A DNA stretch of 64,000 nucleotides from Solirubrobacteraceae bacterium (GTDB taxonomy: Bacteria; Actinomycetota; Thermoleophilia; Solirubrobacterales; Solirubrobacteraceae). The stretch spans positions 1 to 64,000 of the forward strand of contig JANJTP010000032.1 of NCBI GenBank assembly GCA_024711025.1. Reading direction: 5' to 3'. A model generated the notes under the pieces. It had not been told where the DNA came from. It did no database searches and worked only from the letters and a program-made list of their open reading frames with translations. Position 1 is the stretch's first letter. The number at the start of each line of letters is the position of its first letter. The translations under genes were made by a program, and so were the position numbers. Shown in pieces: positions 1 through 64,000 of the stretch.

Positions 1-100
1 GCAGCTTCTGAGCCGCGTCGTCGGTCAGCTTCATGACGAGGCCGCCGCCGCCCTGGAACCCGAGCGTGACCGTGTGGCGCTCGTTCTTCGTGTCTGTCAT
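1..100 (-). CDS. 5' end of an unidentified small protein (truncated by window edge)
   Basis: Reading the minus strand from the ATG at 98-100 gives an open frame that runs off the left edge after 33 codons. It begins MTDTKNERHTVTLGFQGGGG and continues with LVMKLTDDAAQKL. I do not recognise the family. The start lies one base after the stop codon of the methylmalonyl-CoA epimerase gene, so the two are almost certainly co-transcribed and translationally coupled. Only the N-terminus is visible, so neither length nor function can be judged. Confidence 0.6.
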   Translation of the reverse strand, partial: MTDTKNERHTVTLGFQGGGGLVMKLTDDAAQKL

Positions 101-101
101 C

Positions 102-512
102 TCAGTGCGCCTCCGCGGGCTCGACGATCTCGGTGAGCACGCCGCCGGTGCTCTTGGGGTGGCAGAAGGCGACCCGGCTGCCGCGGATCCCCGTGCGCGG
201 TGCCTGGTCGATCAGCTGGATGCCGGCGTCGCGTAGCCGCTCGAGCTCGGCGTCGATGTCGGCGACCTGGTAGGCGACGTGGTGGACACCCGGCCCGCGG
301 CGATCGAGGAACCGGCCGATGGGGGTGCCGGGACCGAGCGGCTGGAGCAGCTCGACGTGGCTCTCGCCGATGTCGAGCAGCACGGCCTCGACGCCCTGCT
401 GCTCGATGACCTCGCGGTGCGCGATCTCCATCTCGTAGGTCTGCTCGTAGAGCGCGAGCTCCTCGTCGATCGAGGTCACCGCGATGCCGATGTGGTCGAT
501 CCGGGCGAACAT
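102..512 (-). CDS. mce: methylmalonyl-CoA epimerase (VOC/glyoxalase fold)
   Basis: A 136-residue protein, the normal size for this enzyme, which interconverts (2R)- and (2S)-methylmalonyl-CoA in propionate and branched-chain acyl-CoA catabolism. Two betaalphabetabetabeta halves are visible. The first starts DHIGIAVTSIDE and carries SHVELLQPL; the second starts GVHHVAYQVADI and ends GGVLTEIVEPAEAH. The two His and two Glu in these strands match the metal-site pattern of the family. The start is set by a TAGACT hexamer 9 nt upstream, which implies a leaderless message. The downstream small gene follows after one base. Glyoxalases and dioxygenases share this fold, but the length and motifs favour the epimerase. 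Confidence 0.9.
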   Translation of the reverse strand: MFARIDHIGIAVTSIDEELALYEQTYEMEIAHREVIEQQGVEAVLLDIGESHVELLQPLGPGTPIGRFLDRRGPGVHHVAYQVADIDAELERLRDAGIQLIDQAPRTGIRGSRVAFCHPKSTGGVLTEIVEPAEAH

Positions 513-521
513 CCGCGGCTG

Positions 522-527
522 AGTCTA
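522..527 (-). promoter_or_regulatory. -10 hexamer TAGACT of mce
   Basis: TAGACT on the minus strand lies 9 nt before the mce ATG. Initiation 6-8 nt downstream would fall at or next to the start codon, so the transcript is probably leaderless. No convincing -35 is seen. Confidence 0.55.
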
Positions 528-567
528 CGAAGCGCCGGCCGGCGGCCGCGTGCCGCATGCCGCCGCC

Positions 568-2256
568 TCACGATCCCCGCTCGGGCTCCCCCGGGTCGCT
601 GGCGATGACGCGCAGATCGCGTCGCGCGCGGTCGGGTCGGCGGTCCTGGCGCGGCACGCCGGACATGATGCGGTCGATCTCCGGTCGTTCGAGCACTTCG
701 CGCTCGAGCAGCGCGCGGGCGAGCTGCTCGAGCTTGTCGCGCCGCCCGGTGATCAGCCGGTGTGCCGCGCGGTGGGCTTCGAACGCCAGCGCCTGCTGCT
801 CCTCGTCGCGGATCCGCCGGGTGATGTCCGACAGCTGGAGCGAGTCGACGAACGCGCGGCTCGCCGCCTCCGAGGTGCCCATGCCGTAGACGTGGACCAT
901 CGCGTTCGTGATGTCCGCGACGCGCTGGAGGTCGTTCGCGGCGCCGGTGGTGACGGCACCGAACACGACCTGCTCGGCGACCCGTCCGCCGAGCAGCACG
1001 GTCAGCTGGTCGACGAGCTCGTCGCGGGTCTTGAGGTAGCTGTCCTCGTCGGGCAGGTTCATCACGTAGCCGAGCGCCTGGCCGCGCGGGACGATCGAGA
1101 TCTTGTGGACGCGCTCGGTCGTCGCGAGCAGCTCGCGGCAGAGAGCGTGGCCCGCCTCGTGATAGGCGACGACCTCGCGCTCGTGCTCGCCGAGCGTCGT
1201 CGAGGACTGCACACCGGCGATGATCCGCTCGAGTGCCGCGTCGAAGTCGGCGGCGGAGACCGCGTGGCCGGCCCGCCGCGCGCAACGGATCGCCGCCTCG
1301 TTGCAGACGTTTGCGAGGTCGGCGCCGGTCAGGCCGCTGGTCTGCTGGGCGACGAGGTCGAGATCGACGTCCTCGCGCAGCGGCTTGGCGCGGGTGTGGA
1401 CCTCGAGGATCCGCCTGCGCCCGCCGACGTCCGGCGGGCTGACGAAGACCTGGCGATCGAACCGCCCGGGGCGCAGCAGCGCGGGATCGAGCTTCTCCAG
1501 GAGGTTCGAGGCGGCGAGGACGACGACGCGATCGCTGGAGGAGAAGCCGTCCATCTCCACCAGGAGCTGGTTGAGCGTCTGCTCGCGCTCGGAGTTGTTG
1601 TCGGTTCCGCGCCGCGCGCCGACGGCGTCCAGCTCGTCGATGAAGACGACGGCCGGCTCGTGCTTGCGCGCCTCGGCGAACAGCCGCCGGATCCGCGCGG
1701 CGCCCAGGCCGGCGAACATCTCGACGAAGGAGCTCGCCGACTGGGAGAAGAACTGCGCGCCGGACTCGTGGGCGACGGCCTTCGCGAGGAGCGTCTTGCC
1801 GGTCCCGGGCGGTCCGTGCAGCATGACCCCTTGCGGGACGCGCGCCCCGAGCCGCTCGAACGGCTTCGGGTCGCGAAGGAAGTCGACGACCTCGACCAGC
1901 TCGGCCTTGGCCTCGTCGACGCCGGCGATGTCGTCCCAGCCGACGTCGAGCGTCGCCTCGGGGCGGATCTGCACCGGCCGCGTGCGCGGCATCACCTTCA
2001 GCGTCTTCCACAGCACCCAGACGAGGGCCGCCATGAAGACGATGCCGAGGAAGCCGCTCCAGTTGGTGCCGAACTCCTGGAGACGCTCCAGCAGCGACGG
2101 CTGCGAGGCGACCGGCACGAGGGTCGCGGCGCGAAGCGCCTGGTCGAGCTGGTCGAGCGCGGTGATCAGCTCCGCCTTCGAGGCGGCGATGTCGGCCGCT
2201 GAGGCAGGAATCGAGGCCACGGACGAGCTATCGGCAGATGACGGGCGGCGCTTCAA
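568..2256 (-). CDS. ftsH: short FtsH-type AAA+ membrane metalloprotease
   Basis: 562 residues from a TTG start at 2256; a GTG at 2220 is an equally possible start. Membrane-anchored AAA+ protease that unfolds and degrades proteins. Visible in order: one membrane helix (about residues 67-84), Walker A GPPGTGKT (148-155), pore-loop region SSFVEMFAG, Walker B VVFIDELDAVG, second region of homology ending LLRPGRFDRQ, then zinc motif HEAGH (366-370) with a downstream Asp in GAANDLQ. The N-terminus has no second membrane helix and no extracytoplasmic domain, so it is about 80-100 residues shorter than classical FtsH. Catalytic residues are intact, so an active protease is expected. It may be a paralogue; whether a full-length FtsH exists elsewhere cannot be seen. 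Confidence 0.93.
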   Translation of the reverse strand: MKRRPSSADSSSVASIPASAADIAASKAELITALDQLDQALRAATLVPVASQPSLLERLQEFGTNWSGFLGIVFMAALVWVLWKTLKVMPRTRPVQIRPEATLDVGWDDIAGVDEAKAELVEVVDFLRDPKPFERLGARVPQGVMLHGPPGTGKTLLAKAVAHESGAQFFSQSASSFVEMFAGLGAARIRRLFAEARKHEPAVVFIDELDAVGARRGTDNNSEREQTLNQLLVEMDGFSSSDRVVVLAASNLLEKLDPALLRPGRFDRQVFVSPPDVGGRRRILEVHTRAKPLREDVDLDLVAQQTSGLTGADLANVCNEAAIRCARRAGHAVSAADFDAALERIIAGVQSSTTLGEHEREVVAYHEAGHALCRELLATTERVHKISIVPRGQALGYVMNLPDEDSYLKTRDELVDQLTVLLGGRVAEQVVFGAVTTGAANDLQRVADITNAMVHVYGMGTSEAASRAFVDSLQLSDITRRIRDEEQQALAFEAHRAAHRLITGRRDKLEQLARALLEREVLERPEIDRIMSGVPRQDRRPDRARRDLRVIASDPGEPERGS

Positions 2257-2309
2257 CGAGCGCCTCGGGGACCTCGCAGACCAGGCCCCTCACGGCCGGG
2301 CCCCGCCGC

Positions 2310-3128
2310 TCAGCGGTTGCGCCGGAAGCTCACGACGATCCTGCCCTTGATCGTGCACGATTCGAGCGCGGCGGCGCGGGCGCGCGACTTGGCGCCTTCG
2401 CACGGCCCGTCGATCGTGATCGTCGTACGCAGCGCGCGACCCCGCTTCAGGCGCCGGAGCGTCGAGCCCCAGAGCCCGGACTTGACGGTCAGCGCCGTGA
2501 CGTCGCCCATCGGCGCCGTGTCGGCGACGCCCCCGGGCGTGAGCGCGTCGAGCGTCGGGCCGAAGCGTCGGCAGTCGGGGTCCTGGTTGCCCCCTCCGGA
2601 GCGCATGACGTTGAGGTTCAGCGACGGCGGCAGCGGCGCGAGATCGCCGTCGTCGCGCGGCAGCTCGCCGAGCGAGATCCACGCGCGGACCTTGCCGCGC
2701 AGGTCGCGGCAAGCCGGCTGTGCCGGCTCGGGAGCCCGCGCGAGGGGCGGGCAGTAGTTGGTCGTCTGCCAGGCACGCACCCGTGAAGTGACGGTGGCGC
2801 TGCCGACGCGCCGGGTGAATGACGTCTGGATCGCCATCGGCTCGCCGGGGATCTTGACGGCGCTGAAGCGCACCGACGACGGGCGGCCCGTCTCGAAGTC
2901 GAAGCGCTCCGTCTGCCGGACGTAGACGCCGGGTGCGCAGTTGGCCCGCGTGTCCTCCTGCCAGTCGATGTCGACGTAGCCGGCGACGTCGAGCTTGGCG
3001 GCGTACGACTCGACCTTCGGGAGGGTGAGCGCGGGCCGCGCGGGCGGCACGGCAAGCGCGGGCGCGGCGAGCACGGCGGTGAGCGGGAGCGCGCCGAGCA
3101 GGGCGCGTACGGACCGGGATCGGCGCAT
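2310..3128 (-). CDS. secreted protein of unknown function
   Basis: 272 residues beginning with a Sec-type signal peptide: Arg-rich start MRRSRSVRALLG, hydrophobic core LPLTAVLAAPALAVP, likely cleavage after ALA. The mature part has about six cysteines (for example TRANCAPG, TTNYCPPL, QPACRDL, DPDCRRF, DGPCEGA, ESCTIKG), suggesting disulphides in an exported protein. The C-terminal half (TALTVKSGLWGSTLRRLKRG, then TTITIDGPCEG) resembles a beta-rich domain seen in uncharacterised actinobacterial exported proteins. I cannot name a family. It has its own -10 hexamer 9 nt before the ATG. Its stop is 53 nt from the FtsH-like gene downstream on the same strand. Confidence 0.7.
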   Translation of the reverse strand: MRRSRSVRALLGALPLTAVLAAPALAVPPARPALTLPKVESYAAKLDVAGYVDIDWQEDTRANCAPGVYVRQTERFDFETGRPSSVRFSAVKIPGEPMAIQTSFTRRVGSATVTSRVRAWQTTNYCPPLARAPEPAQPACRDLRGKVRAWISLGELPRDDGDLAPLPPSLNLNVMRSGGGNQDPDCRRFGPTLDALTPGGVADTAPMGDVTALTVKSGLWGSTLRRLKRGRALRTTITIDGPCEGAKSRARAAALESCTIKGRIVVSFRRNR

Positions 3129-3137
3129 GGGGCGGCC

Positions 3138-3143
3138 AGCCTA
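3138..3143 (-). promoter_or_regulatory. -10 hexamer TAGGCT of the secreted protein gene
   Basis: TAGGCT (minus strand) ends 9 nt before the ATG at 3128. The start has no Shine-Dalgarno sequence. Confidence 0.5.
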
Positions 3144-3163
3144 GCCAGCGGCGACGGTGGCGG

Positions 3164-4009
3164 TCAACGCGGCTGGACGCCCTTCGCGGCGCCCGGCTCG
3201 CCCGTCGGCGGCACGACCCCCTCGACGCGCAGGATCTCGGCGAGCGCCGCACGCCCGACGTCGAGCTGCTCGTCGCTCGGCTCGCGCGTGCCGAGCATGC
3301 GCTGGAGCTCGTGGCCGGGCCAGCGCAGGGCCCTCGCGAAGAGCGTGTCCGCTCGGCGCTCGCTCCAGGCGAAGACCTCGACCGCCAGGCCGACGCTGGC
3401 CAGCGACACGAGCGCGCCGGCCAGCGGTCCGGGCCGCTCGACGGTCCGGCGAAGCAGAGCGCCGCCGGCGAGGTTCGCGGCGAGCATCGGCGTCAGCAGG
3501 TGCGACCCGCAGCGATCGTGCTCCTTGGCGGCCTCGCGCGCATCTTCGGAGCCGTGCTCGTAGGCGGCGATCGCCTTGTGCTCGACGCCGTGGTAGGCGG
3601 CGACGTCGCCGCTGCGCAGCGATACGAGCGCCGGCAGCACCGAGAGCGCGACCGCCGCGCGATCGCCGCGAGCGCCGCCGAGTCGTCGGCGGATCAGCGC
3701 GCCGCCGAGGCTCGCCGTCAGCGCCGCCCCGGCGACGGCGGCATCCTCGAACGGCAGCCGCGCCTGGGGCAGCGCGCGGCGCACGAGCGGGATGACGGCC
3801 ATCGCCTCGGCGAGCCGCGCCACACCGCGAGCCCCGGGCACCGCGATCAGCGCGCGCGGGGCGCGCGGCTTGCGCCCGGAGGCGACGTGGATCCGGCCGT
3901 CGGGCGCGCGGATCGCCGCCGCCCAGCTCGTCGGACCGTGGACGAGCAGGCCGTTGCGCAGCGCCATCCCGCCGAGGCGCAGCACCCGGGCCTCGCCCGC
4001 CCCGCTCAT
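3164..4009 (-). CDS. DUF1385 (YqhQ-like) membrane protein
   Basis: 281 residues. The N-terminal block GGMALRNGLLVHGPTSWAAA matches the DUF1385 signature (a GGQAVxxGVMMRxPxxWA type motif), and the central YHGVEHKAIAAYEHG matches the family's conserved YHGAEHKxIxxYE. Several hydrophobic segments follow (around the VALSVLPALV and LVSLASVGLAVEVFAW stretches), consistent with an integral membrane protein. The biochemical role of DUF1385 is not established. The ATG overlaps the stop of the upstream M20 peptidase gene by 4 bases (ATGA at 4006-4009), so the two are translationally coupled. The C-terminal tail is more variable and may be soluble. Confidence 0.82.
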   Translation of the reverse strand: MSGAGEARVLRLGGMALRNGLLVHGPTSWAAAIRAPDGRIHVASGRKPRAPRALIAVPGARGVARLAEAMAVIPLVRRALPQARLPFEDAAVAGAALTASLGGALIRRRLGGARGDRAAVALSVLPALVSLRSGDVAAYHGVEHKAIAAYEHGSEDAREAAKEHDRCGSHLLTPMLAANLAGGALLRRTVERPGPLAGALVSLASVGLAVEVFAWSERRADTLFARALRWPGHELQRMLGTREPSDEQLDVGRAALAEILRVEGVVPPTGEPGAAKGVQPR

Positions 4010-5307
4010 CCGAGCAGCTCCCGAGCGAGATCGCGGTAGCAGCGCGCCGCCACGCCGACGTCGCGCACGTCGACGCGCTCGTCGGCGCCGTGCATCAGCG
4101 GCCAGGTCTCGTAGAGCGTCGAGTGGGTCATCGGGAAGAAGCCGTAGGCGACGCAGTCCGGGAAGGTCTCGCGGAACGTGCGCGAGTCGGTGAACGCGGG
4201 CAGCATCACGGGCACCACGCGAGCATCCGGGTCCTCCCGCGCCATCCAGCCGCGGATCGCGTCCATCAAGGGCGTGTCGGCCGGCGAGCCGTTCCCCACG
4301 ACCCGATCGGTGAACTCGAGCTCGTAGCCGTCCGGCCCCAGCAGCTCGGCAAGCCGGCTGCGCACGAGCGGCTCGCCGGCGCCCGGCGGCACCCGGCAGT
4401 CGACGCCGAGCGTGGCGCGCGCCGGCACGACGTTGATCTTCTGGGAGCCCTCGGCCATCGTCGGCGCGAACGTCACACCGAGCATCGGCTCGACGAACGT
4501 CGCGAGCACCGGGTCGCGCTCGCGCAGCGCGGCCACGGCACCGTCCGGATCGCGCTCGGCGGGAACGCCGAGCTCACGCAGGAGGGCGGCGGCGGGCTCG
4601 GTCAGGTCCGGCCCGACCGCGCCGTCCCCCAGCGAGGCCAGCAGCGGAGCGAGCTTGACCAGCGCGTTGTCGGCGGTCCGCGGGTTGCTCGCGTGGCCGG
4701 CCGATCCGCTGGTCGTCAGGCGGAAGCGGAAGACGCCCTTCTCGGCGACGCAGACTCCGTGCAGCCGCCGGCCCTCGTAGGGGATCAGGGCGCCCGCGCC
4801 CTCGTTGATCAGCCAGTCGCAGCGCACCAGCTCGGGGTGGGTCTCGCAGAGCCAGCGGGCCCCCGCGGAGCCGCCCGTCTCCTCGTCGACGACCGCGATC
4901 GCCAGCAGATCGCCGCGAGCCGGCCGCCAGCCCGAGCGGGCGAGGGCCACGGCGGCGGCGACCTCGGCCGCCGTCTGGGACTTCATGTCGAGCGCGCCCC
5001 GACCCCAGAGCTCACCGTCGATCACCTCGCCGCACCACGGGTCGTGCGACCAGTCCGCGGGGTCGGCGAGCACGGTGTCGACGTGCGAGAGCAGGCCGAG
5101 CGTCGGCCCGGGAGCGCTGCCGCGCAGGCGCGCCACGAGGTTCGGCCGCTCGGGCGTTCGCCCGGTGAGCACGATCTCGAAGCCACAGTCGCCGAGCAGC
5201 CGTGCGAGCTCCTCCTGCAGCGGCCGCTCGTTTCCCGGCGGATTGACGGTGTGGTGGCGGACGAGGCGCCCAAGGAGCGCCACCGCCTCGGCCTCGAGCT
5301 CGGCCAT
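4006..5307 (-). CDS. M20 family zinc peptidase/deacylase (ArgE/DapE type)
   Basis: 433 residues. M20 enzymes remove acyl or amino-acid groups using two zinc ions. Motifs in order: LLSHVDTVL (His ligand and Asp), GRGALDMKSQ (bridging Asp), VVDEETGGS (general base Glu plus ligand Glu), and late PMTHSTLYET/PLMHGADERV with the final His. The dimerisation domain lies between. The substrate (N-acyl amino acid, dipeptide or succinyl-diaminopimelate) cannot be told from sequence. The ATG at 5307 is chosen because an in-frame ATG at 5316 lies inside the TAGGAT hexamer that appears to be this gene's -10. Divergent from rarA with 73 nt between the starts, and coupled by a 4-base overlap to the DUF1385 gene. 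Confidence 0.9.
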   Translation of the reverse strand: MAELEAEAVALLGRLVRHHTVNPPGNERPLQEELARLLGDCGFEIVLTGRTPERPNLVARLRGSAPGPTLGLLSHVDTVLADPADWSHDPWCGEVIDGELWGRGALDMKSQTAAEVAAAVALARSGWRPARGDLLAIAVVDEETGGSAGARWLCETHPELVRCDWLINEGAGALIPYEGRRLHGVCVAEKGVFRFRLTTSGSAGHASNPRTADNALVKLAPLLASLGDGAVGPDLTEPAAALLRELGVPAERDPDGAVAALRERDPVLATFVEPMLGVTFAPTMAEGSQKINVVPARATLGVDCRVPPGAGEPLVRSRLAELLGPDGYELEFTDRVVGNGSPADTPLMDAIRGWMAREDPDARVVPVMLPAFTDSRTFRETFPDCVAYGFFPMTHSTLYETWPLMHGADERVDVRDVGVAARCYRDLARELLG

Positions 5308-5314
5308 CGACCCC

Positions 5315-5320
5315 ATCCTA
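5315..5320 (-). promoter_or_regulatory. -10 hexamer TAGGAT of the M20 peptidase gene
   Basis: TAGGAT (minus strand) lies 7 nt before the ATG at 5307 and overlaps an upstream in-frame ATG, so it decides the start. Confidence 0.5.
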
Positions 5321-5364
5321 GGCTGCGGCTCCCCCTGCCGTCGCCTGTCGACGGGTCGCTGCCG

Positions 5365-5370
5365 TACGCT
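5365..5370 (+). promoter_or_regulatory. -10 hexamer TACGCT of rarA
   Basis: TACGCT lies 10 nt before the GTG at 5381. No ribosome-binding site fits between. Confidence 0.45.
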
Positions 5371-5380
5371 CGCAGCGAGC

Positions 5381-6718
5381 GTGGAGCGCCTGTTCGACAC
5401 ACCGGAGGACGAGCCGCGCACCGGCCCGGTGGCGGCCGCCGCCGTGCCGCCGGGCGAGGCGCCGCTCGCGGCCCGGATGCGCCCGGCGAGCGTCGACGAG
5501 GTCGTCGGGCAGGAGCACCTGCTGGCGCCCGGCACGTCGCTGCGCGCGGCGATCGAGCAGGGCCGCCCGCACTCGATGGTGCTGCACGGCCCGCCCGGCT
5601 CGGGCAAGACGACGCTCGCCCGGATCGTCGCCACGGCCGCGCGGGCGGCGTTCGAGGAGCTGAGCGCCGTCGAGGCCGGACGCGCCGAGGTGCGCGGCGT
5701 GCTCGACCGCGCAGCGCACCGGCGGGAGGCGCGAGGCGAGCGGACCGTGCTCTTCCTCGACGAGATCCACCGCTTCAACAAGGCCCAGCAGGACGTCCTG
5801 CTGCCGGCGGTCGAGGAGGGGCTGGTCACGCTGATCGGCGCGACGACCGAGAACCCCTACTTCGAGGTCAACGCCGCGCTGCTCTCCCGCACACAGGTCT
5901 ACGAGCTGCACGCGCTGGCCGCGCTGGACGTCGAGCTGCTGGTTCGCCGTGCGCTCGAGCGGGGCGCAGCCGGCCCGGGCGGAATCGACGAGGAGGCGAT
6001 CGAGTTCCTCGCCGAGCGCTCCGGCGGCGATGCGCGGACCGCGCTGCAGGCGCTCGAGCTGGCTGCGGCGACCGCCGGCGACGACGAGCCGGTGACGCTC
6101 GTGCTCGCCGAGGACGCCCTCCAGCGCCGAGCGCTGCGGTTCGACAAGCGCGGCGACCAGCACTACGACACCATCTCCGCCTGGATCAAGGCGACCCGCG
6201 GCTCGGATCCGGACGCCTCGCTGTACTACCTCGCGGTGATGCTCGAGGGCGGCGAGGATCCGCGCTTCATCGCCAGGCGGATGGTGATCCTCGCCAGCGA
6301 GGACGTCGGCAACGCCGACCCGGCCGCGCTGCCGCTCGCCGTCGCCGCAGCGCACGCGGTCGAGCACGTGGGGCTCCCGGAGGCCGCCTGGGCGCTCTCG
6401 CAGGCGGCGATCTACCTATCGCTGGCGCCGAAGTCGAAGGAGGCCTACAACGCGCTGCAGCGGGCGCGCGCCGTCGTCCGCGAGCGCGGCGCGCAGCCGC
6501 CCCCCGAGCCACTGCGCTCGTCGGCCGCGGTCGCCGCGCGGCGACTGGGGCGCGGCGCCGGCTACGACGATCCGCACCGGCATCCCGGCCACCTCGCCGG
6601 CCAGGAGCTGATGCCGGACGAGCTCGTCGGCGAGCGCTTCTACCGGCCCGATGAGCAGGAGGCCGAGCTGCGCGAGCGCCTGGCCGAGGTCAGGCGCTCG
6701 CGGGGACGACCGGCGTAG
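5381..6718 (+). CDS. rarA: replication-associated recombination protein RarA (MgsA), AAA+ ATPase
   Basis: 445 residues from GTG, the usual length. RarA is a clamp-loader-like AAA+ ATPase that acts at stalled replication forks. Visible: ARMRPASVDEVVGQEHLL at the N-terminus, Walker A HGPPGSGKTT, Walker B TVLFLDEIHRFNKAQQD, sensor-1 region IGATTENPYFEVN, arginine-finger region LLSRTQVYEL, and the family-specific helical tail with DTISAWIKATRGSDPDASLY and ARRMVILASEDVGNADP, ending PGHLAGQELMPDEL. The ORF is open for hundreds of bases upstream, but similarity begins near this GTG. The stop codon lies inside the -10 hexamer of the next gene. Confidence 0.95.
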   Translation: MERLFDTPEDEPRTGPVAAAAVPPGEAPLAARMRPASVDEVVGQEHLLAPGTSLRAAIEQGRPHSMVLHGPPGSGKTTLARIVATAARAAFEELSAVEAGRAEVRGVLDRAAHRREARGERTVLFLDEIHRFNKAQQDVLLPAVEEGLVTLIGATTENPYFEVNAALLSRTQVYELHALAALDVELLVRRALERGAAGPGGIDEEAIEFLAERSGGDARTALQALELAAATAGDDEPVTLVLAEDALQRRALRFDKRGDQHYDTISAWIKATRGSDPDASLYYLAVMLEGGEDPRFIARRMVILASEDVGNADPAALPLAVAAAHAVEHVGLPEAAWALSQAAIYLSLAPKSKEAYNALQRARAVVRERGAQPPPEPLRSSAAVAARRLGRGAGYDDPHRHPGHLAGQELMPDELVGERFYRPDEQEAELRERLAEVRRSRGRPA

Positions 6719-6721
6719 ATT
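6716..6721 (+). promoter_or_regulatory. -10 hexamer TAGATT of the ALDH-like gene
   Basis: TAGATT includes the rarA stop codon and lies 7 nt before the ATG at 6729. The downstream gene thus appears to have its own leaderless promoter despite tight packing. Confidence 0.5.
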
Positions 6722-6728
6722 CCGCGCG

Positions 6729-8318
6729 ATGGCCGAGCAGCCAGCCCAGCTCGAGTCGCGCAGCCCCTCCGGGGTGCTGCTGGGCACGGTGCCGCTCGCG
6801 AGCGCGCGCGACGTGGCGGCCGCCGTCGACCGCGCGGCGGAGGTTCAGCGGCTCTGGGCCGCACTGCGCACGCAGGACCGCGCCCGCTACATGGCTCGCG
6901 CAGCGCAGGCGGTGATCGACGAGCGCGACGAGCTTGCAGGGCTCCTGTGCCGCGAGCAGGGCCGCCCGCGAGCGGAGGCCGCCGTGATGGAGCTGCTGCC
7001 GGCGGTCGAGACGCTGCAGTGGCTGGCCGAGCAGGGCCCGCGGATCCTCGCCGGTCAGCGGATCGGCTTCAGCCGCACCCAGCACCCCGTCAAGCGGGGC
7101 CGTTGGACGTACGAGCCGCTCGGCGTCGTCGGCGTGATCGGCCCCGCCGCCGAGCCGTTCGCCACGCCGCTCGGCGACGCCGCGATAGCTCTCATGGCGG
7201 GCAACGGCGTCGTGCTGAAGCCCTCGCCGCACGCCCCGCTGATCGCCGAGCGGATCGCGCGTGTGTTCGCCCGCGCCGGACTGCCGGAGGGGCTGCTGCG
7301 CATCGTCCACGGCCACGCCGACACCGGCGCCGCGCTCGTCGCGAGCCCCGTCGCCCAGGTGCGGTTCACCGGCGGCCTGTGCGCCGGCCGCAACGTCGCG
7401 CAGGCCTGCGCGCTCTCGCTCAAGCGCAGCGTGCTCGAGCTCGGCGGCGACGACGCGATGGTCGTGCTGGACGACGCGAACGTGACGCGAGCGGCGCGCG
7501 GCGCCGCCTGGGCGGCGTTCGCCAACGCGGGCCAGTGCGGCGGCAGCGTCGGACGCGCGATCTGCCTGCCGCGAGCCCACGGCCGCTTCCTGGAGACGAT
7601 CGTCGCGATCGCGCGCGGCCTGCGCGTCGGGGACCCCGACAGCCCGCGGACCGACATCGGCCCGCTCGTCTCGGGCGAGCGGCTGGAGCGGCTCGAGGAG
7701 CTGCTCGACGACGCGCTGGGCGCCGGCGCCACGCTGCACTGCGGCGGGCCGCCGGGCAGGACCGGCGGCGGGTTGGGCGGCCCGCTGTTCGCGCCGGCGG
7801 TGCTGACCGGCGTCGAGCCTGGGATGCGGCTGTGGCGCGAGCAGGCGCCGGGACCGCTGCTCGTCGTGCGCCGCGCCGGCAGCGAGCAGGAGGCGATCGA
7901 CCTGGCGAACGCCTCGCCTCTGGGCCTCGGCGCCTCGGTCTGGACCGCCGACCGCTTCAAGGGAGCGCGGGTCGCCCGCGAGCTGCACGTCGGCATGGCG
8001 TGGATGAACGACCACCTCGTCGCGCGCAGCGCGCCGCAGGTGCCGTGGGGCGGGGTCAAGGGCTCGGGCCTCGGCCGCGCACGGGGCGCGATCGCGCTGC
8101 GGACGTGCGCCGAGCCGAAGGCCGTCACCTGGGACCCCCCGGTCGGCCGCCCCGCCTGGTGGTTCCCCTACGACGCGACGCTCGCCCGCGCCGCGCAGGC
8201 CGTCGTGGGCCTGCGCTCGGCACGCGACGCCGACCGCGAGGAGGCGCTGCGCCACGGCGGGGCGGCGCTCGCGCGACAGACCGGCCGCTGGCTGCGAACG
8301 CTGCGCAGCGGGCGGTGA
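6729..8318 (+). CDS. aldehyde-dehydrogenase-fold protein lacking the catalytic Cys and oxyanion Asn
   Basis: 529 residues covering a whole NAD(P)-dependent ALDH fold, with a C-terminal extension (FPYDATLARAAQAV) like that of actinobacterial succinic-semialdehyde dehydrogenases (GabD2 type). The general-base Glu is kept (E237 in VLELGGDD), as is the cofactor-binding Lys in GNGVVLKPS. Two key residues are changed. In the FxNxGQxCxAxxR motif the protein reads FANAGQCGGSVGR, so Gly271 replaces the nucleophilic Cys and a Cys lies one place earlier (C270). In the PWNxPF motif it reads PAAEPFATPLGD, so the oxyanion Asn is Ala141. It may be inactive, regulatory, or use a shifted nucleophile. The reading frame is intact, with normal codon bias. 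Confidence 0.85.
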   Translation: MAEQPAQLESRSPSGVLLGTVPLASARDVAAAVDRAAEVQRLWAALRTQDRARYMARAAQAVIDERDELAGLLCREQGRPRAEAAVMELLPAVETLQWLAEQGPRILAGQRIGFSRTQHPVKRGRWTYEPLGVVGVIGPAAEPFATPLGDAAIALMAGNGVVLKPSPHAPLIAERIARVFARAGLPEGLLRIVHGHADTGAALVASPVAQVRFTGGLCAGRNVAQACALSLKRSVLELGGDDAMVVLDDANVTRAARGAAWAAFANAGQCGGSVGRAICLPRAHGRFLETIVAIARGLRVGDPDSPRTDIGPLVSGERLERLEELLDDALGAGATLHCGGPPGRTGGGLGGPLFAPAVLTGVEPGMRLWREQAPGPLLVVRRAGSEQEAIDLANASPLGLGASVWTADRFKGARVARELHVGMAWMNDHLVARSAPQVPWGGVKGSGLGRARGAIALRTCAEPKAVTWDPPVGRPAWWFPYDATLARAAQAVVGLRSARDADREEALRHGGAALARQTGRWLRTLRSGR

Positions 8319-8334
8319 GAACGCCGCCCGCTGC
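8305..8334. terminator. hairpin overlapping the ALDH-like stop codon
   Basis: A perfect 11-bp stem (GCAGCGGGCGG at 8305-8315 with CCGCCCGCTGC at 8324-8334) encloses an 8-nt loop that contains the TGA stop. It lies between convergent genes. There is no U-tract, so intrinsic termination is uncertain. Confidence 0.5.
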
Positions 8335-8409
8335 CTTCAGCACGCGACCGGGGCGCGGGGCCGGTTCCGTCCGGCTCCACGCCCCGATTCCCCGCGCGAG
8401 TCCGTGTGT

Positions 8410-8988
8410 CTACGCGACCGCCTCGGGAACGCGCGCGTCGCCCTGCCGAGCGGCACTCGCCATCCGGCGCTTGGCCTCAGCGGTCAGCCGGCGCAGTGTC
8501 GTGAGCGTCAGGACGAGGAATCCGATGCCGGTCAGCAGCATCGCGATGCCCATGACGATCGCGAACGTCGCAACGCTCTCGGCGAAGAACGCCGTGTTGA
8601 GCGCCGTCGACAACGCCGTCTCCGTGACCCAGAGGTTGCGCGCCTGGTTCGCGACCGGCTTCCCGGTCTTCGGATCCTTCGCAGCGGCCGCCTCGTCGCT
8701 GGTCTCGTTGCCGTTCGCGTCGAGGTACTGCCCCATCTGCGCGTAGGTCCTGCCGCCGGTCGCCTCCAGCGCGTGCTTGCGCATCACCTTCGCGAAGGCC
8801 TGCGCCTCGGTGCCGGTGTCGACGAGCTGATTGGGAATCGTCGAGTCCGGCGTCCCGACGATCTGCTCCCTCGCCAGGTCGCTGCGAACACGATCGCGGC
8901 CGTCGATGCCGGTGACGATCGACCCGATGCCGAACGCGATCAGAACCACGCTCGCGACGAGCCCTCCGTACTGCCACACCTTGCTCAT
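8410..8988 (-). CDS. two-helix membrane protein of the type often annotated as LigA
   Basis: 192 residues with a membrane helix near the N-terminus (LVASVVLIAFGIGSIVTGI) and another near the C-terminus (FAIVMGIAMLLTGIGFLVL). Between them is a conserved extracytoplasmic region with REQIVGTPDSTIP, DTGTEAQAFAKVMRKH, LEATGGRTYAQMG and ARNLWVTETALSTALNTAFF. I recall these blocks from actinobacterial proteins mislabelled aromatic ring-opening dioxygenase; nothing in the sequence supports a dioxygenase. Function unknown. The ATG at 8988 is set by the Shine-Dalgarno sequence AAGGAG (8996-9001), 7 nt upstream. An upstream in-frame ATG at 8994 is too close to that site. This is one of the few genes here with a clear ribosome-binding site. 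Confidence 0.8.
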   Translation of the reverse strand: MSKVWQYGGLVASVVLIAFGIGSIVTGIDGRDRVRSDLAREQIVGTPDSTIPNQLVDTGTEAQAFAKVMRKHALEATGGRTYAQMGQYLDANGNETSDEAAAAKDPKTGKPVANQARNLWVTETALSTALNTAFFAESVATFAIVMGIAMLLTGIGFLVLTLTTLRRLTAEAKRRMASAARQGDARVPEAVA

Positions 8989-9260
8989 GACCATGCTCCT
9001 TGATTGAGCCGAGTATCCGGGTGTTGTGTCCATCCCATCCCAGTCGGAGCACCCACACATCAGTCGTTCTCACTCCAACCTTTGCGGCCGGTCCGCACCG
9101 CTATACGGAAAGCAGGCGAGCGGCGGGCCCGCGGAACCGTGACATCCCGCAGACGGGCTCCCCCGCCGAGGGGGTCTCGCAGGGCCGCCGCGCCCGCCGC
9201 TCGACGGCCCCCGCCGACGGCGGGGGCCGGGCATCTCGGGCGCCCTCTACCCTCTCCGTC
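8989..9260. other. divergent intergenic region with a strong hairpin
   Basis: 272 bases between the LigA-like gene (minus) and the precorrin-2 dehydrogenase (plus). It holds the AAGGAG ribosome-binding site of the former and a perfect 10-bp hairpin (GGCCCCCGCC at 9206-9215, 3-nt loop, GGCGGGGGCC at 9219-9228) about 20 nt before the -10 of the latter. A smaller CCCCC/GGGGG hairpin lies near 9160-9175. I see no cobalamin riboswitch consensus and no small ORF with convincing codon bias. Confidence 0.5.
9248..9253 (+). promoter_or_regulatory. -10 hexamer TACCCT of the precorrin-2 dehydrogenase gene
   Basis: TACCCT lies 7 nt before the ATG at 9261. It fixes the long form of the protein, including its Cys-rich N-terminus. 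Confidence 0.55.
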
Positions 9261-10010
9261 ATGCCAGCCGCCGCCTATGCCGGGAAGGAGTGCGTCTGCC
9301 AGTTCAAGCGCGGGATCTGCGATCAGACCTGCGTGCGCGACATGCTGGAGACGCCTTTCTACATCGCCTGCCTGAAGCTCTCCGGGCGCCGCTGCCTGGT
9401 CATCGGCGGCGGAGAGATCGGGCTCGAGAAGGTCGAGGGCCTGCTCGCCTGTGGCGGCGACGTGACCCTGATGGCCCCGACGGCGGTCCCCGAGCTCGAG
9501 GCGCTCGCCGCCGAGGGCTCGATCGCCTGGGAGCGGCGTGACTACGCCGGCCCGGAGGACCTGGACGCGACGTTCATCGTCGTCGCCTGCACCGATGACA
9601 CGGACGTGAACATCGGGATCTACGAGGACGCCGAGCGACGCGCGATGCTCGTCAACGTCGTCGACGTGCCGCCGCTGTGCAACTTCATCCTGCCGGCGAT
9701 CGTGCGCACCGGCCCGCTGGCGGTCGCGATCTCGACGGCCGGCGCCTCGCCGGCGCTCGCCAAGCGCATGAAGCGCGAGATCTCGGCGCTGTTCGGCGAG
9801 GAGTACGCGCGGCTCGCGGTCATCCTCAACGACGTGCGTGGCTGGGCCAAGGGCACGCTGCCGACCTACCAGGACCGCAAGGCCTTCTTCGAGGAGATCG
9901 TGAACGGCGAGCCGGACCCGATCGTGCTGCTGCGGGCCGGCGACGAGGCGGGCGTCGCCGCGCTGGTCGAGGCGGCCAAGGCCGGGCACGCGCCGACCGC
10001 CGTCGCCTGA
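9261..10010 (+). CDS. precorrin-2 dehydrogenase/sirohydrochlorin ferrochelatase with Cys-rich N-terminal extension
   Basis: 249 residues. The NAD-dependent enzyme oxidises precorrin-2 to sirohydrochlorin, and many members also insert iron to give siroheme (compare Met8p, the CysG N-domain, SirC). The Rossmann motif [14 protein letters not shown] (about 48-60) is clear, followed by [16 protein letters not shown] and the typical [18 protein letters not shown]. Upstream of the fold is an extension of about 28 residues with four cysteines, C11, C13, C20 and C24 ([16 protein letters not shown], spacing CxCx6Cx3C), which could bind a metal or an Fe-S cluster. An internal ATG at residue 28 would remove it, but the promoter position favours the long form. 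It heads a cofactor gene block whose methyltransferase partner is the cobA-hemD fusion at 15.8 kb. Confidence 0.88.
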
Positions 10011-10078
10011 CGGCAGCATCGCGCCACGACCCGACCCGAGGCGGGGCCGGGCTGCGGGCGCATCGCGCCGAGCACCGA

Positions 10079-10084
10079 TACCCT
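10079..10084 (+). promoter_or_regulatory. -10 hexamer TACCCT of moaC
   Basis: TACCCT lies 6 nt before the GTG at 10091. Confidence 0.5.
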
Positions 10085-10090
10085 CGCCCC

Positions 10091-10567
10091 GTGGGCGAGC
10101 TGACGCACCTCGACGAGCACGGCGCGGCGCGGATGGTCGACGTCGGCGCCAAGGAGGTCACGCAGCGACGCGCCGTCGCGCGGGCCGTCGTGCGGATGGC
10201 CCCGGCGACCGCCGCCGCGGTCGCGGCCGGCGACGCGCCAAAGGGCGACGTGCTGGGCGTGGCGCGAATCGCCGGCATCCAGGCGGCCAAGCGGACCGGC
10301 GAGCTGATCCCGCTCTGCCACCCGCTGGCGCTCGACCACGTCGACGTCGACTCCGTGATCGACCAGCCCGCGGGAACCGTCACGCTGACCGCGACCGCGT
10401 CGGTCACCGCGCGGACGGGGGTCGAGATGGAGGCGATGACTGCGGCGGCCGTCGCGGCGCTCACCGTCTACGACATGGTCAAGGGACTCGACCGCGCCGT
10501 CAGCATCGAGCACGTCGCGCTGCTCGAGAAGTCCGGCGGGCGCTCGGGCCACTGGACGCGCGGCTGA
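10091..10567 (+). CDS. moaC: cyclic pyranopterin monophosphate synthase MoaC
   Basis: 158 residues from GTG, the standard size. MoaC, with MoaA, turns GTP-derived 3',8-cH2GTP into cyclic pyranopterin monophosphate, the first steps of molybdopterin synthesis. Family signatures: [53 protein letters not shown] and the C-terminal [12 protein letters not shown]. The ORF is open upstream, but no homologous residues precede this start, and the TACCCT hexamer supports it. moaB follows after 49 nt with its own hexamer. No moaA is present in the window. Confidence 0.95.
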
Positions 10568-10600
10568 CCGCCGCGCGCCACACGCGAGCGGCCGCGCGAG

Positions 10601-10606
10601 TACCGT
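10601..10606 (+). promoter_or_regulatory. -10 hexamer TACCGT of moaB
   Basis: TACCGT lies 10 nt before the ATG at 10617. Confidence 0.4.
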
Positions 10607-10616
10607 CCCTACGGCG

Positions 10617-11103
10617 ATGCGCGCCGCGATCCTGATCATCTCCACCACGCTCGCCTCCGGCCACGGCGAGGACCGCTCCGGCCCACGGCTCACCGAGCTG
10701 CTGCGGTCGGTCGGCTGCGAGACGCTGCCGATCGAGGTGATCGCCGACGACCGGGAGGCGATCGAGGAGCGGCTGCGCGAGCTCGTCGCCGACGACGTGC
10801 GCTTCGTCTTCACCTCCGGCGGCACCGGCCTGACGCCGGACGACGTCACGCCGGAGGCGACGCGCGCGGTGATCGAGCGGGAGGCGCCCGGCTTCCAGAC
10901 CGCGATGCTGATCGAGGGGCTGCGCCACCAGCCGCTCGCCCTGCTGACGCGCGGCGTCAGCGGAGTCGCCGGGCGCACGCTGATCGTCAACCTGCCGGGC
11001 ACCCCCAAGGCCATCGACCAGCTCTGGGGGGTGCTCGCGCCGGCACTGCCGCACGCCGCCTCCACGCTCACGCGCGAGGGCGGGAGGGTGGTCGGCGAGG
11101 CCC

Positions 11104-11114
<11 letters not shown>
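10617..11114 (+). CDS. moaB: molybdenum cofactor biosynthesis protein MoaB/MogA family
   Basis: 165 residues. Members bind molybdopterin and adenylylate it before molybdate insertion. The fold signature is clear: the STTLASGHGEDRSGPRL opening, RFVFTSGGTGLTPDDVTPEA (GGTG motif), and VAGRTLIVNLPGTPKA with the conserved NLPG. MoaB and MogA are hard to separate by sequence alone. The last 11 bases overlap the start of ccmA, which physically links molybdenum cofactor synthesis to the cytochrome c maturation genes and implies co-transcription. Confidence 0.92.
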
Positions 11115-11900
<786 letters not shown>

Positions 11901-11904
<4 letters not shown>

Positions 11905-12599
11905 GCGCGAGACCCCCCGCGACGCTCGCCGCGGCCCGCGCCGTGCTGGCCAAGGAGCTGCGCCTCGAGCGCCGCGCGCCGCAGACGCTCGTCGCGATGG
12001 CCCTGTACAGCTCGACCGCCTACGTCGTCTTCCACTTCGCGCTGGCCCGCGACACGGTCGACGGCAGCCTCGCCGCCGGGGTGCTGTGGGTGACGCTGAC
12101 GCTGGCGGCGCTGCTCGGCATCGGCCGCCTGTTCGTCAGCGACCGTGACGAGGGCGGCCTCGAGGGCTTCCTGCTGGCGCCCGTCGACCGCTCGGCGCTG
12201 CTGCTGGCCAAGGCCGCGGCGCTGCTGGCGTTCCTCGTCGCCGTGCAGCTGGTCGCGGTGCCGCTGTTCGCGATCCTGCTGCTCGGCCCCGCGCCGGGAG
12301 CCGGCGGCTGGCTGCGTCTGGTGCTCGTCCTGCTGCTCGCGGATGCCGGCATCGCGGTCGTCGGAACGCTCGTCGCCGCGATCGCCGTGCAGACGCGCGC
12401 CCGCGACCTGATCACGTCGATCATGGCCCTGCCGCTGCTGCTGCCCGTCCTGATCGCCGCCTCCCGCGCGACGGCGCCGCTGTTCGCCGAGGCCGGCGCC
12501 GGCGCGCTCGCCGGGCGCTGGCTCGCGATCCTCGGTCTGTACGATCTGCTGTTCGCCCTCCTCGCATGGGCGCTGTTCGACTACCTCGTCGAGGACTGA
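11901..12599 (+). CDS. ccmB: heme exporter membrane protein CcmB
   Basis: 232 residues from GTG. Integral membrane partner of CcmA, with about six hydrophobic helices. The opening is typical: AVLAKELRLERRAPQTLVAM followed by ALYSSTAYVVFHFAL. ESDREGGLEG-type loop present as FVSDRDEGGLEGFLLAPVDR, and the C-terminal helices include SIMALPLLLPVLIAASRAT. Coupled to ccmA by a GTGA overlap; ccmC begins 3 nt after the stop. The order A-B-C-D matches classical System I operons. Confidence 0.92.
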
Positions 12600-12602
12600 C
12601 AG

Positions 12603-13352
12603 ATGCCGACGAGCAACAGGCTCTACGGCCCGCGGCTGCGGGCACTCGCGATCGCGACGACGGTCGTGCTGCTCGGCGCGTTCGTCCTCGCCGCGTTCAG
12701 CGCGCCGATCGAGGCGGACCAGGGCTTCTCGCAGAAGATCTTCTACGTCCACGTGCCGCTCGCGATCGTGACGCTTTGCGGCTTCGTCTTCGCCGGCATC
12801 TGCGCGGTCCAGTACCTGCGCAGCGGCGACAGCCGCCACGACCTGCGCTCGTACACGGCGATCCACCAGTCGCTGATCTTCTGCGTCGGCACGCTGCTCA
12901 CCGGGGCGATCTGGGCGAAGGCGTCCTGGGGCAAGTTCTGGGTCTGGGACGAGCCGACCCTGGTGTCGTTCCTGATCGTCTTCCTGCTCTACGCCTGCTA
13001 CCAGCCGCTGCGCTTCTCGATCGAGGACCCCGAGCGCCAGTCACGCTACGCCGCGGTCTTCGCCGTCGTCGCCGGTGCGTTCGTGCCGATCAACTTCGCG
13101 GCCGTGCGCCTCGCCGACCCGCTGATCCACCCCCGGGTGCTGAACACGGCCGGCGGCGACCTGCCGGACGGCATGCGCCTTCCCTTCTATCTGGCGATCG
13201 TCGGCATCGCGCTGCTGTTCGCCACCCTCTACAGGTACGAGATGACCGCCAAGCACTCACGCGCCCAGCTCCGGGCGCTCCGCCGCCGCCTCGGCGAGGA
13301 CGCAGGGGACGGCGTCAACCGCAGCGCCGCGCCGAGGATCGCCGCATCGTGA
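12603..13352 (+). CDS. ccmC: heme handling protein CcmC (WWD domain)
   Basis: 249 residues with six membrane helices. CcmC presents heme to the chaperone CcmE on the outer face of the membrane. The tryptophan-rich loop reads WGKFWVWDEPTLVSF, a slight variant of the usual WGxWWxWDxRLT. Likely heme-ligand histidines occur in FYVHVPLAI and in the second external loop (DPLIHPRVLN). The basic cytoplasmic C-terminal tail (HSRAQLRALRRRLGED and beyond) is longer than in Escherichia coli. The last codons overlap the ccmD GTG (GTGA at 13349-13352). Confidence 0.94.
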   Translation: MPTSNRLYGPRLRALAIATTVVLLGAFVLAAFSAPIEADQGFSQKIFYVHVPLAIVTLCGFVFAGICAVQYLRSGDSRHDLRSYTAIHQSLIFCVGTLLTGAIWAKASWGKFWVWDEPTLVSFLIVFLLYACYQPLRFSIEDPERQSRYAAVFAVVAGAFVPINFAAVRLADPLIHPRVLNTAGGDLPDGMRLPFYLAIVGIALLFATLYRYEMTAKHSRAQLRALRRRLGEDAGDGVNRSAAPRIAAS

Positions 13353-13588
13353 CCGACAAGCTCCCCGACAACGGCGGCTACGTCGCCGCCGCCTACCTGG
13401 TCCTGCTGGCGCTGCTGCTGATCTACATCGCGATCATGGCTGCCCGCGCGAGCCGCGTCGAGCGCGAGCTGCGCGAGCTGCTGGTGCTCGCCGAGCGCGA
13501 GGACGACCCGTCCCGGAAGGCCGGGCGCGAGCCCGAAGCCCTCGCCGCCGGCGAGCCGTCGGCGACGGCCGAGCGGGGCGGTCCGTGA
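13349..13588 (+). CDS. ccmD: CcmD-like small membrane protein
   Basis: 79 residues from GTG. One membrane helix (YVAAAYLVLLALLLIYIAIMAA) is followed by a charged segment beginning RASRVERELRELLVLAERED. CcmD is a small helix-plus-basic-tail protein that stabilises CcmABC and aids release of holo-CcmE. Identity rests on size, topology and position, because sequence conservation in this family is minimal. It overlaps ccmC by 4 nt and hemA by 4 nt (GTGA at both ends), which fits a component of fixed stoichiometry. The tail after residue 50 is Ala/Glu/Pro-rich and probably unstructured. Confidence 0.75.
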   Translation: MTDKLPDNGGYVAAAYLVLLALLLIYIAIMAARASRVERELRELLVLAEREDDPSRKAGREPEALAAGEPSATAERGGP

Positions 13589-14928
13589 GCGAGCTGCTCG
13601 CGCTCGGCATCTCGCACCGCACCGCGCCGGTCGCGATGCGCGAGCGCCTGGCACTGACCGAGCGCGCAGCCGACCAGCTCGTGCACGAGCTGGTCGAGCG
13701 CGGGGAGGCGCGCGAGGCGGTCGCCATCTCGACCTGCAACCGAACCGAGGTCTACCTCGTCGTGGCCGATGCCGCACGCGCCGAGAGCGAGATGCTCACC
13801 CTGCTCGCGGCACGCGGCGAGATCCCGGCGGCCGAGCTCGTCGACGTCGTCTACGCGCCGCGCAACTGCGACGCCGCGCGGCACCTCTTCCGGGTGACCG
13901 GCGGGCTGGACTCGATGATCGTGGGCGAGAGCGAGGTCCAGGGCCAGGTGCGCCGAGCCTACGAGGCCGCCCTGGCCGGCGGGACCACCGGGCCGTTCAC
14001 CAACCGCCTGTTCCGCGCCGCGCTGCAGGCAGGCAAGCGCGTGCGGACCGAGACCGCCGTCGGCGAGGCTCGGGTCAGCGTCTCGACGGTCGCGGTCGCG
14101 GCCGCCGCCGAGGCGGTCGGCGACCTGGCGGGGCGGCAGATCGTGATCGTCGGCGCCGGCGAGACCGCCGAGCTGGCGGCTCGCGCGTTCGCCGACCAGG
14201 GCGTCGAGGCGATGTTCATCGCCAACCGCCGCGCCGAGCGCGCGCACGCTCTCGCGGCACGCTATGGCGGCACGGTCGAGCCGCTCGACCGCCTGCCGGA
14301 GCGCCTCGTCGCGGCCGACATCGTCGTCGCGGCGACCTCCTCGCCGCACACGCTCGTGGGCGCCGCGGAGCTGCGCCTGGTCATGGAGGCGCGGGGCGGC
14401 CGGCCGCTCGTGCTGATCGACGTCGCGGTCCCGCGCGACGTCGAGCCCCAGTGCGCCGCGCTCGACGGCGTGCGGCTGCTCGACATGGACGACCTCCAGG
14501 CCGTCGTCTCACGGAACATCGAGGTCCGCGAAAGCGAGCGCGAGCGCGCCGAGGCGATCGTGGAAGCCGAGATCGATCGGTTCTCGTCGTGGCTCGGCCA
14601 GCAGGGTGCCACGCCGACGATCGCCGCGCTGCGCAGCCACGGCGCCACGATCGTCGAGCAGGTGCTCGAGGAGAACGCCGGCCGCTGGGAGAGCGCCTCG
14701 CAGCGTGACCTGGCGCGGATCGAGGCAGTGGCGCGCGCGGTCGCACAGCGGCTGCTGCACGAGCCGACGATCCGGATGCGGGGGCTCGAGCACGGCGGCG
14801 GCCACGGCCGCCTGGAGGTTCTCCGCGAGCTGTTCGGCCTGGACGAGGCCGTCGATGCGGCCGAGCGTCCGTCCGCCGGCGCGCCGGCGGAGGTCCGCGA
14901 GCTGCGTCGTCGGTCCGCCCCCTCGTGA
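13585..14928 (+). CDS. hemA: glutamyl-tRNA reductase
   Basis: 447 residues from GTG. Reduces glutamyl-tRNA to glutamate-1-semialdehyde, the first committed step of C5 tetrapyrrole synthesis. The nucleophilic Cys is C51 in AISTCNRTEVYLV. Substrate motifs GLDSMIVGESEVQGQV and the NADPH Rossmann segment IVIVGAGETAELAARAF are present, followed by FIANRRAERA and the C-terminal dimerisation helices. In this lineage glutamyl-tRNA reductase is often a control point, but no regulatory element is visible; translation is coupled to ccmD. hemC follows after 13 nt. hemL and hemB are not in the window. Confidence 0.96.
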   Translation: MSELLALGISHRTAPVAMRERLALTERAADQLVHELVERGEAREAVAISTCNRTEVYLVVADAARAESEMLTLLAARGEIPAAELVDVVYAPRNCDAARHLFRVTGGLDSMIVGESEVQGQVRRAYEAALAGGTTGPFTNRLFRAALQAGKRVRTETAVGEARVSVSTVAVAAAAEAVGDLAGRQIVIVGAGETAELAARAFADQGVEAMFIANRRAERAHALAARYGGTVEPLDRLPERLVAADIVVAATSSPHTLVGAAELRLVMEARGGRPLVLIDVAVPRDVEPQCAALDGVRLLDMDDLQAVVSRNIEVRESERERAEAIVEAEIDRFSSWLGQQGATPTIAALRSHGATIVEQVLEENAGRWESASQRDLARIEAVARAVAQRLLHEPTIRMRGLEHGGGHGRLEVLRELFGLDEAVDAAERPSAGAPAEVRELRRRSAPS

Positions 14929-14941
14929 GAACGGCGCCACG

Positions 14942-15808
14942 GTGAGGATCGGCACACGCGGCTCCCCGCTCGCGCTCGTCCAGGCGCGGTCGGTCGCGGA
15001 GGCGATCGGCGCCGGCGTCGAGATCGTCGAGATCACGACGACCGGCGACCGCAACCGCGCCGCTCCCGACAAGGAGCGCTGGGTGCGCGAGCTCGACCGC
15101 GCGCTGGTCGACGGCGAGATCGATGTGGCCGTGCACTCCGCGAAGGACGTGCCGGCGGTGCTGGCCCCAGGCGTCGCGATAGTCGCCGTGCCACCGCGCG
15201 CCAGCGCGCTCGACGCGCTTTGCGGCGCGCAGTCGCTCGCGTCGCTGCCCGCCGGGGCGCGGGTCGGCACGAGCAGCCTGAGGCGCGCCGCCCAGATCCG
15301 CGCGCTGCGCGAGGACCTGGAGGTGCTCGACGTGCGCGGCAACATCGGGACGCGACTCGGGCGGCTGCGCGACGGCGGCTACGAGGCGATCGTCCTCGCG
15401 CTCGCCGGCCTCGAGCGCATGGGGCTGGGCGACGAGGCGGGAGCCTCGCTCGTCGAGCTGGTCCCGGCCGCCGGTCAGGGCGCGCTGGCCGTCTGCGCGC
15501 GAGCGGACGACCAGGCGACGGGCGGGCGGCTGGCGGCGCTCGACGACGCCGGCGCGCACGCGTGCCTGCGGGCCGAGCGCGCCGTCGTGCGCACGCTCGA
15601 GGCCGACTGCCACTCCCCGGTCGGCGCGCACGCCGTGCTGGGCGCGGACGGCGCGATGACCGTCACGGCGTTCGCGGGTCGAGCGGACGGCAGCGCCTGG
15701 CTGCGCGACGAGCTGACCCGCATGCCGGCCGGCGACCCCGAGCGCATCGGACGCGAGGTCGCCGAGCGAATGCTCGGCGCCGGGGCCGCCGAGGTCCTCG
15801 GCCGGTGA
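14942..15808 (+). CDS. hemC: hydroxymethylbilane synthase (porphobilinogen deaminase)
   Basis: 288 residues from GTG. Joins four porphobilinogens into hydroxymethylbilane. Signatures: IGTRGSPLALVQA at the N-terminus, HSAKDVP, VGTSSLRRAAQ, DVRGNIGTRLGRL, AAGQGALAV and the dipyrromethane-anchoring Cys in LEADCHSPVGAHA. A GTG at 14926 (the hemA stop context) does not stay open, so 14942 is the first usable start. The stop overlaps the following gene by 4 nt (GTGA), giving tight coupling to uroporphyrinogen III synthesis. Confidence 0.96.
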   Translation: MRIGTRGSPLALVQARSVAEAIGAGVEIVEITTTGDRNRAAPDKERWVRELDRALVDGEIDVAVHSAKDVPAVLAPGVAIVAVPPRASALDALCGAQSLASLPAGARVGTSSLRRAAQIRALREDLEVLDVRGNIGTRLGRLRDGGYEAIVLALAGLERMGLGDEAGASLVELVPAAGQGALAVCARADDQATGGRLAALDDAGAHACLRAERAVVRTLEADCHSPVGAHAVLGADGAMTVTAFAGRADGSAWLRDELTRMPAGDPERIGREVAERMLGAGAAEVLGR

Positions 15809-17310
15809 CCGGCGCCGCCCGGCCCGGCTGGGTCCATCTCGTCGGCGCCGGGCCCGGCGACCCGGGGCTGCTGACCGTGCGTGCCGTCGAGCTGCTGGCC
15901 AGCGCCGACGTCGTCCTCCACGACAGGCTGATCCCCCCGGGCGCGCTCGCCGGTGCGCGGCCGGATGCCGAGCTCGTCGACGTCGGCAAGATCGGCGGCG
16001 GCAACCAGGTGCCCCAGGAGGTGACCGAGCGGCTGATCGTCGAGCACGCGCAGGCGGGACGCAGCGTCGTACGGCTCAAGGGCGGCGATCCCTTCGTCTT
16101 CGGCCGCGGCGGTGAGGAGGCGCTGACCTGCCGCGAGCACGGCATCCCGTTCGAGGTCGTGCCCGGGATCACGGCCGGCGTCGCCGCGAGCGCATACGCG
16201 GGGATCCCGGTGACCCACCGGGGAATGGCCGCGGCCGTCGCGTTCGTGACCGGCCACGAGGACCCCGCCAAGCCCGGAAGCCAGATCGACTGGCCGGCGC
16301 TCGCCGCCTTCCCGGGCACGCTCGTCTTCTACATGGGCGTTCGCCAGCTCGAGCGGATCGCCGAGCGCCTCGTCGCCGGCGGGCGCGCAGCCGCGACCCC
16401 GGCGGCGATCGTCGAGCGCGGCACGCTCGCCGGCCAGCGACAGGTCGAGGGGACCCTCGAGACGATCGCCGCACAGGCGGCGCACGCAGGCATCCGCGCT
16501 CCGGCGATCACGATCGTCGGCGACGTGGCGCGCCTCACCCACTCGCTGGGCTGGCTGCGCGACGCGCGGCCGCTGCTCGGCACGAGCGTCGCGGTGACCC
16601 GCGCCCGCGCGCAGGCCAGCGCGCTCGCCGCCCGGCTGCGCGCGCTGGGAGCGCACGTCGTCGAGGCGCCGGCGATCCGGATCGAGCCGCTCGATGCCCC
16701 GCTCCCCGACATGCGCGGGTTCGACCTCCTGTGCGTGACCAGCCCGAACGGCGCCGAGCAGCTGCTGCGTCGCGTGCGCGACGCGCGCGCGCTCGCGGGC
16801 CCGCGGATCGCCGCGCTCGGGCCGGGCACGGCGCGAGCTCTGCGCGCCGGCGGCATCGAGCCGGACGTGGTCCCCGAGCGAGCGATCGCCGAGGCGCTCG
16901 TCGAGGCGCTGCGCGAGGTCCCGGTCGGCCGCGCGCTGGTGACCCGCGCGCAGGAGGCGCGCGACGTGCTGCCCGATGCGCTGCGCGCCCGGGGGGCGCA
17001 GGTCGAGGTCCTCGCGCTCTACCGGACCGTCCGCGAGCCGCTCGCGGACGCGGATCGCGACGCGGTGCTCGGCGCCGACTACGTGACGTTCACCAGCGCC
17101 TCGAGCGCCCGCTTCCTGCACGAGGCGACCGGCGGGACACTCGCCGGGCCGCGCCTGGTGTCGATCGGCCCGGTGACGAGCGCCGCGCTGCGCGAGCTGG
17201 GCGTCGAACCGGACGTCGAGGCCGCGGAGCACACCCCGGACGGTCTGCTCGCCGCGCTGCTCGACGACGCGGCGAGCCGCAGCCGAGCCGATCCGGGCCC
17301 ATCCGGCTGA
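15805..17310 (+). CDS. cobA-hemD: uroporphyrinogen-III C-methyltransferase/uroporphyrinogen-III synthase fusion
   Basis: 501 residues from GTG. Residues about 8-245 are a SAM-dependent uroporphyrinogen methyltransferase: VHLVGAGPGDPGLLTVRA, VVRLKGGDPFVFGRGGEE, VVPGITAGVAASAYAGIPVT and VFYMGVRQL are all canonical. Residues about 250-500 form a HemD domain: two-lobed, weakly conserved, with DLLCVTSPNGAEQLL and VTFTSASSARFL. The fusion makes uroporphyrinogen III from HemC's product and can divert it to precorrin-2, which the precorrin-2 dehydrogenase upstream (9.3 kb) would use for siroheme. This bifunctional arrangement is known in Gram-positive bacteria. Only 55 nt separate it from the next gene, which has its own -10. 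Confidence 0.95.
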   Translation: MTGAARPGWVHLVGAGPGDPGLLTVRAVELLASADVVLHDRLIPPGALAGARPDAELVDVGKIGGGNQVPQEVTERLIVEHAQAGRSVVRLKGGDPFVFGRGGEEALTCREHGIPFEVVPGITAGVAASAYAGIPVTHRGMAAAVAFVTGHEDPAKPGSQIDWPALAAFPGTLVFYMGVRQLERIAERLVAGGRAAATPAAIVERGTLAGQRQVEGTLETIAAQAAHAGIRAPAITIVGDVARLTHSLGWLRDARPLLGTSVAVTRARAQASALAARLRALGAHVVEAPAIRIEPLDAPLPDMRGFDLLCVTSPNGAEQLLRRVRDARALAGPRIAALGPGTARALRAGGIEPDVVPERAIAEALVEALREVPVGRALVTRAQEARDVLPDALRARGAQVEVLALYRTVREPLADADRDAVLGADYVTFTSASSARFLHEATGGTLAGPRLVSIGPVTSAALRELGVEPDVEAAEHTPDGLLAALLDDAASRSRADPGPSG

Positions 17311-17353
17311 GGCGTGCGGCACCGATCGGGCGCTTCGATCGGCGCCCAGTCGG

Positions 17354-17359
17354 TAGGTT
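17354..17359 (+). promoter_or_regulatory. -10 hexamer TAGGTT of the saccharopine-dehydrogenase-like gene
   Basis: TAGGTT lies 6 nt before the ATG at 17366. Confidence 0.5.
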
Positions 17360-17365
17360 CGCCGG

Positions 17366-18607
17366 ATGCGGATCCTGATCATCGGCGCCGGTGGCGTCGG
17401 TGCCGCGACGGCCGCGATCGCCCGCCGTCGGGGCTTCTTCGAGCGGCTCGTGCTGGCCGACGTGGACCGTGAGCGCGCGGCCCGCGTCGTCGCCCGGCTC
17501 GGCGACGAGCGCTACGTCGCGGCCGGACTCGACGCGTCGAGCGGCGCGGACATCATCCGGCTCGCACGCGCCGAGCGCGCCGACGTCATCCTCAACGCCT
17601 GCGACCCCCGGCTCAACCCGCCGATCTTCGAGGCGGCGTTCGACGCCGGCGTGACGTACCTCGACATGGCGATGACGCTCTCGAGCCCGCACCCCCAGCG
17701 CCCGTACGAGCTGCCCGGCGAGAAGCTCGGCGACGCGCAGCTGGCCCGGAGCGCGGAGTGGGAGGAGCGCGGCCTGCTGGCACTCGTCGGGATCGGCGTC
17801 GAGCCGGGCTTCTCCGACGTCGCCGCACGCTACGCGGCCGACCACCTGTTCGACGAGATCGACGAGATCGGCGTGCGCGACGGAGCCGATCTCGCGATCG
17901 AGGGCTACGCCTTCGCCCCGACGTTCTCGATCTGGACGACGATCGAGGAGTGCCTGAACCCACCGGTGATCTGGGAGCGCGACCGCGGCTGGTACACGAC
18001 GGCCCCGTTCTCCGAGCCCGAGGTCTTCGACTTCCCCGAGGGGATCGGCCCGGTCGAGTGCGTGAACGTCGAGCACGAGGAAGTGATGCTGATCCCGCGC
18101 TGGGTCGACTGCCGGCGCTGCACGTTCAAGTACGGGCTCGGCGACGAGTTCATCGAGGTGCTCAAGACGCTGCGCAAGCTGGGCCTCGACTCCACCACGC
18201 CGATCGACGTCCGCGGCCGACTCGTCGCACCGCGCGACGTCGTCGCCGCGGCGCTGCCGAACCCGGCCGAGCTCGGCGAGCGGATGAGCGGCCGGACCTG
18301 TGCGGGAACGCTGGTGACGGGGACCGGCAAGGACGGCCGCCCGAAGGCGACGTACGTGTACCACGTCGCCGACAACGCCGAGACGATGGCGCGCGACGGC
18401 AGCCAGGCCGTCGTCTGGCAGACGGCCGTGAACCCGGTGATCGCGCTCGAGCTGCTCGCCGAGGGCGTCTGGTCGGGAACCGGCGTGCTCGGGCCGGAGG
18501 CATTCGACGCCGCCCCGTTCCTCGACCTCCTGCGCGAGCACGGAACCCCGCACGGGGTCAGCGAGCGCGACCCGGGCCACCCCCAGCGCGAGCTCGAGGG
18601 AGCATGA
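17366..18607 (+). CDS. saccharopine dehydrogenase family oxidoreductase (LYS9-like)
   Basis: 413 residues. N-terminal Rossmann fold with IIGAGGVGAATAAIARRRGF and an acidic residue after strand 2 (LADVDRERA), consistent with NAD(H) preference. The central domain has GIGVEPGFSDVAARYAADHL and a long substrate domain including LNPPVIWERDRGWYTTAPFS. The family covers saccharopine, lysine-6- and carboxy(nor)spermidine dehydrogenases; I cannot assign the substrate. The ATG overlap (18604-18607) couples it to the SAM hydrolase gene, and that to birA. Promoter and start agree. Confidence 0.85.
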   Translation: MRILIIGAGGVGAATAAIARRRGFFERLVLADVDRERAARVVARLGDERYVAAGLDASSGADIIRLARAERADVILNACDPRLNPPIFEAAFDAGVTYLDMAMTLSSPHPQRPYELPGEKLGDAQLARSAEWEERGLLALVGIGVEPGFSDVAARYAADHLFDEIDEIGVRDGADLAIEGYAFAPTFSIWTTIEECLNPPVIWERDRGWYTTAPFSEPEVFDFPEGIGPVECVNVEHEEVMLIPRWVDCRRCTFKYGLGDEFIEVLKTLRKLGLDSTTPIDVRGRLVAPRDVVAAALPNPAELGERMSGRTCAGTLVTGTGKDGRPKATYVYHVADNAETMARDGSQAVVWQTAVNPVIALELLAEGVWSGTGVLGPEAFDAAPFLDLLREHGTPHGVSERDPGHPQRELEGA

Positions 18608-19404
18608 CCCGCCCGATCACGTTCCTGTCCGACTACGGCTCCGAGGACGACTTCGTCGGCGTCTGCCACGCCGTGATGGCGCGGATCGCGCCGGCGTCGC
18701 GGATCGTCGACCTCAGCCACGGAATCGCACGCCAGGACGTGCGCGGCGGCGCGATCGTGCTGCGCCGCGCACTGCCGTACTGCGCCCCGGGAGTGCACGT
18801 CGCGGTCGTCGACCCCGACGTGGGCGGCGAGCGTCGGGCGATCGCGCTGCGCACCGCGGACGAGGATCGTGTGCTCGTCGGCCCCGACAACGGGCTGCTG
18901 TCGCTCGCGGCCCGGCGCTTCGGCGGAGCGATCGAGGCGGTCGACATCGGCCGCTCGCCGCACCGCCTCGAGCCGGTCTCGGCGACCTTCCACGGCCGTG
19001 ACATCTTCACCCCGGTCGCCGCGGCGCTCGCCGCCGGCGCGCACCTGCGCGACGCCGGCGAGCCGATCGACCCCGACGAGATCGTCGAGCTGGACATGCC
19101 GCTCGCGCGCGCCGAGGCCGACGAGATCGTCGCGCATGCCGTCGCGATCGACCGCTTCGGCAACGTCGTGCTCGACGTCGAGCACGACGAGATCGCGGCG
19201 TTCGGCCTACGGCTCGGCCATCCGGTTTCGGTGAGCGGCATCGCGAGCTTCTACGCGACGACGTTCACCGACGCACCCCCCGGCGACCTGCTGCTCTACG
19301 AGGATGCCTACCGGACGCTCGCGCTGGCCGTCAACCGCGGCTCGGCGGCCGATCGGCTGGGGGTCGCCGTCGGCGACGAGGTCAGGATCCGGCCGGGCGC
19401 GTGA
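18604..19404 (+). CDS. SAM hydrolase (SAM hydroxide adenosyltransferase, DUF62)
   Basis: 266 residues. Family members (DUF62, related to fluorinase and chlorinase) split S-adenosylmethionine into adenosine and methionine with water/hydroxide as nucleophile. Visible: ITFLSDYGSEDDFVGVC, then VDPDVGGERRAIAL with the Asp/Arg pair, and TFHGRDIFTPVAA with the His. These make up the D-R-H triad that distinguishes the hydrolase from the halogenases. C-terminal RFGNVVLDV and NRGSAADRLGV also fit. It overlaps both neighbours by 4 nt (ATGA in, GTGA out), so the three genes are one translational unit. The physiological purpose of these enzymes is not settled. Confidence 0.92.
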   Translation: MTRPITFLSDYGSEDDFVGVCHAVMARIAPASRIVDLSHGIARQDVRGGAIVLRRALPYCAPGVHVAVVDPDVGGERRAIALRTADEDRVLVGPDNGLLSLAARRFGGAIEAVDIGRSPHRLEPVSATFHGRDIFTPVAAALAAGAHLRDAGEPIDPDEIVELDMPLARAEADEIVAHAVAIDRFGNVVLDVEHDEIAAFGLRLGHPVSVSGIASFYATTFTDAPPGDLLLYEDAYRTLALAVNRGSAADRLGVAVGDEVRIRPGA

Positions 19405-20114
19405 GCCTCGGGCTGCCCCACCTGCACCTGCGGTCGACCGGGTCGACGAACGACCGCCTGCGCGACCTCGCGCAGGCGGGGGCGCCGCACGGCACGCTGG
19501 TGACGACCGGCGAGCAGACCGCCGGGCGCGGGCGCCAGGGCCGCACATGGAGCGCGCCGGCCAGCCAGGCGCTGCTGATGTCCGTGCTCCTGCGCGATCC
19601 GCCCGGGCTGCTGCCGCTGCGAGCGGCCGTCGCCGTCGCCGCGACGCTCGGCCCGCAGGCGTCGATCAAGTGGCCGAACGACGTGCTGTGGCCATCGCGG
19701 GCCGACGAGCCGCCGGGCAAGGTCGCCGGCATCCTGGTCGAGGGGCGCCCGCGGGAGAGCTGGGCGATCGTCGGCATCGGCGTGAACGTCGCGCTCGACC
19801 CCGCGGCGCTGCCGAGCGACGCACGCCGGGGAGCGTCGAGCCTCGGCCTGCAGCCGGCCGCCGTGGACGACCTGCGCGAGCGCGTCCTGCGCGAGCTCGA
19901 GCGCTCGCTGGCGCTGAGCGACTCGGGCACGCTCGAAGCGTGGCGCAGGCGCGACGCGCTGATCGGGCGCGAGATCTCGTGGAGCGGCGGCACCGGCACC
20001 GCGGCCGGCGTCGACTACCGGGGCTGCCTGATCGTCGTGCGGCCCGACGGCGCCCGCACGATCCTCGACGCCGCCGAGGTCCACCTCGGCGGACCGACGC
20101 GCCCGACGGCGTGA
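19401..20114 (+). CDS. birA: biotin-protein ligase (BirA, group I, no DNA-binding domain)
   Basis: 237 residues from GTG. Activates biotin with ATP and transfers it to carrier-protein lysines of carboxylases. Motifs: RSTGSTNDRLRDLA, TAGRGRQGRTWSAP (biotinyl-AMP loop), SIKWPNDVLW and GKVAGILVEGR, then VGIGVNV. There is no N-terminal winged helix, so it is a plain ligase rather than a biotin repressor. Coupled to the SAM hydrolase by GTGA. Its end faces the minus-strand helicase, with a gene remnant between. Confidence 0.93.
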   Translation: MSLGLPHLHLRSTGSTNDRLRDLAQAGAPHGTLVTTGEQTAGRGRQGRTWSAPASQALLMSVLLRDPPGLLPLRAAVAVAATLGPQASIKWPNDVLWPSRADEPPGKVAGILVEGRPRESWAIVGIGVNVALDPAALPSDARRGASSLGLQPAAVDDLRERVLRELERSLALSDSGTLEAWRRRDALIGREISWSGGTGTAAGVDYRGCLIVVRPDGARTILDAAEVHLGGPTRPTA

Positions 20115-20133
20115 ACGCCGGACGGCGCCCGGC

Positions 20134-20220
20134 TAAGTCGACGCCGATCTCGAGCAGCGTCTGGAGGTAGCGCAGCTGCAGTGCCGCGGGCTCACGCGAG
20201 ATGATCGCCGCGCGGCGCGC
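20134..20220 (-). pseudogene. remnant of a stomatin/prohibitin-like (SPFH) C-terminus
   Basis: In the gap between birA and the helicase, the minus strand encodes AAIISREPAALQLRYLQ followed by TLLEIGVD. This closely resembles the end of bacterial slipin/SPFH proteins, where the segment is followed by an N-T-I-F-P-L-P tail. Here the match starts after a low-complexity stretch and ends abruptly at VDLAGRRP, which reads into the birA end, so only about 28 codons survive. No start codon or SPFH domain is present. It looks like the 3' scar of a deleted or displaced gene. The resemblance is recalled, not searched. Confidence 0.55.
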
Positions 20221-20249
20221 GGCGTCCCCCGCGGCGCCGGGCGCCGGCG

Positions 20250-22997
20250 CTAGGCGGCCTCGGGCTCGCCGAGCGGATCGGCGGGGGCGCCGCCCGCGGC
20301 ACGACGTCGGCGCCGACGGGCGGGGCGGGCCTTGCCTGAGCTCGCGCCATCCTCCGACGGCGCGCCGTCGCGAGCGCCGTCGGACTCCGCGGCGCCAGGC
20401 TCGCCGGAGGCGGCCGCAGCGCTCGAGGAGCCGCCGCCGTCGCCGCCGGCCGCGTCGGGGCCGGCTTCGAGCAGGCCGGCCGGCGCGCGACGGACGATCT
20501 CGGCCCCGACGAGCGCCTCGTCCGCGGCCTCACCGGTCCGCTTGCGCCGCCGGCGCCTACCGCGCCCCTTGCCCTTCGGGAAGTTGCGAAGCAGCTCGCG
20601 CGACAGCGCGCCCGGCTTGCGCGAGAGCCTCGTGCGCGCGCCGCGCAGGACCTCCTCCGCCTCGGGCGTGTGCGCCACGGCTGCTGCCAGCAGCGCCGCC
20701 TGCAGCCGGCGGTCCTGCGTGCGGGCGCTCTGCACGAGCCGTCTCGCGTTGCGCGCGTGCGCGGCTCCGGCCGAGTTGACGAGCAGCCCGAGCAGCCGCT
20801 TGGTCTCCGGCCAGCGCTGCACGGCGTACTCCTCGTGGACCTCGCGCGTGCACTCGGCGAGTCGCCAGATCCAGGCGTTCGCCTGGTCGCGACGACCGAT
20901 GCGCTTCTCGGCGAGCGCCTGGAAGAGGACCTTTGCCCCCTCGCGGCGCTCGTCGCGCGCCCACGTCCCGACAAGGTCGGCGGCGAGGTCGAACGCCTCC
21001 GGATCCTTGAGCGCGGCGATCTCCTGCAGCGCCCGGACGCGCAGCTGCGAGCTCTTGTTGCGCTCGACCGCCGTCAGCAGGAAGCGTCGCTTCAGCTCAC
21101 CCGAGCGGTCGAAGTGCAGCATCGCCCGGGCGCGCCGCCAACCGCTCGGCTGCACGCGCGCGGCGGCGAGCGCAGCCCACATGTGCTGCTCTCCCCAGTC
21201 CAGGTGCTCGACCGCGATCCGCCAGAGCTCGCGCTCGAAGATCTCGTGCCGGCGCTCCTCGTTCGCGGCGACCGGGATCACGCGCCGCTCGACGCGCACC
21301 CGGCGGCCGCGGCCACGGCGGACCGGGCCGACGACGATCGCGCCGCCGCGGTAGACGTCGCGGTCGAGCAGCGAGTGCAGCGTGACCACCGGGTCGTCGT
21401 GCTTGGTGGCCGGATGCACGAAGTCGACGACGACGCCCGCCTCCTTGCCCGGGTGGCGGCGCGTGACGCGCCCGACGCGCTGCTGGTAGATGCGCTTGGA
21501 CGCCGTCGGCGCGAGGTGCATGCAGATGGTCGCGCGGGGCGAGTTCCACCCCTCGGCGAGGAGCTGCGCGTTGACGAGCACGTCGATGTCGCCGCGCTCG
21601 TAGCGGGCGAGGATCGCCGCGAGCTCGCGCTTGGGCGTCTCCCCGGAGACGCCCTCGGCCTTGATCCCGACCTCGCGAAAGGCCTCCGCGACGTTGTAGG
21701 CGTGCCGCACGCCGGCGGCGTAGACGACGCCCGGGACCCCGTTGAAGCGCGTGCGATACAGGTCCGCGATCGCGAAGTTGAACGGCGTCTGGTCCAGCAG
21801 CTCGGCCAGCATCTCCTGATCGAACTCGACATCCACCTCACCGCGGCGCAGCGGCACCTTCGCGATCGTCCGCACGCCCGGCCCGGGTGGGATCCGGATG
21901 CAGCGCAGCGGCGCGATCACGCCGCGGCGGGCCGCCTGCGCGAGGTCGAAGCGCGAGGTCTGCGTGGGGAAGAGGTCCGTGACATGCCGGGCGATCAGCG
22001 CGCCGGTCGCCGTCATGCCGATGAAGATCGGCCCGGTCCAGGCGCGGATCGCGGCGCTGGTCTTCTCGCCGAGCGCGGTGTGCGCCTCGTCGCAGATGAC
22101 GATCGTGTAGGCACTGGAGATCTCGCCCGCGTTGCGAACGAACCATTGGTAGGTCTCGACCGTCACGGGGCCGTCGCCGTGGCCCTTGTCCTCGCCCAGC
22201 AGCGCCGCCGAGACGCGGTCCGCGTAGCCGCGGGTGCGCAGCTCCTCGTTGAACTGGTCGACGAGGTTGCGACGGTGCGTCAGGATCAACACGCCGCCCG
22301 TGCGCGAGGCCTCGACGAAGCCCATGGCGGCAACGGTCTTCCCGGCGCCCGTCGCGTGCTCGAACCAGAAGCGCTTGTCGGCATTCGGGTCTTCGGCCGC
22401 CGCCTGGTCGACGTCCTCGTCGGTCTCGTCGGGTGCCTCCCAGGAGGCCTCGTCCTCGCCGGAGTCGCCGCGCTGGACCTCTTCCTCGTCCTCGTCCTCC
22501 GCGTGCTCGGCGTCGAGCGCCGCCAGTGCGGCGGCAACCTCGGCGTCGTCCTCGGCGTCGTCGTGCGCCTCGTGCTCCTCGTCGACGGCCAGCACCGGTG
22601 CGGCCGTCGCGACGCTGCCGTTTCCGGCGGCGGCGCCGTTGGCCGAGCGCATCCGGTCGGCCAGCAGCGCCGTCAGCGTGCCGGACAGCGCGTCGACCTG
22701 GTGCGGGTTGAGCGTCGTCCCGTCGGCGAGCCTCGGCTCCTGCTCGCTGAGGATCCGCTCCAGCCCGAGCATCAGCGACCAGTCGCGACGCCACCGCGTG
22801 GAGGGGACCGCGTGGCCCGCTTCGAGCTCGGAGAGCGCGTCGTCGAGCGCCATCCGGCGCGGTGTCCCGACGGCGAGCACGTCGGCCGCGCTCTCGCCGT
22901 CGTGCATGAACGCCTCACGCGCGAACGATGCCGCGCGGGCGATGTCGGCAGGAGCCGGAACGGATGCGGCCTCGACGGCCGTCGGATCGTCAGCCAT
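20250..22997 (-). CDS. large SF2 DEAH helicase with acidic linker and basic tail
   Basis: 915 residues from ATG 22997; an in-frame ATG at 23141 would add 48 unlikely residues. Order: an N-terminal region, a Q-like motif TTLNPHQVDAL (about 95-103), a roughly 75-residue linker dominated by Asp/Glu (about 136-208), Walker A HATGAGKT (214-221), THRRNLVDQF (motif Ia), CDEAHTAL (motif II, 302-309), GMTATG (motif III), then the second RecA lobe with NAQLLAEGWNSPRATI and QQRVGRVTRR (motif VI). After residue about 600 comes a helical domain of unknown role. The end is very basic (GKGRGRRRRRKRTG, then RRRRRR). ATP-driven DNA or RNA remodelling is expected; the target is unknown. It resembles type III restriction-like helicases only in the core. 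Confidence 0.88.
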   Translation of the reverse strand: MADDPTAVEAASVPAPADIARAASFAREAFMHDGESAADVLAVGTPRRMALDDALSELEAGHAVPSTRWRRDWSLMLGLERILSEQEPRLADGTTLNPHQVDALSGTLTALLADRMRSANGAAAGNGSVATAAPVLAVDEEHEAHDDAEDDAEVAAALAALDAEHAEDEDEEEVQRGDSGEDEASWEAPDETDEDVDQAAAEDPNADKRFWFEHATGAGKTVAAMGFVEASRTGGVLILTHRRNLVDQFNEELRTRGYADRVSAALLGEDKGHGDGPVTVETYQWFVRNAGEISSAYTIVICDEAHTALGEKTSAAIRAWTGPIFIGMTATGALIARHVTDLFPTQTSRFDLAQAARRGVIAPLRCIRIPPGPGVRTIAKVPLRRGEVDVEFDQEMLAELLDQTPFNFAIADLYRTRFNGVPGVVYAAGVRHAYNVAEAFREVGIKAEGVSGETPKRELAAILARYERGDIDVLVNAQLLAEGWNSPRATICMHLAPTASKRIYQQRVGRVTRRHPGKEAGVVVDFVHPATKHDDPVVTLHSLLDRDVYRGGAIVVGPVRRGRGRRVRVERRVIPVAANEERRHEIFERELWRIAVEHLDWGEQHMWAALAAARVQPSGWRRARAMLHFDRSGELKRRFLLTAVERNKSSQLRVRALQEIAALKDPEAFDLAADLVGTWARDERREGAKVLFQALAEKRIGRRDQANAWIWRLAECTREVHEEYAVQRWPETKRLLGLLVNSAGAAHARNARRLVQSARTQDRRLQAALLAAAVAHTPEAEEVLRGARTRLSRKPGALSRELLRNFPKGKGRGRRRRRKRTGEAADEALVGAEIVRRAPAGLLEAGPDAAGGDGGGSSSAAAASGEPGAAESDGARDGAPSEDGASSGKARPARRRRRRAAGGAPADPLGEPEAA

Positions 22998-23161
22998 ATT
23001 GGCCAGGGCGTTCGAAAGGCGGGACGGAGCGCGAAAACCGGCAGGCGCCTCGACCCGGGCGGCACGGCATCCGCCGGGCCTGACGCGGGAGATTCCTCCC
23101 TGCTGGGCGTGCCCCGCGTCGTAGCGAAGAGGATACCGCACCGCTGTGCGATGCTCATTCG

Positions 23162-23752
23162 ATGCGCACAGCGCTGCTCTTCGCCGCCGTCATCGCCGTC
23201 GGCGCCGCGATCGGGATCGGCCTCAAGCAGGCTTCATCCGAGAGCGACTCGGCGATTCCCGCGCCCCGGAAGACCTCCGCGGACGAGATGCGCCGCCGGC
23301 TCGCCGGCTCGCCGGCGCCGCTCGCCGCGCTGCACGCCCAGGCCGGCGAGCTGCTGCCGGGCAGCCGCGGCGCCTTGCGCGCGCGCCTGCGTGCGCTGCG
23401 CGGGCACCCGGCGGTCGTGAACGTCTGGGCCTCGTGGTGCGGGCCGTGCCGCCAGGAGACCCCCGTGTTGCAGGAGGTGTCGCTCGATCGCGGGCGCGAG
23501 GTCGCGTTCATCGGCGTGAACCTGCGCGACGACGCGGGCGCTGCCCGCCGCTTCCTGCGCAGGGCCCCCGTCAGCTACCCGAGCTACGAGGACCCCGACG
23601 GGCGGATCTACAACGACTACGGCCTGGCCGGCGCGCCGGCGACGATCTTCTACGACGCCCGCGGGCGCAAGGCGTACACGCACCAGGGGCCCTACCTGTC
23701 GACCGCGGACCTCGAGCGCGACATCGCGCGCTACGCCGGCGGCGCCGGATGA
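23162..23752 (+). CDS. TlpA/ResA-type membrane-anchored thioredoxin
   Basis: 196 residues. N-terminal signal anchor (MRTALLFAAVIAVGAAIGIG), then a thioredoxin fold with WASWCGPCRQETPVL (CGPC active site), IGVNLRDDAGAARRFL and the cis-Pro region GLAGAPATIFYD. Such proteins reduce disulphides outside the membrane, often in apocytochrome c, which would suit the ccm genes about 10 kb upstream, although the two are not adjacent. The GC-rich 164-nt gap to the divergent helicase contains TATCCT on the minus strand (23130-23135), a possible -10 for the helicase. The GNAT gene begins 4 nt before this stop codon ends. Confidence 0.9.
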   Translation: MRTALLFAAVIAVGAAIGIGLKQASSESDSAIPAPRKTSADEMRRRLAGSPAPLAALHAQAGELLPGSRGALRARLRALRGHPAVVNVWASWCGPCRQETPVLQEVSLDRGREVAFIGVNLRDDAGAARRFLRRAPVSYPSYEDPDGRIYNDYGLAGAPATIFYDARGRKAYTHQGPYLSTADLERDIARYAGGAG

Positions 23753-24186
23753 GCGTCGCCGTGCGCCGCGCCGCGAGCCCGCGGGAGCTCGCCGCCGCGC
23801 TCGACCTGCGCGTCGAGGTCTTCTGCGACGAGCAGGGCGTCGCGGTCGAGGAGGAGGTCGACGGCCGCGACGGCGATGCGGTCCAGCTCGTCGCGCTCGA
23901 CGGCGGCGAGCGGGTCGTCGGGACCTGCCGGCTGTTCGACGAGGGGGCGACGATGACCCTCGGCCGAATGGCGGTCGCGACCGGCGCGCGACGGCGCGGG
24001 GTCGCCTCGCTGCTGCTCGCTCGCGCCGAGGACGAGGCGCGCGCCGCCGGCGCGGAGCGGATCGCGCTCGGCGCCCAGCTGCTCGCGGTGAGCCTCTACG
24101 AGCGCTCCGGCTACGTGGTCACGGACGGCGAGCCCTACCTCGACGCCGGGATCGAGCACGTCCGAATGGAGAAGGTCGTTGGCTGA
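23749..24186 (+). CDS. GNAT family N-acetyltransferase
   Basis: 145 residues. The acetyl-CoA binding motif A is MTLGRMAVATGARRRGVASL (R-R-G-V/I-A signature), with a following helix LLARAEDEARAAGAERI and motif B-like LYERSGYVV. The N-terminus (LRVEVFCDEQGVAVEEEVDG) resembles the ElaA/YjcF-type subgroup, whose substrates are unknown. ATGA overlap with the tlpA-like gene upstream; its last 8 bases overlap the TTG start of the GalT-like gene. Confidence 0.88.
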   Translation: MSVAVRRAASPRELAAALDLRVEVFCDEQGVAVEEEVDGRDGDAVQLVALDGGERVVGTCRLFDEGATMTLGRMAVATGARRRGVASLLLARAEDEARAAGAERIALGAQLLAVSLYERSGYVVTDGEPYLDAGIEHVRMEKVVG

Positions 24187-25174
24187 GATCCGCCAGGACC
24201 CGCTCAGCGGGCGCAAGGCGATCATCGCCGACGAGCGCTCGGACCGGCCCGGGGCCGGTCTCGAGCCGCCGCCCGCGGGTCGAGAGATCGATCCGGCGGG
24301 CGACCCGTTCCTGGAGGGCCACGAGGACCGCACTCCGCCTGAGCTCGATGCGCTCAGGCCGGACGGCTCGGCCCCCGGCGAGCCGGGCTGGCTGGTGCGG
24401 GTCGTGCCGAACCTCTACCCGGCATTCGACGAGCAGGCGGCCGAGCCGCCGCGCGAGGCCCGCATCGACCTGTTCGCCGCGCGCGCGGCGCGGGGGAGAC
24501 ACGAGGTGATCGTCAACGCCCCCGGCCCGCTGGCGTCGCTCGGCGACCTGACGCAGGCGCAGCTCGAGCGTGCGATGGCGATGTGGCGCCGGCGCATCGG
24601 CCATCACGCGGAGCACGGCGCCGCGTGCGTGCACCTGTTCGTCAACGACGGGCGCGCGGCGGGCGCCTCCCTGCCGCACACCCACGCCCAGCTCGTCGCG
24701 CTGGACCAGGTTCCGCCGTACGTCGCGCGCGAGCGCGAGCGGTTCGGCGCGTATGCCACGAGCACCATGGGCGGCAACCTGCTCGGCGACCTGGTCCGCG
24801 AGGAGGTGCGCCTCGATCAGCGCGTCGTCGCGATCGACGACGAGGCGGTGCTGCTGACGCCTTACGCCTCCCCGTCGCCGTACGCACTGCTGCTGGCGCC
24901 GCGGCGCCCGGCGATGCGCTTCGAGGACGGGGGGCCGCTCTGCGCCGCGATGCTCGCGCGCGCGCTGGCGCTGCTGCGTGCGCGCTTCGGCGATCTGCCG
25001 GCGCTGAACCTCTGGTTGCGCACGGCGCCGCGAGGCGCCGACCACTACTGCTGGCGGATCGACCTCGCCCCGCGCCTCGGTCGCCCGGCCGGGCTCGAGC
25101 TCGGCACGGGGCTGGACCTCAACCCCGTCTCTCCGGAGCGTGCCGCGCGCGAGCTGCGCGCGGCCGGCGCATAG
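24179..25174 (+). CDS. GalT-like (HIT superfamily) nucleotidyltransferase lacking the zinc CxxC
   Basis: 331 residues from a TTG at 24179. Resembles galactose-1-phosphate uridylyltransferase: the active-site HxHxQ is present as SLPHTHAQLVAL (H167, H169, Q171), and VVPNLYPAF plus NDGRAAGASLPHTHA match the family. The usual zinc-binding CPFCPGNE-TPPE segment reads DPFLEGHEDRTPPE (42-55), so both cysteines are replaced (Asp42, Leu45). The histidine nucleophile is intact, so nucleotidyl transfer is still plausible, perhaps on a different sugar phosphate or with ADP instead of UDP. No galK, galE or galM lie nearby. Overlaps the GNAT gene by 8 nt. Confidence 0.8.
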   Translation: MAEIRQDPLSGRKAIIADERSDRPGAGLEPPPAGREIDPAGDPFLEGHEDRTPPELDALRPDGSAPGEPGWLVRVVPNLYPAFDEQAAEPPREARIDLFAARAARGRHEVIVNAPGPLASLGDLTQAQLERAMAMWRRRIGHHAEHGAACVHLFVNDGRAAGASLPHTHAQLVALDQVPPYVARERERFGAYATSTMGGNLLGDLVREEVRLDQRVVAIDDEAVLLTPYASPSPYALLLAPRRPAMRFEDGGPLCAAMLARALALLRARFGDLPALNLWLRTAPRGADHYCWRIDLAPRLGRPAGLELGTGLDLNPVSPERAARELRAAGA

Positions 25175-25177
25175 CCT
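25172..25177 (+). promoter_or_regulatory. -10 hexamer TAGCCT of the AEC transporter gene
   Basis: TAGCCT starts with the TAG stop of the GalT-like gene and lies 6 nt before the GTG at 25184. Confidence 0.45.
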
Positions 25178-25183
25178 GGCGGC

Positions 25184-26113
25184 GTGCTCGCCGTCGCACT
25201 CGTAATCGTCGCCTCGATCGCGGTGGGTGCGGGCGCCGAGCGCCGCTGGGGCGAGCCGGCCCGGCGCGCCGGTCGGCGTGCGCTCGACCTGCTGATCTAC
25301 GGGCTGCTGCCGGTGATCACGTTCTTCACCGTCTCGCACGTCGAGCTGACCGCCGGCGTCGGTGCGGGGCTGGCATTCGGCTGGGCCGAGAGGCTGGTGC
25401 CCCTGGTGCTCGCGTGGGCGATCGGCGAGCACGTGCTGCGGCTGCCCAGGCCGGCGACCGGCGCGATCATGCTGTGCGTCGTCCTGGCGAACACCGGCTT
25501 CCTCGGCGTGCCGATCGTCGCGACGATGCTCGGCGGCGACCAGGCGATCGGCCAGGCGCTCACCTACGACATCGCGGTCAGCGGCCCGGCCCTGCTGCTC
25601 GTCGGCTTCGCGATCGGCGCGGCATACGGGACGCGTGCGGGTGACACGCCGCGCGAGCGCCTCTCGGCGTTCCTCACCCGCAACCCGGCGCTCCTGGCGT
25701 TCGTGCTCGCGCTCGTCGCCCCCGAGGCCCTGACTCCGGACTGGGCTCGGGAGGCGATGCAGGTCACCGTCCTGGCGATCGCCCCGCTCGGCTTCTTCGC
25801 GCTCGGCGTGAACCTGATGCAGGAGCAGGAGGAGGGGGCGCGCGTCTTCCCGCCTCCGCTCGACGCGCCCGTCGCCGTCGTGCTCGGCCTGCGACTGCTG
25901 GTAGCCCCGGCCGTGATGCTCGCGCTCTCGACCCTCGTCGTCCGCGTGCCCGATGCCTTCCTCGTCCAGGCGGCGATGTCCAGCGGCGTCAACGGCCTTG
26001 CCGTCGCGCACGTCTTCGGCCTGGACCTGCGGATCTACAGCGCTGCGCTCGCCTGGAGCACGGCGATCGTCCTCGGCGGGGCGACGCTCGTCTCCGTCGG
26101 CGGGCTCGCGTAG
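25184..26113 (+). CDS. AEC family (auxin efflux carrier-like) transporter
   Basis: 309 residues from GTG with about ten membrane helices in two inverted halves, as in the AEC/BASS fold. The first half has VVLANTGFLGVPIVATMLGG, the conserved asparagine-containing crossover, and the second ends VQAAMSSGVNGLAVAHVFGL. Bacterial members move organic anions such as malate or malonate; the substrate here is unknown. Flanked by its own hexamer and by dtd, which starts 15 nt after the stop. Confidence 0.85.
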   Translation: MLAVALVIVASIAVGAGAERRWGEPARRAGRRALDLLIYGLLPVITFFTVSHVELTAGVGAGLAFGWAERLVPLVLAWAIGEHVLRLPRPATGAIMLCVVLANTGFLGVPIVATMLGGDQAIGQALTYDIAVSGPALLLVGFAIGAAYGTRAGDTPRERLSAFLTRNPALLAFVLALVAPEALTPDWAREAMQVTVLAIAPLGFFALGVNLMQEQEEGARVFPPPLDAPVAVVLGLRLLVAPAVMLALSTLVVRVPDAFLVQAAMSSGVNGLAVAHVFGLDLRIYSAALAWSTAIVLGGATLVSVGGLA

Positions 26114-26114
26114 A

Positions 26115-26120
26115 TACCCT
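26115..26120 (+). promoter_or_regulatory. -10 hexamer TACCCT of dtd
   Basis: TACCCT lies 8 nt before the GTG at 26129, just after the stop of the AEC gene. Confidence 0.5.
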
Positions 26121-26128
26121 CGCGCGCG

Positions 26129-26554
26129 GTGCGTGCGCTCGTCCAGAGGGTCTCCCGGGCGGCCGTCCGGGTCGACGGCGAGCAGGTCTCGTCGATCGGG
26201 CCCGGCCTGCTCGTGCTGCTGGGCGTCGCCCACGGCGACGACGAGCGAGCCTGCGATCGGCTCGCGGACAAGGTGCGCGCCCTGCGCGTGTTCGACGACG
26301 AGGGCGGGCGGATGAACGAGCCCCTCGGCGGGCGCGAGGTCCTGTGCGTGAGCCAGTTCACGCTCTACGGCGACGCGCGCCGCGGAAACCGTCCGAGCTT
26401 CGTCGCGGCGGCGCCGCCCCAGCTCGCGGAACCGCTCTACGAGCGCTTCCGGGCGCGCCTCGGCGCGCAGGGCGGCGTGTTCGGCGCGCGTATGGAGGTC
26501 GAGCTGGTCGGCGACGGCCCGGTGACGCTGCTGCTCGAGTCGCCGGGGTCGTAG
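26129..26554 (+). CDS. dtd: D-aminoacyl-tRNA deacylase
   Basis: 141 residues from GTG, the usual size. Hydrolyses D-amino acids from mischarged tRNAs as a proofreading step. Both family motifs are visible: CVSQFTLYGDARRGNRPSF (SQFTL) and GVFGARMEVELVGDGPVT (Gly-cisPro DGPVT). The N-terminus MRALVQRVSRAAVRVDGE is canonical. The TAG stop is part of the -10 hexamer of the following gene. Confidence 0.96.
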   Translation: MRALVQRVSRAAVRVDGEQVSSIGPGLLVLLGVAHGDDERACDRLADKVRALRVFDDEGGRMNEPLGGREVLCVSQFTLYGDARRGNRPSFVAAAPPQLAEPLYERFRARLGAQGGVFGARMEVELVGDGPVTLLLESPGS

Positions 26555-26557
26555 CCT
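26552..26557 (+). promoter_or_regulatory. -10 hexamer TAGCCT of the 26565 gene
   Basis: TAGCCT begins with the dtd stop codon and lies 7 nt before the ATG at 26565. Confidence 0.45.
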
Positions 26558-26564
26558 GCCCGGC

Positions 26565-27203
26565 ATGCCACCCGAGAGTCGACCGGTCCCCCGCTTCGCC
26601 GCCGAGCCGCCGCACGAGCCGCTGCCGAGCGGTCGCCTGGCCGAGACGCTGCAGCAGGAGCTGCTCGGAGCCTGCCTCGCGATCGATCCCGGCGACGCCG
26701 GGGCGCTCGGCGAGGTCGGCGAGGTCGCCTGGTACCCGGAGCGCACCTGGCACGGCCGCACCTACGTGCCGGCGGTCGCGCACACGACCTCTGGGCTGGA
26801 GGTCTTCGGCTACGTGAGCTTCGTGCGCGGCGACGACTCGGACGGCGATCCGGCGGAGCTCTTCGCCCAGGCCGACGCGACCGGCGAGACGGCGGATGCC
26901 AACCCCGACTGGACGATCGACATCTGCGACGAGGTCATCGGCGCATGGCACGGGGCGGACGGCGCCGTCGCCGCGATGACGCTCGTGTGGGGCCGGCCGC
27001 TGACGGGCGGCGAGGCGCGGATCGCAACCGCGGAGCTCGGCGGGACCTGCGTCGACCAGTGCCCACTCGAGGAGGGCCGCTTCACGCTGCTGGCGCCGGA
27101 CGACTACGGCGGCGACACGCTCGAGGTGGCCGTCTGGGACGCGGCCTCGCGCGAGCTGGCGCGCGAGTCGCTCTACGCCGAGGACGAGGAGGACGAGGAC
27201 TGA
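26565..27203 (+). CDS. conserved-looking hypothetical protein
   Basis: 212 residues, no signal peptide or membrane helix, quite acidic, ending AEDEEDED. Central segments such as VAWYPERTWHGRTYVPAVA, LEVFGYVSFVRG and WTIDICDEVIGAWHG suggest a compact mostly beta domain. Codon bias matches its neighbours, and the start has a TAGCCT hexamer 7 nt upstream, so I regard it as real. I do not recognise the family. The nitroreductase gene begins 1 nt after the stop, so the two are co-expressed, but that gives little functional hint. Confidence 0.72.
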   Translation: MPPESRPVPRFAAEPPHEPLPSGRLAETLQQELLGACLAIDPGDAGALGEVGEVAWYPERTWHGRTYVPAVAHTTSGLEVFGYVSFVRGDDSDGDPAELFAQADATGETADANPDWTIDICDEVIGAWHGADGAVAAMTLVWGRPLTGGEARIATAELGGTCVDQCPLEEGRFTLLAPDDYGGDTLEVAVWDAASRELARESLYAEDEEDED

Positions 27204-27204
27204 C

Positions 27205-27714
27205 ATGGAGCTCGAGGAGGCGATCCGCAACCGGCGCACGCACAAGGCCTACGGTCCTGAGCCGGTCGACCCCGAGGTGCTCGCCGAGCTGCTCGACCTG
27301 GCGCGCTGGGCGCCCAACCACAACCTCACCAACCCGTGGCGCTTTCGCGTGCTCGGACCGGGGGCGCTGGATCGCCTCGAGCGCGCCGCAGGGCCCGAGG
27401 CGGGACCGAAGCTGCGTCGCGCGCCGACCCTGGTCGCGGTGTCGGTGCTGACGAGCCCCGACCCGGTCGCCGCGGCCGAGGACCGCGACGCGTCGGCGAT
27501 CGCGGCATACATCGTGCTGCTGGCGGCGCACGGCCGCGGCCTGGCCGGCTATTGGCGCACGCCGGCGGTCTTGCGCGAGCCGGCCGGACGCGAGGCGCTG
27601 CGGATCGACGAGGGGGAGCTGGTGCTCGGCCTCCTGCATCTCGGCACGCCGCGCCACGAGCCCCGCGCCCCGCGCCGCGCGCCGGCGCAGGACGTCGTGA
27701 CCTGGCTGGACTGA
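27205..27714 (+). CDS. nitroreductase family flavoprotein
   Basis: 169 residues, at the short end of the family. FMN-binding signatures: AIRNRRTHKAYGPEPVDPEV at the N-terminus, LARWAPNHNLTNPWRFRV, and late GLAGYWRTPAVL and LVLGLLHLGTPRHEP. Reduction of nitro groups, quinones or other acceptors by NAD(P)H is the family activity; the natural substrate is unknown. Starts 1 nt after the upstream hypothetical gene. A strong hairpin lies 29 nt after its stop. Confidence 0.88.
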   Translation: MELEEAIRNRRTHKAYGPEPVDPEVLAELLDLARWAPNHNLTNPWRFRVLGPGALDRLERAAGPEAGPKLRRAPTLVAVSVLTSPDPVAAAEDRDASAIAAYIVLLAAHGRGLAGYWRTPAVLREPAGREALRIDEGELVLGLLHLGTPRHEPRAPRRAPAQDVVTWLD

Positions 27715-27743
27715 AGGGCGAGGGCTGCGAGTCGAAGGAGGGT

Positions 27744-27772
27744 GCCTGCCGACGGCGGGACCGTCGGCAGGC
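27744..27772. terminator. bidirectional hairpin between convergent operons
   Basis: A perfect 12-bp stem (GCCTGCCGACGG at 27744-27755, CCGTCGGCAGGC at 27761-27772) with a 5-nt loop lies between the ends of the nitroreductase (plus) and oppF (minus) genes. It lacks a U-tract. Its position suggests termination or mRNA end protection for both strands. Confidence 0.65.
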
Positions 27773-27775
27773 CGC

Positions 27776-28860
27776 TCATCCCGGTCGCACCGGCAGCCGG
27801 CCGGCGACCTCCTCGATCGTCAGGGGGAAGTGGCAGGCGGCGATGTTGCCGCCCTCCTTCACCTCCAGCGCCGGCTCCTCGCGCGAGCAGATCGGCTGCG
27901 CCTTGGGGCACCGGGGATGGAAGCGGCACGCCGCCGGCGGTGCGGTCGGCGAGGGGACGTCGCCGCCCAGCACCTGGCGGCGACGCAGCTTGGCGAGCTG
28001 TGGGTCGGGCACCGGGACGGCGCTGAGCAGCGCGCCGGTGTACGGATGACGGGGATGGGCGAAGAGCTGCTCGGCCGACGCCACCTCGACGATCTTGCCG
28101 AGGTACATGACGGCGACCCGATCGCACATGTGACGCACGACGCTGAGGTCGTGCGCGATGAAGAGGATCGTCAGGCCGAGCTCGCGCTGCAGGTCGCTCA
28201 GGAGGTTGATGATCTGCGCCTGGATCGAGACGTCGAGCGCGGAGACCGGCTCGTCCGCGATCACGAGCCTGGGCTTCAGCGCGATCGCCCGCGCGACACC
28301 GATCCGCTGGCGCTGCCCGCCGGAGAACTCGTGCGGCAGGCGGTTGTAGTGCTCGGGATTGAGCCCGACCTGCTCCATCAGCCCCCGGACGCGCGCCCGG
28401 CGCCGGGTCTCGTCGCGCTCGATGCCGTGGATGACGAACGGCTCGCCGATGATCGAGCCGGCCGTCTGGCGCGGGTTCAGGGACGAGTACGGGTCCTGGA
28501 AGATCATCTGCATGTCGCGCCGAAGAGCCATCAGCTCGCGGCGCGATCGGTGGGTGATGTCCTCGCCGCGGTAGCGGATCGTCCCGGCCGTCGGCTCGAG
28601 CAGGCGCGTGACCAGGCGGGCCGTCGTCGACTTGCCGCATCCCGACTCGCCGACCAGCCCGAGCGTCTCGCCCTCGCGCACGTCGAAGCTGATGCCGTCG
28701 ACGGCGCGGACCGCGCCCGTCTCCCGCTGGAGCGGCCCCCGCCGCAGCGGGAAGCGCTTCTCGAGGTCACGGACCTCGACGAGCGCCGGCGCGCCCGCAC
28801 CCACCGCAATCCCCGCCGCGCCCACGACCGCGTCGCCCACCGGCCCGGCCAGCCCGTCGG

Positions 28861-28864
<4 letters not shown>
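27776..28864 (-). CDS. oppF: oligopeptide/dipeptide ABC transporter ATP-binding protein, OppF type
   Basis: 362 residues from ATG 28864. Second ATPase of a peptide importer. Walker [13 protein letters not shown]-loop [13 protein letters not shown], signature [10 protein letters not shown], Walker [14 protein letters not shown]-loop FIAHDLSVV, and the C-terminal oligopeptide/dipeptide extension with cysteines ([15 protein letters not shown]) that binds an Fe-S cluster in some homologues. About 25 Gly/Ala-rich residues precede the fold. The ATG overlaps the oppD stop by 4 nt. Last gene of the opp operon; the bidirectional hairpin follows. Confidence 0.93.
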
Positions 28865-29952
<1,088 letters not shown>

Positions 29953-29953
29953 C

Positions 29954-30922
29954 TCAGTACCGGACCCGCGGATCGAGGTACGCGTAGACGATGTCGACGA
30001 CGAGGTTCAGCGCGATGATGAAGAACGCGCCGATCAGCACGGTGCCCTGGACGATCGGCAGGTCGCTCTTCTGGATGGCGTCGAACGCGAGCCGGCCGAT
30101 GCCCGGGATGTTGAAGACCGTCTCGGTGAGGATCGCCCCGCCGAGGAGGATGCCGAGGTCGAGCCCGAGGATCGTGACGATCGGCGTGATCGCCGAGCGC
30201 ACCCCGTGGCGCAGGACGACGCGCCGCTCGGAGAGGCCCTTGGCCCGGGCGGTGCGGATGTAGTCCTCGTCAAGCACCTCCGACAGGTTGCCGCGCATGA
30301 AGCGGGCGTAGATCGCGGCGAACGAGGCGGCGAGGACCAGCCACGGCAGCAGCAGCGATCCGACCACCGCGATCGGCTCGCTGACGATGCTGCCGTCGGG
30401 CGGATAGCTGCCCGCGCCCTGGAATATCGGTATGACGCCGATCTCCTTCGAGAAGAGATAGAGCGAGACGAGCCCGAGCCAGTAGACCGGCGCGGATATC
30501 GCCAGCAGGGCGAGGCCCATCGCGAGCTTGTCCTGCCAGCGACCCCGCCGGATCGCGGACACGATCCCGATCGGTATCCCGACCAGCAGCCAGACGACCA
30601 TCGCCCCGAGGGCGAGCGTCGCCGTCGCCGGCAGGCGGTCGAGGATCTCCTGCCGCACGCCGACCTGGTTCTGGTAGCTGTAGCCGAAGTCGAAGTGCAG
30701 CACGACGCCCTTCATGTACGTCAGGTACTGCTCCGGCTTGCTCTTGTCGAGCCCGAGCTGCCGGGTGATCGTCTGCACGAGCTCGGGGCTTGCGCTTCGC
30801 CCGGCCCGCAGGAGCACGGGGTCGGCCGACGGCAGCACCGAGAAGATGGTGAAGTTGATGACGCTGATGACGGCCAGCAGCACCACCATCCACAACACCC
30901 GGCGCGTGATGAATCCGGCCAT
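29954..30922 (-). CDS. oppB: peptide ABC transporter permease, OppB/DppB type
   Basis: 322 residues with six membrane helices. N-terminal FITRRVLWMVVLLAVISVIN is the typical first helix, a large external loop follows, and the EAA-type cytoplasmic loop reads YIRTARAKGLSERRVVLRHG. C-terminal YAYLDPRVRY is characteristic of OppB/DppB. It sits directly downstream of oppA, from which it is separated by 92 nt that contain a strong hairpin. Confidence 0.94.
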   Translation of the reverse strand: MAGFITRRVLWMVVLLAVISVINFTIFSVLPSADPVLLRAGRSASPELVQTITRQLGLDKSKPEQYLTYMKGVVLHFDFGYSYQNQVGVRQEILDRLPATATLALGAMVVWLLVGIPIGIVSAIRRGRWQDKLAMGLALLAISAPVYWLGLVSLYLFSKEIGVIPIFQGAGSYPPDGSIVSEPIAVVGSLLLPWLVLAASFAAIYARFMRGNLSEVLDEDYIRTARAKGLSERRVVLRHGVRSAITPIVTILGLDLGILLGGAILTETVFNIPGIGRLAFDAIQKSDLPIVQGTVLIGAFFIIALNLVVDIVYAYLDPRVRY

Positions 30923-30950
30923 CTGGCTCGTCTTTTGACTGGTGGGGCCA

Positions 30951-30982
30951 CGGGCCCCGCCGGCGTCTCGCGGCGGGGCCCG
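30951..30982. promoter_or_regulatory. intercistronic hairpin between oppA and oppB
   Basis: A perfect 12-bp stem (CGGGCCCCGCCG at 30951-30962, CGGCGGGGCCCG at 30971-30982) with an 8-nt loop lies in the gap between the oppA stop and the oppB start. Hairpins in this position commonly protect the binding-protein mRNA and lower expression of the permease genes. There is no U-tract, so read-through is expected. Confidence 0.6.
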
Positions 30983-31014
30983 CGCCCATCGTCATCTCGG
31001 TGTGACTAAAACCC

Positions 31015-32790
31015 CTACTTCAGCGACAGGAACGCCATGAACGGCGAGTTGGAGTAATCGTCGGCGACCATCTGCACGTTCTTGCTGAACAGGATCGGCA
31101 GCTTGTCCCAGACGAACGGAATCGCCGGCGCCTGCCTGGTGATCTCGAGGTTCACCTCGGCCCACGCCTTGTTGCGGGCCGGACCGGGCGGGATCACCTT
31201 CGCCTTCGCGATCAGGTCGTTCACCTTCGCGTTGTCGAGCAGCGGCCAGTTGACGTTGTTGGCCGGGATGATCGCATCCCCGCCGAACGTCGGGTCGAGC
31301 AGCGCCTGCCCATCGAGGAAGTCCTTGAAGAACCCCACATTCGGGCAGATCGCGTAGTCCGACTTGGGCACGCCGCAGAACTTCGTGTACAGGGTGTCCT
31401 GCGGGACGATGCGGAAGTTCAGCTTGAAGCCGAGCTTCTCGAACTGCGCCTGCGCGTTCTCGGCCGTCTTCTTGCCGGGGTCGGCGTTCGTCGCGATCGT
31501 CAGCAGCTTCTCCGTACCGGTGTACTTGCCGGACGGATAGCCCGCCTTCTTCATGTACTCGGCGGCGAGCGCCATGTCGCCGTCCGGGTTCTGCAGGTAG
31601 TCGAACTCGGCCGGAGCCTTCGGCCCGCCGGACTCCGCGAAGCCCGGGAAGTTCGGCGGCAGGTAGCTCCAGGCTATGTCGCCGATCGCGGCGCCCCCGC
31701 GCGTCAGGCGCAACGCGTTGCGGTCGAAGCCGGCGAGCACGGCCTTGCGGACGTTGAGATCGTCGAACGGCTTCTGGGTGGTGTTCAGCGCGATGTAGCG
31801 GGTTCCGCCGGAAGGCGAGAAGACGAGCTGATCCTTGTACTGCTGGATCGCCTGCTTCAGCACCTGGGCCGGCGGGGCGCCGTCGCCCTGGACGAGGCCC
31901 TGGCCCTGGAGGATGCGCCGGCTGGCGACCGCTGCGTCGTCATTGCCCTCCTGGACGTCGAAGCCGTCGAGGTAGGCGGGTCGGAAGTCGGTGCTCGCAT
32001 CCCAGTTCGGGTTGCGGACGACCTTGATCGACTTGCCCTTCTTCCAGCCGGTCAGCGCGCCGGAGGAGTCGTTCTCCACCATGTACGGGCCGGTGGAGAC
32101 CACGTGCTCGTTGTACGTCGACGGGCTCTTGGCGTCGAACTTCGACGCGTACTCCTTGGGCACCGGGATCGTGATCGGCATCACCATCGCGGCGTACAGC
32201 TGACCGGCGGTCGGCTGGTCGAGCTTGAACTCGAGCGTCTGGTCGTCCGGCGTCGTGATGCCGGAGATCTCCTTGACGCCCTTCGTCGGCTCGTCCGGCG
32301 CGCCGACGATGTTACCGAAATAGCCGGTCGCGTAGGGGTTCGGCACGTTCTCCGAGAACGCCCGCTCCATCGCGTACTTGACGTCCGCGGAGGTGACCTC
32401 GCGGTCGACCGGCGGTGAGAACTTGATGCCCTTCTTGATCTTGACGGTGAGCGACCGCTGGTCGTCCGCGATCTGCGGGGGACCGTCGGCCAGGTCCGGG
32501 ACCTGCTTCTCGCTGTCCTCCGGCGAGAAGAAGTACAGGGCCCGCTGGGTCGAGTACACGATCTGATAGCTGAACGTGTAGAAGGCCTGTCCCGGGTCCA
32601 TGTAGTCGACGTCGCCGGCGGACAGAACGGTCACCGTGCCGCCCTTCTTGCCCGCCGGGACGGTGGTCGAGCCGCCCTCGCCGCCGCTGGTGCTCTGCTT
32701 CTTCTCGCCGCCACCACAGGCGGCGATCGCGAGCGACAGCGCGAACGCCAGGCAGGCCGCGAGCGCGAAGCGCAGGCTCCTCCTGCTCAT
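31015..32790 (-). CDS. oppA: peptide ABC transporter substrate-binding lipoprotein, OppA/DppA type (SBP family 5)
   Basis: 591 residues. Lipoprotein signal: MSRRSLRFALAACLAFALSL, then IAACGGG, with the lipobox Cys followed by a Gly/Ser-rich linker. The mature part is a family-5 solute-binding protein (GGTVTVLSAGDVDYMDPGQ opening, SADVKYAMERAFS, RYIALNTTQKPFDDLNVRKA). The start at 32790 is set by AAAGGA with 6 nt spacing; the longer ORF start at 32826 has no support. The ligand is probably a peptide, but nickel, sugar or opine binders share the fold. It sits between oppC and oppB rather than first in the operon. Confidence 0.94.
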   Translation of the reverse strand: MSRRSLRFALAACLAFALSLAIAACGGGEKKQSTSGGEGGSTTVPAGKKGGTVTVLSAGDVDYMDPGQAFYTFSYQIVYSTQRALYFFSPEDSEKQVPDLADGPPQIADDQRSLTVKIKKGIKFSPPVDREVTSADVKYAMERAFSENVPNPYATGYFGNIVGAPDEPTKGVKEISGITTPDDQTLEFKLDQPTAGQLYAAMVMPITIPVPKEYASKFDAKSPSTYNEHVVSTGPYMVENDSSGALTGWKKGKSIKVVRNPNWDASTDFRPAYLDGFDVQEGNDDAAVASRRILQGQGLVQGDGAPPAQVLKQAIQQYKDQLVFSPSGGTRYIALNTTQKPFDDLNVRKAVLAGFDRNALRLTRGGAAIGDIAWSYLPPNFPGFAESGGPKAPAEFDYLQNPDGDMALAAEYMKKAGYPSGKYTGTEKLLTIATNADPGKKTAENAQAQFEKLGFKLNFRIVPQDTLYTKFCGVPKSDYAICPNVGFFKDFLDGQALLDPTFGGDAIIPANNVNWPLLDNAKVNDLIAKAKVIPPGPARNKAWAEVNLEITRQAPAIPFVWDKLPILFSKNVQMVADDYSNSPFMAFLSLK

Positions 32791-32841
32791 GTGTAGTCCT
32801 TTCCTCTCATTTTGCACCTCTCCCACTTCTCTTCGAGCGCC

Positions 32842-34035
32842 TCAGCGCCCCCTCGTCTTCGGGTTCAGCGCATCCTGCATGCCATCGCCGACCAGGTTGA
32901 AGGCCAGCACGGTCAGAACGAGCGCGAGACCCGGGAAGGTCATGTACCACCAGGCGGTGTCGAAGATCTCGGTGGCGTCGGAGATCATCGCCCCCCAGCT
33001 CGCCGTAGGCGGCTGCACGCCGACGCCGAGGAAGGAGAGGGCCGCCTCGAAGAGGATCGTCGTCGGGATGACGAGCGTCGTGTAGACGATGATCGGAGCG
33101 ACGAGGTTGGGCAGGATGTGGCGGAACATGATCCGCCGGTCCGAGGCGCCGAGCGCCTTGGCCGCCTCGACGAACTCCTTCTCGCGCAGCGACAGCGTCT
33201 GCCCACGGATGATCCGCGCGATGTAGGGCCAGCTCGCGATGACGATCACGAAGATCACGACCGGGAGCCCCGGCGTGATGAGCGCACCGTGCCCGCCGAC
33301 CGCCAGCCACAGGACGAGCCCGGGGACGATCACGACGAGCCATGCCGCCGCGCCCGCCGCAAGCTCGGCGGCTCGCGGCCGGGCATCGCCGGCACCACGG
33401 GCCCGCAGCAGCCGCCAGCCGACGACGAGGAACGCACCGGCGACGCCGAAAACGACCATGACCTGCCCGACGTTCGCGAAGCTCATCTGCACGCAGCCCT
33501 GGCCGAACGAGCAGGCGGCCCCCAGGCCGAGCGCGAGCAGCAGCACGGGGAAGGCGAGCATCACGTCCATCAGCCGCGACAGCAGCGTGTCCGCCCAGCC
33601 GCGGAAGTAGCCGGCGATCACGCCGAGGACGACCCCGATCAGCACCGTCAGGAACGTGCTGATGATCGCCACTTCGAGCGAGATCCGCGCGCCGTAGAGC
33701 GTGCGGCTGAAGACGTCGCGGCCGAGGCCGTCCGTCCCGAAGTAGCTGTGTGCGGCGAAGTCGGGGCCCGATGCCGACCCGAACTCGTCGAGGAACTTCG
33801 TCGACTGCTCGTTGGGCGGACGCGCGCCGACGAGGTCGACGATCTGCCCGGCGAAGACGGCGACGACGACCAGCCCCAGGATGAACAGCGCCGAGGCGAG
33901 CGTCACCCGGTCGCGCCGGACGCGGCGCCAGAACAGCTCGAGCGGAGAGCGCGCCGCGATCTCCGCAGACGTCTCCCTGCCGGGCGCGATCCCACCCCCG
34001 ACATCCTGAACGAGCTCAGGCGCGCCAGTGCTCAT
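32842..34035 (-). CDS. oppC: peptide ABC transporter permease, OppC type, with a large internal insert
   Basis: 397 residues against roughly 300 for the family. The N-terminal helix, the HSYFGTDGLGRDVFSRTLYG signature and the EAA loop (FVEAAKALGASDRRIMFRHI) are normal. Between residues about 173 and 262 there is extra sequence with Cys (ACSFGQGC) and two additional hydrophobic stretches (VMVVFGVAGAFLVVGW and AAAWLVVIVPGLVLWLAV) joined by a basic Ala/Arg-rich loop. The frame is unbroken, so this appears to be a genuine insert between membrane helices 3 and 4. First gene of the opp operon, with oppA 51 nt downstream. Confidence 0.9.
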   Translation of the reverse strand: MSTGAPELVQDVGGGIAPGRETSAEIAARSPLELFWRRVRRDRVTLASALFILGLVVVAVFAGQIVDLVGARPPNEQSTKFLDEFGSASGPDFAAHSYFGTDGLGRDVFSRTLYGARISLEVAIISTFLTVLIGVVLGVIAGYFRGWADTLLSRLMDVMLAFPVLLLALGLGAACSFGQGCVQMSFANVGQVMVVFGVAGAFLVVGWRLLRARGAGDARPRAAELAAGAAAWLVVIVPGLVLWLAVGGHGALITPGLPVVIFVIVIASWPYIARIIRGQTLSLREKEFVEAAKALGASDRRIMFRHILPNLVAPIIVYTTLVIPTTILFEAALSFLGVGVQPPTASWGAMISDATEIFDTAWWYMTFPGLALVLTVLAFNLVGDGMQDALNPKTRGR

Positions 34036-34372
34036 CGCCGCGAGGCCTCGCTGCCCTGTGCTTACCTGATCGTCTCTCTCCCAGAGGACTCGTCGAGTCG
34101 GTCAGGAGTCGACGAGACACGACGACGTTACTACCCGGATTCCGCGCGTACGCCACCTCTCGTGCCACCTTGGGTGGTTCGCCGGACGCGCCCGCTCACC
34201 TGCTCCCAGGTATCCTCGCCGGCGCCCGCCACGCACAGCCCTCCTCAACCCACCCGTTGCCGATCTGCGTCCGGGCGCGCGGTGGAGATCGACAGGGCGC
34301 ACAGCCAGATCCCGACAGGGCGCAGAGCGAGGAGACCCACGTGGCAGGGAGCAACCATCTCGGAGGCGAGCG
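34036..34372. promoter_or_regulatory. divergent oppC/glcD control region
   Basis: 337 bases with no convincing gene. It holds an 8-bp inverted repeat CTCGTCGA (34089-34096) / TCGACGAG (34109-34116) with a 12-nt spacer; a TATCCT hexamer (34211-34216) that could be a -10 for the FAD enzyme, leaving a leader of about 150 nt; and an 11-bp direct repeat GACAGGGCGCA (34291-34301 and 34314-34324) with a 23-nt period, about two helical turns. The repeats could be operators. None is assigned to a regulator. Confidence 0.4.
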
Positions 34373-35740
34373 GTGAGCACGGCGCTCGCCCGTGACCTGG
34401 CGGCGATCGTCGGCGCGGAGCACGTGCTCGAGCCGGCGCCGGCGCCGTACCTGGCCGACGGCACCGAGTCGCGCGGCGTCAGCGGCGCCGCGGCCGCAGT
34501 CGTCCTGCCCGGCTCCGCGGAGGAGGTCGCGCGCGTTGCGAGGTGGTGCTTCGAGCACCGGATCGCGATGGTGCCGCGCGGCGGCGGCACCGGCGCCGCC
34601 GCCGGCGCGGTGCCGGCGGAGGGCCAGGTCGTGGTCGGGCTCGAGCGGCTGACGGCCGTACGGCGGTTCGACCCGCTGCACTGGAGGATCCACGTGGAGG
34701 CGGGTCTTCGCACCGGGGACGTGCATCGCCTGGCGCGCGAGAGCGGCCTCTGCTTCCCACCGGATCCGGGCGCCGCCGAGCAGTCGCAGATCGGCGGGAA
34801 CATCGCGACGAACGCGGGCGGTCCGCACGCGTTCAAGTACGGCGTCACCGGTCGCTGGGTGACCGGCATCGAGGCCGTGGTGTGGCCCGGCGAGCTCGTG
34901 ACGGTCGGCGGGCCGTTGCGCAAGGACGTCGCCGGCTACGACCTCAAGAGCCTGCTGATCGGCTCAGAGGGGACCCTCGGGATCATCACGGCCGCCTGGC
35001 TGCGGCTGATCCCGGCACCCGAAGCGGCGCTTCCGGTGGCCGCGGTCTATCCCGACCACGAGGCCGGCTGCGACGCCATCGAGGCCGTGCTCGGCAGCGG
35101 GCTCCAGCCCGCGGCGCTCGAGCACATCGACGGCGAGGCGCTGGCCGTCAGCGCGGCGGCATTCCCTATAGCGCTCGCCGAGCCCGGGTTCATGGTGATC
35201 GCAGAGGCCGACGGCGACCCCGAGGCGGCCGAGCGCCTGCGCGACGAGCTCGTGTCCGTGCTCGGCGACGGCGCGCTCGCGGTGCACGCCCCGACGGAGC
35301 GTCGGGACGTCGAGGCCCTGTGGCGCTGGCGCGACGGCGTCTCGTACGCGGTGGCCGGCCACCTCGGGCACACGATCGCCGAGGATGTCGGCGTGCCGGT
35401 CGACCGTCTGCGCGACATCGTCGCGCAGACCGCCGAGATCGGCGCCCGCCACGGCGCCCCCGGGTGCACCTGGGGCCATGCGGGCGACGGCAACGTGCAC
35501 GCCCACTTCATGTTCGCGCCGAGCGACGCGGCCGGTCGCGCGGCGGCGCTCGCCGCGGCCGACGAGCTCGTCGCGCTGGCGGTCGAGCTCGGCGGCACGG
35601 TCTCCGGCGAGCACGGCATCGGCACGCTCAAGCGCGAGCACCTGCGCGAGCACACGCCCACGGGGCTGCTGGAGCTCGAGCAGCGCGTCAAGGCGGCGTT
35701 CGACCCGCTCGGCCTGCTCAACCCCGGCAAGGCGATCTGA
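34373..35740 (+). CDS. glcD: FAD-linked oxidase, GlcD/D-lactate dehydrogenase type
   Basis: 455 residues from GTG. Vanillyl-alcohol-oxidase fold: the FAD-binding loop MVPRGGGTGAAAGAVP, the second FAD segment QIGGNIATNAGGPHAFKYGV, and the substrate/metal-domain signatures WGHAGDGNVHAHF and GTVSGEHGIGTLKREHL, ending with GLLNPGKAI. These fit glycolate oxidase subunit GlcD or a bacterial D-2-hydroxyacid dehydrogenase. No glcE or glcF partner is nearby. It is divergent from the opp operon, so the two may share a regulator. A 9-bp hairpin follows the stop. Confidence 0.92.
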   Translation: MSTALARDLAAIVGAEHVLEPAPAPYLADGTESRGVSGAAAAVVLPGSAEEVARVARWCFEHRIAMVPRGGGTGAAAGAVPAEGQVVVGLERLTAVRRFDPLHWRIHVEAGLRTGDVHRLARESGLCFPPDPGAAEQSQIGGNIATNAGGPHAFKYGVTGRWVTGIEAVVWPGELVTVGGPLRKDVAGYDLKSLLIGSEGTLGIITAAWLRLIPAPEAALPVAAVYPDHEAGCDAIEAVLGSGLQPAALEHIDGEALAVSAAAFPIALAEPGFMVIAEADGDPEAAERLRDELVSVLGDGALAVHAPTERRDVEALWRWRDGVSYAVAGHLGHTIAEDVGVPVDRLRDIVAQTAEIGARHGAPGCTWGHAGDGNVHAHFMFAPSDAAGRAAALAAADELVALAVELGGTVSGEHGIGTLKREHLREHTPTGLLELEQRVKAAFDPLGLLNPGKAI

Positions 35741-35744
35741 CGAG

Positions 35745-35774
35745 GAGGCACGCTCGACCGCCCGGGCGTGCCTC
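35745..35774. terminator. hairpin after the FAD-oxidase gene
   Basis: GAGGCACGC (35745-35753) pairs with GCGTGCCTC (35766-35774), a 9-bp stem with a 12-nt loop, 5 nt after the stop codon at 35740. No U-tract follows. Confidence 0.5.
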
Positions 35775-35785
35775 GCAGTGCCCAC

Positions 35786-35814
35786 TTGCGCCGCCGCGGC
35801 ACGCGGCGTAGTGT
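35786..35814 (+). promoter_or_regulatory. promoter of the copper-protein operon
   Basis: TTGCGC (35786-35791) and TAGTGT (35809-35814) with 17-nt spacing resemble a -35/-10 pair. The resulting leader of roughly 45 nt contains the ribosome-binding site GAGGGGG (35854-35860), 5 nt before the ATG at 35866. Confidence 0.45.
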
Positions 35815-35865
35815 CGCCGCGATCCGCGCCCGCCGGCGCGGGGAGTACGTCACGAGGGGGCAGAT

Positions 35866-36945
35866 ATGACGTATCCGAGTCGGGTCGCGCTGGTCGCGAC
35901 CGCGACGACAGCGGCACTGGCCGCGACGGCCGTGAGCGCCCAGGCTGCGACGAGGACCGTCGACGTCGGCACGCCGTCAGCCAGTCAGAAGGCATTCCAG
36001 AAGGTGGGCGCCGACGTCAACGCCTTCTTCCCGCGCAGCGTGACCGTTCGCGCGGGCGACAGGCTGCGATTCGTGCCGGACGGCTTCCACACGGTGGACC
36101 TGCCGGCCAGGGGCCAGGGCGACCTGCCGCTGATCACGACGAGCGACGCGGTCAGCGGGGCGAACGACGCCGCCGGCCAGCCGTTCTGGTTCAACGGCCA
36201 GGGGCGGCCGGGCTTCAACCCGGCGCTGCTGGCGAGCTCCTGGGGCAAGAAGGTCGCCTACGACGCGACGCAGCGCGTCGACAGCGGCCTGCCGCTCGCC
36301 GGCAATCCCAAGCCCCTGACGGTCACGTTCAAGAAGACCGGCAGGTTCACGTTCTTCTGCGACGTGCACCCGGGGATGAAGGGCACCGTCAAGGTCGTCG
36401 GCCGGCGACGGCACATCCCGTCGAGCAGGCAGAACGCCCGCAGCGTTAAGCGACAGGTCGCGTCGGCTCTCCGCACGGCGAAGAGGCTGACGTCGACGAA
36501 GCCTCCCACCGGGACCGTCAGCATCGGCGCGGCGGGCGGCGGCGGGGTCGAGAGCTTCGCCTTCTACCCCGCTTCGCTCACCGTCGCCCCGGGAGCCACG
36601 GTGACGTTCTCGATGGCCGTCAGGTCTCGTGAAGTGCACACCGCGACGACCGGCCCCGGCAACCCGGAGACCGAGCCGGGCTCGTACCTCGGCAAGCTCG
36701 CCGCATCGCTGACCTCGCCGAGCATCGACCCGGCGGCGATCTACCCGAGCGATGTTCCGGGCGCTCCGGCGTCGCTGACGAAGACGTCGCACGGCAACGG
36801 GTTCTGGAGCTCGGGCGCGCTCGACAACGACAAGGGCTCGCCGCTGCCGGCCGCCAACAGGGTCACGTTCGCGGAGCCGGGCACCTACGAGCTCTACTGC
36901 CTGATTCACCCGTTCATGCACGGGAGGGTCGTCGTGAAGCCGTGA
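35866..36945 (+). CDS. secreted double-cupredoxin protein
   Basis: 359 residues with a signal peptide (AATAVSAQA, cleavage near residue 28). Two plastocyanin-like domains follow. Domain 1 has type 1 copper ligands H75 (FHTV), C165, H168 and M171 (FFCDVHPGMKG); domain 2 has H258 (EVHTA), C345, H348 and M351 (LYCLIHPFMHG). Each C-x2-H-x2-M loop matches a mononuclear blue-copper site. The linker (about 178-215) is Lys/Arg/Thr-rich. The stop overlaps the GTG of the two-domain multicopper oxidase by 4 nt. It probably acts as an extracellular electron carrier or copper donor for that enzyme. Well-placed Shine-Dalgarno sequence and promoter upstream. Confidence 0.88.
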   Translation: MTYPSRVALVATATTAALAATAVSAQAATRTVDVGTPSASQKAFQKVGADVNAFFPRSVTVRAGDRLRFVPDGFHTVDLPARGQGDLPLITTSDAVSGANDAAGQPFWFNGQGRPGFNPALLASSWGKKVAYDATQRVDSGLPLAGNPKPLTVTFKKTGRFTFFCDVHPGMKGTVKVVGRRRHIPSSRQNARSVKRQVASALRTAKRLTSTKPPTGTVSIGAAGGGGVESFAFYPASLTVAPGATVTFSMAVRSREVHTATTGPGNPETEPGSYLGKLAASLTSPSIDPAAIYPSDVPGAPASLTKTSHGNGFWSSGALDNDKGSPLPAANRVTFAEPGTYELYCLIHPFMHGRVVVKP

Positions 36946-37865
36946 ACCGCGTTGCCGCGTTCGCGGTGGCACTCGTGGCGGGGGTGGCGGCGGCCGCCAC
37001 CCCCGCCACGGCACGCACCCGCGAGTACTGGGTGGCCGCGACGCCGTTGGACTGGAACATCGTCCCCAACGGACGCGACGCGATCGAGGGCGCAAGGCAC
37101 CCCCCGAGCGAGACCGTGTTCCCGACGGTCGTCTACCGGCGCTACACGCGCGGCTGGCGAAGGCCGCTGCGCAACACGCCCGCCCGCTCGGGCAACCAGG
37201 ACCTGATCCCCGGTCCGCTGCTGCGCGCTCGCGCAGGCGACCGCATCCTCGTGCACTTCGCCAACCGCGACACGCTCTACCGGCGCCCGCACTCGATGCA
37301 CTTCCACGGCGTGCGGTACCGCCCCAGCTCGGACGGCGCCTACCTGCCCGGCTTCTCGGGCCCCGACGCCGACGTCGCGCCGGGCAGCACGTACACGTAC
37401 CGCCTGCGGGCCGTCGCCGGCTCGGTCGGCGTGTGGCCGTACCACGACCACTCGCCGTCGATGATGGACTCGATCGCCGGGGGCATGTACGGGATGCTCT
37501 CGATCCTCGGACGCGGCGAGCGAGCGCCCGACCGCGAGCTCGTCGTCGTCCTCGCGGCCATGGGCCGCTTCCAGGCGATCGACGGGCGGGCGTTCGTCGG
37601 CAACACGCCGGTCTTCCGCGCTCGGGTCGGCGAGACCGTCCAATGGGACGTCATGGCCATGGGCTCCGAGCACCACACGTTCCACGTGCACGGCCACCGC
37701 TGGCGCGACCGCGACGGGACGCCGCGCGACACGGTGACGGTCGGCCCCGCGGAGAGCTTCCGGATTCGCTGGCACGAGGAGGACCCCGGCACCTGGCTCT
37801 ACCACTGCCACGTCGAGGGCCACATGGCGGCCGGGATGATCGGGCTCTACCGGGTGTCGCGGTGA
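36942..37865 (+). CDS. secreted two-domain multicopper oxidase
   Basis: 307 residues from GTG with an Ala-rich signal peptide (AFAVALVAGVAAAATPATA). The four copper-binding His clusters of a multicopper oxidase are all present: HSMHFHGV (H120, H122), WPYHDHS (H168, H170), HHTFHVHGH (H245, H248, H250) and WLYHCHVEGHMAAGM (H288, C289, H290, H294, M299). One type 1 site therefore lies in domain 2, and the trinuclear site would form between monomers, as in two-domain (small) laccases, which are trimers. Oxidises a substrate such as phenol, metal ion or an electron-carrier protein, with O2 reduced to water. Coupled by GTGA overlaps to the cupredoxin genes on both sides. Confidence 0.9.
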   Translation: MNRVAAFAVALVAGVAAAATPATARTREYWVAATPLDWNIVPNGRDAIEGARHPPSETVFPTVVYRRYTRGWRRPLRNTPARSGNQDLIPGPLLRARAGDRILVHFANRDTLYRRPHSMHFHGVRYRPSSDGAYLPGFSGPDADVAPGSTYTYRLRAVAGSVGVWPYHDHSPSMMDSIAGGMYGMLSILGRGERAPDRELVVVLAAMGRFQAIDGRAFVGNTPVFRARVGETVQWDVMAMGSEHHTFHVHGHRWRDRDGTPRDTVTVGPAESFRIRWHEEDPGTWLYHCHVEGHMAAGMIGLYRVSR

Positions 37866-38797
37866 GCCCCGCCTTCACGGCCTTCGTCGCCGCCGGGGCG
37901 CTGATCGTCGCCGCGGCCCTCTGGTCGTCGCCCTCGGCGCCCGCGGCGCCCGCCTCGATCTCCGGTCGCACCGCAGCGCCGCAGCGGCCTGCGACGGCAA
38001 CGGCAACGGCAACCGTCAGCATCGAGTTCAACGCGTTCAGCCCGGCACACGTCGACGTCCTCGCGGGCGACACCGTGCGCTGGCGGAACGACAGCGTGCG
38101 CACGCACACGGTCACCGCCGTCGACCGCGCGTTCGACTCCGGCCCGATCTCCGGCGACGAGGGCTTCGCGCGTCGCCTGGAGGGTGACGGCGCGGTCGCC
38201 TACTACTGCCGGCTGCACCCGTCGATGCGCGGCGAGATCGACGCGCACACGCTGCTGCTCGACGAGCCGGCCGGGCCCGGCGCGCCGGGCCACGCCTTCC
38301 CGCTGCGCGGGCGTGCGGCGCTTCCCACGGGAACGGAGGTGTCGATCGAGGGCGACGACGGCGGCGGCTACGCGCCGGTGGCGCGGGCGCTCGTCGCGGA
38401 CGACGGCTCGTTCTCGGCGAGCGTGACGCCGACGACCACGACGGAATACCGCGCGGTGCGCGCCGGTCGAGCGAGCCCCGAGGTCCGGCTGGTCGTCGTG
38501 GACCACGCGGTCCTGGCGAGCGCGGAGCGGCTCGGGCGGCGCGTCGTCGTCAGGGCGCGGGTCAGGCCCGCCGCACCCGGCGCGACCGTCGTCCTGCAGC
38601 TGCGCCTGCGCGATCGCTTCGGCTGGTGGCCGGTGCGGCGCGGGCGTCTCGACGGCGCCTCGCGCGCGCGCTTCGCGCTCTCGACCGGCCGGGCGGTGCG
38701 GGCGCGGGTCCGGCTGACGCTCCCCGACGGGGCGACGGCGCTGGCGACGAGCAGTGTCGTCGGGGTCGGCCCGCTCCCGCGAAGGCACGGCGGGTAG
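37862..38797 (+). CDS. secreted or anchored cupredoxin with a C-terminal beta domain
   Basis: 311 residues from GTG. Hydrophobic N-terminus (AFVAAGALIVAAALW), a Thr/Ala linker, then one cupredoxin domain with H82 (THTV), C116, H119 and M122 (YYCRLHPSMRGEI). From residue about 140 to the end, regular beta-strand patterns (GRAALPTGTEVSIEGDDGG, TEYRAVRAGRASPEVRL) suggest one or two Ig/fibronectin-like domains that could bind a surface or partner. The stop of the multicopper oxidase gene overlaps this GTG by 4 nt, so three secreted copper proteins are made from one message. Function of this third gene is unassigned. Confidence 0.82.
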   Translation: MSPAFTAFVAAGALIVAAALWSSPSAPAAPASISGRTAAPQRPATATATATVSIEFNAFSPAHVDVLAGDTVRWRNDSVRTHTVTAVDRAFDSGPISGDEGFARRLEGDGAVAYYCRLHPSMRGEIDAHTLLLDEPAGPGAPGHAFPLRGRAALPTGTEVSIEGDDGGGYAPVARALVADDGSFSASVTPTTTTEYRAVRAGRASPEVRLVVVDHAVLASAERLGRRVVVRARVRPAAPGATVVLQLRLRDRFGWWPVRRGRLDGASRARFALSTGRAVRARVRLTLPDGATALATSSVVGVGPLPRRHGG

Positions 38798-38807
38798 CGG
38801 CACGACT

Positions 38808-38826
38808 CGCGCGGCCTGACCGCGCG
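38808..38826. terminator. short hairpin after the copper operon
   Basis: CGCGCGG (38808-38814) pairs with CCGCGCG (38820-38826), a 7-bp stem and 5-nt loop, between the end of the copper operon and the convergent tRNA gene. No U-tract. Confidence 0.35.
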
Positions 38827-38873
38827 GATCGGCCGACGCCCTCCGGGAGCTCCGCGAGCGAACGCCCCGACCA

Positions 38874-38947
38874 TGCCCCGGGCGCGATTCGAACGCGCGA
38901 CCTTCCGCTTAGGAGGCGGACGCTCTATCCGGCTGAGCTACCGGGGC
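38874..38947 (-). tRNA. tRNA-Arg (anticodon CCU)
   Basis: On the minus strand the 74-nt cloverleaf is complete: acceptor GCCCCGG/CCGGGGC with discriminator A, D-arm containing AGCTCAGCCGGATAGAGC, anticodon stem TCCGC/GCGGA with loop CTCCTAA (anticodon CCT, reading AGG), and T-arm GTTCGAATC. The 3' CCA is not encoded. AGG is a rare Arg codon in this GC-rich genome. Confidence 0.97.
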
Positions 38948-39025
38948 GGGCCGCTGCGAAGGGTACCCCGCGGACGCCCGCGGGCCTCCGCGCGGGCCTC
39001 CGCGCCGGCGCGCGACACCCGGCGT

Positions 39026-39580
39026 TCACCCGTCGCCGTCGGGCCGCTCGGGGTAGACGTCGTCGATCGTGGTGAGCGCCACATATGGAGCGCCCGCCGC
39101 CGCGGCGATCCGCTCGCCGCCGCCGGCCAGGCGGTCGAGCACGCTCACGACGCCGACGATCTCGTGGCCGGCCTCGAGGACCGCCTCGATCGCGCGGATC
39201 GTCGAGCCGCCGGTCGTGACGACATCCTCGACCATCAGGCAGCGCTCACCCGGATCGAGCGGCGGCCCCTCGATCCGCCGGCTCAGACCATGCTGCTTGG
39301 TCTCCTTGCGGACGAAGAAGGCCTTGACGTCGGCCCCGCCGGCGAGCGAGGCGCAGGCGACCGGGTCGGCGCCCATCGTCATCCCGCCGACGGCGCTCGC
39401 CCCGAGCCGGCGTGCCTGATCGGCGACCAGCTCGCCAAGCGCGCGAAAGCCGCGCGGCCTGAGGATCGCGCGCTTGGCATCGACGTAGTACTCGGCGACC
39501 GCGCCGCTCGTCAGCGTCACGCGACCGATCACGAGCGCGTGCCTGCGAAGTTCGTCCACGAGGGTCGAGTGAGCGTCCAT
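39026..39580 (-). CDS. pyrE: orotate phosphoribosyltransferase
   Basis: 184 residues. Converts orotate and PRPP to OMP in pyrimidine synthesis. The PRPP loop is CLMVEDVVTTGGSTIRAIEA and the flexible catalytic loop RKETKQHGLSRRIEG carries the Lys and His expected of OPRTase; TLTSGAVAEYYVDAKRAIL is the family N-terminal signature. The start is set by a TAGGAT hexamer 8 nt upstream. It stands alone, with a tRNA on one side and a divergent small membrane protein on the other, rather than in a pyr operon. Confidence 0.95.
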   Translation of the reverse strand: MDAHSTLVDELRRHALVIGRVTLTSGAVAEYYVDAKRAILRPRGFRALGELVADQARRLGASAVGGMTMGADPVACASLAGGADVKAFFVRKETKQHGLSRRIEGPPLDPGERCLMVEDVVTTGGSTIRAIEAVLEAGHEIVGVVSVLDRLAGGGERIAAAAGAPYVALTTIDDVYPERPDGDG

Positions 39581-39588
39581 AGGCGCCG

Positions 39589-39594
39589 ATCCTA
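39589..39594 (-). promoter_or_regulatory. -10 hexamer TAGGAT of pyrE
   Basis: TAGGAT (minus strand) lies 8 nt before the ATG at 39580. It is also only 9 nt from the divergent ATG at 39604. Confidence 0.5.
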
Positions 39595-39603
39595 TGCAGC
39601 GCG

Positions 39604-39981
39604 ATGCTCGAGCAGCCGATCAAGGTGCTGGCGGCGATCCTCTGCGGGATCGTCACCGTCAGCTTCACGCTGTTCGCGGTCGACGAGACGCGCGTCGCCT
39701 CGGCCGACAGCCGGATGGGCATAGCCGCCGCGTCGGCGGACGGCGACCCGGGCGCGAGCGCCGCGCTCGAGCGCGCGCGAGAGCGCGACCGGTCGGGCAT
39801 CCGCCGGGCGATCGACGACTCGAACGAGGTCATCGTCGCGCCGTTCCACGGCCTCGTCGCGAGCTCGAGCGAGCCGTGGGTGCGCCGCGGCGTTCCCGCG
39901 GCGCTTGCGCTGCTCGTCTTCGGGGTGGGGCTCGGCTACCTTGCCCGCTGGGCCAGGGGCACGGCGCGATCTCAGCGGTAG
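39604..39981 (+). CDS. small two-helix membrane protein, unknown function
   Basis: 125 residues with an N-terminal helix (IKVLAAILCGIVTVSFTLFAV) and a C-terminal helix (GVPAALALLVFGVGLGYLARW), separated by about 65 polar residues rich in Ala, Arg and Ser (ALERARERDRSGIRRAIDDS). No family recognised. The last 10 bases overlap the 3' end of the convergent L,D-transpeptidase gene. Divergent from pyrE with only 23 nt between start codons. Codon bias and topology make it credible. Confidence 0.6.
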   Translation: MLEQPIKVLAAILCGIVTVSFTLFAVDETRVASADSRMGIAAASADGDPGASAALERARERDRSGIRRAIDDSNEVIVAPFHGLVASSSEPWVRRGVPAALALLVFGVGLGYLARWARGTARSQR

Positions 39982-40946
39982 TAGGTGTCGACCGGCGTGC
40001 CGACGCGCACCCAGTCGTAGACCGAGACCGCCTCGGCCGGCGGGATCCGCAGGCAGCCGTGGCTCGCGGGGTAGACCGGCACGTCGGCGTAGCCGTGGAT
40101 CGCGTAGCCGCGGATGAAGTAGCTCGAGTAGATCATCCCGAGGCTGTTCGTCCCCGGCGTCTTCATGTAGACGCGGAAGCTGCCGACGATCGTCGGCGTG
40201 CTGGGCTTGCCCGAGCTCATCGGGTAGATCCGCACGGCACGGCCGCGTTCGATCAGCGCGATCACCTGGTGGGTCAGATCGGCCTCGACATGGCGCCCGT
40301 GGCTCGGATGGCGGACCTTGAAGCGCCCCCAGCCCCTGGCGAGCCGGCGAAAGACCTCCTCGCTGGCGTACGAGGTGCGCGACATGTTCGTGAGCTTGCG
40401 GAACGCCACCACCGCCCGCGCGGTGCGCGCGTCGTAGACGCCGCGCCGGCCGACGACATAGCCGAGCGGCGCGAGCCGACTCTGCAGGAGCCGCACGACG
40501 GGGCCGCGAGCGCCGGGCCCCGCGCGCAGCGCGAGCACCGTCGCGTGGGTCGTGTTAGAGACCCCGGACCCGAGCTCCGACGTCGCGCGGTGACTGGCCC
40601 GCACGGTGATCCGACCGGGCGCGCCGGCAACCATGCTCACGCTGAACGAGCCGCTGCCGTCGCCGGCGTCGACGATCGCGACCTCCTTCAGCGCGATCCG
40701 CCGGCCGCCCCGCCAGAACCTCACGATCGCCCGCTGGCCGGCCACGAACGGCCTCACGGTTCCCCGGACGCCCCACTCGCGCCCGGCGATCACCCGGCCG
40801 CCGTCCAGTCCGGTGAGCTTGACCTGCAGCGCCGGAGCGGGAGCGGTCGACGGTGGGTCCGGCGAGCCGGCCTGGGCGCTCGCGCCGGCGGGCGGGGCGA
40901 GCATCGCCACGGCAACGGCGATGACGGGTGCGAGGGAGCGTCGCAT
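39972..40946 (-). CDS. L,D-transpeptidase (YkuD) with peptidoglycan-binding domain
   Basis: 324 residues with a signal peptide (VIAVAVAMLAPPAGASAQ). Middle part: a beta-rich region, then a peptidoglycan-binding-like repeat (RGPVVRLLQSRLAPLGYVVG, GVYDARTARAVVAF). The C-terminal catalytic domain has HGYADVPVYPASHGCLRIP, with the H...SHGCxR signature of YkuD enzymes that form 3-3 cross-links or anchor proteins in peptidoglycan. All catalytic residues are present. Its -10 hexamer overlaps the stop codon of the upstream CPBP gene. Confidence 0.93.
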   Translation of the reverse strand: MRRSLAPVIAVAVAMLAPPAGASAQAGSPDPPSTAPAPALQVKLTGLDGGRVIAGREWGVRGTVRPFVAGQRAIVRFWRGGRRIALKEVAIVDAGDGSGSFSVSMVAGAPGRITVRASHRATSELGSGVSNTTHATVLALRAGPGARGPVVRLLQSRLAPLGYVVGRRGVYDARTARAVVAFRKLTNMSRTSYASEEVFRRLARGWGRFKVRHPSHGRHVEADLTHQVIALIERGRAVRIYPMSSGKPSTPTIVGSFRVYMKTPGTNSLGMIYSSYFIRGYAIHGYADVPVYPASHGCLRIPPAEAVSVYDWVRVGTPVDTYYR

Positions 40947-40956
40947 CGGGCGGCGG

Positions 40957-40962
40957 ATCCTA
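40957..40962 (-). promoter_or_regulatory. -10 hexamer TAGGAT of the L,D-transpeptidase gene
   Basis: TAGGAT lies 10 nt before the ATG at 40946 and contains the TAG stop of the CPBP gene (40960-40962). Confidence 0.45.
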
Positions 40963-41871
40963 GTGGGCCGCGTGTGCGCCCCGCGCGGCGGCGCGGCGGC
41001 GGTCGCCGAGCGTCGCGACGAGCCGGAAGACCAGTGCGATCAGGGCGAGCGAGAGGAGCAGCGTCGGGGCGATCTCCCAGCCCCAGTGCTGCGAGCTGCC
41101 GAACGCGACCGAGTTGTTGACGGCGTGCGCGGCGACGGCGGGATAGAGGGACCGGGTCCGCACGTAGAGCAGGCAGAGGGCGAAGCCGAAGAAGGCGAGC
41201 GGCAGCAGGAACGCGGGGTCGGAGCCGCCGGCGTGGATCCCGCCGAAGACGATTCCGGTGATCGCCGCCGCCGGCCACAGCCCGCGCCATGAGCGCAGCG
41301 CGGTGAAGAAGTAGCCGCGGAAGAAGAGCTCCTCGGCGATCGGCGCGACGACGCAGACGAGCACGCCGACCGCGACGAGCGCCACCGTGCTCTCGTCGGC
41401 TCCCAGCTCCTTGGGCAGGCCGTCCTGCGCGTCGCGCGCGCCGATCAGCGCGACCCAGGCCGCGGTGAACGCGACGAACGAGCCCCAGGCCAGGGCCGTC
41501 CAGCCCGCGGCCGGCCAGAAGCGGGTCGCTCGCAGGCCGAAGTCCGCTCGCCGCGGCGTCCCCGCGATTCGCGCCATCAGCACGGCGGCGCCGATCAGAC
41601 ACAGGTCCTGGACGAACGTCGCGAGGATGTTGACCGCGGGCGGCGGCTTGTCGATCGGCGCGCCGAGCGCCGCGCCGGCGATGCTCAGGACCAGCGCCCC
41701 GACGATCGCCGCCGCGAACCCGGCGACGAGCGCGACCCATGCCGTCCAGGCACGCCAGCCGGGATCGGTCGGCGACGGCTCGGCGCCGTCCGGCAGCTCC
41801 GGGCGCTCTGGAGGCGGCGGGTGCTCCGCCGGGACCGGCGGCACCGTGGGACCGGGTGGCGCGGTCGACAT
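40960..41871 (-). CDS. CPBP family intramembrane metalloprotease
   Basis: 303 residues with a Pro-rich cytoplasmic N-terminus (about 40 residues) followed by seven or eight membrane helices. The three family motifs are visible: EELFFRGYFF (EExxxR), FGGIHA (FxxxH) and HAVNNS (HxxxN/B). Members cleave prenylated or membrane substrates, or act in bacteriocin immunity; the natural role here is unknown. TAACGT lies 9 nt before the ATG and overlaps the HAD gene's stop, so it probably has its own leaderless promoter. Confidence 0.9.
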   Translation of the reverse strand: MSTAPPGPTVPPVPAEHPPPPERPELPDGAEPSPTDPGWRAWTAWVALVAGFAAAIVGALVLSIAGAALGAPIDKPPPAVNILATFVQDLCLIGAAVLMARIAGTPRRADFGLRATRFWPAAGWTALAWGSFVAFTAAWVALIGARDAQDGLPKELGADESTVALVAVGVLVCVVAPIAEELFFRGYFFTALRSWRGLWPAAAITGIVFGGIHAGGSDPAFLLPLAFFGFALCLLYVRTRSLYPAVAAHAVNNSVAFGSSQHWGWEIAPTLLLSLALIALVFRLVATLGDRRRAAARGAHAAH

Positions 41872-41880
41872 CGGCGCCTG

Positions 41881-41886
41881 ACGTTA
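41881..41886 (-). promoter_or_regulatory. -10 hexamer TAACGT of the CPBP protease gene
   Basis: TAACGT lies 9 nt before the ATG at 41871. Its first three bases are the TAA stop of the HAD gene. Confidence 0.45.
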
Positions 41887-42555
41887 CCCCAGCAGCCCGT
41901 CGAGCGAGCGCACCGCGCGGACGCCCGGCGGCGCCGTCAGCGAGCCGTCGCGGTCGACGAGGACGGCCGCGATCCCCGCTGCCCGGGCGCCCCGCGCGTC
42001 GGCACGCACGTCGTCGCCGACGTGGAGCGCCTGCGCGGCGCCGACGCCGGCCAGCTCCAGGGCGCGAGCGAAGATCCGCTTGTCGGGCTTGGCGAAGCCG
42101 AGCTCGGCCGATGTCAGCACCGCGTCGACGAGCGGCGCGAGGCCGGTCTCGGCGAGCACACCGTGGAGCGACACGTCCCAATTGCTGACGACGACGAGTC
42201 GCGCTCCGCCGGCGCGCAGCCGTGCGAGCACTCCCGGCACCTCGGGGTAGGGCCGAAAGCGGATCGCCGCGAGCATCGCGGCGCGCACCTCCCGCACGGG
42301 CAGCGAGCGCGCCGGCTCGGGAAGCGCCGTCCGCAGGACCTCGGCGCAGCGGTCGCGCAGACCCTCCAATCCCCGCGGATCGGCGGCCTCGTCGTGATGG
42401 GCGCGGTAGTAGGCCATCTCCACGAGCAGCGCTTCGCGGGCGGCTCCGGAGCCGATCGGCGTGCCGCGCCTGTCCAGCTCCAGCGCGAGGCGCGCAAGCG
42501 GCTCGTCGAGCGCGACCAGCGTGCCGAGCGCGTCCAGCAGGACCGCGCGCGGCAC
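41884..42555 (-). CDS. HAD family hydrolase
   Basis: 223 residues from GTG 42555; an ATG at 42615 would add 20 residues. HAD motifs: I as AVLLDALGTLVALDEP, where the nucleophile Asp is followed by Ala-Leu instead of the usual x-Asp, II as LVVVSNWDVSL, III Lys in FAKPDKRIFARAL, IV as ALHVGDDVRADARGA. Phosphatase or phosphoglycolate-phosphatase-like activity is the best guess. The second Asp of motif I, normally the acid/base in phosphatases, is missing, as in haloacid dehalogenases and some subgroups. The 42615 ATG shares bases with the divergent MscS ATG, which argues for the shorter form. Confidence 0.85.
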   Translation of the reverse strand: MPRAVLLDALGTLVALDEPLARLALELDRRGTPIGSGAAREALLVEMAYYRAHHDEAADPRGLEGLRDRCAEVLRTALPEPARSLPVREVRAAMLAAIRFRPYPEVPGVLARLRAGGARLVVVSNWDVSLHGVLAETGLAPLVDAVLTSAELGFAKPDKRIFARALELAGVGAAQALHVGDDVRADARGARAAGIAAVLVDRDGSLTAPPGVRAVRSLDGLLG

Positions 42556-42599
42556 GCCGACACCGGCCGGCGCGAGGCCCAGCTGACCGCCCACACGGC

Positions 42600-42605
42600 T
42601 ACCGT
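42600..42605 (+). promoter_or_regulatory. -10 hexamer TACCGT of the MscS gene
   Basis: TACCGT lies 8 nt before the ATG at 42614 and supports that start. Confidence 0.45.
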
Positions 42606-42613
42606 CCGCGCCC

Positions 42614-43408
42614 ATGGGCCTCATCCTGACCCATGGCGCCGCGTCGTGGCAGACGCTGGCGGCGGCCGGCGCGACGGTGCTCGGCACGCTGATCGTCGCC
42701 TGGCTGGCGGCGCACCTGATGTCGGTGACCGAGCGGCGCCTCGCCGCTCGGCCCGGCGCCCGGGCGCTCGACGCGGCCGACGCGACGCGCCTTCGCTTCG
42801 TGCGCCGGCTCGTCCTCGCCGTCATCGTCGCGGTCGGCCTCTTCCTGGCGCTGCTCCAGTTCGATGCCTTCGGCAGGCTCGCGGGCGCCGCGCTGGCCTC
42901 CAGCGCCGTCCTCAGCGCGATCATCGGCTTCGCCGCGCGCGAGTCGCTGTCGAACATGATCTCCGGGGTCACGCTGGCCGTGACCCAGCCGGTGCGCGTC
43001 GGCGATCACGTCGAGATCGCCGACATCGCGGGCACCGTCGAGGACGTCACGCTGACCTACACCTGGCTGCGCACCGCGGACCAGGGCCGCGTGATCGTGC
43101 CCAACCAGATCCTGACGAGCACCCCGATCCGCAACGACTCGATCCGTGAGCACCACGTCGCCCCGTCGGTCACCGTCTGGATCGCCCCCGCCGGCGACGA
43201 GGCCGCCGCGCTGCGGGCGCTGCTCGAGGTCGAGGGGGCGACGCAGGCAAGCGTCGACGAGGTATCGCCGGAGGGCGTGCGGCTGCGCGTCGCCGGGCCG
43301 CCCGAGGCGGCGGCGCGCCGCGCCGTGACCGAGGCGCGCCTGCGTGCCGGCGCGCTTCGCGCGATCCGCGAGGCCGGCATCCCGCGCCCGGGCGAGCAGG
43401 CGCGCTGA
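42614..43408 (+). CDS. small-conductance mechanosensitive channel (MscS family)
   Basis: 264 residues, a minimal MscS. Two helices at the N-terminus (TLAAAGATVLGTLIVAWLAA; RLVLAVIVAVGLFLALLQF), then the pore helix region (SSAVLSAIIGFAARESLSNM) and the beta domain with QPVRVGDHVEIADIAGTVED, YTWLRTADQGRVIVPNQIL. The channel opens on membrane tension and releases solutes during osmotic downshock. Gene start is fixed by a -10 hexamer 8 nt upstream. The C-terminal domain after residue about 190 is Ala/Arg-rich. Confidence 0.92.
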   Translation: MGLILTHGAASWQTLAAAGATVLGTLIVAWLAAHLMSVTERRLAARPGARALDAADATRLRFVRRLVLAVIVAVGLFLALLQFDAFGRLAGAALASSAVLSAIIGFAARESLSNMISGVTLAVTQPVRVGDHVEIADIAGTVEDVTLTYTWLRTADQGRVIVPNQILTSTPIRNDSIREHHVAPSVTVWIAPAGDEAAALRALLEVEGATQASVDEVSPEGVRLRVAGPPEAAARRAVTEARLRAGALRAIREAGIPRPGEQAR

Positions 43409-43464
43409 GTCGGAGGCGCCGCTCGCGAGCCGCGCAGGTCGGCGTGGCCGCGATGGGCCACGGC

Positions 43465-43470
43465 TAGAAT
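43465..43470 (+). promoter_or_regulatory. -10 hexamer TAGAAT upstream of the PBP gene
   Basis: TAGAAT lies 61 nt before the ATG at 43532, giving a normal leader of about 55 nt. No clear -35 is seen. Confidence 0.4.
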
Positions 43471-43531
43471 CCAGCGCTCCCCCGGCAGCCGCGCAGCAGG
43501 ACCGAAGTCGCCGACCCGGAACACCGACGAG

Positions 43532-45706
43532 ATGTCGCGTCGCGCTCGACAGAACCGCCGCCACCGCTCGAAGGGCGGTCCTGCCCGCGTGGCGATCGCG
43601 CTGCTCGGCGCGCTGGCCGCCGTCGGCATCGCGGCGGCCGTCGCCGGCGCCGCGTACGTCGCCAGCATCGCCTCCTCCGCGCCCGACATCGCCGAGCTGA
43701 AGCCGGTCGCGAAGGGCGCCGTGTCGGTGGTCTACGCCTCCGACGGACGGACGCGCCTGGGCTTCATCCAGGGCGACGTGCTGCGCACTCCGATTCCCGG
43801 CTCGCAGATACCGCGGGTCATGGGCGAGGCGACGGTCGCGATCGAGGACCGGCGCTTCTACAAGCACTCCGGCGTCGACTACGAGGGCGTCGTGCGCGCC
43901 GCCTTCAAGAACCTGTCGAGCGGCGAGACGGTGCAGGGCGGCTCGACGCTGACGATGCAGCTCGTGCGCAACCTCTACGGCGGCAGCAGCGAGCGCACGC
44001 TGCAGCGCAAGATCCGCGAGGCGAAGCTCGCCTCCGAGCTCGAGAAGGCGCATCCCGGACCCGAGGGGAAGCGCTGGATCCTCACGCAGTACATCAACAA
44101 CGTCCCGTACGGCACGGTCCTCGGGCAGACCGCCTACGGCGTCGAGGCGGCGGCGCGCATCTTCTTCAGCAAGAGCGCGAAGGACCTCCGGCTGCCCGAG
44201 GCCGCGCTGCTCGCCGGCCTGCCCCAGGCGCCGACGAGCTACAACCCGTTCGACCACCCCGACCGCGCGATCGCACGGCGCAACGATGTGCTGCGCCAGA
44301 TGGCGAGCGAGCGCTACATCACCAAGGCGCAGTACCTCGAGGCGCGCCGAGCGCCGCTCGGGGTCAAGCGCGGCACCTACTACCGCAAGCGCCGCGAGAG
44401 CTACTTCTTCGACTACGTCAAGCAGCAGCTCATCGACAAGTACGGGCCCGAGCGCGTGCGCGACGGCGGCCTGAAGGTCTACACGACGATCAGCCTGCGC
44501 CTGCAGCGCAAGGCCCGCGAGGCGATCGCCGGACGGCTGCCGAACCCCGACGACCCGTCGGCGGCGCTCGTCAGCATGGAGCCGAGCACCGGCTACATCC
44601 GTGCGATGGCCTCCTCGGGCGACTACTCCGCGTCGAAGTTCAACCTCGCCGCGCAGGGCAAGCGCCAGCCGGGCTCGACGTTCAAGGTCATGGTGCTGAT
44701 GGCCGCGCTGCGCCGCGGCGTGGACATCCGCAAGACGTCGTACGTCTCCAAGCCGCTCGACTTCTTCGACCAGGACACGGGCACGCAGATCAAGGTCAAC
44801 ACCGACAGCCACAGCTACCGCGGCTCGACGTCGATCTTCGAGGGCCTCGTGGCCTCCGACAACACGGTCTTCCAGCAGCTGGACCTCGACGTCGGCCCGG
44901 AGGCCGTGCGCCAGACCGCCTACGACATGGGCATAACGAGCAAGCTCGACGCCTACCCCGCCGAGGGGCTCGGCGGCCTGACGCACGGCGTCTCGCCGCT
45001 GGAGATGACGCGTGCCTACGTGACCGTCAACAACGGCGGCTGGCGCGTCCGACCGGTCTCGGTGACGAAGGTCGTCTTCCCCGACGGACGGATCGACCGC
45101 TCGCTCGGCAAGACGCACCGCAAGAAGGTGTTCACCGACGGGCAGACCCACGAGGCGATCCTGGCGATGGAGGCCAACGCGCAGCGCGGCACCGGCACCG
45201 CGGCGCAGATCGGCTGTCCGGTCGCCGGCAAGACGGGAACGACCAACGACTTCACCGACGCCTGGTTCGACGGCTTCACGACCGCGCTGAACACGGCGGT
45301 CTGGGTCGGCTACCCCCAGCTCAACCGCTCGATGAGCGCGGTGCCGGGCTACGGGGCGATGTTCGGCGGCACCGCCCCGGCCCTGATCTGGCACGACTTC
45401 ATGCAGGTCGCGATGGAGGGGCGGGCCTGCGATCCGTTCCCGCAGCCCAAGGAGCCGTTCGTCTCCGAGCCCTTCCTCGGCAAGTACGCGACGCAGGGCG
45501 CGCCCGGCGCCGAGGTCGACGAGCAGGGCAACCCGATCGGCGAGCCGAAGGACAAGGAGAAGAAGAAGAAGAAGGACAAGGCCGGTGGCAAGAAGGACCC
45601 GGCGTACCCGCCGAAGCAGTACGAGTCCCCGCCGCAGGACCCCCCGAAGGTCGACCCCGGCGACGGCTCGCAGGGCGGCCTGGAGGCAGGCGGCCAGGCC
45701 GGCTGA
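43532..45706 (+). CDS. ponA: class A penicillin-binding protein (bifunctional transglycosylase/transpeptidase)
   Basis: 724 residues. Cytoplasmic Arg-rich start, one membrane helix (VAIALLGALAAVGIAAAVAG), then a GT51 domain (ATVAIEDRRFYKHSGVDYEG with the catalytic Glu; VQGGSTLTMQLVRNLYGG; ILTQYINNVPYGTVLGQTAY) and a transpeptidase domain with S382 in QPGSTFK, SDN in VASDNTVFQ and AGKTGTTND. Polymerises and cross-links peptidoglycan. The C-terminal tail is Lys-rich and Pro-rich (EKKKKKDKAGGKK, then DPPKVDPGDG) and probably unstructured, as in other actinobacterial PBPs. Monocistronic, with a hairpin after it. Confidence 0.96.
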   Translation: MSRRARQNRRHRSKGGPARVAIALLGALAAVGIAAAVAGAAYVASIASSAPDIAELKPVAKGAVSVVYASDGRTRLGFIQGDVLRTPIPGSQIPRVMGEATVAIEDRRFYKHSGVDYEGVVRAAFKNLSSGETVQGGSTLTMQLVRNLYGGSSERTLQRKIREAKLASELEKAHPGPEGKRWILTQYINNVPYGTVLGQTAYGVEAAARIFFSKSAKDLRLPEAALLAGLPQAPTSYNPFDHPDRAIARRNDVLRQMASERYITKAQYLEARRAPLGVKRGTYYRKRRESYFFDYVKQQLIDKYGPERVRDGGLKVYTTISLRLQRKAREAIAGRLPNPDDPSAALVSMEPSTGYIRAMASSGDYSASKFNLAAQGKRQPGSTFKVMVLMAALRRGVDIRKTSYVSKPLDFFDQDTGTQIKVNTDSHSYRGSTSIFEGLVASDNTVFQQLDLDVGPEAVRQTAYDMGITSKLDAYPAEGLGGLTHGVSPLEMTRAYVTVNNGGWRVRPVSVTKVVFPDGRIDRSLGKTHRKKVFTDGQTHEAILAMEANAQRGTGTAAQIGCPVAGKTGTTNDFTDAWFDGFTTALNTAVWVGYPQLNRSMSAVPGYGAMFGGTAPALIWHDFMQVAMEGRACDPFPQPKEPFVSEPFLGKYATQGAPGAEVDEQGNPIGEPKDKEKKKKKDKAGGKKDPAYPPKQYESPPQDPPKVDPGDGSQGGLEAGGQAG

Positions 45707-45716
45707 CGGCGGCGCA

Positions 45717-45741
45717 CCGGGTGCCCGCGCGGCGCACCCGG
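45717..45741. terminator. hairpin between ponA and infA
   Basis: CCGGGTGC (45717-45724) pairs with GCACCCGG (45734-45741), an 8-bp stem with a 9-nt loop that is itself self-complementary (CCGCGCGG). It starts 11 nt after the ponA stop and ends 11 nt before the infA -10. No U-tract. Confidence 0.45.
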
Positions 45742-45751
45742 CTGCTGCTGC

Positions 45752-45757
45752 TACCGT
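45752..45757 (+). promoter_or_regulatory. -10 hexamer TACCGT of infA
   Basis: TACCGT lies 10 nt before the ATG at 45768. Confidence 0.4.
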
Positions 45758-45767
45758 CCCGCCGTGA

Positions 45768-45986
45768 ATGGTCAAGGAAGAGAAGGTCGAGTTCGAGGGT
45801 GAGGTCGTCGAGGCGCTGCCGAACGCCATGTTCCGCGTGCAGCTCGACAACGGTCACAACGTCCTCGGCCACGTCGCCGGCAAGATGCGCCGGTACCGCA
45901 TCCGGATCCTGCCGGGCGATCGGGTGCGCGTAGAGCTCTCGCCGTACGATCTCGACCGCGCGCGGATCGTCTACCGCCACCGCTGA
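45768..45986 (+). CDS. infA: translation initiation factor IF-1 (isolated copy)
   Basis: 72 residues, the full IF-1 S1/OB-fold: [62 protein letters not shown]-1 occupies the ribosomal A site with IF-2 and IF-3. In actinobacteria infA normally sits in the ribosomal-protein cluster with rpmJ and rpsM; here it stands between ponA and thiL. This copy has distinct residues ([12 protein letters not shown]) from the usual ones, so it may be a second, divergent IF-1. Whether another infA exists cannot be seen. Confidence 0.9.
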
Positions 45987-46002
45987 GGGGAGCGCCGGGC
46001 GC

Positions 46003-46950
46003 GTGGGCGAGCTGTCGCTCATCGCCGCCTTCGAAGCGCTGATGCGGCCGCACTCCGAGCGGATCGTCCGCTGGGTCGGCGATGACGCCGCCGTCGTGCG
46101 AGCTCGCCCGTTCGCCGTCACGAGCGTCGACGCGCTCGTCGACGGGGTCCACCTGCGCCTCGACCTGCCGGGCGTCTCGCCGGCCGACGCGGGGCACCGC
46201 GCCCTCGCGGCAGCGCTGTCGGACCTCGCCGCGATGGGAGCGGATCCGGGCGAGGCCTACGTCGCGCTCGGCGTGCCGGAGGGCTTCGGCGAGGACGCGG
46301 TGCTCCAGCTCGTGGAGGCCATGGAGCTCCTCGCCCGTCGCACCGGGACCACGATCGCCGGCGGCGACCTCGTCCGTGCCCCGGCGCTGACGCTTGTCGT
46401 GACCGTCGTCGGCTGGGCCGACCGGGCCGAGCAGCTCGTCGGGCGCGACGGCGCGCGGCCCGGCGACGGCATCTACGTCAGCGGCCCGCTGGGCGGCGCG
46501 ACCGCGGGCCTTGCCATCCTCGAGGGCCGCGCCACAGGGGCGCCCGAGCTGGTGCGGGCGCACCTACGTCCCGAGCCGCGCCTCGCCCTGGGACGGGCAC
46601 TCGCCGACGCCGGGGCGCACGCCCTGATCGACCTCTCCGACGGGCTGGCAACCGACGCCGGGCACATCGCGCGGCGCAGCGGGGCACGGCTCGAGCTCGA
46701 TCTCGACGCGGTTCCGCTGGCCGACGGCGTCGCGGAGGTCGCGCGCCAGCTCGGCCGCGACGGCGCAGAGCTGGCGGCCACCGGCGGCGAGGACTTCGAG
46801 CTGTGCGCCTGCATCCCGCCGGCGGCGGCGGCGCGGGTCGGCGGCCTGACGCTCGTGGGGCGCGTGGTGGAGGGCGAGCCGGAGGCGGCCTTCAGCCGGC
46901 GCGGAGGTCCGCCCCGCGTCCTCGCGGGCTACGAGCATCGGCTGGGCTGA
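46003..46950 (+). CDS. thiL: thiamine-monophosphate kinase
   Basis: 315 residues from GTG. Phosphorylates thiamine monophosphate to the coenzyme thiamine diphosphate. Signatures of the PurM/ThiL fold: [10 protein letters not shown] (GDDAA), [76 protein letters not shown], and [12 protein letters not shown]. Starts 16 nt after infA, so probably co-transcribed with it. The last 59 bases overlap a convergent FlgM-like gene. No thiamine riboswitch precedes it. Confidence 0.95.
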
Positions 46951-47113
46951 GGCCGCCGGCGAGCAGCTCGAGCCGCGCCAGCCGGTGCCGGCGGGCGGAG
47001 TGGCGCAACAGGGCGTCGGCGATCTCGTGTGGCTCGGGCCGGTAGGTGCCCTGGGCGATGCGGCTGCGGAGGGTGGCTATCTGGAGCATTCTGGCGGCGG
47101 ACGTCTGGGTCAT
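46892..47113 (-). CDS. FlgM-like (anti-sigma-28) small protein
   Basis: 73 residues from ATG 47113. The core [20 protein letters not shown] followed by LLRHSAR resembles the C-terminal helix of FlgM, which binds the flagellar sigma factor (consensus like I-x-x-G-x-Y-x-v-D-x-x-x-v-A-x-x-m). The frame stays open upstream but has no other start codon. The 3' end overlaps thiL by 59 nt, so the tail [13 protein letters not shown] is constrained by thiL coding. No flagellar, chemotaxis or sigma-factor gene is in the window, and no clear ribosome-binding site is seen. The call rests on one motif and could be chance. Confidence 0.5.
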
Positions 47114-47266
47114 GTGCTCGGGAGCGGCGCCGGCGTCCGTGCCGCGCGCCTCGGGAATGTCGCTCCCCTGGTGGCTTTCATCGGCGTCAGGGCCCTCATG
47201 TTGAGGGGCTGTGGACGTACGGCCGAGAGCCGCGGCACGTCACGTCGAGGGAGGTGCGACGGCGGC

Positions 47267-49039
47267 CTAGCGGCGGCCCATCGCGGAGTCGGTGCCGCCG
47301 AGCGATCCGGGCCCCGCGTATGTGAGCGGACCGCGCACCGTGACCCTCCGGACGCCGTCGCGACCGCCTTCGGGGCGGCGCAGGGCCACGACCAGCGCGG
47401 CGCACGCGGCACCGGCCATGGCGCTCCAGCCGACCAGCTCCCACGGTCCCCCCTGCCCGCCGGCCAATCCGAGAAGCGCCAGCCACGGCACGTCGGCGAT
47501 CGGAACCGCGAGCTGGTCGGCGAGCGAGGCAACCAGCATCGCCGGCGGCGCCAGGGTCGCCGTGACGAGCGCCAGGGCGACGGGCCGCGGCAGACGTGGG
47601 CCGCCATCGGCGAGCACGAGCCAGAGGCTCGCGGGCAGCGCCAGGAGCAGCGCCGCGTAGGGGTTGACGAGCCACGCGCCCAGCCCGCCGAGCACGGCGA
47701 CCAGCGCGGGCGCGAGCGTCGCGCCCGGCGCCCCGCCGGGCTCCGTCGCGCGCGACCAGCGCGCGAGCAGCGGGCGTACGAGGAGGAAGCCGAGCGCGAG
47801 CACGACGAGCACGACGCCCAGCGCCGCCCAGTCGGCACCCCGCGGCGGCGCGTCGACCGGCAGTGCCGGCGGCGCCGTCGCCGGCAACGCCCCGAAGGCG
47901 CCGATCCCGCGCGCGAACAGCCCCGCCAGCAGGAACGGCGCGCCGAGCGAGGCGACCCAGCCGAGCCAGCGCAGCAGCGGCTCGCCCCGCCGGCGAAGCC
48001 GCGCGACGCCGTCGATCACCGTGAGCAGCGCGGGAAGCAGCAGCGCGAGCGAGAGAACCCGCACCGCCCACTCGGGGAGCGTGCGTCGCGCGACGGTCAG
48101 GCGAGACTCCGTGGCCGGCGCGATGCGCGGCCCCGCCTGGAGCGCGAGCAGCGTCCGCAGCGCGGCGCGGCCGCGCGCCTCGAGCCGCGCGGCGGAGAGC
48201 GGCGCATCGCGCGGCGGCGGCGGCTCGCCGCTGGCGGACAGCCGGACGGTCGGCAGTCCCACGGCGTTGGCGACGCCCTGCGGCCCGACCGTGAACGGCC
48301 AGGCGAGCCGCGCGAGCTGGGCGACGCTCGACGCCGTCGCCGGCTCGCGCCCGGTCTCCACGCGCAGCGCCAGCTGCGCCGTTCGCGCCAGCCGCAGGGG
48401 CGCCGTCCCGCCCGAGTCCGACCAGCCGACGACCGGGGGAAGGCCGCTGTCCGGTCCGGCGAGATCGCCGAGCTCGACCACCGCGTCGACCGGGCCTTCG
48501 AGCCGGCGCACCAGGTCGCGCATCCCGGCCTGCCCGCCGGTCCCACCGCTGATCGATGCGAACGTGACGCCGCGCGCCGGCCGCATCGTGCCGACGGTGC
48601 GCGCCAGCTCGAGCAGCGCGGCCGTGCCGGACAGCCGCGCCGCCGCGCCGTGCCCCGTCGCGTCGCGCGCGGCCACGACGACGAGCTGGGCGCCCGGACT
48701 GCTACCGGGCACCGCGGCGCTCACGGTGACGAGATCGCGCTCGCCGTCGATCGTGCGGCCGGTGAAACGGTCGCTGCGCACCACGACGCCGGGCAGCGCC
48801 TGCCGTAGCTCTCGGGCGACGACGCCGGCGAGCGCCGTGTCCTGCGAGCCGCCCGGCCGGCGCTCGGGGAAGCTCGTCGAGAGGACGGCCAGCTGGCGCA
48901 TCGCGCGGGCGCCGTCGAACGTCTCCACGGCCGGCGTCGAGCGAAGCGGCGCGGGACGCCCCTCCAGCGAGAACGCGACGACGAGCAGCGCCAGCAGCAC
49001 CGGCAGGAGCGCGGCCCTGTAGATGCGCGGGTCGAGCAT
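47267..49039 (-). CDS. membrane protein with a degenerate M28-peptidase-like ectodomain
   Basis: 590 residues: N-terminal signal anchor (LLPVLLALLVVAFSLEG), an M28-like alpha/beta domain to about residue 330, then about eight membrane helices. In active M28 enzymes the sequence is like HxDS...DDNASG...EE...; here the corresponding strand reads VVVAARDATGH, the following helix AAARLSGTAALLELART, and the Glu region ASISGGTGGQAGM. The His, bridging Asp and Glu ligands all appear lost, so it is probably not a zinc peptidase. The fold may have been kept for binding. Divergent from the response regulator gene, with leaderless-type hexamers for both. Confidence 0.75.
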   Translation of the reverse strand: MLDPRIYRAALLPVLLALLVVAFSLEGRPAPLRSTPAVETFDGARAMRQLAVLSTSFPERRPGGSQDTALAGVVARELRQALPGVVVRSDRFTGRTIDGERDLVTVSAAVPGSSPGAQLVVVAARDATGHGAAARLSGTAALLELARTVGTMRPARGVTFASISGGTGGQAGMRDLVRRLEGPVDAVVELGDLAGPDSGLPPVVGWSDSGGTAPLRLARTAQLALRVETGREPATASSVAQLARLAWPFTVGPQGVANAVGLPTVRLSASGEPPPPRDAPLSAARLEARGRAALRTLLALQAGPRIAPATESRLTVARRTLPEWAVRVLSLALLLPALLTVIDGVARLRRRGEPLLRWLGWVASLGAPFLLAGLFARGIGAFGALPATAPPALPVDAPPRGADWAALGVVLVVLALGFLLVRPLLARWSRATEPGGAPGATLAPALVAVLGGLGAWLVNPYAALLLALPASLWLVLADGGPRLPRPVALALVTATLAPPAMLVASLADQLAVPIADVPWLALLGLAGGQGGPWELVGWSAMAGAACAALVVALRRPEGGRDGVRRVTVRGPLTYAGPGSLGGTDSAMGRR

Positions 49040-49048
49040 CGGCCGGGG

Positions 49049-49054
49049 AGGGTA
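49049..49054 (-). promoter_or_regulatory. -10 hexamer TACCCT of the M28-like gene
   Basis: TACCCT (minus strand) lies 9 nt before the ATG at 49039. Confidence 0.5.
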
Positions 49055-49062
49055 TTGCGCCC

Positions 49063-49068
49063 TAACCT
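49063..49068 (+). promoter_or_regulatory. -10 hexamer TAACCT of the response-regulator operon
   Basis: TAACCT lies 12 nt before the ATG at 49081 and 18 nt before an in-frame ATG at 49087. It is 8 nt from the divergent hexamer, so the two promoters overlap. Confidence 0.4.
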
Positions 49069-49080
49069 GAGCATGAGGCG

Positions 49081-49797
49081 ATGGCCATGCGTGCCCCCCG
49101 AATCCTGCTCGTGGACGACGAGGAGTCGATCCGCACGCTGCTGTCGTATCCGCTGCGCAAGGACGGCTACGAGGTCGTGACCGCGGCCGACGGCCGCGAG
49201 GCGCTCGAGCGGTTCGACGGCTCGTCGTTCGACCTCGTCGTGCTCGACCTGATGATGCCGCGGCTCGACGGGCTCGAGGTGTGCCGCCGCCTGCGGGCGC
49301 GCAGCACCGTGCCGATCATCATGCTCACCGCACGCACCGAGGAGGTCGACAAGGTCGTCGGCCTCGAGCTCGGGGCCGACGACTACATCACGAAGCCCTT
49401 CTCGGTGCGGGAGTTCCGCAGCCGCGTGAAGGCGGCGCTGCGCCGGGCCTCGATGACGCGCGAGGAGGAGGCGGCCGTCGACACGCCGCTCGAGGTCGGC
49501 GAGCTGCGGATCGATCCGGGTCGGCGCTCGGTCCACGCACGCGGCGAGGAGGTCGCGCTGACGTTCGTCGAGTTCGAGATCCTCGTCGCGCTCGCCGGCG
49601 CCCCCGGCCGGGTCTGGACCCGTGAGCAGCTCCTGACCCGGGTCTGGGGCGACAGCGCGTGGCGCGACCCGCGGACCGTCGACGTCCATATACGCCACCT
49701 GCGCGAGAAGCTCGAGCTCGACGCCCGCCACCCCGACCACATCGTCACCGTGCGCGGAGTCGGCTACCGCTTCCGCGACGACGGCGAGCACTCATGA
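49081..49797 (+). CDS. OmpR/PhoB-type response regulator
   Basis: 238 residues. Receiver domain: acidic pair VDDEESIRTL, phospho-acceptor D56 in LVVLDLMMPRLDG, Thr in IMLTARTEE, Lys in YITKPFSV. C-terminal winged helix DNA-binding domain with LTFVEFEILVALAGAPGRVW, TREQLLTRVWG, RTVDVHIRHLREKLE and VRGVGYRF. Its ATGA overlap with the kinase gene and the following HtrA gene suggest a three-gene system sensing envelope stress. Start 49081 has a hexamer 12 nt upstream; 49087 is an alternative. Confidence 0.95.
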   Translation: MAMRAPRILLVDDEESIRTLLSYPLRKDGYEVVTAADGREALERFDGSSFDLVVLDLMMPRLDGLEVCRRLRARSTVPIIMLTARTEEVDKVVGLELGADDYITKPFSVREFRSRVKAALRRASMTREEEAAVDTPLEVGELRIDPGRRSVHARGEEVALTFVEFEILVALAGAPGRVWTREQLLTRVWGDSAWRDPRTVDVHIRHLREKLELDARHPDHIVTVRGVGYRFRDDGEHS

Positions 49798-51202
49798 GGC
49801 GCTCGCTCGCCAACCGCCTGGCGCTGGTCTTCTTCGTCATCGTGCTCGGCGCGATGGCGATCGTCTACCTCGGCGTCGTGCCGACGCTCGAGTCGAGCCT
49901 CGTCCAGGACCGCAGCCGCCGCCTGCAGCACGCCGCCGAGCGCTACACGCCGCCGATCGTCGATGCGATCGACTCCAGCGCGCCGGTCTCGCAGGTCGAC
50001 GCCGAGGTGCGCCAGGCGGCCGACCAGGCGCGCGCGCGAGTGACGCTGCTCGGCGTGAACCGCGGCTCGTTCGGCGCCCAGCCGTTCGTCAAGTCCGACT
50101 CGAACGCCGGCGCCGACATCGGCGACCTGCAGTTCCCCGCCGCGACGGAGGCGATCCAGACCGGTCGAGTCGCGAGCGCCACCGAGTCGACGCGCGACGG
50201 GCGGGTGCTGCAGGCGGCGATCCCCCTCTTCTTCGCGGACGCCGACAGCGGCAGGCGGGTGCTCGGGTCGGTCGTCGTCTACACGGCTCCACTCGAGGAC
50301 GTCGAGGCGAACGTCGAGCTCATCCGCAACAGGATCGTCGTCGCCGGGCTGCTCGCGCTCGCCGCGGCGGTGCTCGCCGGCCTCCTCGTCGCGCAGGCGC
50401 ACGGTCGGCGGGTCCGTCGCCTGGAGGATGTCGCGCGCCGCGTCGCACGCGGCGACTTCTCGGCCCGCTTCCCGGTCGATCGCGACGACGAGCTCGGGCG
50501 CCTGGCGGCGGCGCTCGACGCGATGCAGCGCCAGCTCGCGGAGCTCGACAGCTCGAGGCGCCGCTTCATCGCGACGGCCTCGCACGAGCTGCGCACTCCG
50601 ATCTTCTCGCTCGGCGGCTTCCTCGAGCTGCTCGAGGACGAGGACCTCGACGAGGTCGATCGCGCCCGATTCCTCGCGCAGGTCCGCGAGCAGGCGGCGC
50701 GGCTCGGCAAGCTCGCGACCGACCTCCTCGACCTCTCCCGGCTCGACGCCGGCGCGGTCCGGCTGCGAACCGAGCCGACCGACCTCGGAGCGCTCGCGCA
50801 GCGCGTCGCCGGCGAGTTCGCGCCGACGCTCGCCACGCACGACTCGCGGCTCGAGCTGCGCATCCCGGGTGATCCGGTGAGCGCGGTGTGCGACCCTGAG
50901 CGCGTGGCGCAGATCCTGCGGATACTGATCGACAACGTGCTCACCCACACGGCCTCCGGGACCGACGCGGTCATCGCCGCCTCGCGCCGCGACGGGCGCG
51001 CGCGCGTGGCGGTGACCGACTTCGGCGGCGGCATCCCCCGCGGCGACGCCGGGCGCGTCTTCGAGCCCTTCTACACCTCCGACGGCGCGCGCGGCTCCGG
51101 GCTCGGGCTGGCGATCGCGCACGAGCTCGCCGAGGTGATGGGCGGCGAGCTGCGCGTCGAGAGCTCCCCCGGCCGCACGACGTTCGCGCTGGAGATCCCG
51201 GC

Positions 51203-51206
<4 letters not shown>
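49794..51206 (+). CDS. sensor histidine kinase (envelope two-component system)
   Basis: 470 residues from ATG 49794 (overlaps the regulator stop). Two membrane helices (LALVFFVIVLGAMAIVYL and IVVAGLLALAAAVLAGLLVA) flank an extracytoplasmic sensor of about 150 residues. HAMP follows (RRLEDVARRVARGDFSARFP), then the dimerisation domain with phospho-acceptor H264 in FIATASHELRTPIFS, and the ATPase domain: ILIDNVLTHTASGTD (N box), VTDFGGGIPRGD (G1), FEPFYTSDGARGSGLGLAIA (F/G2). The stop overlaps the next GTG by 4 nt. Confidence 0.95.
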
Positions 51207-52375
<1,169 letters not shown>

Positions 52376-52469
52376 GCCCGGATCCGCCGAGTCCGCGACT
52401 CGCCCCGCCGGGGGCGACCGGGGTCATCGGCTCGCGACGGGCGGCGCAGGGGCCGCCGCCCCTCCCCGC

Positions 52470-52475
52470 TAGGCT
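52470..52475 (+). promoter_or_regulatory. -10 hexamer TAGGCT of the GT4 gene
   Basis: TAGGCT lies 7 nt before the GTG at 52483. Confidence 0.5.
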
Positions 52476-52482
52476 GGCCGCC

Positions 52483-53721
52483 GTGCTGCAGCCCGTCCAC
52501 GTAGCGCACAAGTCGCTCGCCGACTACACGCACCTCGTCGGTCGCGACGTCATCGACGAGATCCGCGCGCTGGCCGAGCCGCTGAAGGGCCTGCGCGTCG
52601 TCCACGTCTCCTCGACCGCGTTCGGCGGCGGGGTGAGCGAGCTGCTCTACACGCTCGTCCCGCTGATGCGCGACGTCGGGCTCGAGTGCGACTGGAACGT
52701 GATCTACGGCCAGGACGAGTTCTTCCACGCGACGAAGCAGCTGCACAATGCGCTGCAGGGCGACCCACAGGACCTCAGCGAGGACCAGTGGGCGATCTGG
52801 CACGGCTACAACGAGATGAACGCCGAGCAGCTCCCCGGCGACATCGACATCTGCTTCGTCCACGATCCGCAGCCCGCCGCGCTGATGCGGCTCGCCGACG
52901 ACAAGGCGCGGGGCTGGCTGTGGCGCTGCCACATCGACCTGTCCTCGCCCAACCCGGCGACGATCGAGCGGCTGCTGCCGTTCGTCCGCGACTACCCGCA
53001 CAGCGTCTTCCACCTGCGCGACTACGTCCCCACCGGCATGCGCGGACAGGTCCACATCGTCCCTCCGGCGATCGACCCGCTGACGCTGAAGAACATGGCC
53101 CTGTCGCCGGACGACGCGGCGTTCGTCTGCCAGCAGTTCGGCGTCGACGTCGACCGCCCGCTGCTGGTGCAGGTGTCGCGCTTCGACCCCTGGAAGGATC
53201 CGCTCGGCGTCATCGACGCCTACCGCCTGGCCAAGGAGTCGGTGCCGGAGCTGCAGCTCGCGCTCGTCGGCTCGATGGCCAGCGACGATCCGGAGGGCTG
53301 GGAGTACTTCAACGCCACGCTGTCGCACGCCGACGCCGACGACGACGTCAAGATCCTCAACAACTTCAACGGCGTCGGTGCGATCGAGGTCAACGCCTTC
53401 CAGGCGCAGGCCGACGTCGTCATCCAGAAGTCGATCCGCGAGGGCTTCGGCCTGACCGTCACCGAGGCGCTGTGGAAGGGCAAGCCGTTCATCGGCGGCA
53501 ACGCCGGCGGCATCCCCCTCCAGGTCCGCGACGGGGAGACCGGCTTCCTCGTCGACTCCCCCCACTCCTGCGGCCGGCGCTGCGTCGAGCTGCTGGCCGA
53601 TCCGGGCCTCGGGCGACGGCTGGGCCGCGCCGGCAAGGAGCACGCGCGACGCAACTTCCTGACGCCCCGCTACCTGCGCGACTACCTGAGAATCTTCTCG
53701 GCGATGGCGGACCAGGCATGA
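52483..53721 (+). CDS. treT: trehalose synthase-like glycosyltransferase (GT4, TreT type)
   Basis: 412 residues from GTG. GT-B fold with features of TreT, which joins a nucleotide glucose to glucose to form trehalose. Seen: VVHVSSTAFGGGVSELLYTL, ICFVHDPQPAALM, WRCHIDLSSPNPATIERL, VPPAIDPLTLKNMAL, LLVQVSRFDPWKDPLGVIDA, and the GT4 nucleotide-sugar motif KSIREGFGLTVTEALWKGKP. The ORF is open far upstream, but this GTG has a hexamer 7 nt before it. The GT20 gene starts 4 nt before the end (ATGA). Actual donor and acceptor are not proven by sequence. Confidence 0.85.
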   Translation: MLQPVHVAHKSLADYTHLVGRDVIDEIRALAEPLKGLRVVHVSSTAFGGGVSELLYTLVPLMRDVGLECDWNVIYGQDEFFHATKQLHNALQGDPQDLSEDQWAIWHGYNEMNAEQLPGDIDICFVHDPQPAALMRLADDKARGWLWRCHIDLSSPNPATIERLLPFVRDYPHSVFHLRDYVPTGMRGQVHIVPPAIDPLTLKNMALSPDDAAFVCQQFGVDVDRPLLVQVSRFDPWKDPLGVIDAYRLAKESVPELQLALVGSMASDDPEGWEYFNATLSHADADDDVKILNNFNGVGAIEVNAFQAQADVVIQKSIREGFGLTVTEALWKGKPFIGGNAGGIPLQVRDGETGFLVDSPHSCGRRCVELLADPGLGRRLGRAGKEHARRNFLTPRYLRDYLRIFSAMADQA

Positions 53722-55178
53722 CCGGGGGTCGTCCGTTCGTCCTGGTCTCGAACCGCGGGCCGGTCACGTTCGAGGACGACGGCAGCGTGCGCCGGGGGAC
53801 CGGCGGGCTCGTCACGGCGCTGACGGGGCTGGCCTCTCACCGCCAGTCCGTCTGGGTCGCAAGCGCGATGACCGAAGCCGACGCGCGGCGCGCCGAGGAG
53901 GCCGGCGACCGACCGTTCTCGGTCCGCTCGCCGACCGGCGGCGAGTACCTCGTGCGGCTCGTCGCCTCCGACCCGGTCGCCTACGACCGCTTCTACAACA
54001 TCTTCGCGAACCCGATGCTGTGGTTCATCCAGCACTACCTGTGGGACCTCTCGAACGCCCCCGACGTGCGGCGCAACGAGATCGAGGCGTTCGAGTACGG
54101 CTACAACGTCGTCAACGAGGACCTCGCCAACGCGGTGCTGGAGGAGATCGACGGGCAGCTCGATCCCGTCGTGATGGTCCACGACTACCACCTCTACACG
54201 CTGCCGGGGCTGATCCGCCGCGCGCGGCCGGACGCGTTCCTGCACCACTTCATCCACATCCCGTGGACCCAGTCGGACTCCTGGCGGGTCCTGCCGCGGA
54301 AGATGCGCGAGGAGCTCTTCCAGGGGATCCTCGCGAACGACATCGTCGGCTTCCACACCCAGGCCTACCGCCTCAACTTCCTGCAGTGCTGCCGCGACCT
54401 GCTCGACCTCGAGGTCGACTTCCGCCGCGGGATCGTCCACAGCGAGGGACGCGACGTCTGGATCCGCAGCTACCCGCTGCCGATCGACTACGGCGCGACG
54501 CTGGAGGTCTCGCGGTCCGAGCGCACCCAGGGGTTCGAGGAGGTCCTCGTGCGTCGCCGGCGCGAGCACATCATCCTCCGCGTCGATCGCGCCGACCTGT
54601 CGAAGAACGTCCTGCGCGGCTTCGCGGCGTTCGACCTGTTCCTCGAGCAGCACCCCGAGTTCAGCGAGCGGGTGACGTTCATCGCCCAGCTGATGCCCTC
54701 GCGGACCGACGTGCCCGAGTACGCCGAGTACCTCGAACGCATCGAGGCGCTGGTGGCGGTCGTCAACCATCGCCACGGGACCCCCGACTGGATGCCGATC
54801 AACCTCAAGCTGCGCGACGATCTCGAGGAGGCGATGGCTTCCTACAAGCAGTACGACGTGCTGCTCGTCAACGCGATGTTCGACGGGATGAACCTCGTCG
54901 CAAAGGAGGGCCCGCTCGTCAACGAGCGGGCCGGCGTCTCGATCCTCTCGGAGAACACCGGGGCGCACGAGGAGCTCGGCGAGTTCGCGCTGAGCGTCAA
55001 CCCGTTCGACATCCAGGAGCTCGCCGACTCGATCCACGCCGCGCTGACGATGGCGCCCGAGGAGCGCCGGCGCCGGATCGAGGGTCTCAAGACGATCGTC
55101 ACGACTCGCTCGCCCGGCGACTGGATCGACGATCAGCTGGCGGACATCGCCGAGAAGGCGAGCGCCGAGCGCGGCTGA
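53718..55178 (+). CDS. otsA: trehalose-6-phosphate synthase-like glycosyltransferase (GT20)
   Basis: 486 residues. GT20 signatures: FVLVSNRGPVTFEDDGSV, GTGGLVTALTGLA, VMVHDYHLYTLPGLIRRARP, IHIPWTQSDSWRVLP, NDIVGFHTQAYRLNFLQC, RVDRADLSKNVLRG, LRDDLEEAMASYKQYDVLLV, NAMFDGMNLVAKEGPLVNER. This is the OtsA type, making trehalose-6-phosphate (or a related glycosyl-phosphate) from a nucleotide sugar; the IPWTQSD stretch differs from the Escherichia coli IPFP. No OtsB phosphatase follows. Coupled to the TreT-like gene by ATGA. The two together may offer parallel or sequential routes to a trehalose-type osmolyte. Confidence 0.88.
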   Translation: MTGGRPFVLVSNRGPVTFEDDGSVRRGTGGLVTALTGLASHRQSVWVASAMTEADARRAEEAGDRPFSVRSPTGGEYLVRLVASDPVAYDRFYNIFANPMLWFIQHYLWDLSNAPDVRRNEIEAFEYGYNVVNEDLANAVLEEIDGQLDPVVMVHDYHLYTLPGLIRRARPDAFLHHFIHIPWTQSDSWRVLPRKMREELFQGILANDIVGFHTQAYRLNFLQCCRDLLDLEVDFRRGIVHSEGRDVWIRSYPLPIDYGATLEVSRSERTQGFEEVLVRRRREHIILRVDRADLSKNVLRGFAAFDLFLEQHPEFSERVTFIAQLMPSRTDVPEYAEYLERIEALVAVVNHRHGTPDWMPINLKLRDDLEEAMASYKQYDVLLVNAMFDGMNLVAKEGPLVNERAGVSILSENTGAHEELGEFALSVNPFDIQELADSIHAALTMAPEERRRRIEGLKTIVTTRSPGDWIDDQLADIAEKASAERG

Positions 55179-55193
55179 CGGCGGCGGACGGGC

Positions 55194-55817
55194 TCAGGGC
55201 CAGCCGAGCTCTTCGACGATCGTCTGCTCCGGCGTCGGGCGGGGCGCGGCACGAGACGCCCACCGCGGGGCCGCCTGCACCGGCGTCTGCGCCCGGCTGG
55301 GCGCTCTCGCGCGGCGGCCGCGATGCCCGGCCCGTCGACGCGAGCACGACCCGCCGGGGCGGGCATCGCGCCCACGGGCGCCGCGATCCGCCCGGTCCGC
55401 ATCGTCGACCCCGACGCCGCGATCCGCTCGGCCCGCATCATCGACGACGCCGCGATCCGCTCGGCCCGCACCCTCGGCTCGGGTGCCGGGCTCCGCCCGG
55501 CCCGAACCTTCCACACGGGCGCCCGGGGCCGTATCCCCGTCGCCCGTGCCGGGCTTCGCCTCGCGGCCACGCGCACCGGGTCCGCCGTCGTCGTCGTCGT
55601 CGCCGTCACCGTCACCGTCGGTCGCACCGGGCCCGGCGACGGAGGATGCCTCGCCACCCGGCGCGACGAGCGCCTGCTCCACCGGCCGCGGCTCGGGCGA
55701 GGGCGCCTCCGGCAGCGGCGCGCGCAGCCGAGGCCAGAGGAGCAGCAGCGTGAGGACCACGGCGACGAGCGCCGGTCCCACGAGCCCGCGGCGCGTCGAG
55801 CGGCGCATGAGGTCCAT
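55194..55817 (-). CDS. low-complexity membrane-anchored protein with tandem repeats
   Basis: 207 residues. N-terminal basic stretch and one helix (GLVGPALVAVVLTLLLLWP), then a Pro/Glu segment and a long Gly/Asp/Arg-rich region with repeats such as GRADRGVVDDAGRADRG. The C-terminus (RWASRAAPRPTPEQTIVEEL) is more ordinary. No domain recognised. GGGAG lies shortly upstream of MDLMRRSTRR, giving a credible start at 55817 or three codons later. The plus-strand reading is also open but lacks a start with signal. Convergent with the GT20 gene, 15 nt apart. Confidence 0.5.
   Translation of the reverse strand: MDLMRRSTRRGLVGPALVAVVLTLLLLWPRLRAPLPEAPSPEPRPVEQALVAPGGEASSVAGPGATDGDGDGDDDDDGGPGARGREAKPGTGDGDTAPGARVEGSGRAEPGTRAEGAGRADRGVVDDAGRADRGVGVDDADRADRGARGRDARPGGSCSRRRAGHRGRRARAPSRAQTPVQAAPRWASRAAPRPTPEQTIVEELGWP
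55379..55480. repeat. three tandem direct repeats of 33-36 bp
   Basis: CGCCGCGATCCGC starts near-identical units at 55379, 55415 and 55448 (periods 36 and 33 bp, in-frame), differing by a few bases. On the minus strand they encode 11-12-residue repeats of the type DDAGRADRG. Repeat number could vary by slippage. Confidence 0.7.
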
Positions 55818-55857
55818 GACTCCCGGAGGCTGTGGGACCGCCTCGCCTCCCCCCTGC

Positions 55858-55863
55858 TATCGT
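55858..55863 (+). promoter_or_regulatory. -10 hexamer TATCGT of rpsF
   Basis: TATCGT lies 13 nt before the ATG at 55877, leaving almost no leader and hence no room for the S6:S18-binding hairpin found upstream of rpsF in some bacteria. Confidence 0.4.
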
Positions 55864-55876
55864 CGCCCGCCTGCTC

Positions 55877-56254
55877 ATGGTCACTCCCGCTCCTACGTAC
55901 GATCTCGTCCTGCTCCTCGATTCCAAGGTCGAGGACGACCAACGCGCCAAGATCCGCACCGACGTCCGGGCGATGATCGAGGCCGCCGGCACGATCGTCC
56001 GCGACGAGCAGTACGGGACGCGCACGCTCGCATACGAGATCGAGAAGCGCACGGACGCGGCATACGAGCTGCTTCAGTTCAAGGGCCCACGCGAGCTGCT
56101 CGAGCAGCTCGATCGCACGCTGCGCATCACCGACGGAGTCGTTCGCTTCCGCATCGTGAAGCTGCGCGAGGGCATGCCCTCCGCGCCGGATCTCCGCCAG
56201 GCACCCGGGCCGGTCGCCGAGCCGGCCGGCGAGCCCGCCGCCGCTTCCTCCTAG
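55877..56254 (+). CDS. rpsF: 30S ribosomal protein S6
   Basis: 125 residues. S6 is a ferredoxin-like ribosomal protein that pairs with S18 on the 30S platform. YDLVLLLDSKVEDDQRAKIR, GTRTLAYEIEKRTDAAYELL and LDRTLRITDGVVRFRIVKL are typical. The tail from residue about 100 is Pro/Ala-rich. The in-frame ATG at 55832 lacks support; 55877 has a hexamer upstream. It begins the ribosomal/replication block with ssb, rpsR, rplI and dnaB, but ssb is 223 nt away with its own promoter. Confidence 0.95.
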   Translation: MVTPAPTYDLVLLLDSKVEDDQRAKIRTDVRAMIEAAGTIVRDEQYGTRTLAYEIEKRTDAAYELLQFKGPRELLEQLDRTLRITDGVVRFRIVKLREGMPSAPDLRQAPGPVAEPAGEPAAASS

Positions 56255-56477
56255 CCGGTCCCTTCGCGCCCGGCCCTTCCCCGCGTGGCAACGCCGCAGG
56301 CTGCTCGCGGGCTCCATCGGCCCGCGTTCGTTCAGGGACACGCACGATTTGCGCTTCCAGCGCACCGAAACCCCGGACGGAGCGGCCCAGGTGCCCCGCA
56401 TCGCCGGACCCGCCTCTAGACTCGACCGGCATCGCATCGTCCGACGAGCGACCTAGTTCGCCCCCGAAAGGAGCGCC
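56255..56477 (+). promoter_or_regulatory. rpsF-ssb gap with ssb -10 and ribosome-binding site
   Basis: 222 nt without a gene. TAGACT (56417-56422) is a likely -10 for ssb, giving a leader of about 50 nt that ends in AAAGGAG (56466-56472), 5 nt before the ATG at 56478. Unlike its neighbours, ssb is therefore leadered. Confidence 0.5.
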
Positions 56478-56945
56478 ATGGCGGCCTCGAACATCAACCG
56501 GGTCATCATCACCGGGAACCTCACATCGGATCCTGAGCTGCGCTCGCTCCCGAGCGGCACCTCGGTCTGCAAGCTCCGCGTCGCCTGCAACACGCGCCGG
56601 AAGGACGGGGCGAGCGGCGAGTGGGTCGACAAGCCCAACTACTTCGACGTCACGGTCTGGGGCGCACAGGGCGAGAACTGCGCCCGCTACCTCGCGAAGG
56701 GGCGCGGCGTCGCGATCGACGGACGGCTCGAGTGGCGCGAGTGGGAGACGCAGGAGGGCGGCAAGCGTCAGTCGATCGAGATCATCGCCGACGCCGTTCA
56801 GTTCCTCGGCGGCGGTCGCGACGAGTCGGGCGGGGGCTTCACGCCACGTTCGGACGTTCCGGTCGACACGAGCGACTTCGCCGGCGCGACGGCGCCTGCC
56901 GGCGGCGGGTCCGGACCGGTTCCCGACGACGACATCCCCTTCTGA
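56478..56945 (+). CDS. ssb: single-stranded DNA-binding protein
   Basis: 155 residues. OB-fold beginning NRVIITGNLTSDPELRSLPS, with FDVTVWGAQGENCARYLAKG and VAIDGRLEWREWETQEG, followed by a Gly-rich linker and the acidic tip PDDDIPF that recruits DNA-metabolism proteins. Coats single-stranded DNA during replication and repair. The strong Shine-Dalgarno sequence and TAGACT promoter suggest high expression. A perfect 11-bp hairpin follows 80 nt after the stop. Confidence 0.97.
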   Translation: MAASNINRVIITGNLTSDPELRSLPSGTSVCKLRVACNTRRKDGASGEWVDKPNYFDVTVWGAQGENCARYLAKGRGVAIDGRLEWREWETQEGGKRQSIEIIADAVQFLGGGRDESGGGFTPRSDVPVDTSDFAGATAPAGGGSGPVPDDDIPF

Positions 56946-57025
56946 TCCACCGAGCCTGATCGCGCGAGCCTCATCGCGCACGGACACGGCCGATCGCGGA
57001 CGGGCCCGAGGGGCGGGCGCTGATG

Positions 57026-57055
57026 GCGCTCGCCGGCCCCCTCGCCGGCGAGCGC
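57026..57055. terminator. hairpin downstream of ssb
   Basis: GCGCTCGCCGG (57026-57036) pairs perfectly with CCGGCGAGCGC (57045-57055), an 11-bp stem and 8-nt loop, 80 nt after the ssb stop. No U-tract. It may end the ssb message before the rpsR promoter. Confidence 0.55.
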
Positions 57056-57124
57056 AGGCCGAGCGCTCGCGCGGCACTCCCCGCGCGTAGCACACGCCGC
57101 CGACGGCAACGCGATGGGGTTTGT

Positions 57125-57159
57125 CATACTGTGAGCTCGCGCGCCCCGTCGGGGGCGCG
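57125..57159 (+). promoter_or_regulatory. rpsR promoter and leader hairpin
   Basis: CATACT (57125-57130) is a possible -10; the transcript would begin with an 8-bp hairpin CGCGCCCC (57140-57147)/GGGGCGCG (57152-57159) closed by a 4-nt loop. A ribosome-binding site AAGGAA lies 5 nt before the GTG at 57196. The hairpin could be a regulatory site in ribosomal-protein expression; this is speculative. Confidence 0.4.
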
Positions 57160-57195
57160 TTCTCTCGCAGGTCGTCGGAAGAGCAAGGAACCCTC

Positions 57196-57516
57196 GTGGC
57201 CAAGCAGCGTCGTAGCACCACTCCATCCCGCAGGCGGGACAAGAAGGGCGGCCCGGGAAGCGGCCGCCGCAAGCCGTGCCTGTTCTGCAAGGACAAGGTC
57301 GAGCACGTCGACTACAAGGACATCACGACGCTCGGGCGCTTCACGTCCGAGCGCGGGAAGATCCGCTCGAGGCGGATCACCGGGCTCTGCCGGCGCCACC
57401 AGAGCCAGGTCGCACGCGCCGTCAAGCGTGCACGCGAGCTGGCGCTGATGCCGTACGTCGCCGAGCCGGTCGGGGGCGACAGTCCGGGACGGCGGCGCGA
57501 CCGGGACCGCGACTGA
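57196..57516 (+). CDS. rpsR: 30S ribosomal protein S18 (zinc-binding form)
   Basis: 106 residues from GTG, chosen for the AAGGAA site and because upstream residues are not conserved. Core: [60 protein letters not shown]. CxxC (C28, C31) and CxxH (C65, H68) could bind zinc, like the C+ forms of several ribosomal proteins. The N-terminus is Lys/Arg-rich and the tail ([10 protein letters not shown]) is also basic and acidic mixed. rplI follows in a TGATG overlap, so they are translated together. Confidence 0.96.
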
Positions 57517-57965
57517 TGCCGGCGGCGATCCTGCTTGACGACGTCGAGTCGCTCGGCTCCAAGGGCTCCGTCGTCGACGTCTCGAAGGGCTACCTGCGCA
57601 ACTACCTGGTGCCGCGCGGCCTCGCGCAGCCCGCGACCAAGGCGTCGCTCGCCGCCGCCGCCCAGGCACGAGCCGCTCAGGCGCGCGCCCGGGAGCAGCT
57701 CGCCGCTCGCTCGGGCGAGCTGGCCGAGCTGCTGGCGAAGACCGTGCTGACGATCGCCCGCCAGGCTGGCGACGACGGCCGCCTCTTCGGCTCGGTCACC
57801 AACCAGGACATCGCGGAGGCGATCCGCGAAGCACGCGGAGTGGAGATCGACCGGCGCAAGATCAGCCTCGACGAGCCGATCAAGCACATCGGCACCTACC
57901 AGGTCGCCCTCGAGCTCGAGGGCGGGGTGTCCGCGACCATCAAGACGATGGTCGTCGAGCAGTAG
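57516..57965 (+). CDS. rplI: 50S ribosomal protein L9
   Basis: 149 residues, standard length. N-terminal domain AILLDDVESLGSKGSVVDVS and KGYLRNYLVPRGLAQPAT, a long connecting helix rich in Ala/Arg, then the C-terminal domain with GRLFGSVTNQDIAEAIREA and IGTYQVALELEGGVSATIK. The ATG shares one base with the rpsR stop. The 184-nt gap to dnaB holds no recognisable gene. Confidence 0.97.
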   Translation: MPAAILLDDVESLGSKGSVVDVSKGYLRNYLVPRGLAQPATKASLAAAAQARAAQARAREQLAARSGELAELLAKTVLTIARQAGDDGRLFGSVTNQDIAEAIREARGVEIDRRKISLDEPIKHIGTYQVALELEGGVSATIKTMVVEQ

Positions 57966-58133
57966 CGCCCACCGCGGCGCTCGCCACCGGGCGTGAGGCC
58001 ACGAGCTTCGCGCCCGACGCTCACCGCAGCACCCTCCACGACCGTCGCACGTAGCGGCCGATACGGCGCGCTCCCACGCGCGATCGGTCGCAGATAGCGG
58101 TAACGACGCCGCCATGCCGACGGCACGCGCCGC

Positions 58134-58139
58134 TATCGT
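58134..58139 (+). promoter_or_regulatory. -10 hexamer TATCGT of dnaB
   Basis: TATCGT lies 10 nt before the ATG at 58150. It lies inside the longer reading frame that begins at 58114, so it argues for the shorter protein. Confidence 0.45.
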
Positions 58140-58149
58140 CGCTCGCCCC

Positions 58150-59546
58150 ATGGCGACCGCTCCAGCACAGGCCGAGCAGCGCCCCGGCACCGCCCCCGCG
58201 GGCGCCGCGCCGCCGCACTCGCTGGAGGCCGAGCGCGCCGTTCTCGGCGCGATCCTGCTCTCCGAGAGAGCGCACTACGCCTTCGTGGTCGAGGAGAACC
58301 TCAAGGCCGAGGACTTCTACCGCGCGCGCCACCGCGTCGTCTTCCAGACGATGGAGCGGCTGCTCGCGGACGGCACCGAGATCGACGTCCTGAGCGTCAC
58401 CGAGGCGCTCAAGTCCGAAGGGGCCCTCGAGGACGCGGGAGGCTCCGAAGACGTCGCGTCGCTCGTCACCGAGGTGCCGGCGGTCGGCAACCTGCGCCGG
58501 TACGCCGAGATCGTCAAGGACCTGGCGCATCTCCGCCGCCTGCTGGACGCCTCCTACCGGATCCAGACGAGCGTCTTCGAGCGCCAGGGCGAGACCTCGC
58601 AGATCGTCGACGAGGCCGAGCGGGTGATCCTCGACATCCGCCTGGGATCGGAAGGCAAGGACTTCCGGCGCGTCGGCGACGTCCTCCACGAGGAGCTGCC
58701 GCGCTGGGACCGGCTCGCGCAGGAGGGCACCTCGATCACGGGGGTGCGCTCGGGCTTCGACGACCTCGACGCGATCACCGGCGGCTTCCAGCCGGGCAAC
58801 CTCGTGATCATCGCGGCGCGCCCGTCGATGGGGAAGTCCGCGCTCGTCACGAACATCGCCGAGAACGTCGCGCTCGACCGCCGCGCGCCGCGCCCCGTCG
58901 CGCTCTTCTCGCTCGAGATGTCCGAGGGCGAGCTGGCCCAGCGGTTCATCGCCTCCAAGGCCTCGATCAAGGGCGACGACCTGCGCAAGGGCCGCGTCAA
59001 GGGCGACAAGTGGACCCGCGTCCTCAACGCCGCCACCGAGTACGAGCGGTCGCACCTCTACGTCGACGACTCCTCGGACATCGGCCTGCTCGACATCCGC
59101 GCGAAGGCGCGCCGCCTGCACCAGAGCCTGCTCGGCACCGACGGGGGCCTGTCGCTGATCATCATCGACTACCTGCAGCTCATGCGGGCCGACAGCCGCT
59201 ACGACAGCCGCGTCCAGCAGGTCGGCGAGATGAGCCGCGGGCTCAAGATCCTCGCTCGCGAGCTCGGCGTCCCGGTCATCGCGCTGTCCCAGCTCTCGCG
59301 CAACGTCGAGCAGCGCAAGCCGCCCGAGCCGATGCTCTCCGACCTGCGCGAGTCGGGGCAGATCGAGCAGGACGCCGACCTCGTCATGTTCATCTACCGC
59401 GACGAGTACTACACGGGCGACGAGTCCGAGAACCCCGGCGTCAGCGAGCTGATCATCGCCAAGCACCGCAACGGCGGGCTCGGACGGGTCGAGCTCGTCT
59501 TCCAGAACGACTACCCGCGGTTTCGCAACAAGGCGTACGAGGCCGC

Positions 59547-59550
<4 letters not shown>
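58150..59550 (+). CDS. dnaB: replicative DNA helicase DnaB
   Basis: 466 residues from ATG 58150 (an in-frame ATG at 58114 lies upstream of the probable -10). Hexameric helicase of the replication fork. N-terminal domain SLEAERAVLGAILLSERAHY and FYRARHRVVFQTMERL; RecA-like domain with Walker A AARPSMGKSALVTNIAEN, LFSLEMSEGELAQR, Walker B LIIIDYLQLM and late LSQLSRNVEQRKPPEPMLSD, LRESGQIEQDADLVMFIYRD. No intein is present, although dnaB is a common intein site. The stop overlaps the loader gene by 4 nt. Confidence 0.97.
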
Positions 59551-62395
<2,845 letters not shown>

Positions 62396-62401
62396 GGCGG
62401 A

Positions 62402-62407
62402 TACCCT
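62402..62407 (+). promoter_or_regulatory. -10 hexamer TACCCT of the Gfo/Idh gene
   Basis: TACCCT lies 9 nt before the GTG at 62417, in the 21-nt gap to the divergent gene. Confidence 0.5.
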
Positions 62408-62416
62408 ATTGCGACC

Positions 62417-63454
62417 GTGGCCCGACCGGATTCCACCACCGTGCCGCGCGGCGCGGTCATCGGCCTCGGAATGATCGGTCGCCACCACGCGCGGCTGCTG
62501 CAGTCATCTCCCCGCGCGCGCTTCGCGGGGGCCGTCGACCCCGCCGGCGACCGCTATGAGGTCGTACGAGACCAAACCCTCGTCTTCGGCGGCCTCGACG
62601 AGCTGCTGGCGAGCGAGCCCCCGGACTTCGCGATCGTCGCGGTGCCGACCGAGGAGCACCTCCCGGCGGTGCGCGTGCTCGCCGAGCACGGGGTCCACGT
62701 GCTGGTCGAGAAGCCGCTCGCCGCGAACGCCGCCGCCGCCGCCGAGCTGATCGAGATCGTCGAGCGCGCCGGGCTGCACGCGGCGGTCGGCCATGTCGAG
62801 CGCTGCAACCCGGCGCTGCTCGAGCTGCGCCGGCGCGTCAAGGCCGGCCAGCTCGGCGAGGTCTTCCTGATCGCCACCGAGCGCGTCGGGCCGTTCCCCG
62901 ACCGCGTACGCGACGTCGGAGTCGTCAAGGACCTCGCGACGCACGACCTCGACCTCGTCCAGTGGCTCGGGCGCTCACCGGTCGAGCTGCTCGCCGCGCA
63001 GACCCAGCACCGCATGGGCCGCCCGCACGAGGACCTCGTCCTCATGACCGGCCGCCTGGCGAGCGGCACCAGCTTCAACTCGGTCGTCGACTGGCTCTCG
63101 CCGGCGAAGGTCCGCCGCACGCGGATCCTCGGCGAGCGGGGGATGCTCGTCGCCGACACGCTGACGGCCGACCTGACGTTCTACGCGAACGGCCACGTCG
63201 TCTCCGAGTGGGGCGCCTCGCAGGCCCTTCGCGGCGTCAGCGAAGGCGACTCCACCCGCTATGCGCTGTCGCGCCGTGAGCCGCTGCTGGTCGAGCTGGA
63301 GGCGTTCCTCGACCTGCTGGGGGGCGATCCGGAGGCCGGTGTCGTCAGCCTCCGCGAGGGGCTCGACGCGCTGCTCGCGGCGGAGGCGGCGCTGGAGAGC
63401 GCGGCCAGCGGGGAGACCGTCCGCCCGATGTCGCGACAGCCCACGGCCGGCTGA
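62417..63454 (+). CDS. Gfo/Idh/MocA family oxidoreductase (WlbA/WbpB-like)
   Basis: 345 residues from GTG. N-terminal Rossmann fold AVIGLGMIGRHHARLLQSSP, the EKP motif HVLVEKPLAANAAAAAELIE, and GHVERCNPALLELRRRV; C-terminal domain with KDLATHDLDLVQWLG, where the His likely belongs to the active site. In nucleotide-sugar pathways relatives oxidise UDP-N-acetyl-glucosaminuronate at C3. The next gene starts at the last base of the stop (TGATG). The start is set by the hexamer 9 nt upstream. Confidence 0.9.
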   Translation: MARPDSTTVPRGAVIGLGMIGRHHARLLQSSPRARFAGAVDPAGDRYEVVRDQTLVFGGLDELLASEPPDFAIVAVPTEEHLPAVRVLAEHGVHVLVEKPLAANAAAAAELIEIVERAGLHAAVGHVERCNPALLELRRRVKAGQLGEVFLIATERVGPFPDRVRDVGVVKDLATHDLDLVQWLGRSPVELLAAQTQHRMGRPHEDLVLMTGRLASGTSFNSVVDWLSPAKVRRTRILGERGMLVADTLTADLTFYANGHVVSEWGASQALRGVSEGDSTRYALSRREPLLVELEAFLDLLGGDPEAGVVSLREGLDALLAAEAALESAASGETVRPMSRQPTAG

Positions 63455-64000
63455 TGCGCGCGGTCGTCGTCGCGCTCGGCAAGATAGGGCTGCCGCTGGC
63501 GGCGAGGATCGCCCAGGCCGGCCACGAGGTCGTCGGATGCGACGTCGACCAGCGGGTGGTCGACGCGGTCAACGCCGGCCGCGTGCCGTACCCCGGCGAG
63601 TCGAGCCTGGAGGGCGTGCTGGCCGAGATCGTGGCCGCCGGCCGGCTGTGCGCTCGACGGGACACGACTGCGGCGGTCGCGCAGGGCGCCGAGCTCGTCG
63701 TCGCCGTCCCTCCACTGGTGATCGACGGCGAAGCCCAGCCCGACTGGCGGATCCTCGACGCGGTGATCGACGACATCGGCCGCGGCCTGCGTCCCGGAAC
63801 CACCGTCAGCGTCGAGACGACGCTGCCCGTCGGCGCGATCCGCGGACGGATCGCGCCCGCCCTGGAGCGCGCCAGCGGGCTGCGCAGCGGCGTCGACTTC
63901 CATGTCGTCCACAGCCCGGAGCGCGTCTTCAGCGGGCGGGTGCTGCGCGACCTCGACGCCTACCCGAAGCTCGTCGGCGGACTCGACCGCGTCGGCGAGG
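63454..64000 (+). CDS. nucleotide-sugar dehydrogenase, 5' part (truncated by window edge)
   Basis: 182 codons visible before the right edge. UDP-glucose/GDP-mannose dehydrogenase family: VVVALGKIGLPLAARIAQAG (NAD-binding; GKIGLPLA in place of the common GYVGLPLA), VVGCDVDQRVVDAVNAGR, then SVETTLPVGAIRGRIAP and HVVHSPERVFSGRVLRDL. Oxidises the C6 hydroxyl of a nucleotide sugar to a carboxylate. Overlaps the Gfo/Idh stop by one base, so same operon. The catalytic Cys lies beyond the edge. Confidence 0.9.
   Translation, partial: MRAVVVALGKIGLPLAARIAQAGHEVVGCDVDQRVVDAVNAGRVPYPGESSLEGVLAEIVAAGRLCARRDTTAAVAQGAELVVAVPPLVIDGEAQPDWRILDAVIDDIGRGLRPGTTVSVETTLPVGAIRGRIAPALERASGLRSGVDFHVVHSPERVFSGRVLRDLDAYPKLVGGLDRVGE

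What the first reader, a model, noticed from the sequence alone, without database searches (positions are those of the whole stretch)
35866..38797. Three-gene secreted copper operon: double cupredoxin, two-domain multicopper oxidase, cupredoxin with beta domain
Three genes joined by GTGA overlaps encode exported proteins with a complete set of copper ligands: four type 1 sites (two in the first protein, one in the oxidase, one in the third) plus four His clusters in the oxidase for a trinuclear site. The two-domain oxidase should trimerise like small laccases. Dedicated electron-carrier genes on both sides of such an enzyme are not a standard laccase arrangement, so this may be an extracellular electron-transfer or copper/metal-oxidation chain. 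This is my best candidate for an undescribed system.
Basis: partly seen in the sequence, partly recalled or inferred. Interest (0 to 1): 0.75.

Follow-up and report, generated by a model that had tools for sequence, protein, structure and literature searches.

The report
Conserved bacterial copper-oxidase and cupredoxin operon
Soil bacteria of the class Thermoleophilia carry a conserved, apparently undescribed block of genes for a secreted copper oxidase flanked by blue-copper electron carriers, most likely a small electron chain that ends on oxygen outside the cell, but no activity has been measured.

Summary
Three overlapping genes (GTGA joins) encode an exported double cupredoxin (P1), a two-domain multicopper oxidase (MCO) and a cupredoxin with beta domains (P3). 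All twelve MCO copper ligands are invariant in 28 relatives. The type 1 ligands of P1 and P3 are invariant or at least 90% conserved. The first gene is variable: P1 in 16 loci, a single cupredoxin in 8, and in one family (5 of 5 genomes) a divergent c-type-heme beta-propeller protein. One redox carrier swapped for another, with no recurrent copper-export neighbour, favours an extracytoplasmic electron-transfer chain ending in O2 over copper detoxification, but does not prove it. The oxidase is more than a small laccase: its N-terminal arm matches only ceruloplasmin and coagulation factor V in the PDB and is absent from Streptomyces small laccase; the tree does not resolve where ceruloplasmin branches. 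Ceruloplasmin's iron-site residues are missing. The substrate is unknown. Verdict: real, conserved, a new variant of a known kind.

The parts
35866..36945 (+). P1: exported double cupredoxin, two type 1 copper sites, basic (pI about 10)
   Evidence: Pfam; ligand conservation; AF2 pLDDT 93; both domains match plastocyanin/amicyanin, Z 10-11; pI
36942..37865 (+). P2: exported two-domain multicopper oxidase (type 1 copper in domain 2, trinuclear His set over both domains) with ceruloplasmin-type N-terminal arm
   Evidence: Pfam; invariant ligands; PDB matches; arm-only profile
37017..37205 (+). N-terminal arm of the oxidase (residues 26-88), shared with ceruloplasmin and factor V, absent from Streptomyces small laccases
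37862..38797 (+). P3: exported cupredoxin (residues 48-130) followed by Ig-like beta domains (about 131-300)
   Evidence: ligand conservation; AF2 pLDDT 88; Foldseek/VIA
36942..36945 (+). GTGA overlap P1/P2, same overlap in 15 of 17 genomes
   Evidence: sequence
37862..37865 (+). GTGA overlap P2/P3
   Evidence: sequence
35745..35774 (.). Inverted repeat between the upstream FAD-linked oxidase gene and P1; possible 5' boundary of the operon
   Evidence: no T-tract terminator or sigma-70 promoter found by scan

Best explanation
A secreted copper electron-transfer module. The two-domain oxidase takes electrons at its type 1 copper and reduces O2 at the trinuclear site. P1 (or the single cupredoxin or c-type-heme propeller protein that replaces it) and P3 are its cognate one-electron partners, carrying electrons from a donor or substrate outside the membrane to the oxidase. 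P3 is perhaps held near the wall or the enzyme by its beta domains. Shown: ligand sets, conserved gene linkage, co-occurrence, swapping of one redox carrier for another. Inferred: export, copper loading, direction of electron flow, oxygen as acceptor, oligomer. Unknown: the primary electron donor.
For: Invariant copper ligands in MCO, P1 domain 2 and P3. P3 adjacent in 33 of 36 loci; P3-type genes in 19 of 21 MCO-A genomes and 0 of 125 others, Fisher p 7e-22. Distances among P1, MCO and P3 correlate (rho 0.87-0.92, n=12), as expected for joint inheritance. The upstream place is filled by P1 (16 loci), a single cupredoxin (8), or, in family f5, a divergent protein with one CxxCH motif and a beta-propeller (5 of 5 genomes with MCO-A; a sixth copy lies near a contig end): the common property is redox, not copper carriage. 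The paralogue MCO-B also lies beside a cupredoxin. Cupredoxins fused to two-domain copper enzymes are known (9cck, 6hbe).
Against: No electron donor gene is shared by all loci. All three proteins are basic, so no charge complementarity is visible. P1 domain 1 has lost ligands in a few relatives. Some loci (L181, L187, L188) have MCO-A with no cupredoxin next to it. Close linkage would also fit copper delivery or storage.
Confidence: 0.5

Rival explanations
1. Copper handling: the oxidase oxidises Cu(I) outside the cell (as CueO/CopA do) and the cupredoxins bind or deliver copper, as the plastocyanin-like CopI does in copper tolerance.
For: CopI is a plastocyanin-like protein in a copper-stress gene cluster (PMC7558416); weak CopI and copper_res_A model hits, far below cut-off; most f1/f3 oxidases hold 9-16 Met.
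Against: Among 285 neighbouring genes only one copper-ATPase-like gene was found by motif, at a locus without cupredoxins; a c-type-heme protein replaces the cupredoxin in one family; no CueO-like Met-rich insert in the alignment.
Confidence: 0.27
2. A laccase-type enzyme that oxidises phenolics or humic matter directly; the cupredoxins only help to load copper or are bystanders.
For: Domains 1 and 2 align with small laccase over 220 residues at 91-108 bits.
Against: Strict linkage to cupredoxin genes with intact type 1 ligands is not needed for a stand-alone laccase.
Confidence: 0.15
3. A ferroxidase like ceruloplasmin, with cupredoxins relaying electrons.
For: Ceruloplasmin-type N-terminal arm; ceruloplasmin and factor V are the top PDB matches by summed score.
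Against: The human ceruloplasmin iron-site residues E935, H940 and D1025 (named from memory) align with A/P, Q and a variable residue in this family (alignment).
Confidence: 0.08

Closest known systems
Small laccase (SLAC, Streptomyces two-domain laccase; PDB 3cg8, 3kw8)
   Same: Two cupredoxin domains, type 1 copper in domain 2, trinuclear His set over both domains
   Different: Lacks the N-terminal arm; the Streptomyces enzymes seen here carry a twin-Arg leader, P2 does not; about 35% identity
Ceruloplasmin / coagulation factor V family
   Same: N-terminal arm of each two-domain unit, arm-only profile hits only this family; alignment over the whole unit
   Different: Six domains in one chain against two; iron-site residues not kept
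Nitrosopumilus maritimus MCO with C-terminal cupredoxin (9cck) and NirK enzymes with fused cupredoxin (6hbe, 2dv6)
   Same: Two-domain copper enzyme paired with a cupredoxin; 9cck is the top Foldseek match of both P1 and P3
   Different: There the cupredoxin is fused; here it is encoded by separate genes, and P2 falls outside the NirK/3gdc-type side of the tree
Plastocyanin / amicyanin / pseudoazurin
   Same: Fold and C-x2-H-x2-M loop (amicyanin spacing) of P1 and P3
   Different: P1 is a tandem of two, each with about 90 residues between first His and Cys; P3 carries extra beta domains

Membership tests
Two-domain multicopper oxidase, type 1 site in domain 2 only | Two cupredoxin domains in one chain | tested here: met
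   Pfam Cu-oxidase_3 and _2 over 88-305
Two-domain multicopper oxidase, type 1 site in domain 2 only | His/Cys/His/Met in domain 2, no Cys in the domain 1 motif (HDH) | tested here: met
   invariant in 28 sequences
Two-domain multicopper oxidase, type 1 site in domain 2 only | Eight trinuclear His | tested here: met
   invariant in 28 sequences
Two-domain multicopper oxidase, type 1 site in domain 2 only | Homotrimer with trinuclear sites between subunits | not testable with these tools
   no complex prediction available
Small laccase (SLAC) | Groups with Streptomyces SLAC in a tree | tested here: inconclusive
   same clan with 100 support, inner order unresolved
Small laccase (SLAC) | Oxidises phenols or ABTS | not testable with these tools
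   needs an enzyme assay
Ceruloplasmin family | Six cupredoxin domains in one chain | tested here: not met
   307 aa, two domains
Ceruloplasmin family | N-terminal arm before each two-domain unit | tested here: met
   arm-only profile: all matches below E 0.5 are ceruloplasmin or factor V type
Ceruloplasmin family | Iron-site residues E935/H940/D1025 | tested here: not met
   alignment; residue numbers from memory
Copper nitrite reductase (NirK) | Type 1 copper in domain 1 | tested here: not met
   domain 1 has HDH, no Cys; separate clan in the tree
Cupredoxin (P1, P3) | Plastocyanin-like fold with His, Cys, His, Met ligands | tested here: met
CopI copper-tolerance cupredoxin | NCBIfam CopI model over cut-off | tested here: not met
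   28.7 bits against cut-off 280 for P1

The most novel reading that the evidence does not exclude
A new extracytoplasmic respiratory or oxidative chain of Thermoleophilia: a c-type-heme propeller or a double cupredoxin feeds a second cupredoxin and then a free-standing two-domain oxidase of ceruloplasmin type, which reduces O2; the oxidase is a living relative of the hypothetical two-domain ancestor from which ceruloplasmin and the coagulation factors arose by triplication.
Probability: 0.25. Interest if true: 0.75.

Novelty: new variant of a known kind. Interest (0 to 1): 0.52.

Why it matters
It gives a compact, cloneable set in which copper-to-copper electron transfer between separate cupredoxins and a two-domain oxidase can be measured, in a widespread but little-studied class of soil bacteria. 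The arm shared with ceruloplasmin and factor V makes the proposed two-domain origin of those proteins (Vasin et al. 2013, PMC3600357) testable on a living enzyme.

Tried and rejected
NirK membership: rejected, no Cys in domain 1. Ceruloplasmin as the nearest relative by tree: not resolved (support 53 and 27), and the ceruloplasmin D5-6 unit was incomplete because only the printed parts of PDB alignments were at hand. Summed ceruloplasmin scores add several domains and overstate the match; per unit small laccase scores about as well, so only the arm test is used. Pfam scan of 84 neighbours showed no family in more than 3 members, but only 25 of 123 families are listed. Copper-export and heme genes among neighbours were sought by motif only. 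Promoter and terminator scans found nothing. Standalone P1 genes gave no shared neighbour. Literature searches found no report of this operon; only open-access PMC papers were searched. Plasmid search gave only distant oxidases.

Full report
What is there. Upstream is a FAD-linked oxidase gene of the same strand (34373-35740), separated by 125 bases with an inverted repeat. Downstream is a tRNA-Arg on the opposite strand (38874-38947). P1 has two Copper-bind stretches, the oxidase has Cu-oxidase_3 and _2, and P3 gives a weak Cupredoxin_1 match.

Copper sites. In 28 oxidases of the same subfamily all four type 1 ligands (H245, C289, H294, M299) and all eight trinuclear His are invariant. In 32 P1 relatives the second site (H258, C345, H348, M351) is invariant and the first (H75, C165, H168, M171) is kept in 90% or more. 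In 21 P3 relatives H82, C116 and H119 are invariant and M122 nearly so. AlphaFold models with these alignments are confident (P1 pLDDT 93; P3 88) and match plastocyanin, amicyanin and the cupredoxin domain of the N. maritimus oxidase 9cck. The C-terminal part of P3 is all beta and Ig-like in Foldseek matches of low coverage. Which residues are ligands follows from the known motifs of these families; no metal was modelled.

Conservation. The genome is a 3.1-Mb assembly of 72 contigs; its relatives are named Solirubrobacterales/Thermoleophilia. The oxidase subfamily of P2 (here MCO-A, 54% identity or more) occurs in 21 of 146 genomes of the family and in several families of the class, but in a sample of 396 genomes of the phylum only inside the class. 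P3-type proteins occur in 19 of those 21 and in none of the other 125. P1 occurs in 32 of 146, 15 of them with MCO-A; elsewhere it stands alone or, in a few genomes, near the paralogous MCO-B. In 36 loci read with their flanks, P3 is next to MCO-A in 33, including five of one genus (g23, Solirubrobacter by matching records) where it is divergent upstream of P1. The 4-base P1/MCO overlap recurs in 15 of 17 genomes. Pairwise distances of the three proteins correlate at 0.87-0.92.

The variable first gene. The place upstream of the oxidase holds P1 in 16 loci and a different single cupredoxin in 8. In family f5 it holds a divergently transcribed exported protein of about 700 aa with a carboxypeptidase-regulatory domain, one conserved heme motif (GCMLCHQ or SCMLCHQ) with a conserved TM downstream that could give the axial Met, and an SGL/Vgb-type beta-propeller. 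In 249 genomes of the class this protein occurs in six, all f5; five have it divergent from MCO-A and the sixth lies 653 bases from a contig end. Swapping a cupredoxin for a c-type cytochrome-like protein points to electron transfer. That the heme is bound is inferred from the motif.

The paralogue. MCO-B (about 42% identity, e.g. contig 40 of the same genome) has a twin-Arg leader in several members and lies beside a NosD-like beta-helix protein and a small cupredoxin. Pairing of such oxidases with cupredoxins is thus recurrent in this group.

The ceruloplasmin link. P2 finds ceruloplasmin and factor V before small laccase in the PDB, partly because several domains add up. A cleaner test used only residues 26-88 (the arm TREYWVAA..DWNIVPN...TVVYRRYT): the profile hits pseutarin-C, ceruloplasmin and factor V (best E 5e-5) and nothing else below E 0.5. 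Streptomyces small laccases lack this insert. A tree places ceruloplasmin, MCO-A, MCO-B and small laccase together (100) apart from NirK and the 3gdc-type oxidases, with the inner order unresolved. Vasin et al. (PMC3600357) postulate a two-domain ancestor triplicated into six-domain proteins; MCO-A and MCO-B are candidates for relatives of it, which is inference. Ceruloplasmin's iron-site residues are not kept.

Mechanism. Best supported: an exported electron-transfer module ending in O2 reduction (0.5). Rivals: copper handling (0.27), direct laccase action (0.15), ferroxidase (0.08). The substrate is not known and no activity can be tested here. The scheme would fall if the cupredoxins bind no type 1 copper or do not reduce the oxidase.

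Novelty. The parts are known folds; the conserved operon, its carrier swap and the armed two-domain oxidase are, within the open literature searched, not described. I rate it a new variant of a known kind.

Noticed in passing
L175:2031-4127, L176:1963-4038, L178:1174-3219, L179:5917-8073, L180:2396-4450: About 700-aa exported protein with carboxypeptidase-regulatory domain, one c-type heme motif and beta-propeller, found only in family f5 and divergent from MCO-A in 5 of 5 f5 genomes that have MCO-A; no NCBIfam match.
   Followed up: partly
L118 (same genome, contig 40):6998-10311; L064:4148-6753: Parallel operon: paralogous oxidase MCO-B, NosD-like right-handed beta-helix protein, small cupredoxin.
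   Followed up: partly
L002 / L119 (same genome, contig 24): A copper nitrite reductase-like (NirK) gene; top PDB matches are NirK (E 3e-64).
   Followed up: no
L134:946-3450: A P1 gene without oxidase lies 63 bases upstream of a gene that looks like cytochrome bd oxidase subunit I (read by eye).
   Followed up: no
L055:4228-5262, L060:5956-7056: MCO-A variants with a His/Asp/Glu-rich C-terminal tail (DDGHDHEH) and no cupredoxin neighbour; one lies next to an RTX-repeat protein.
   Followed up: no
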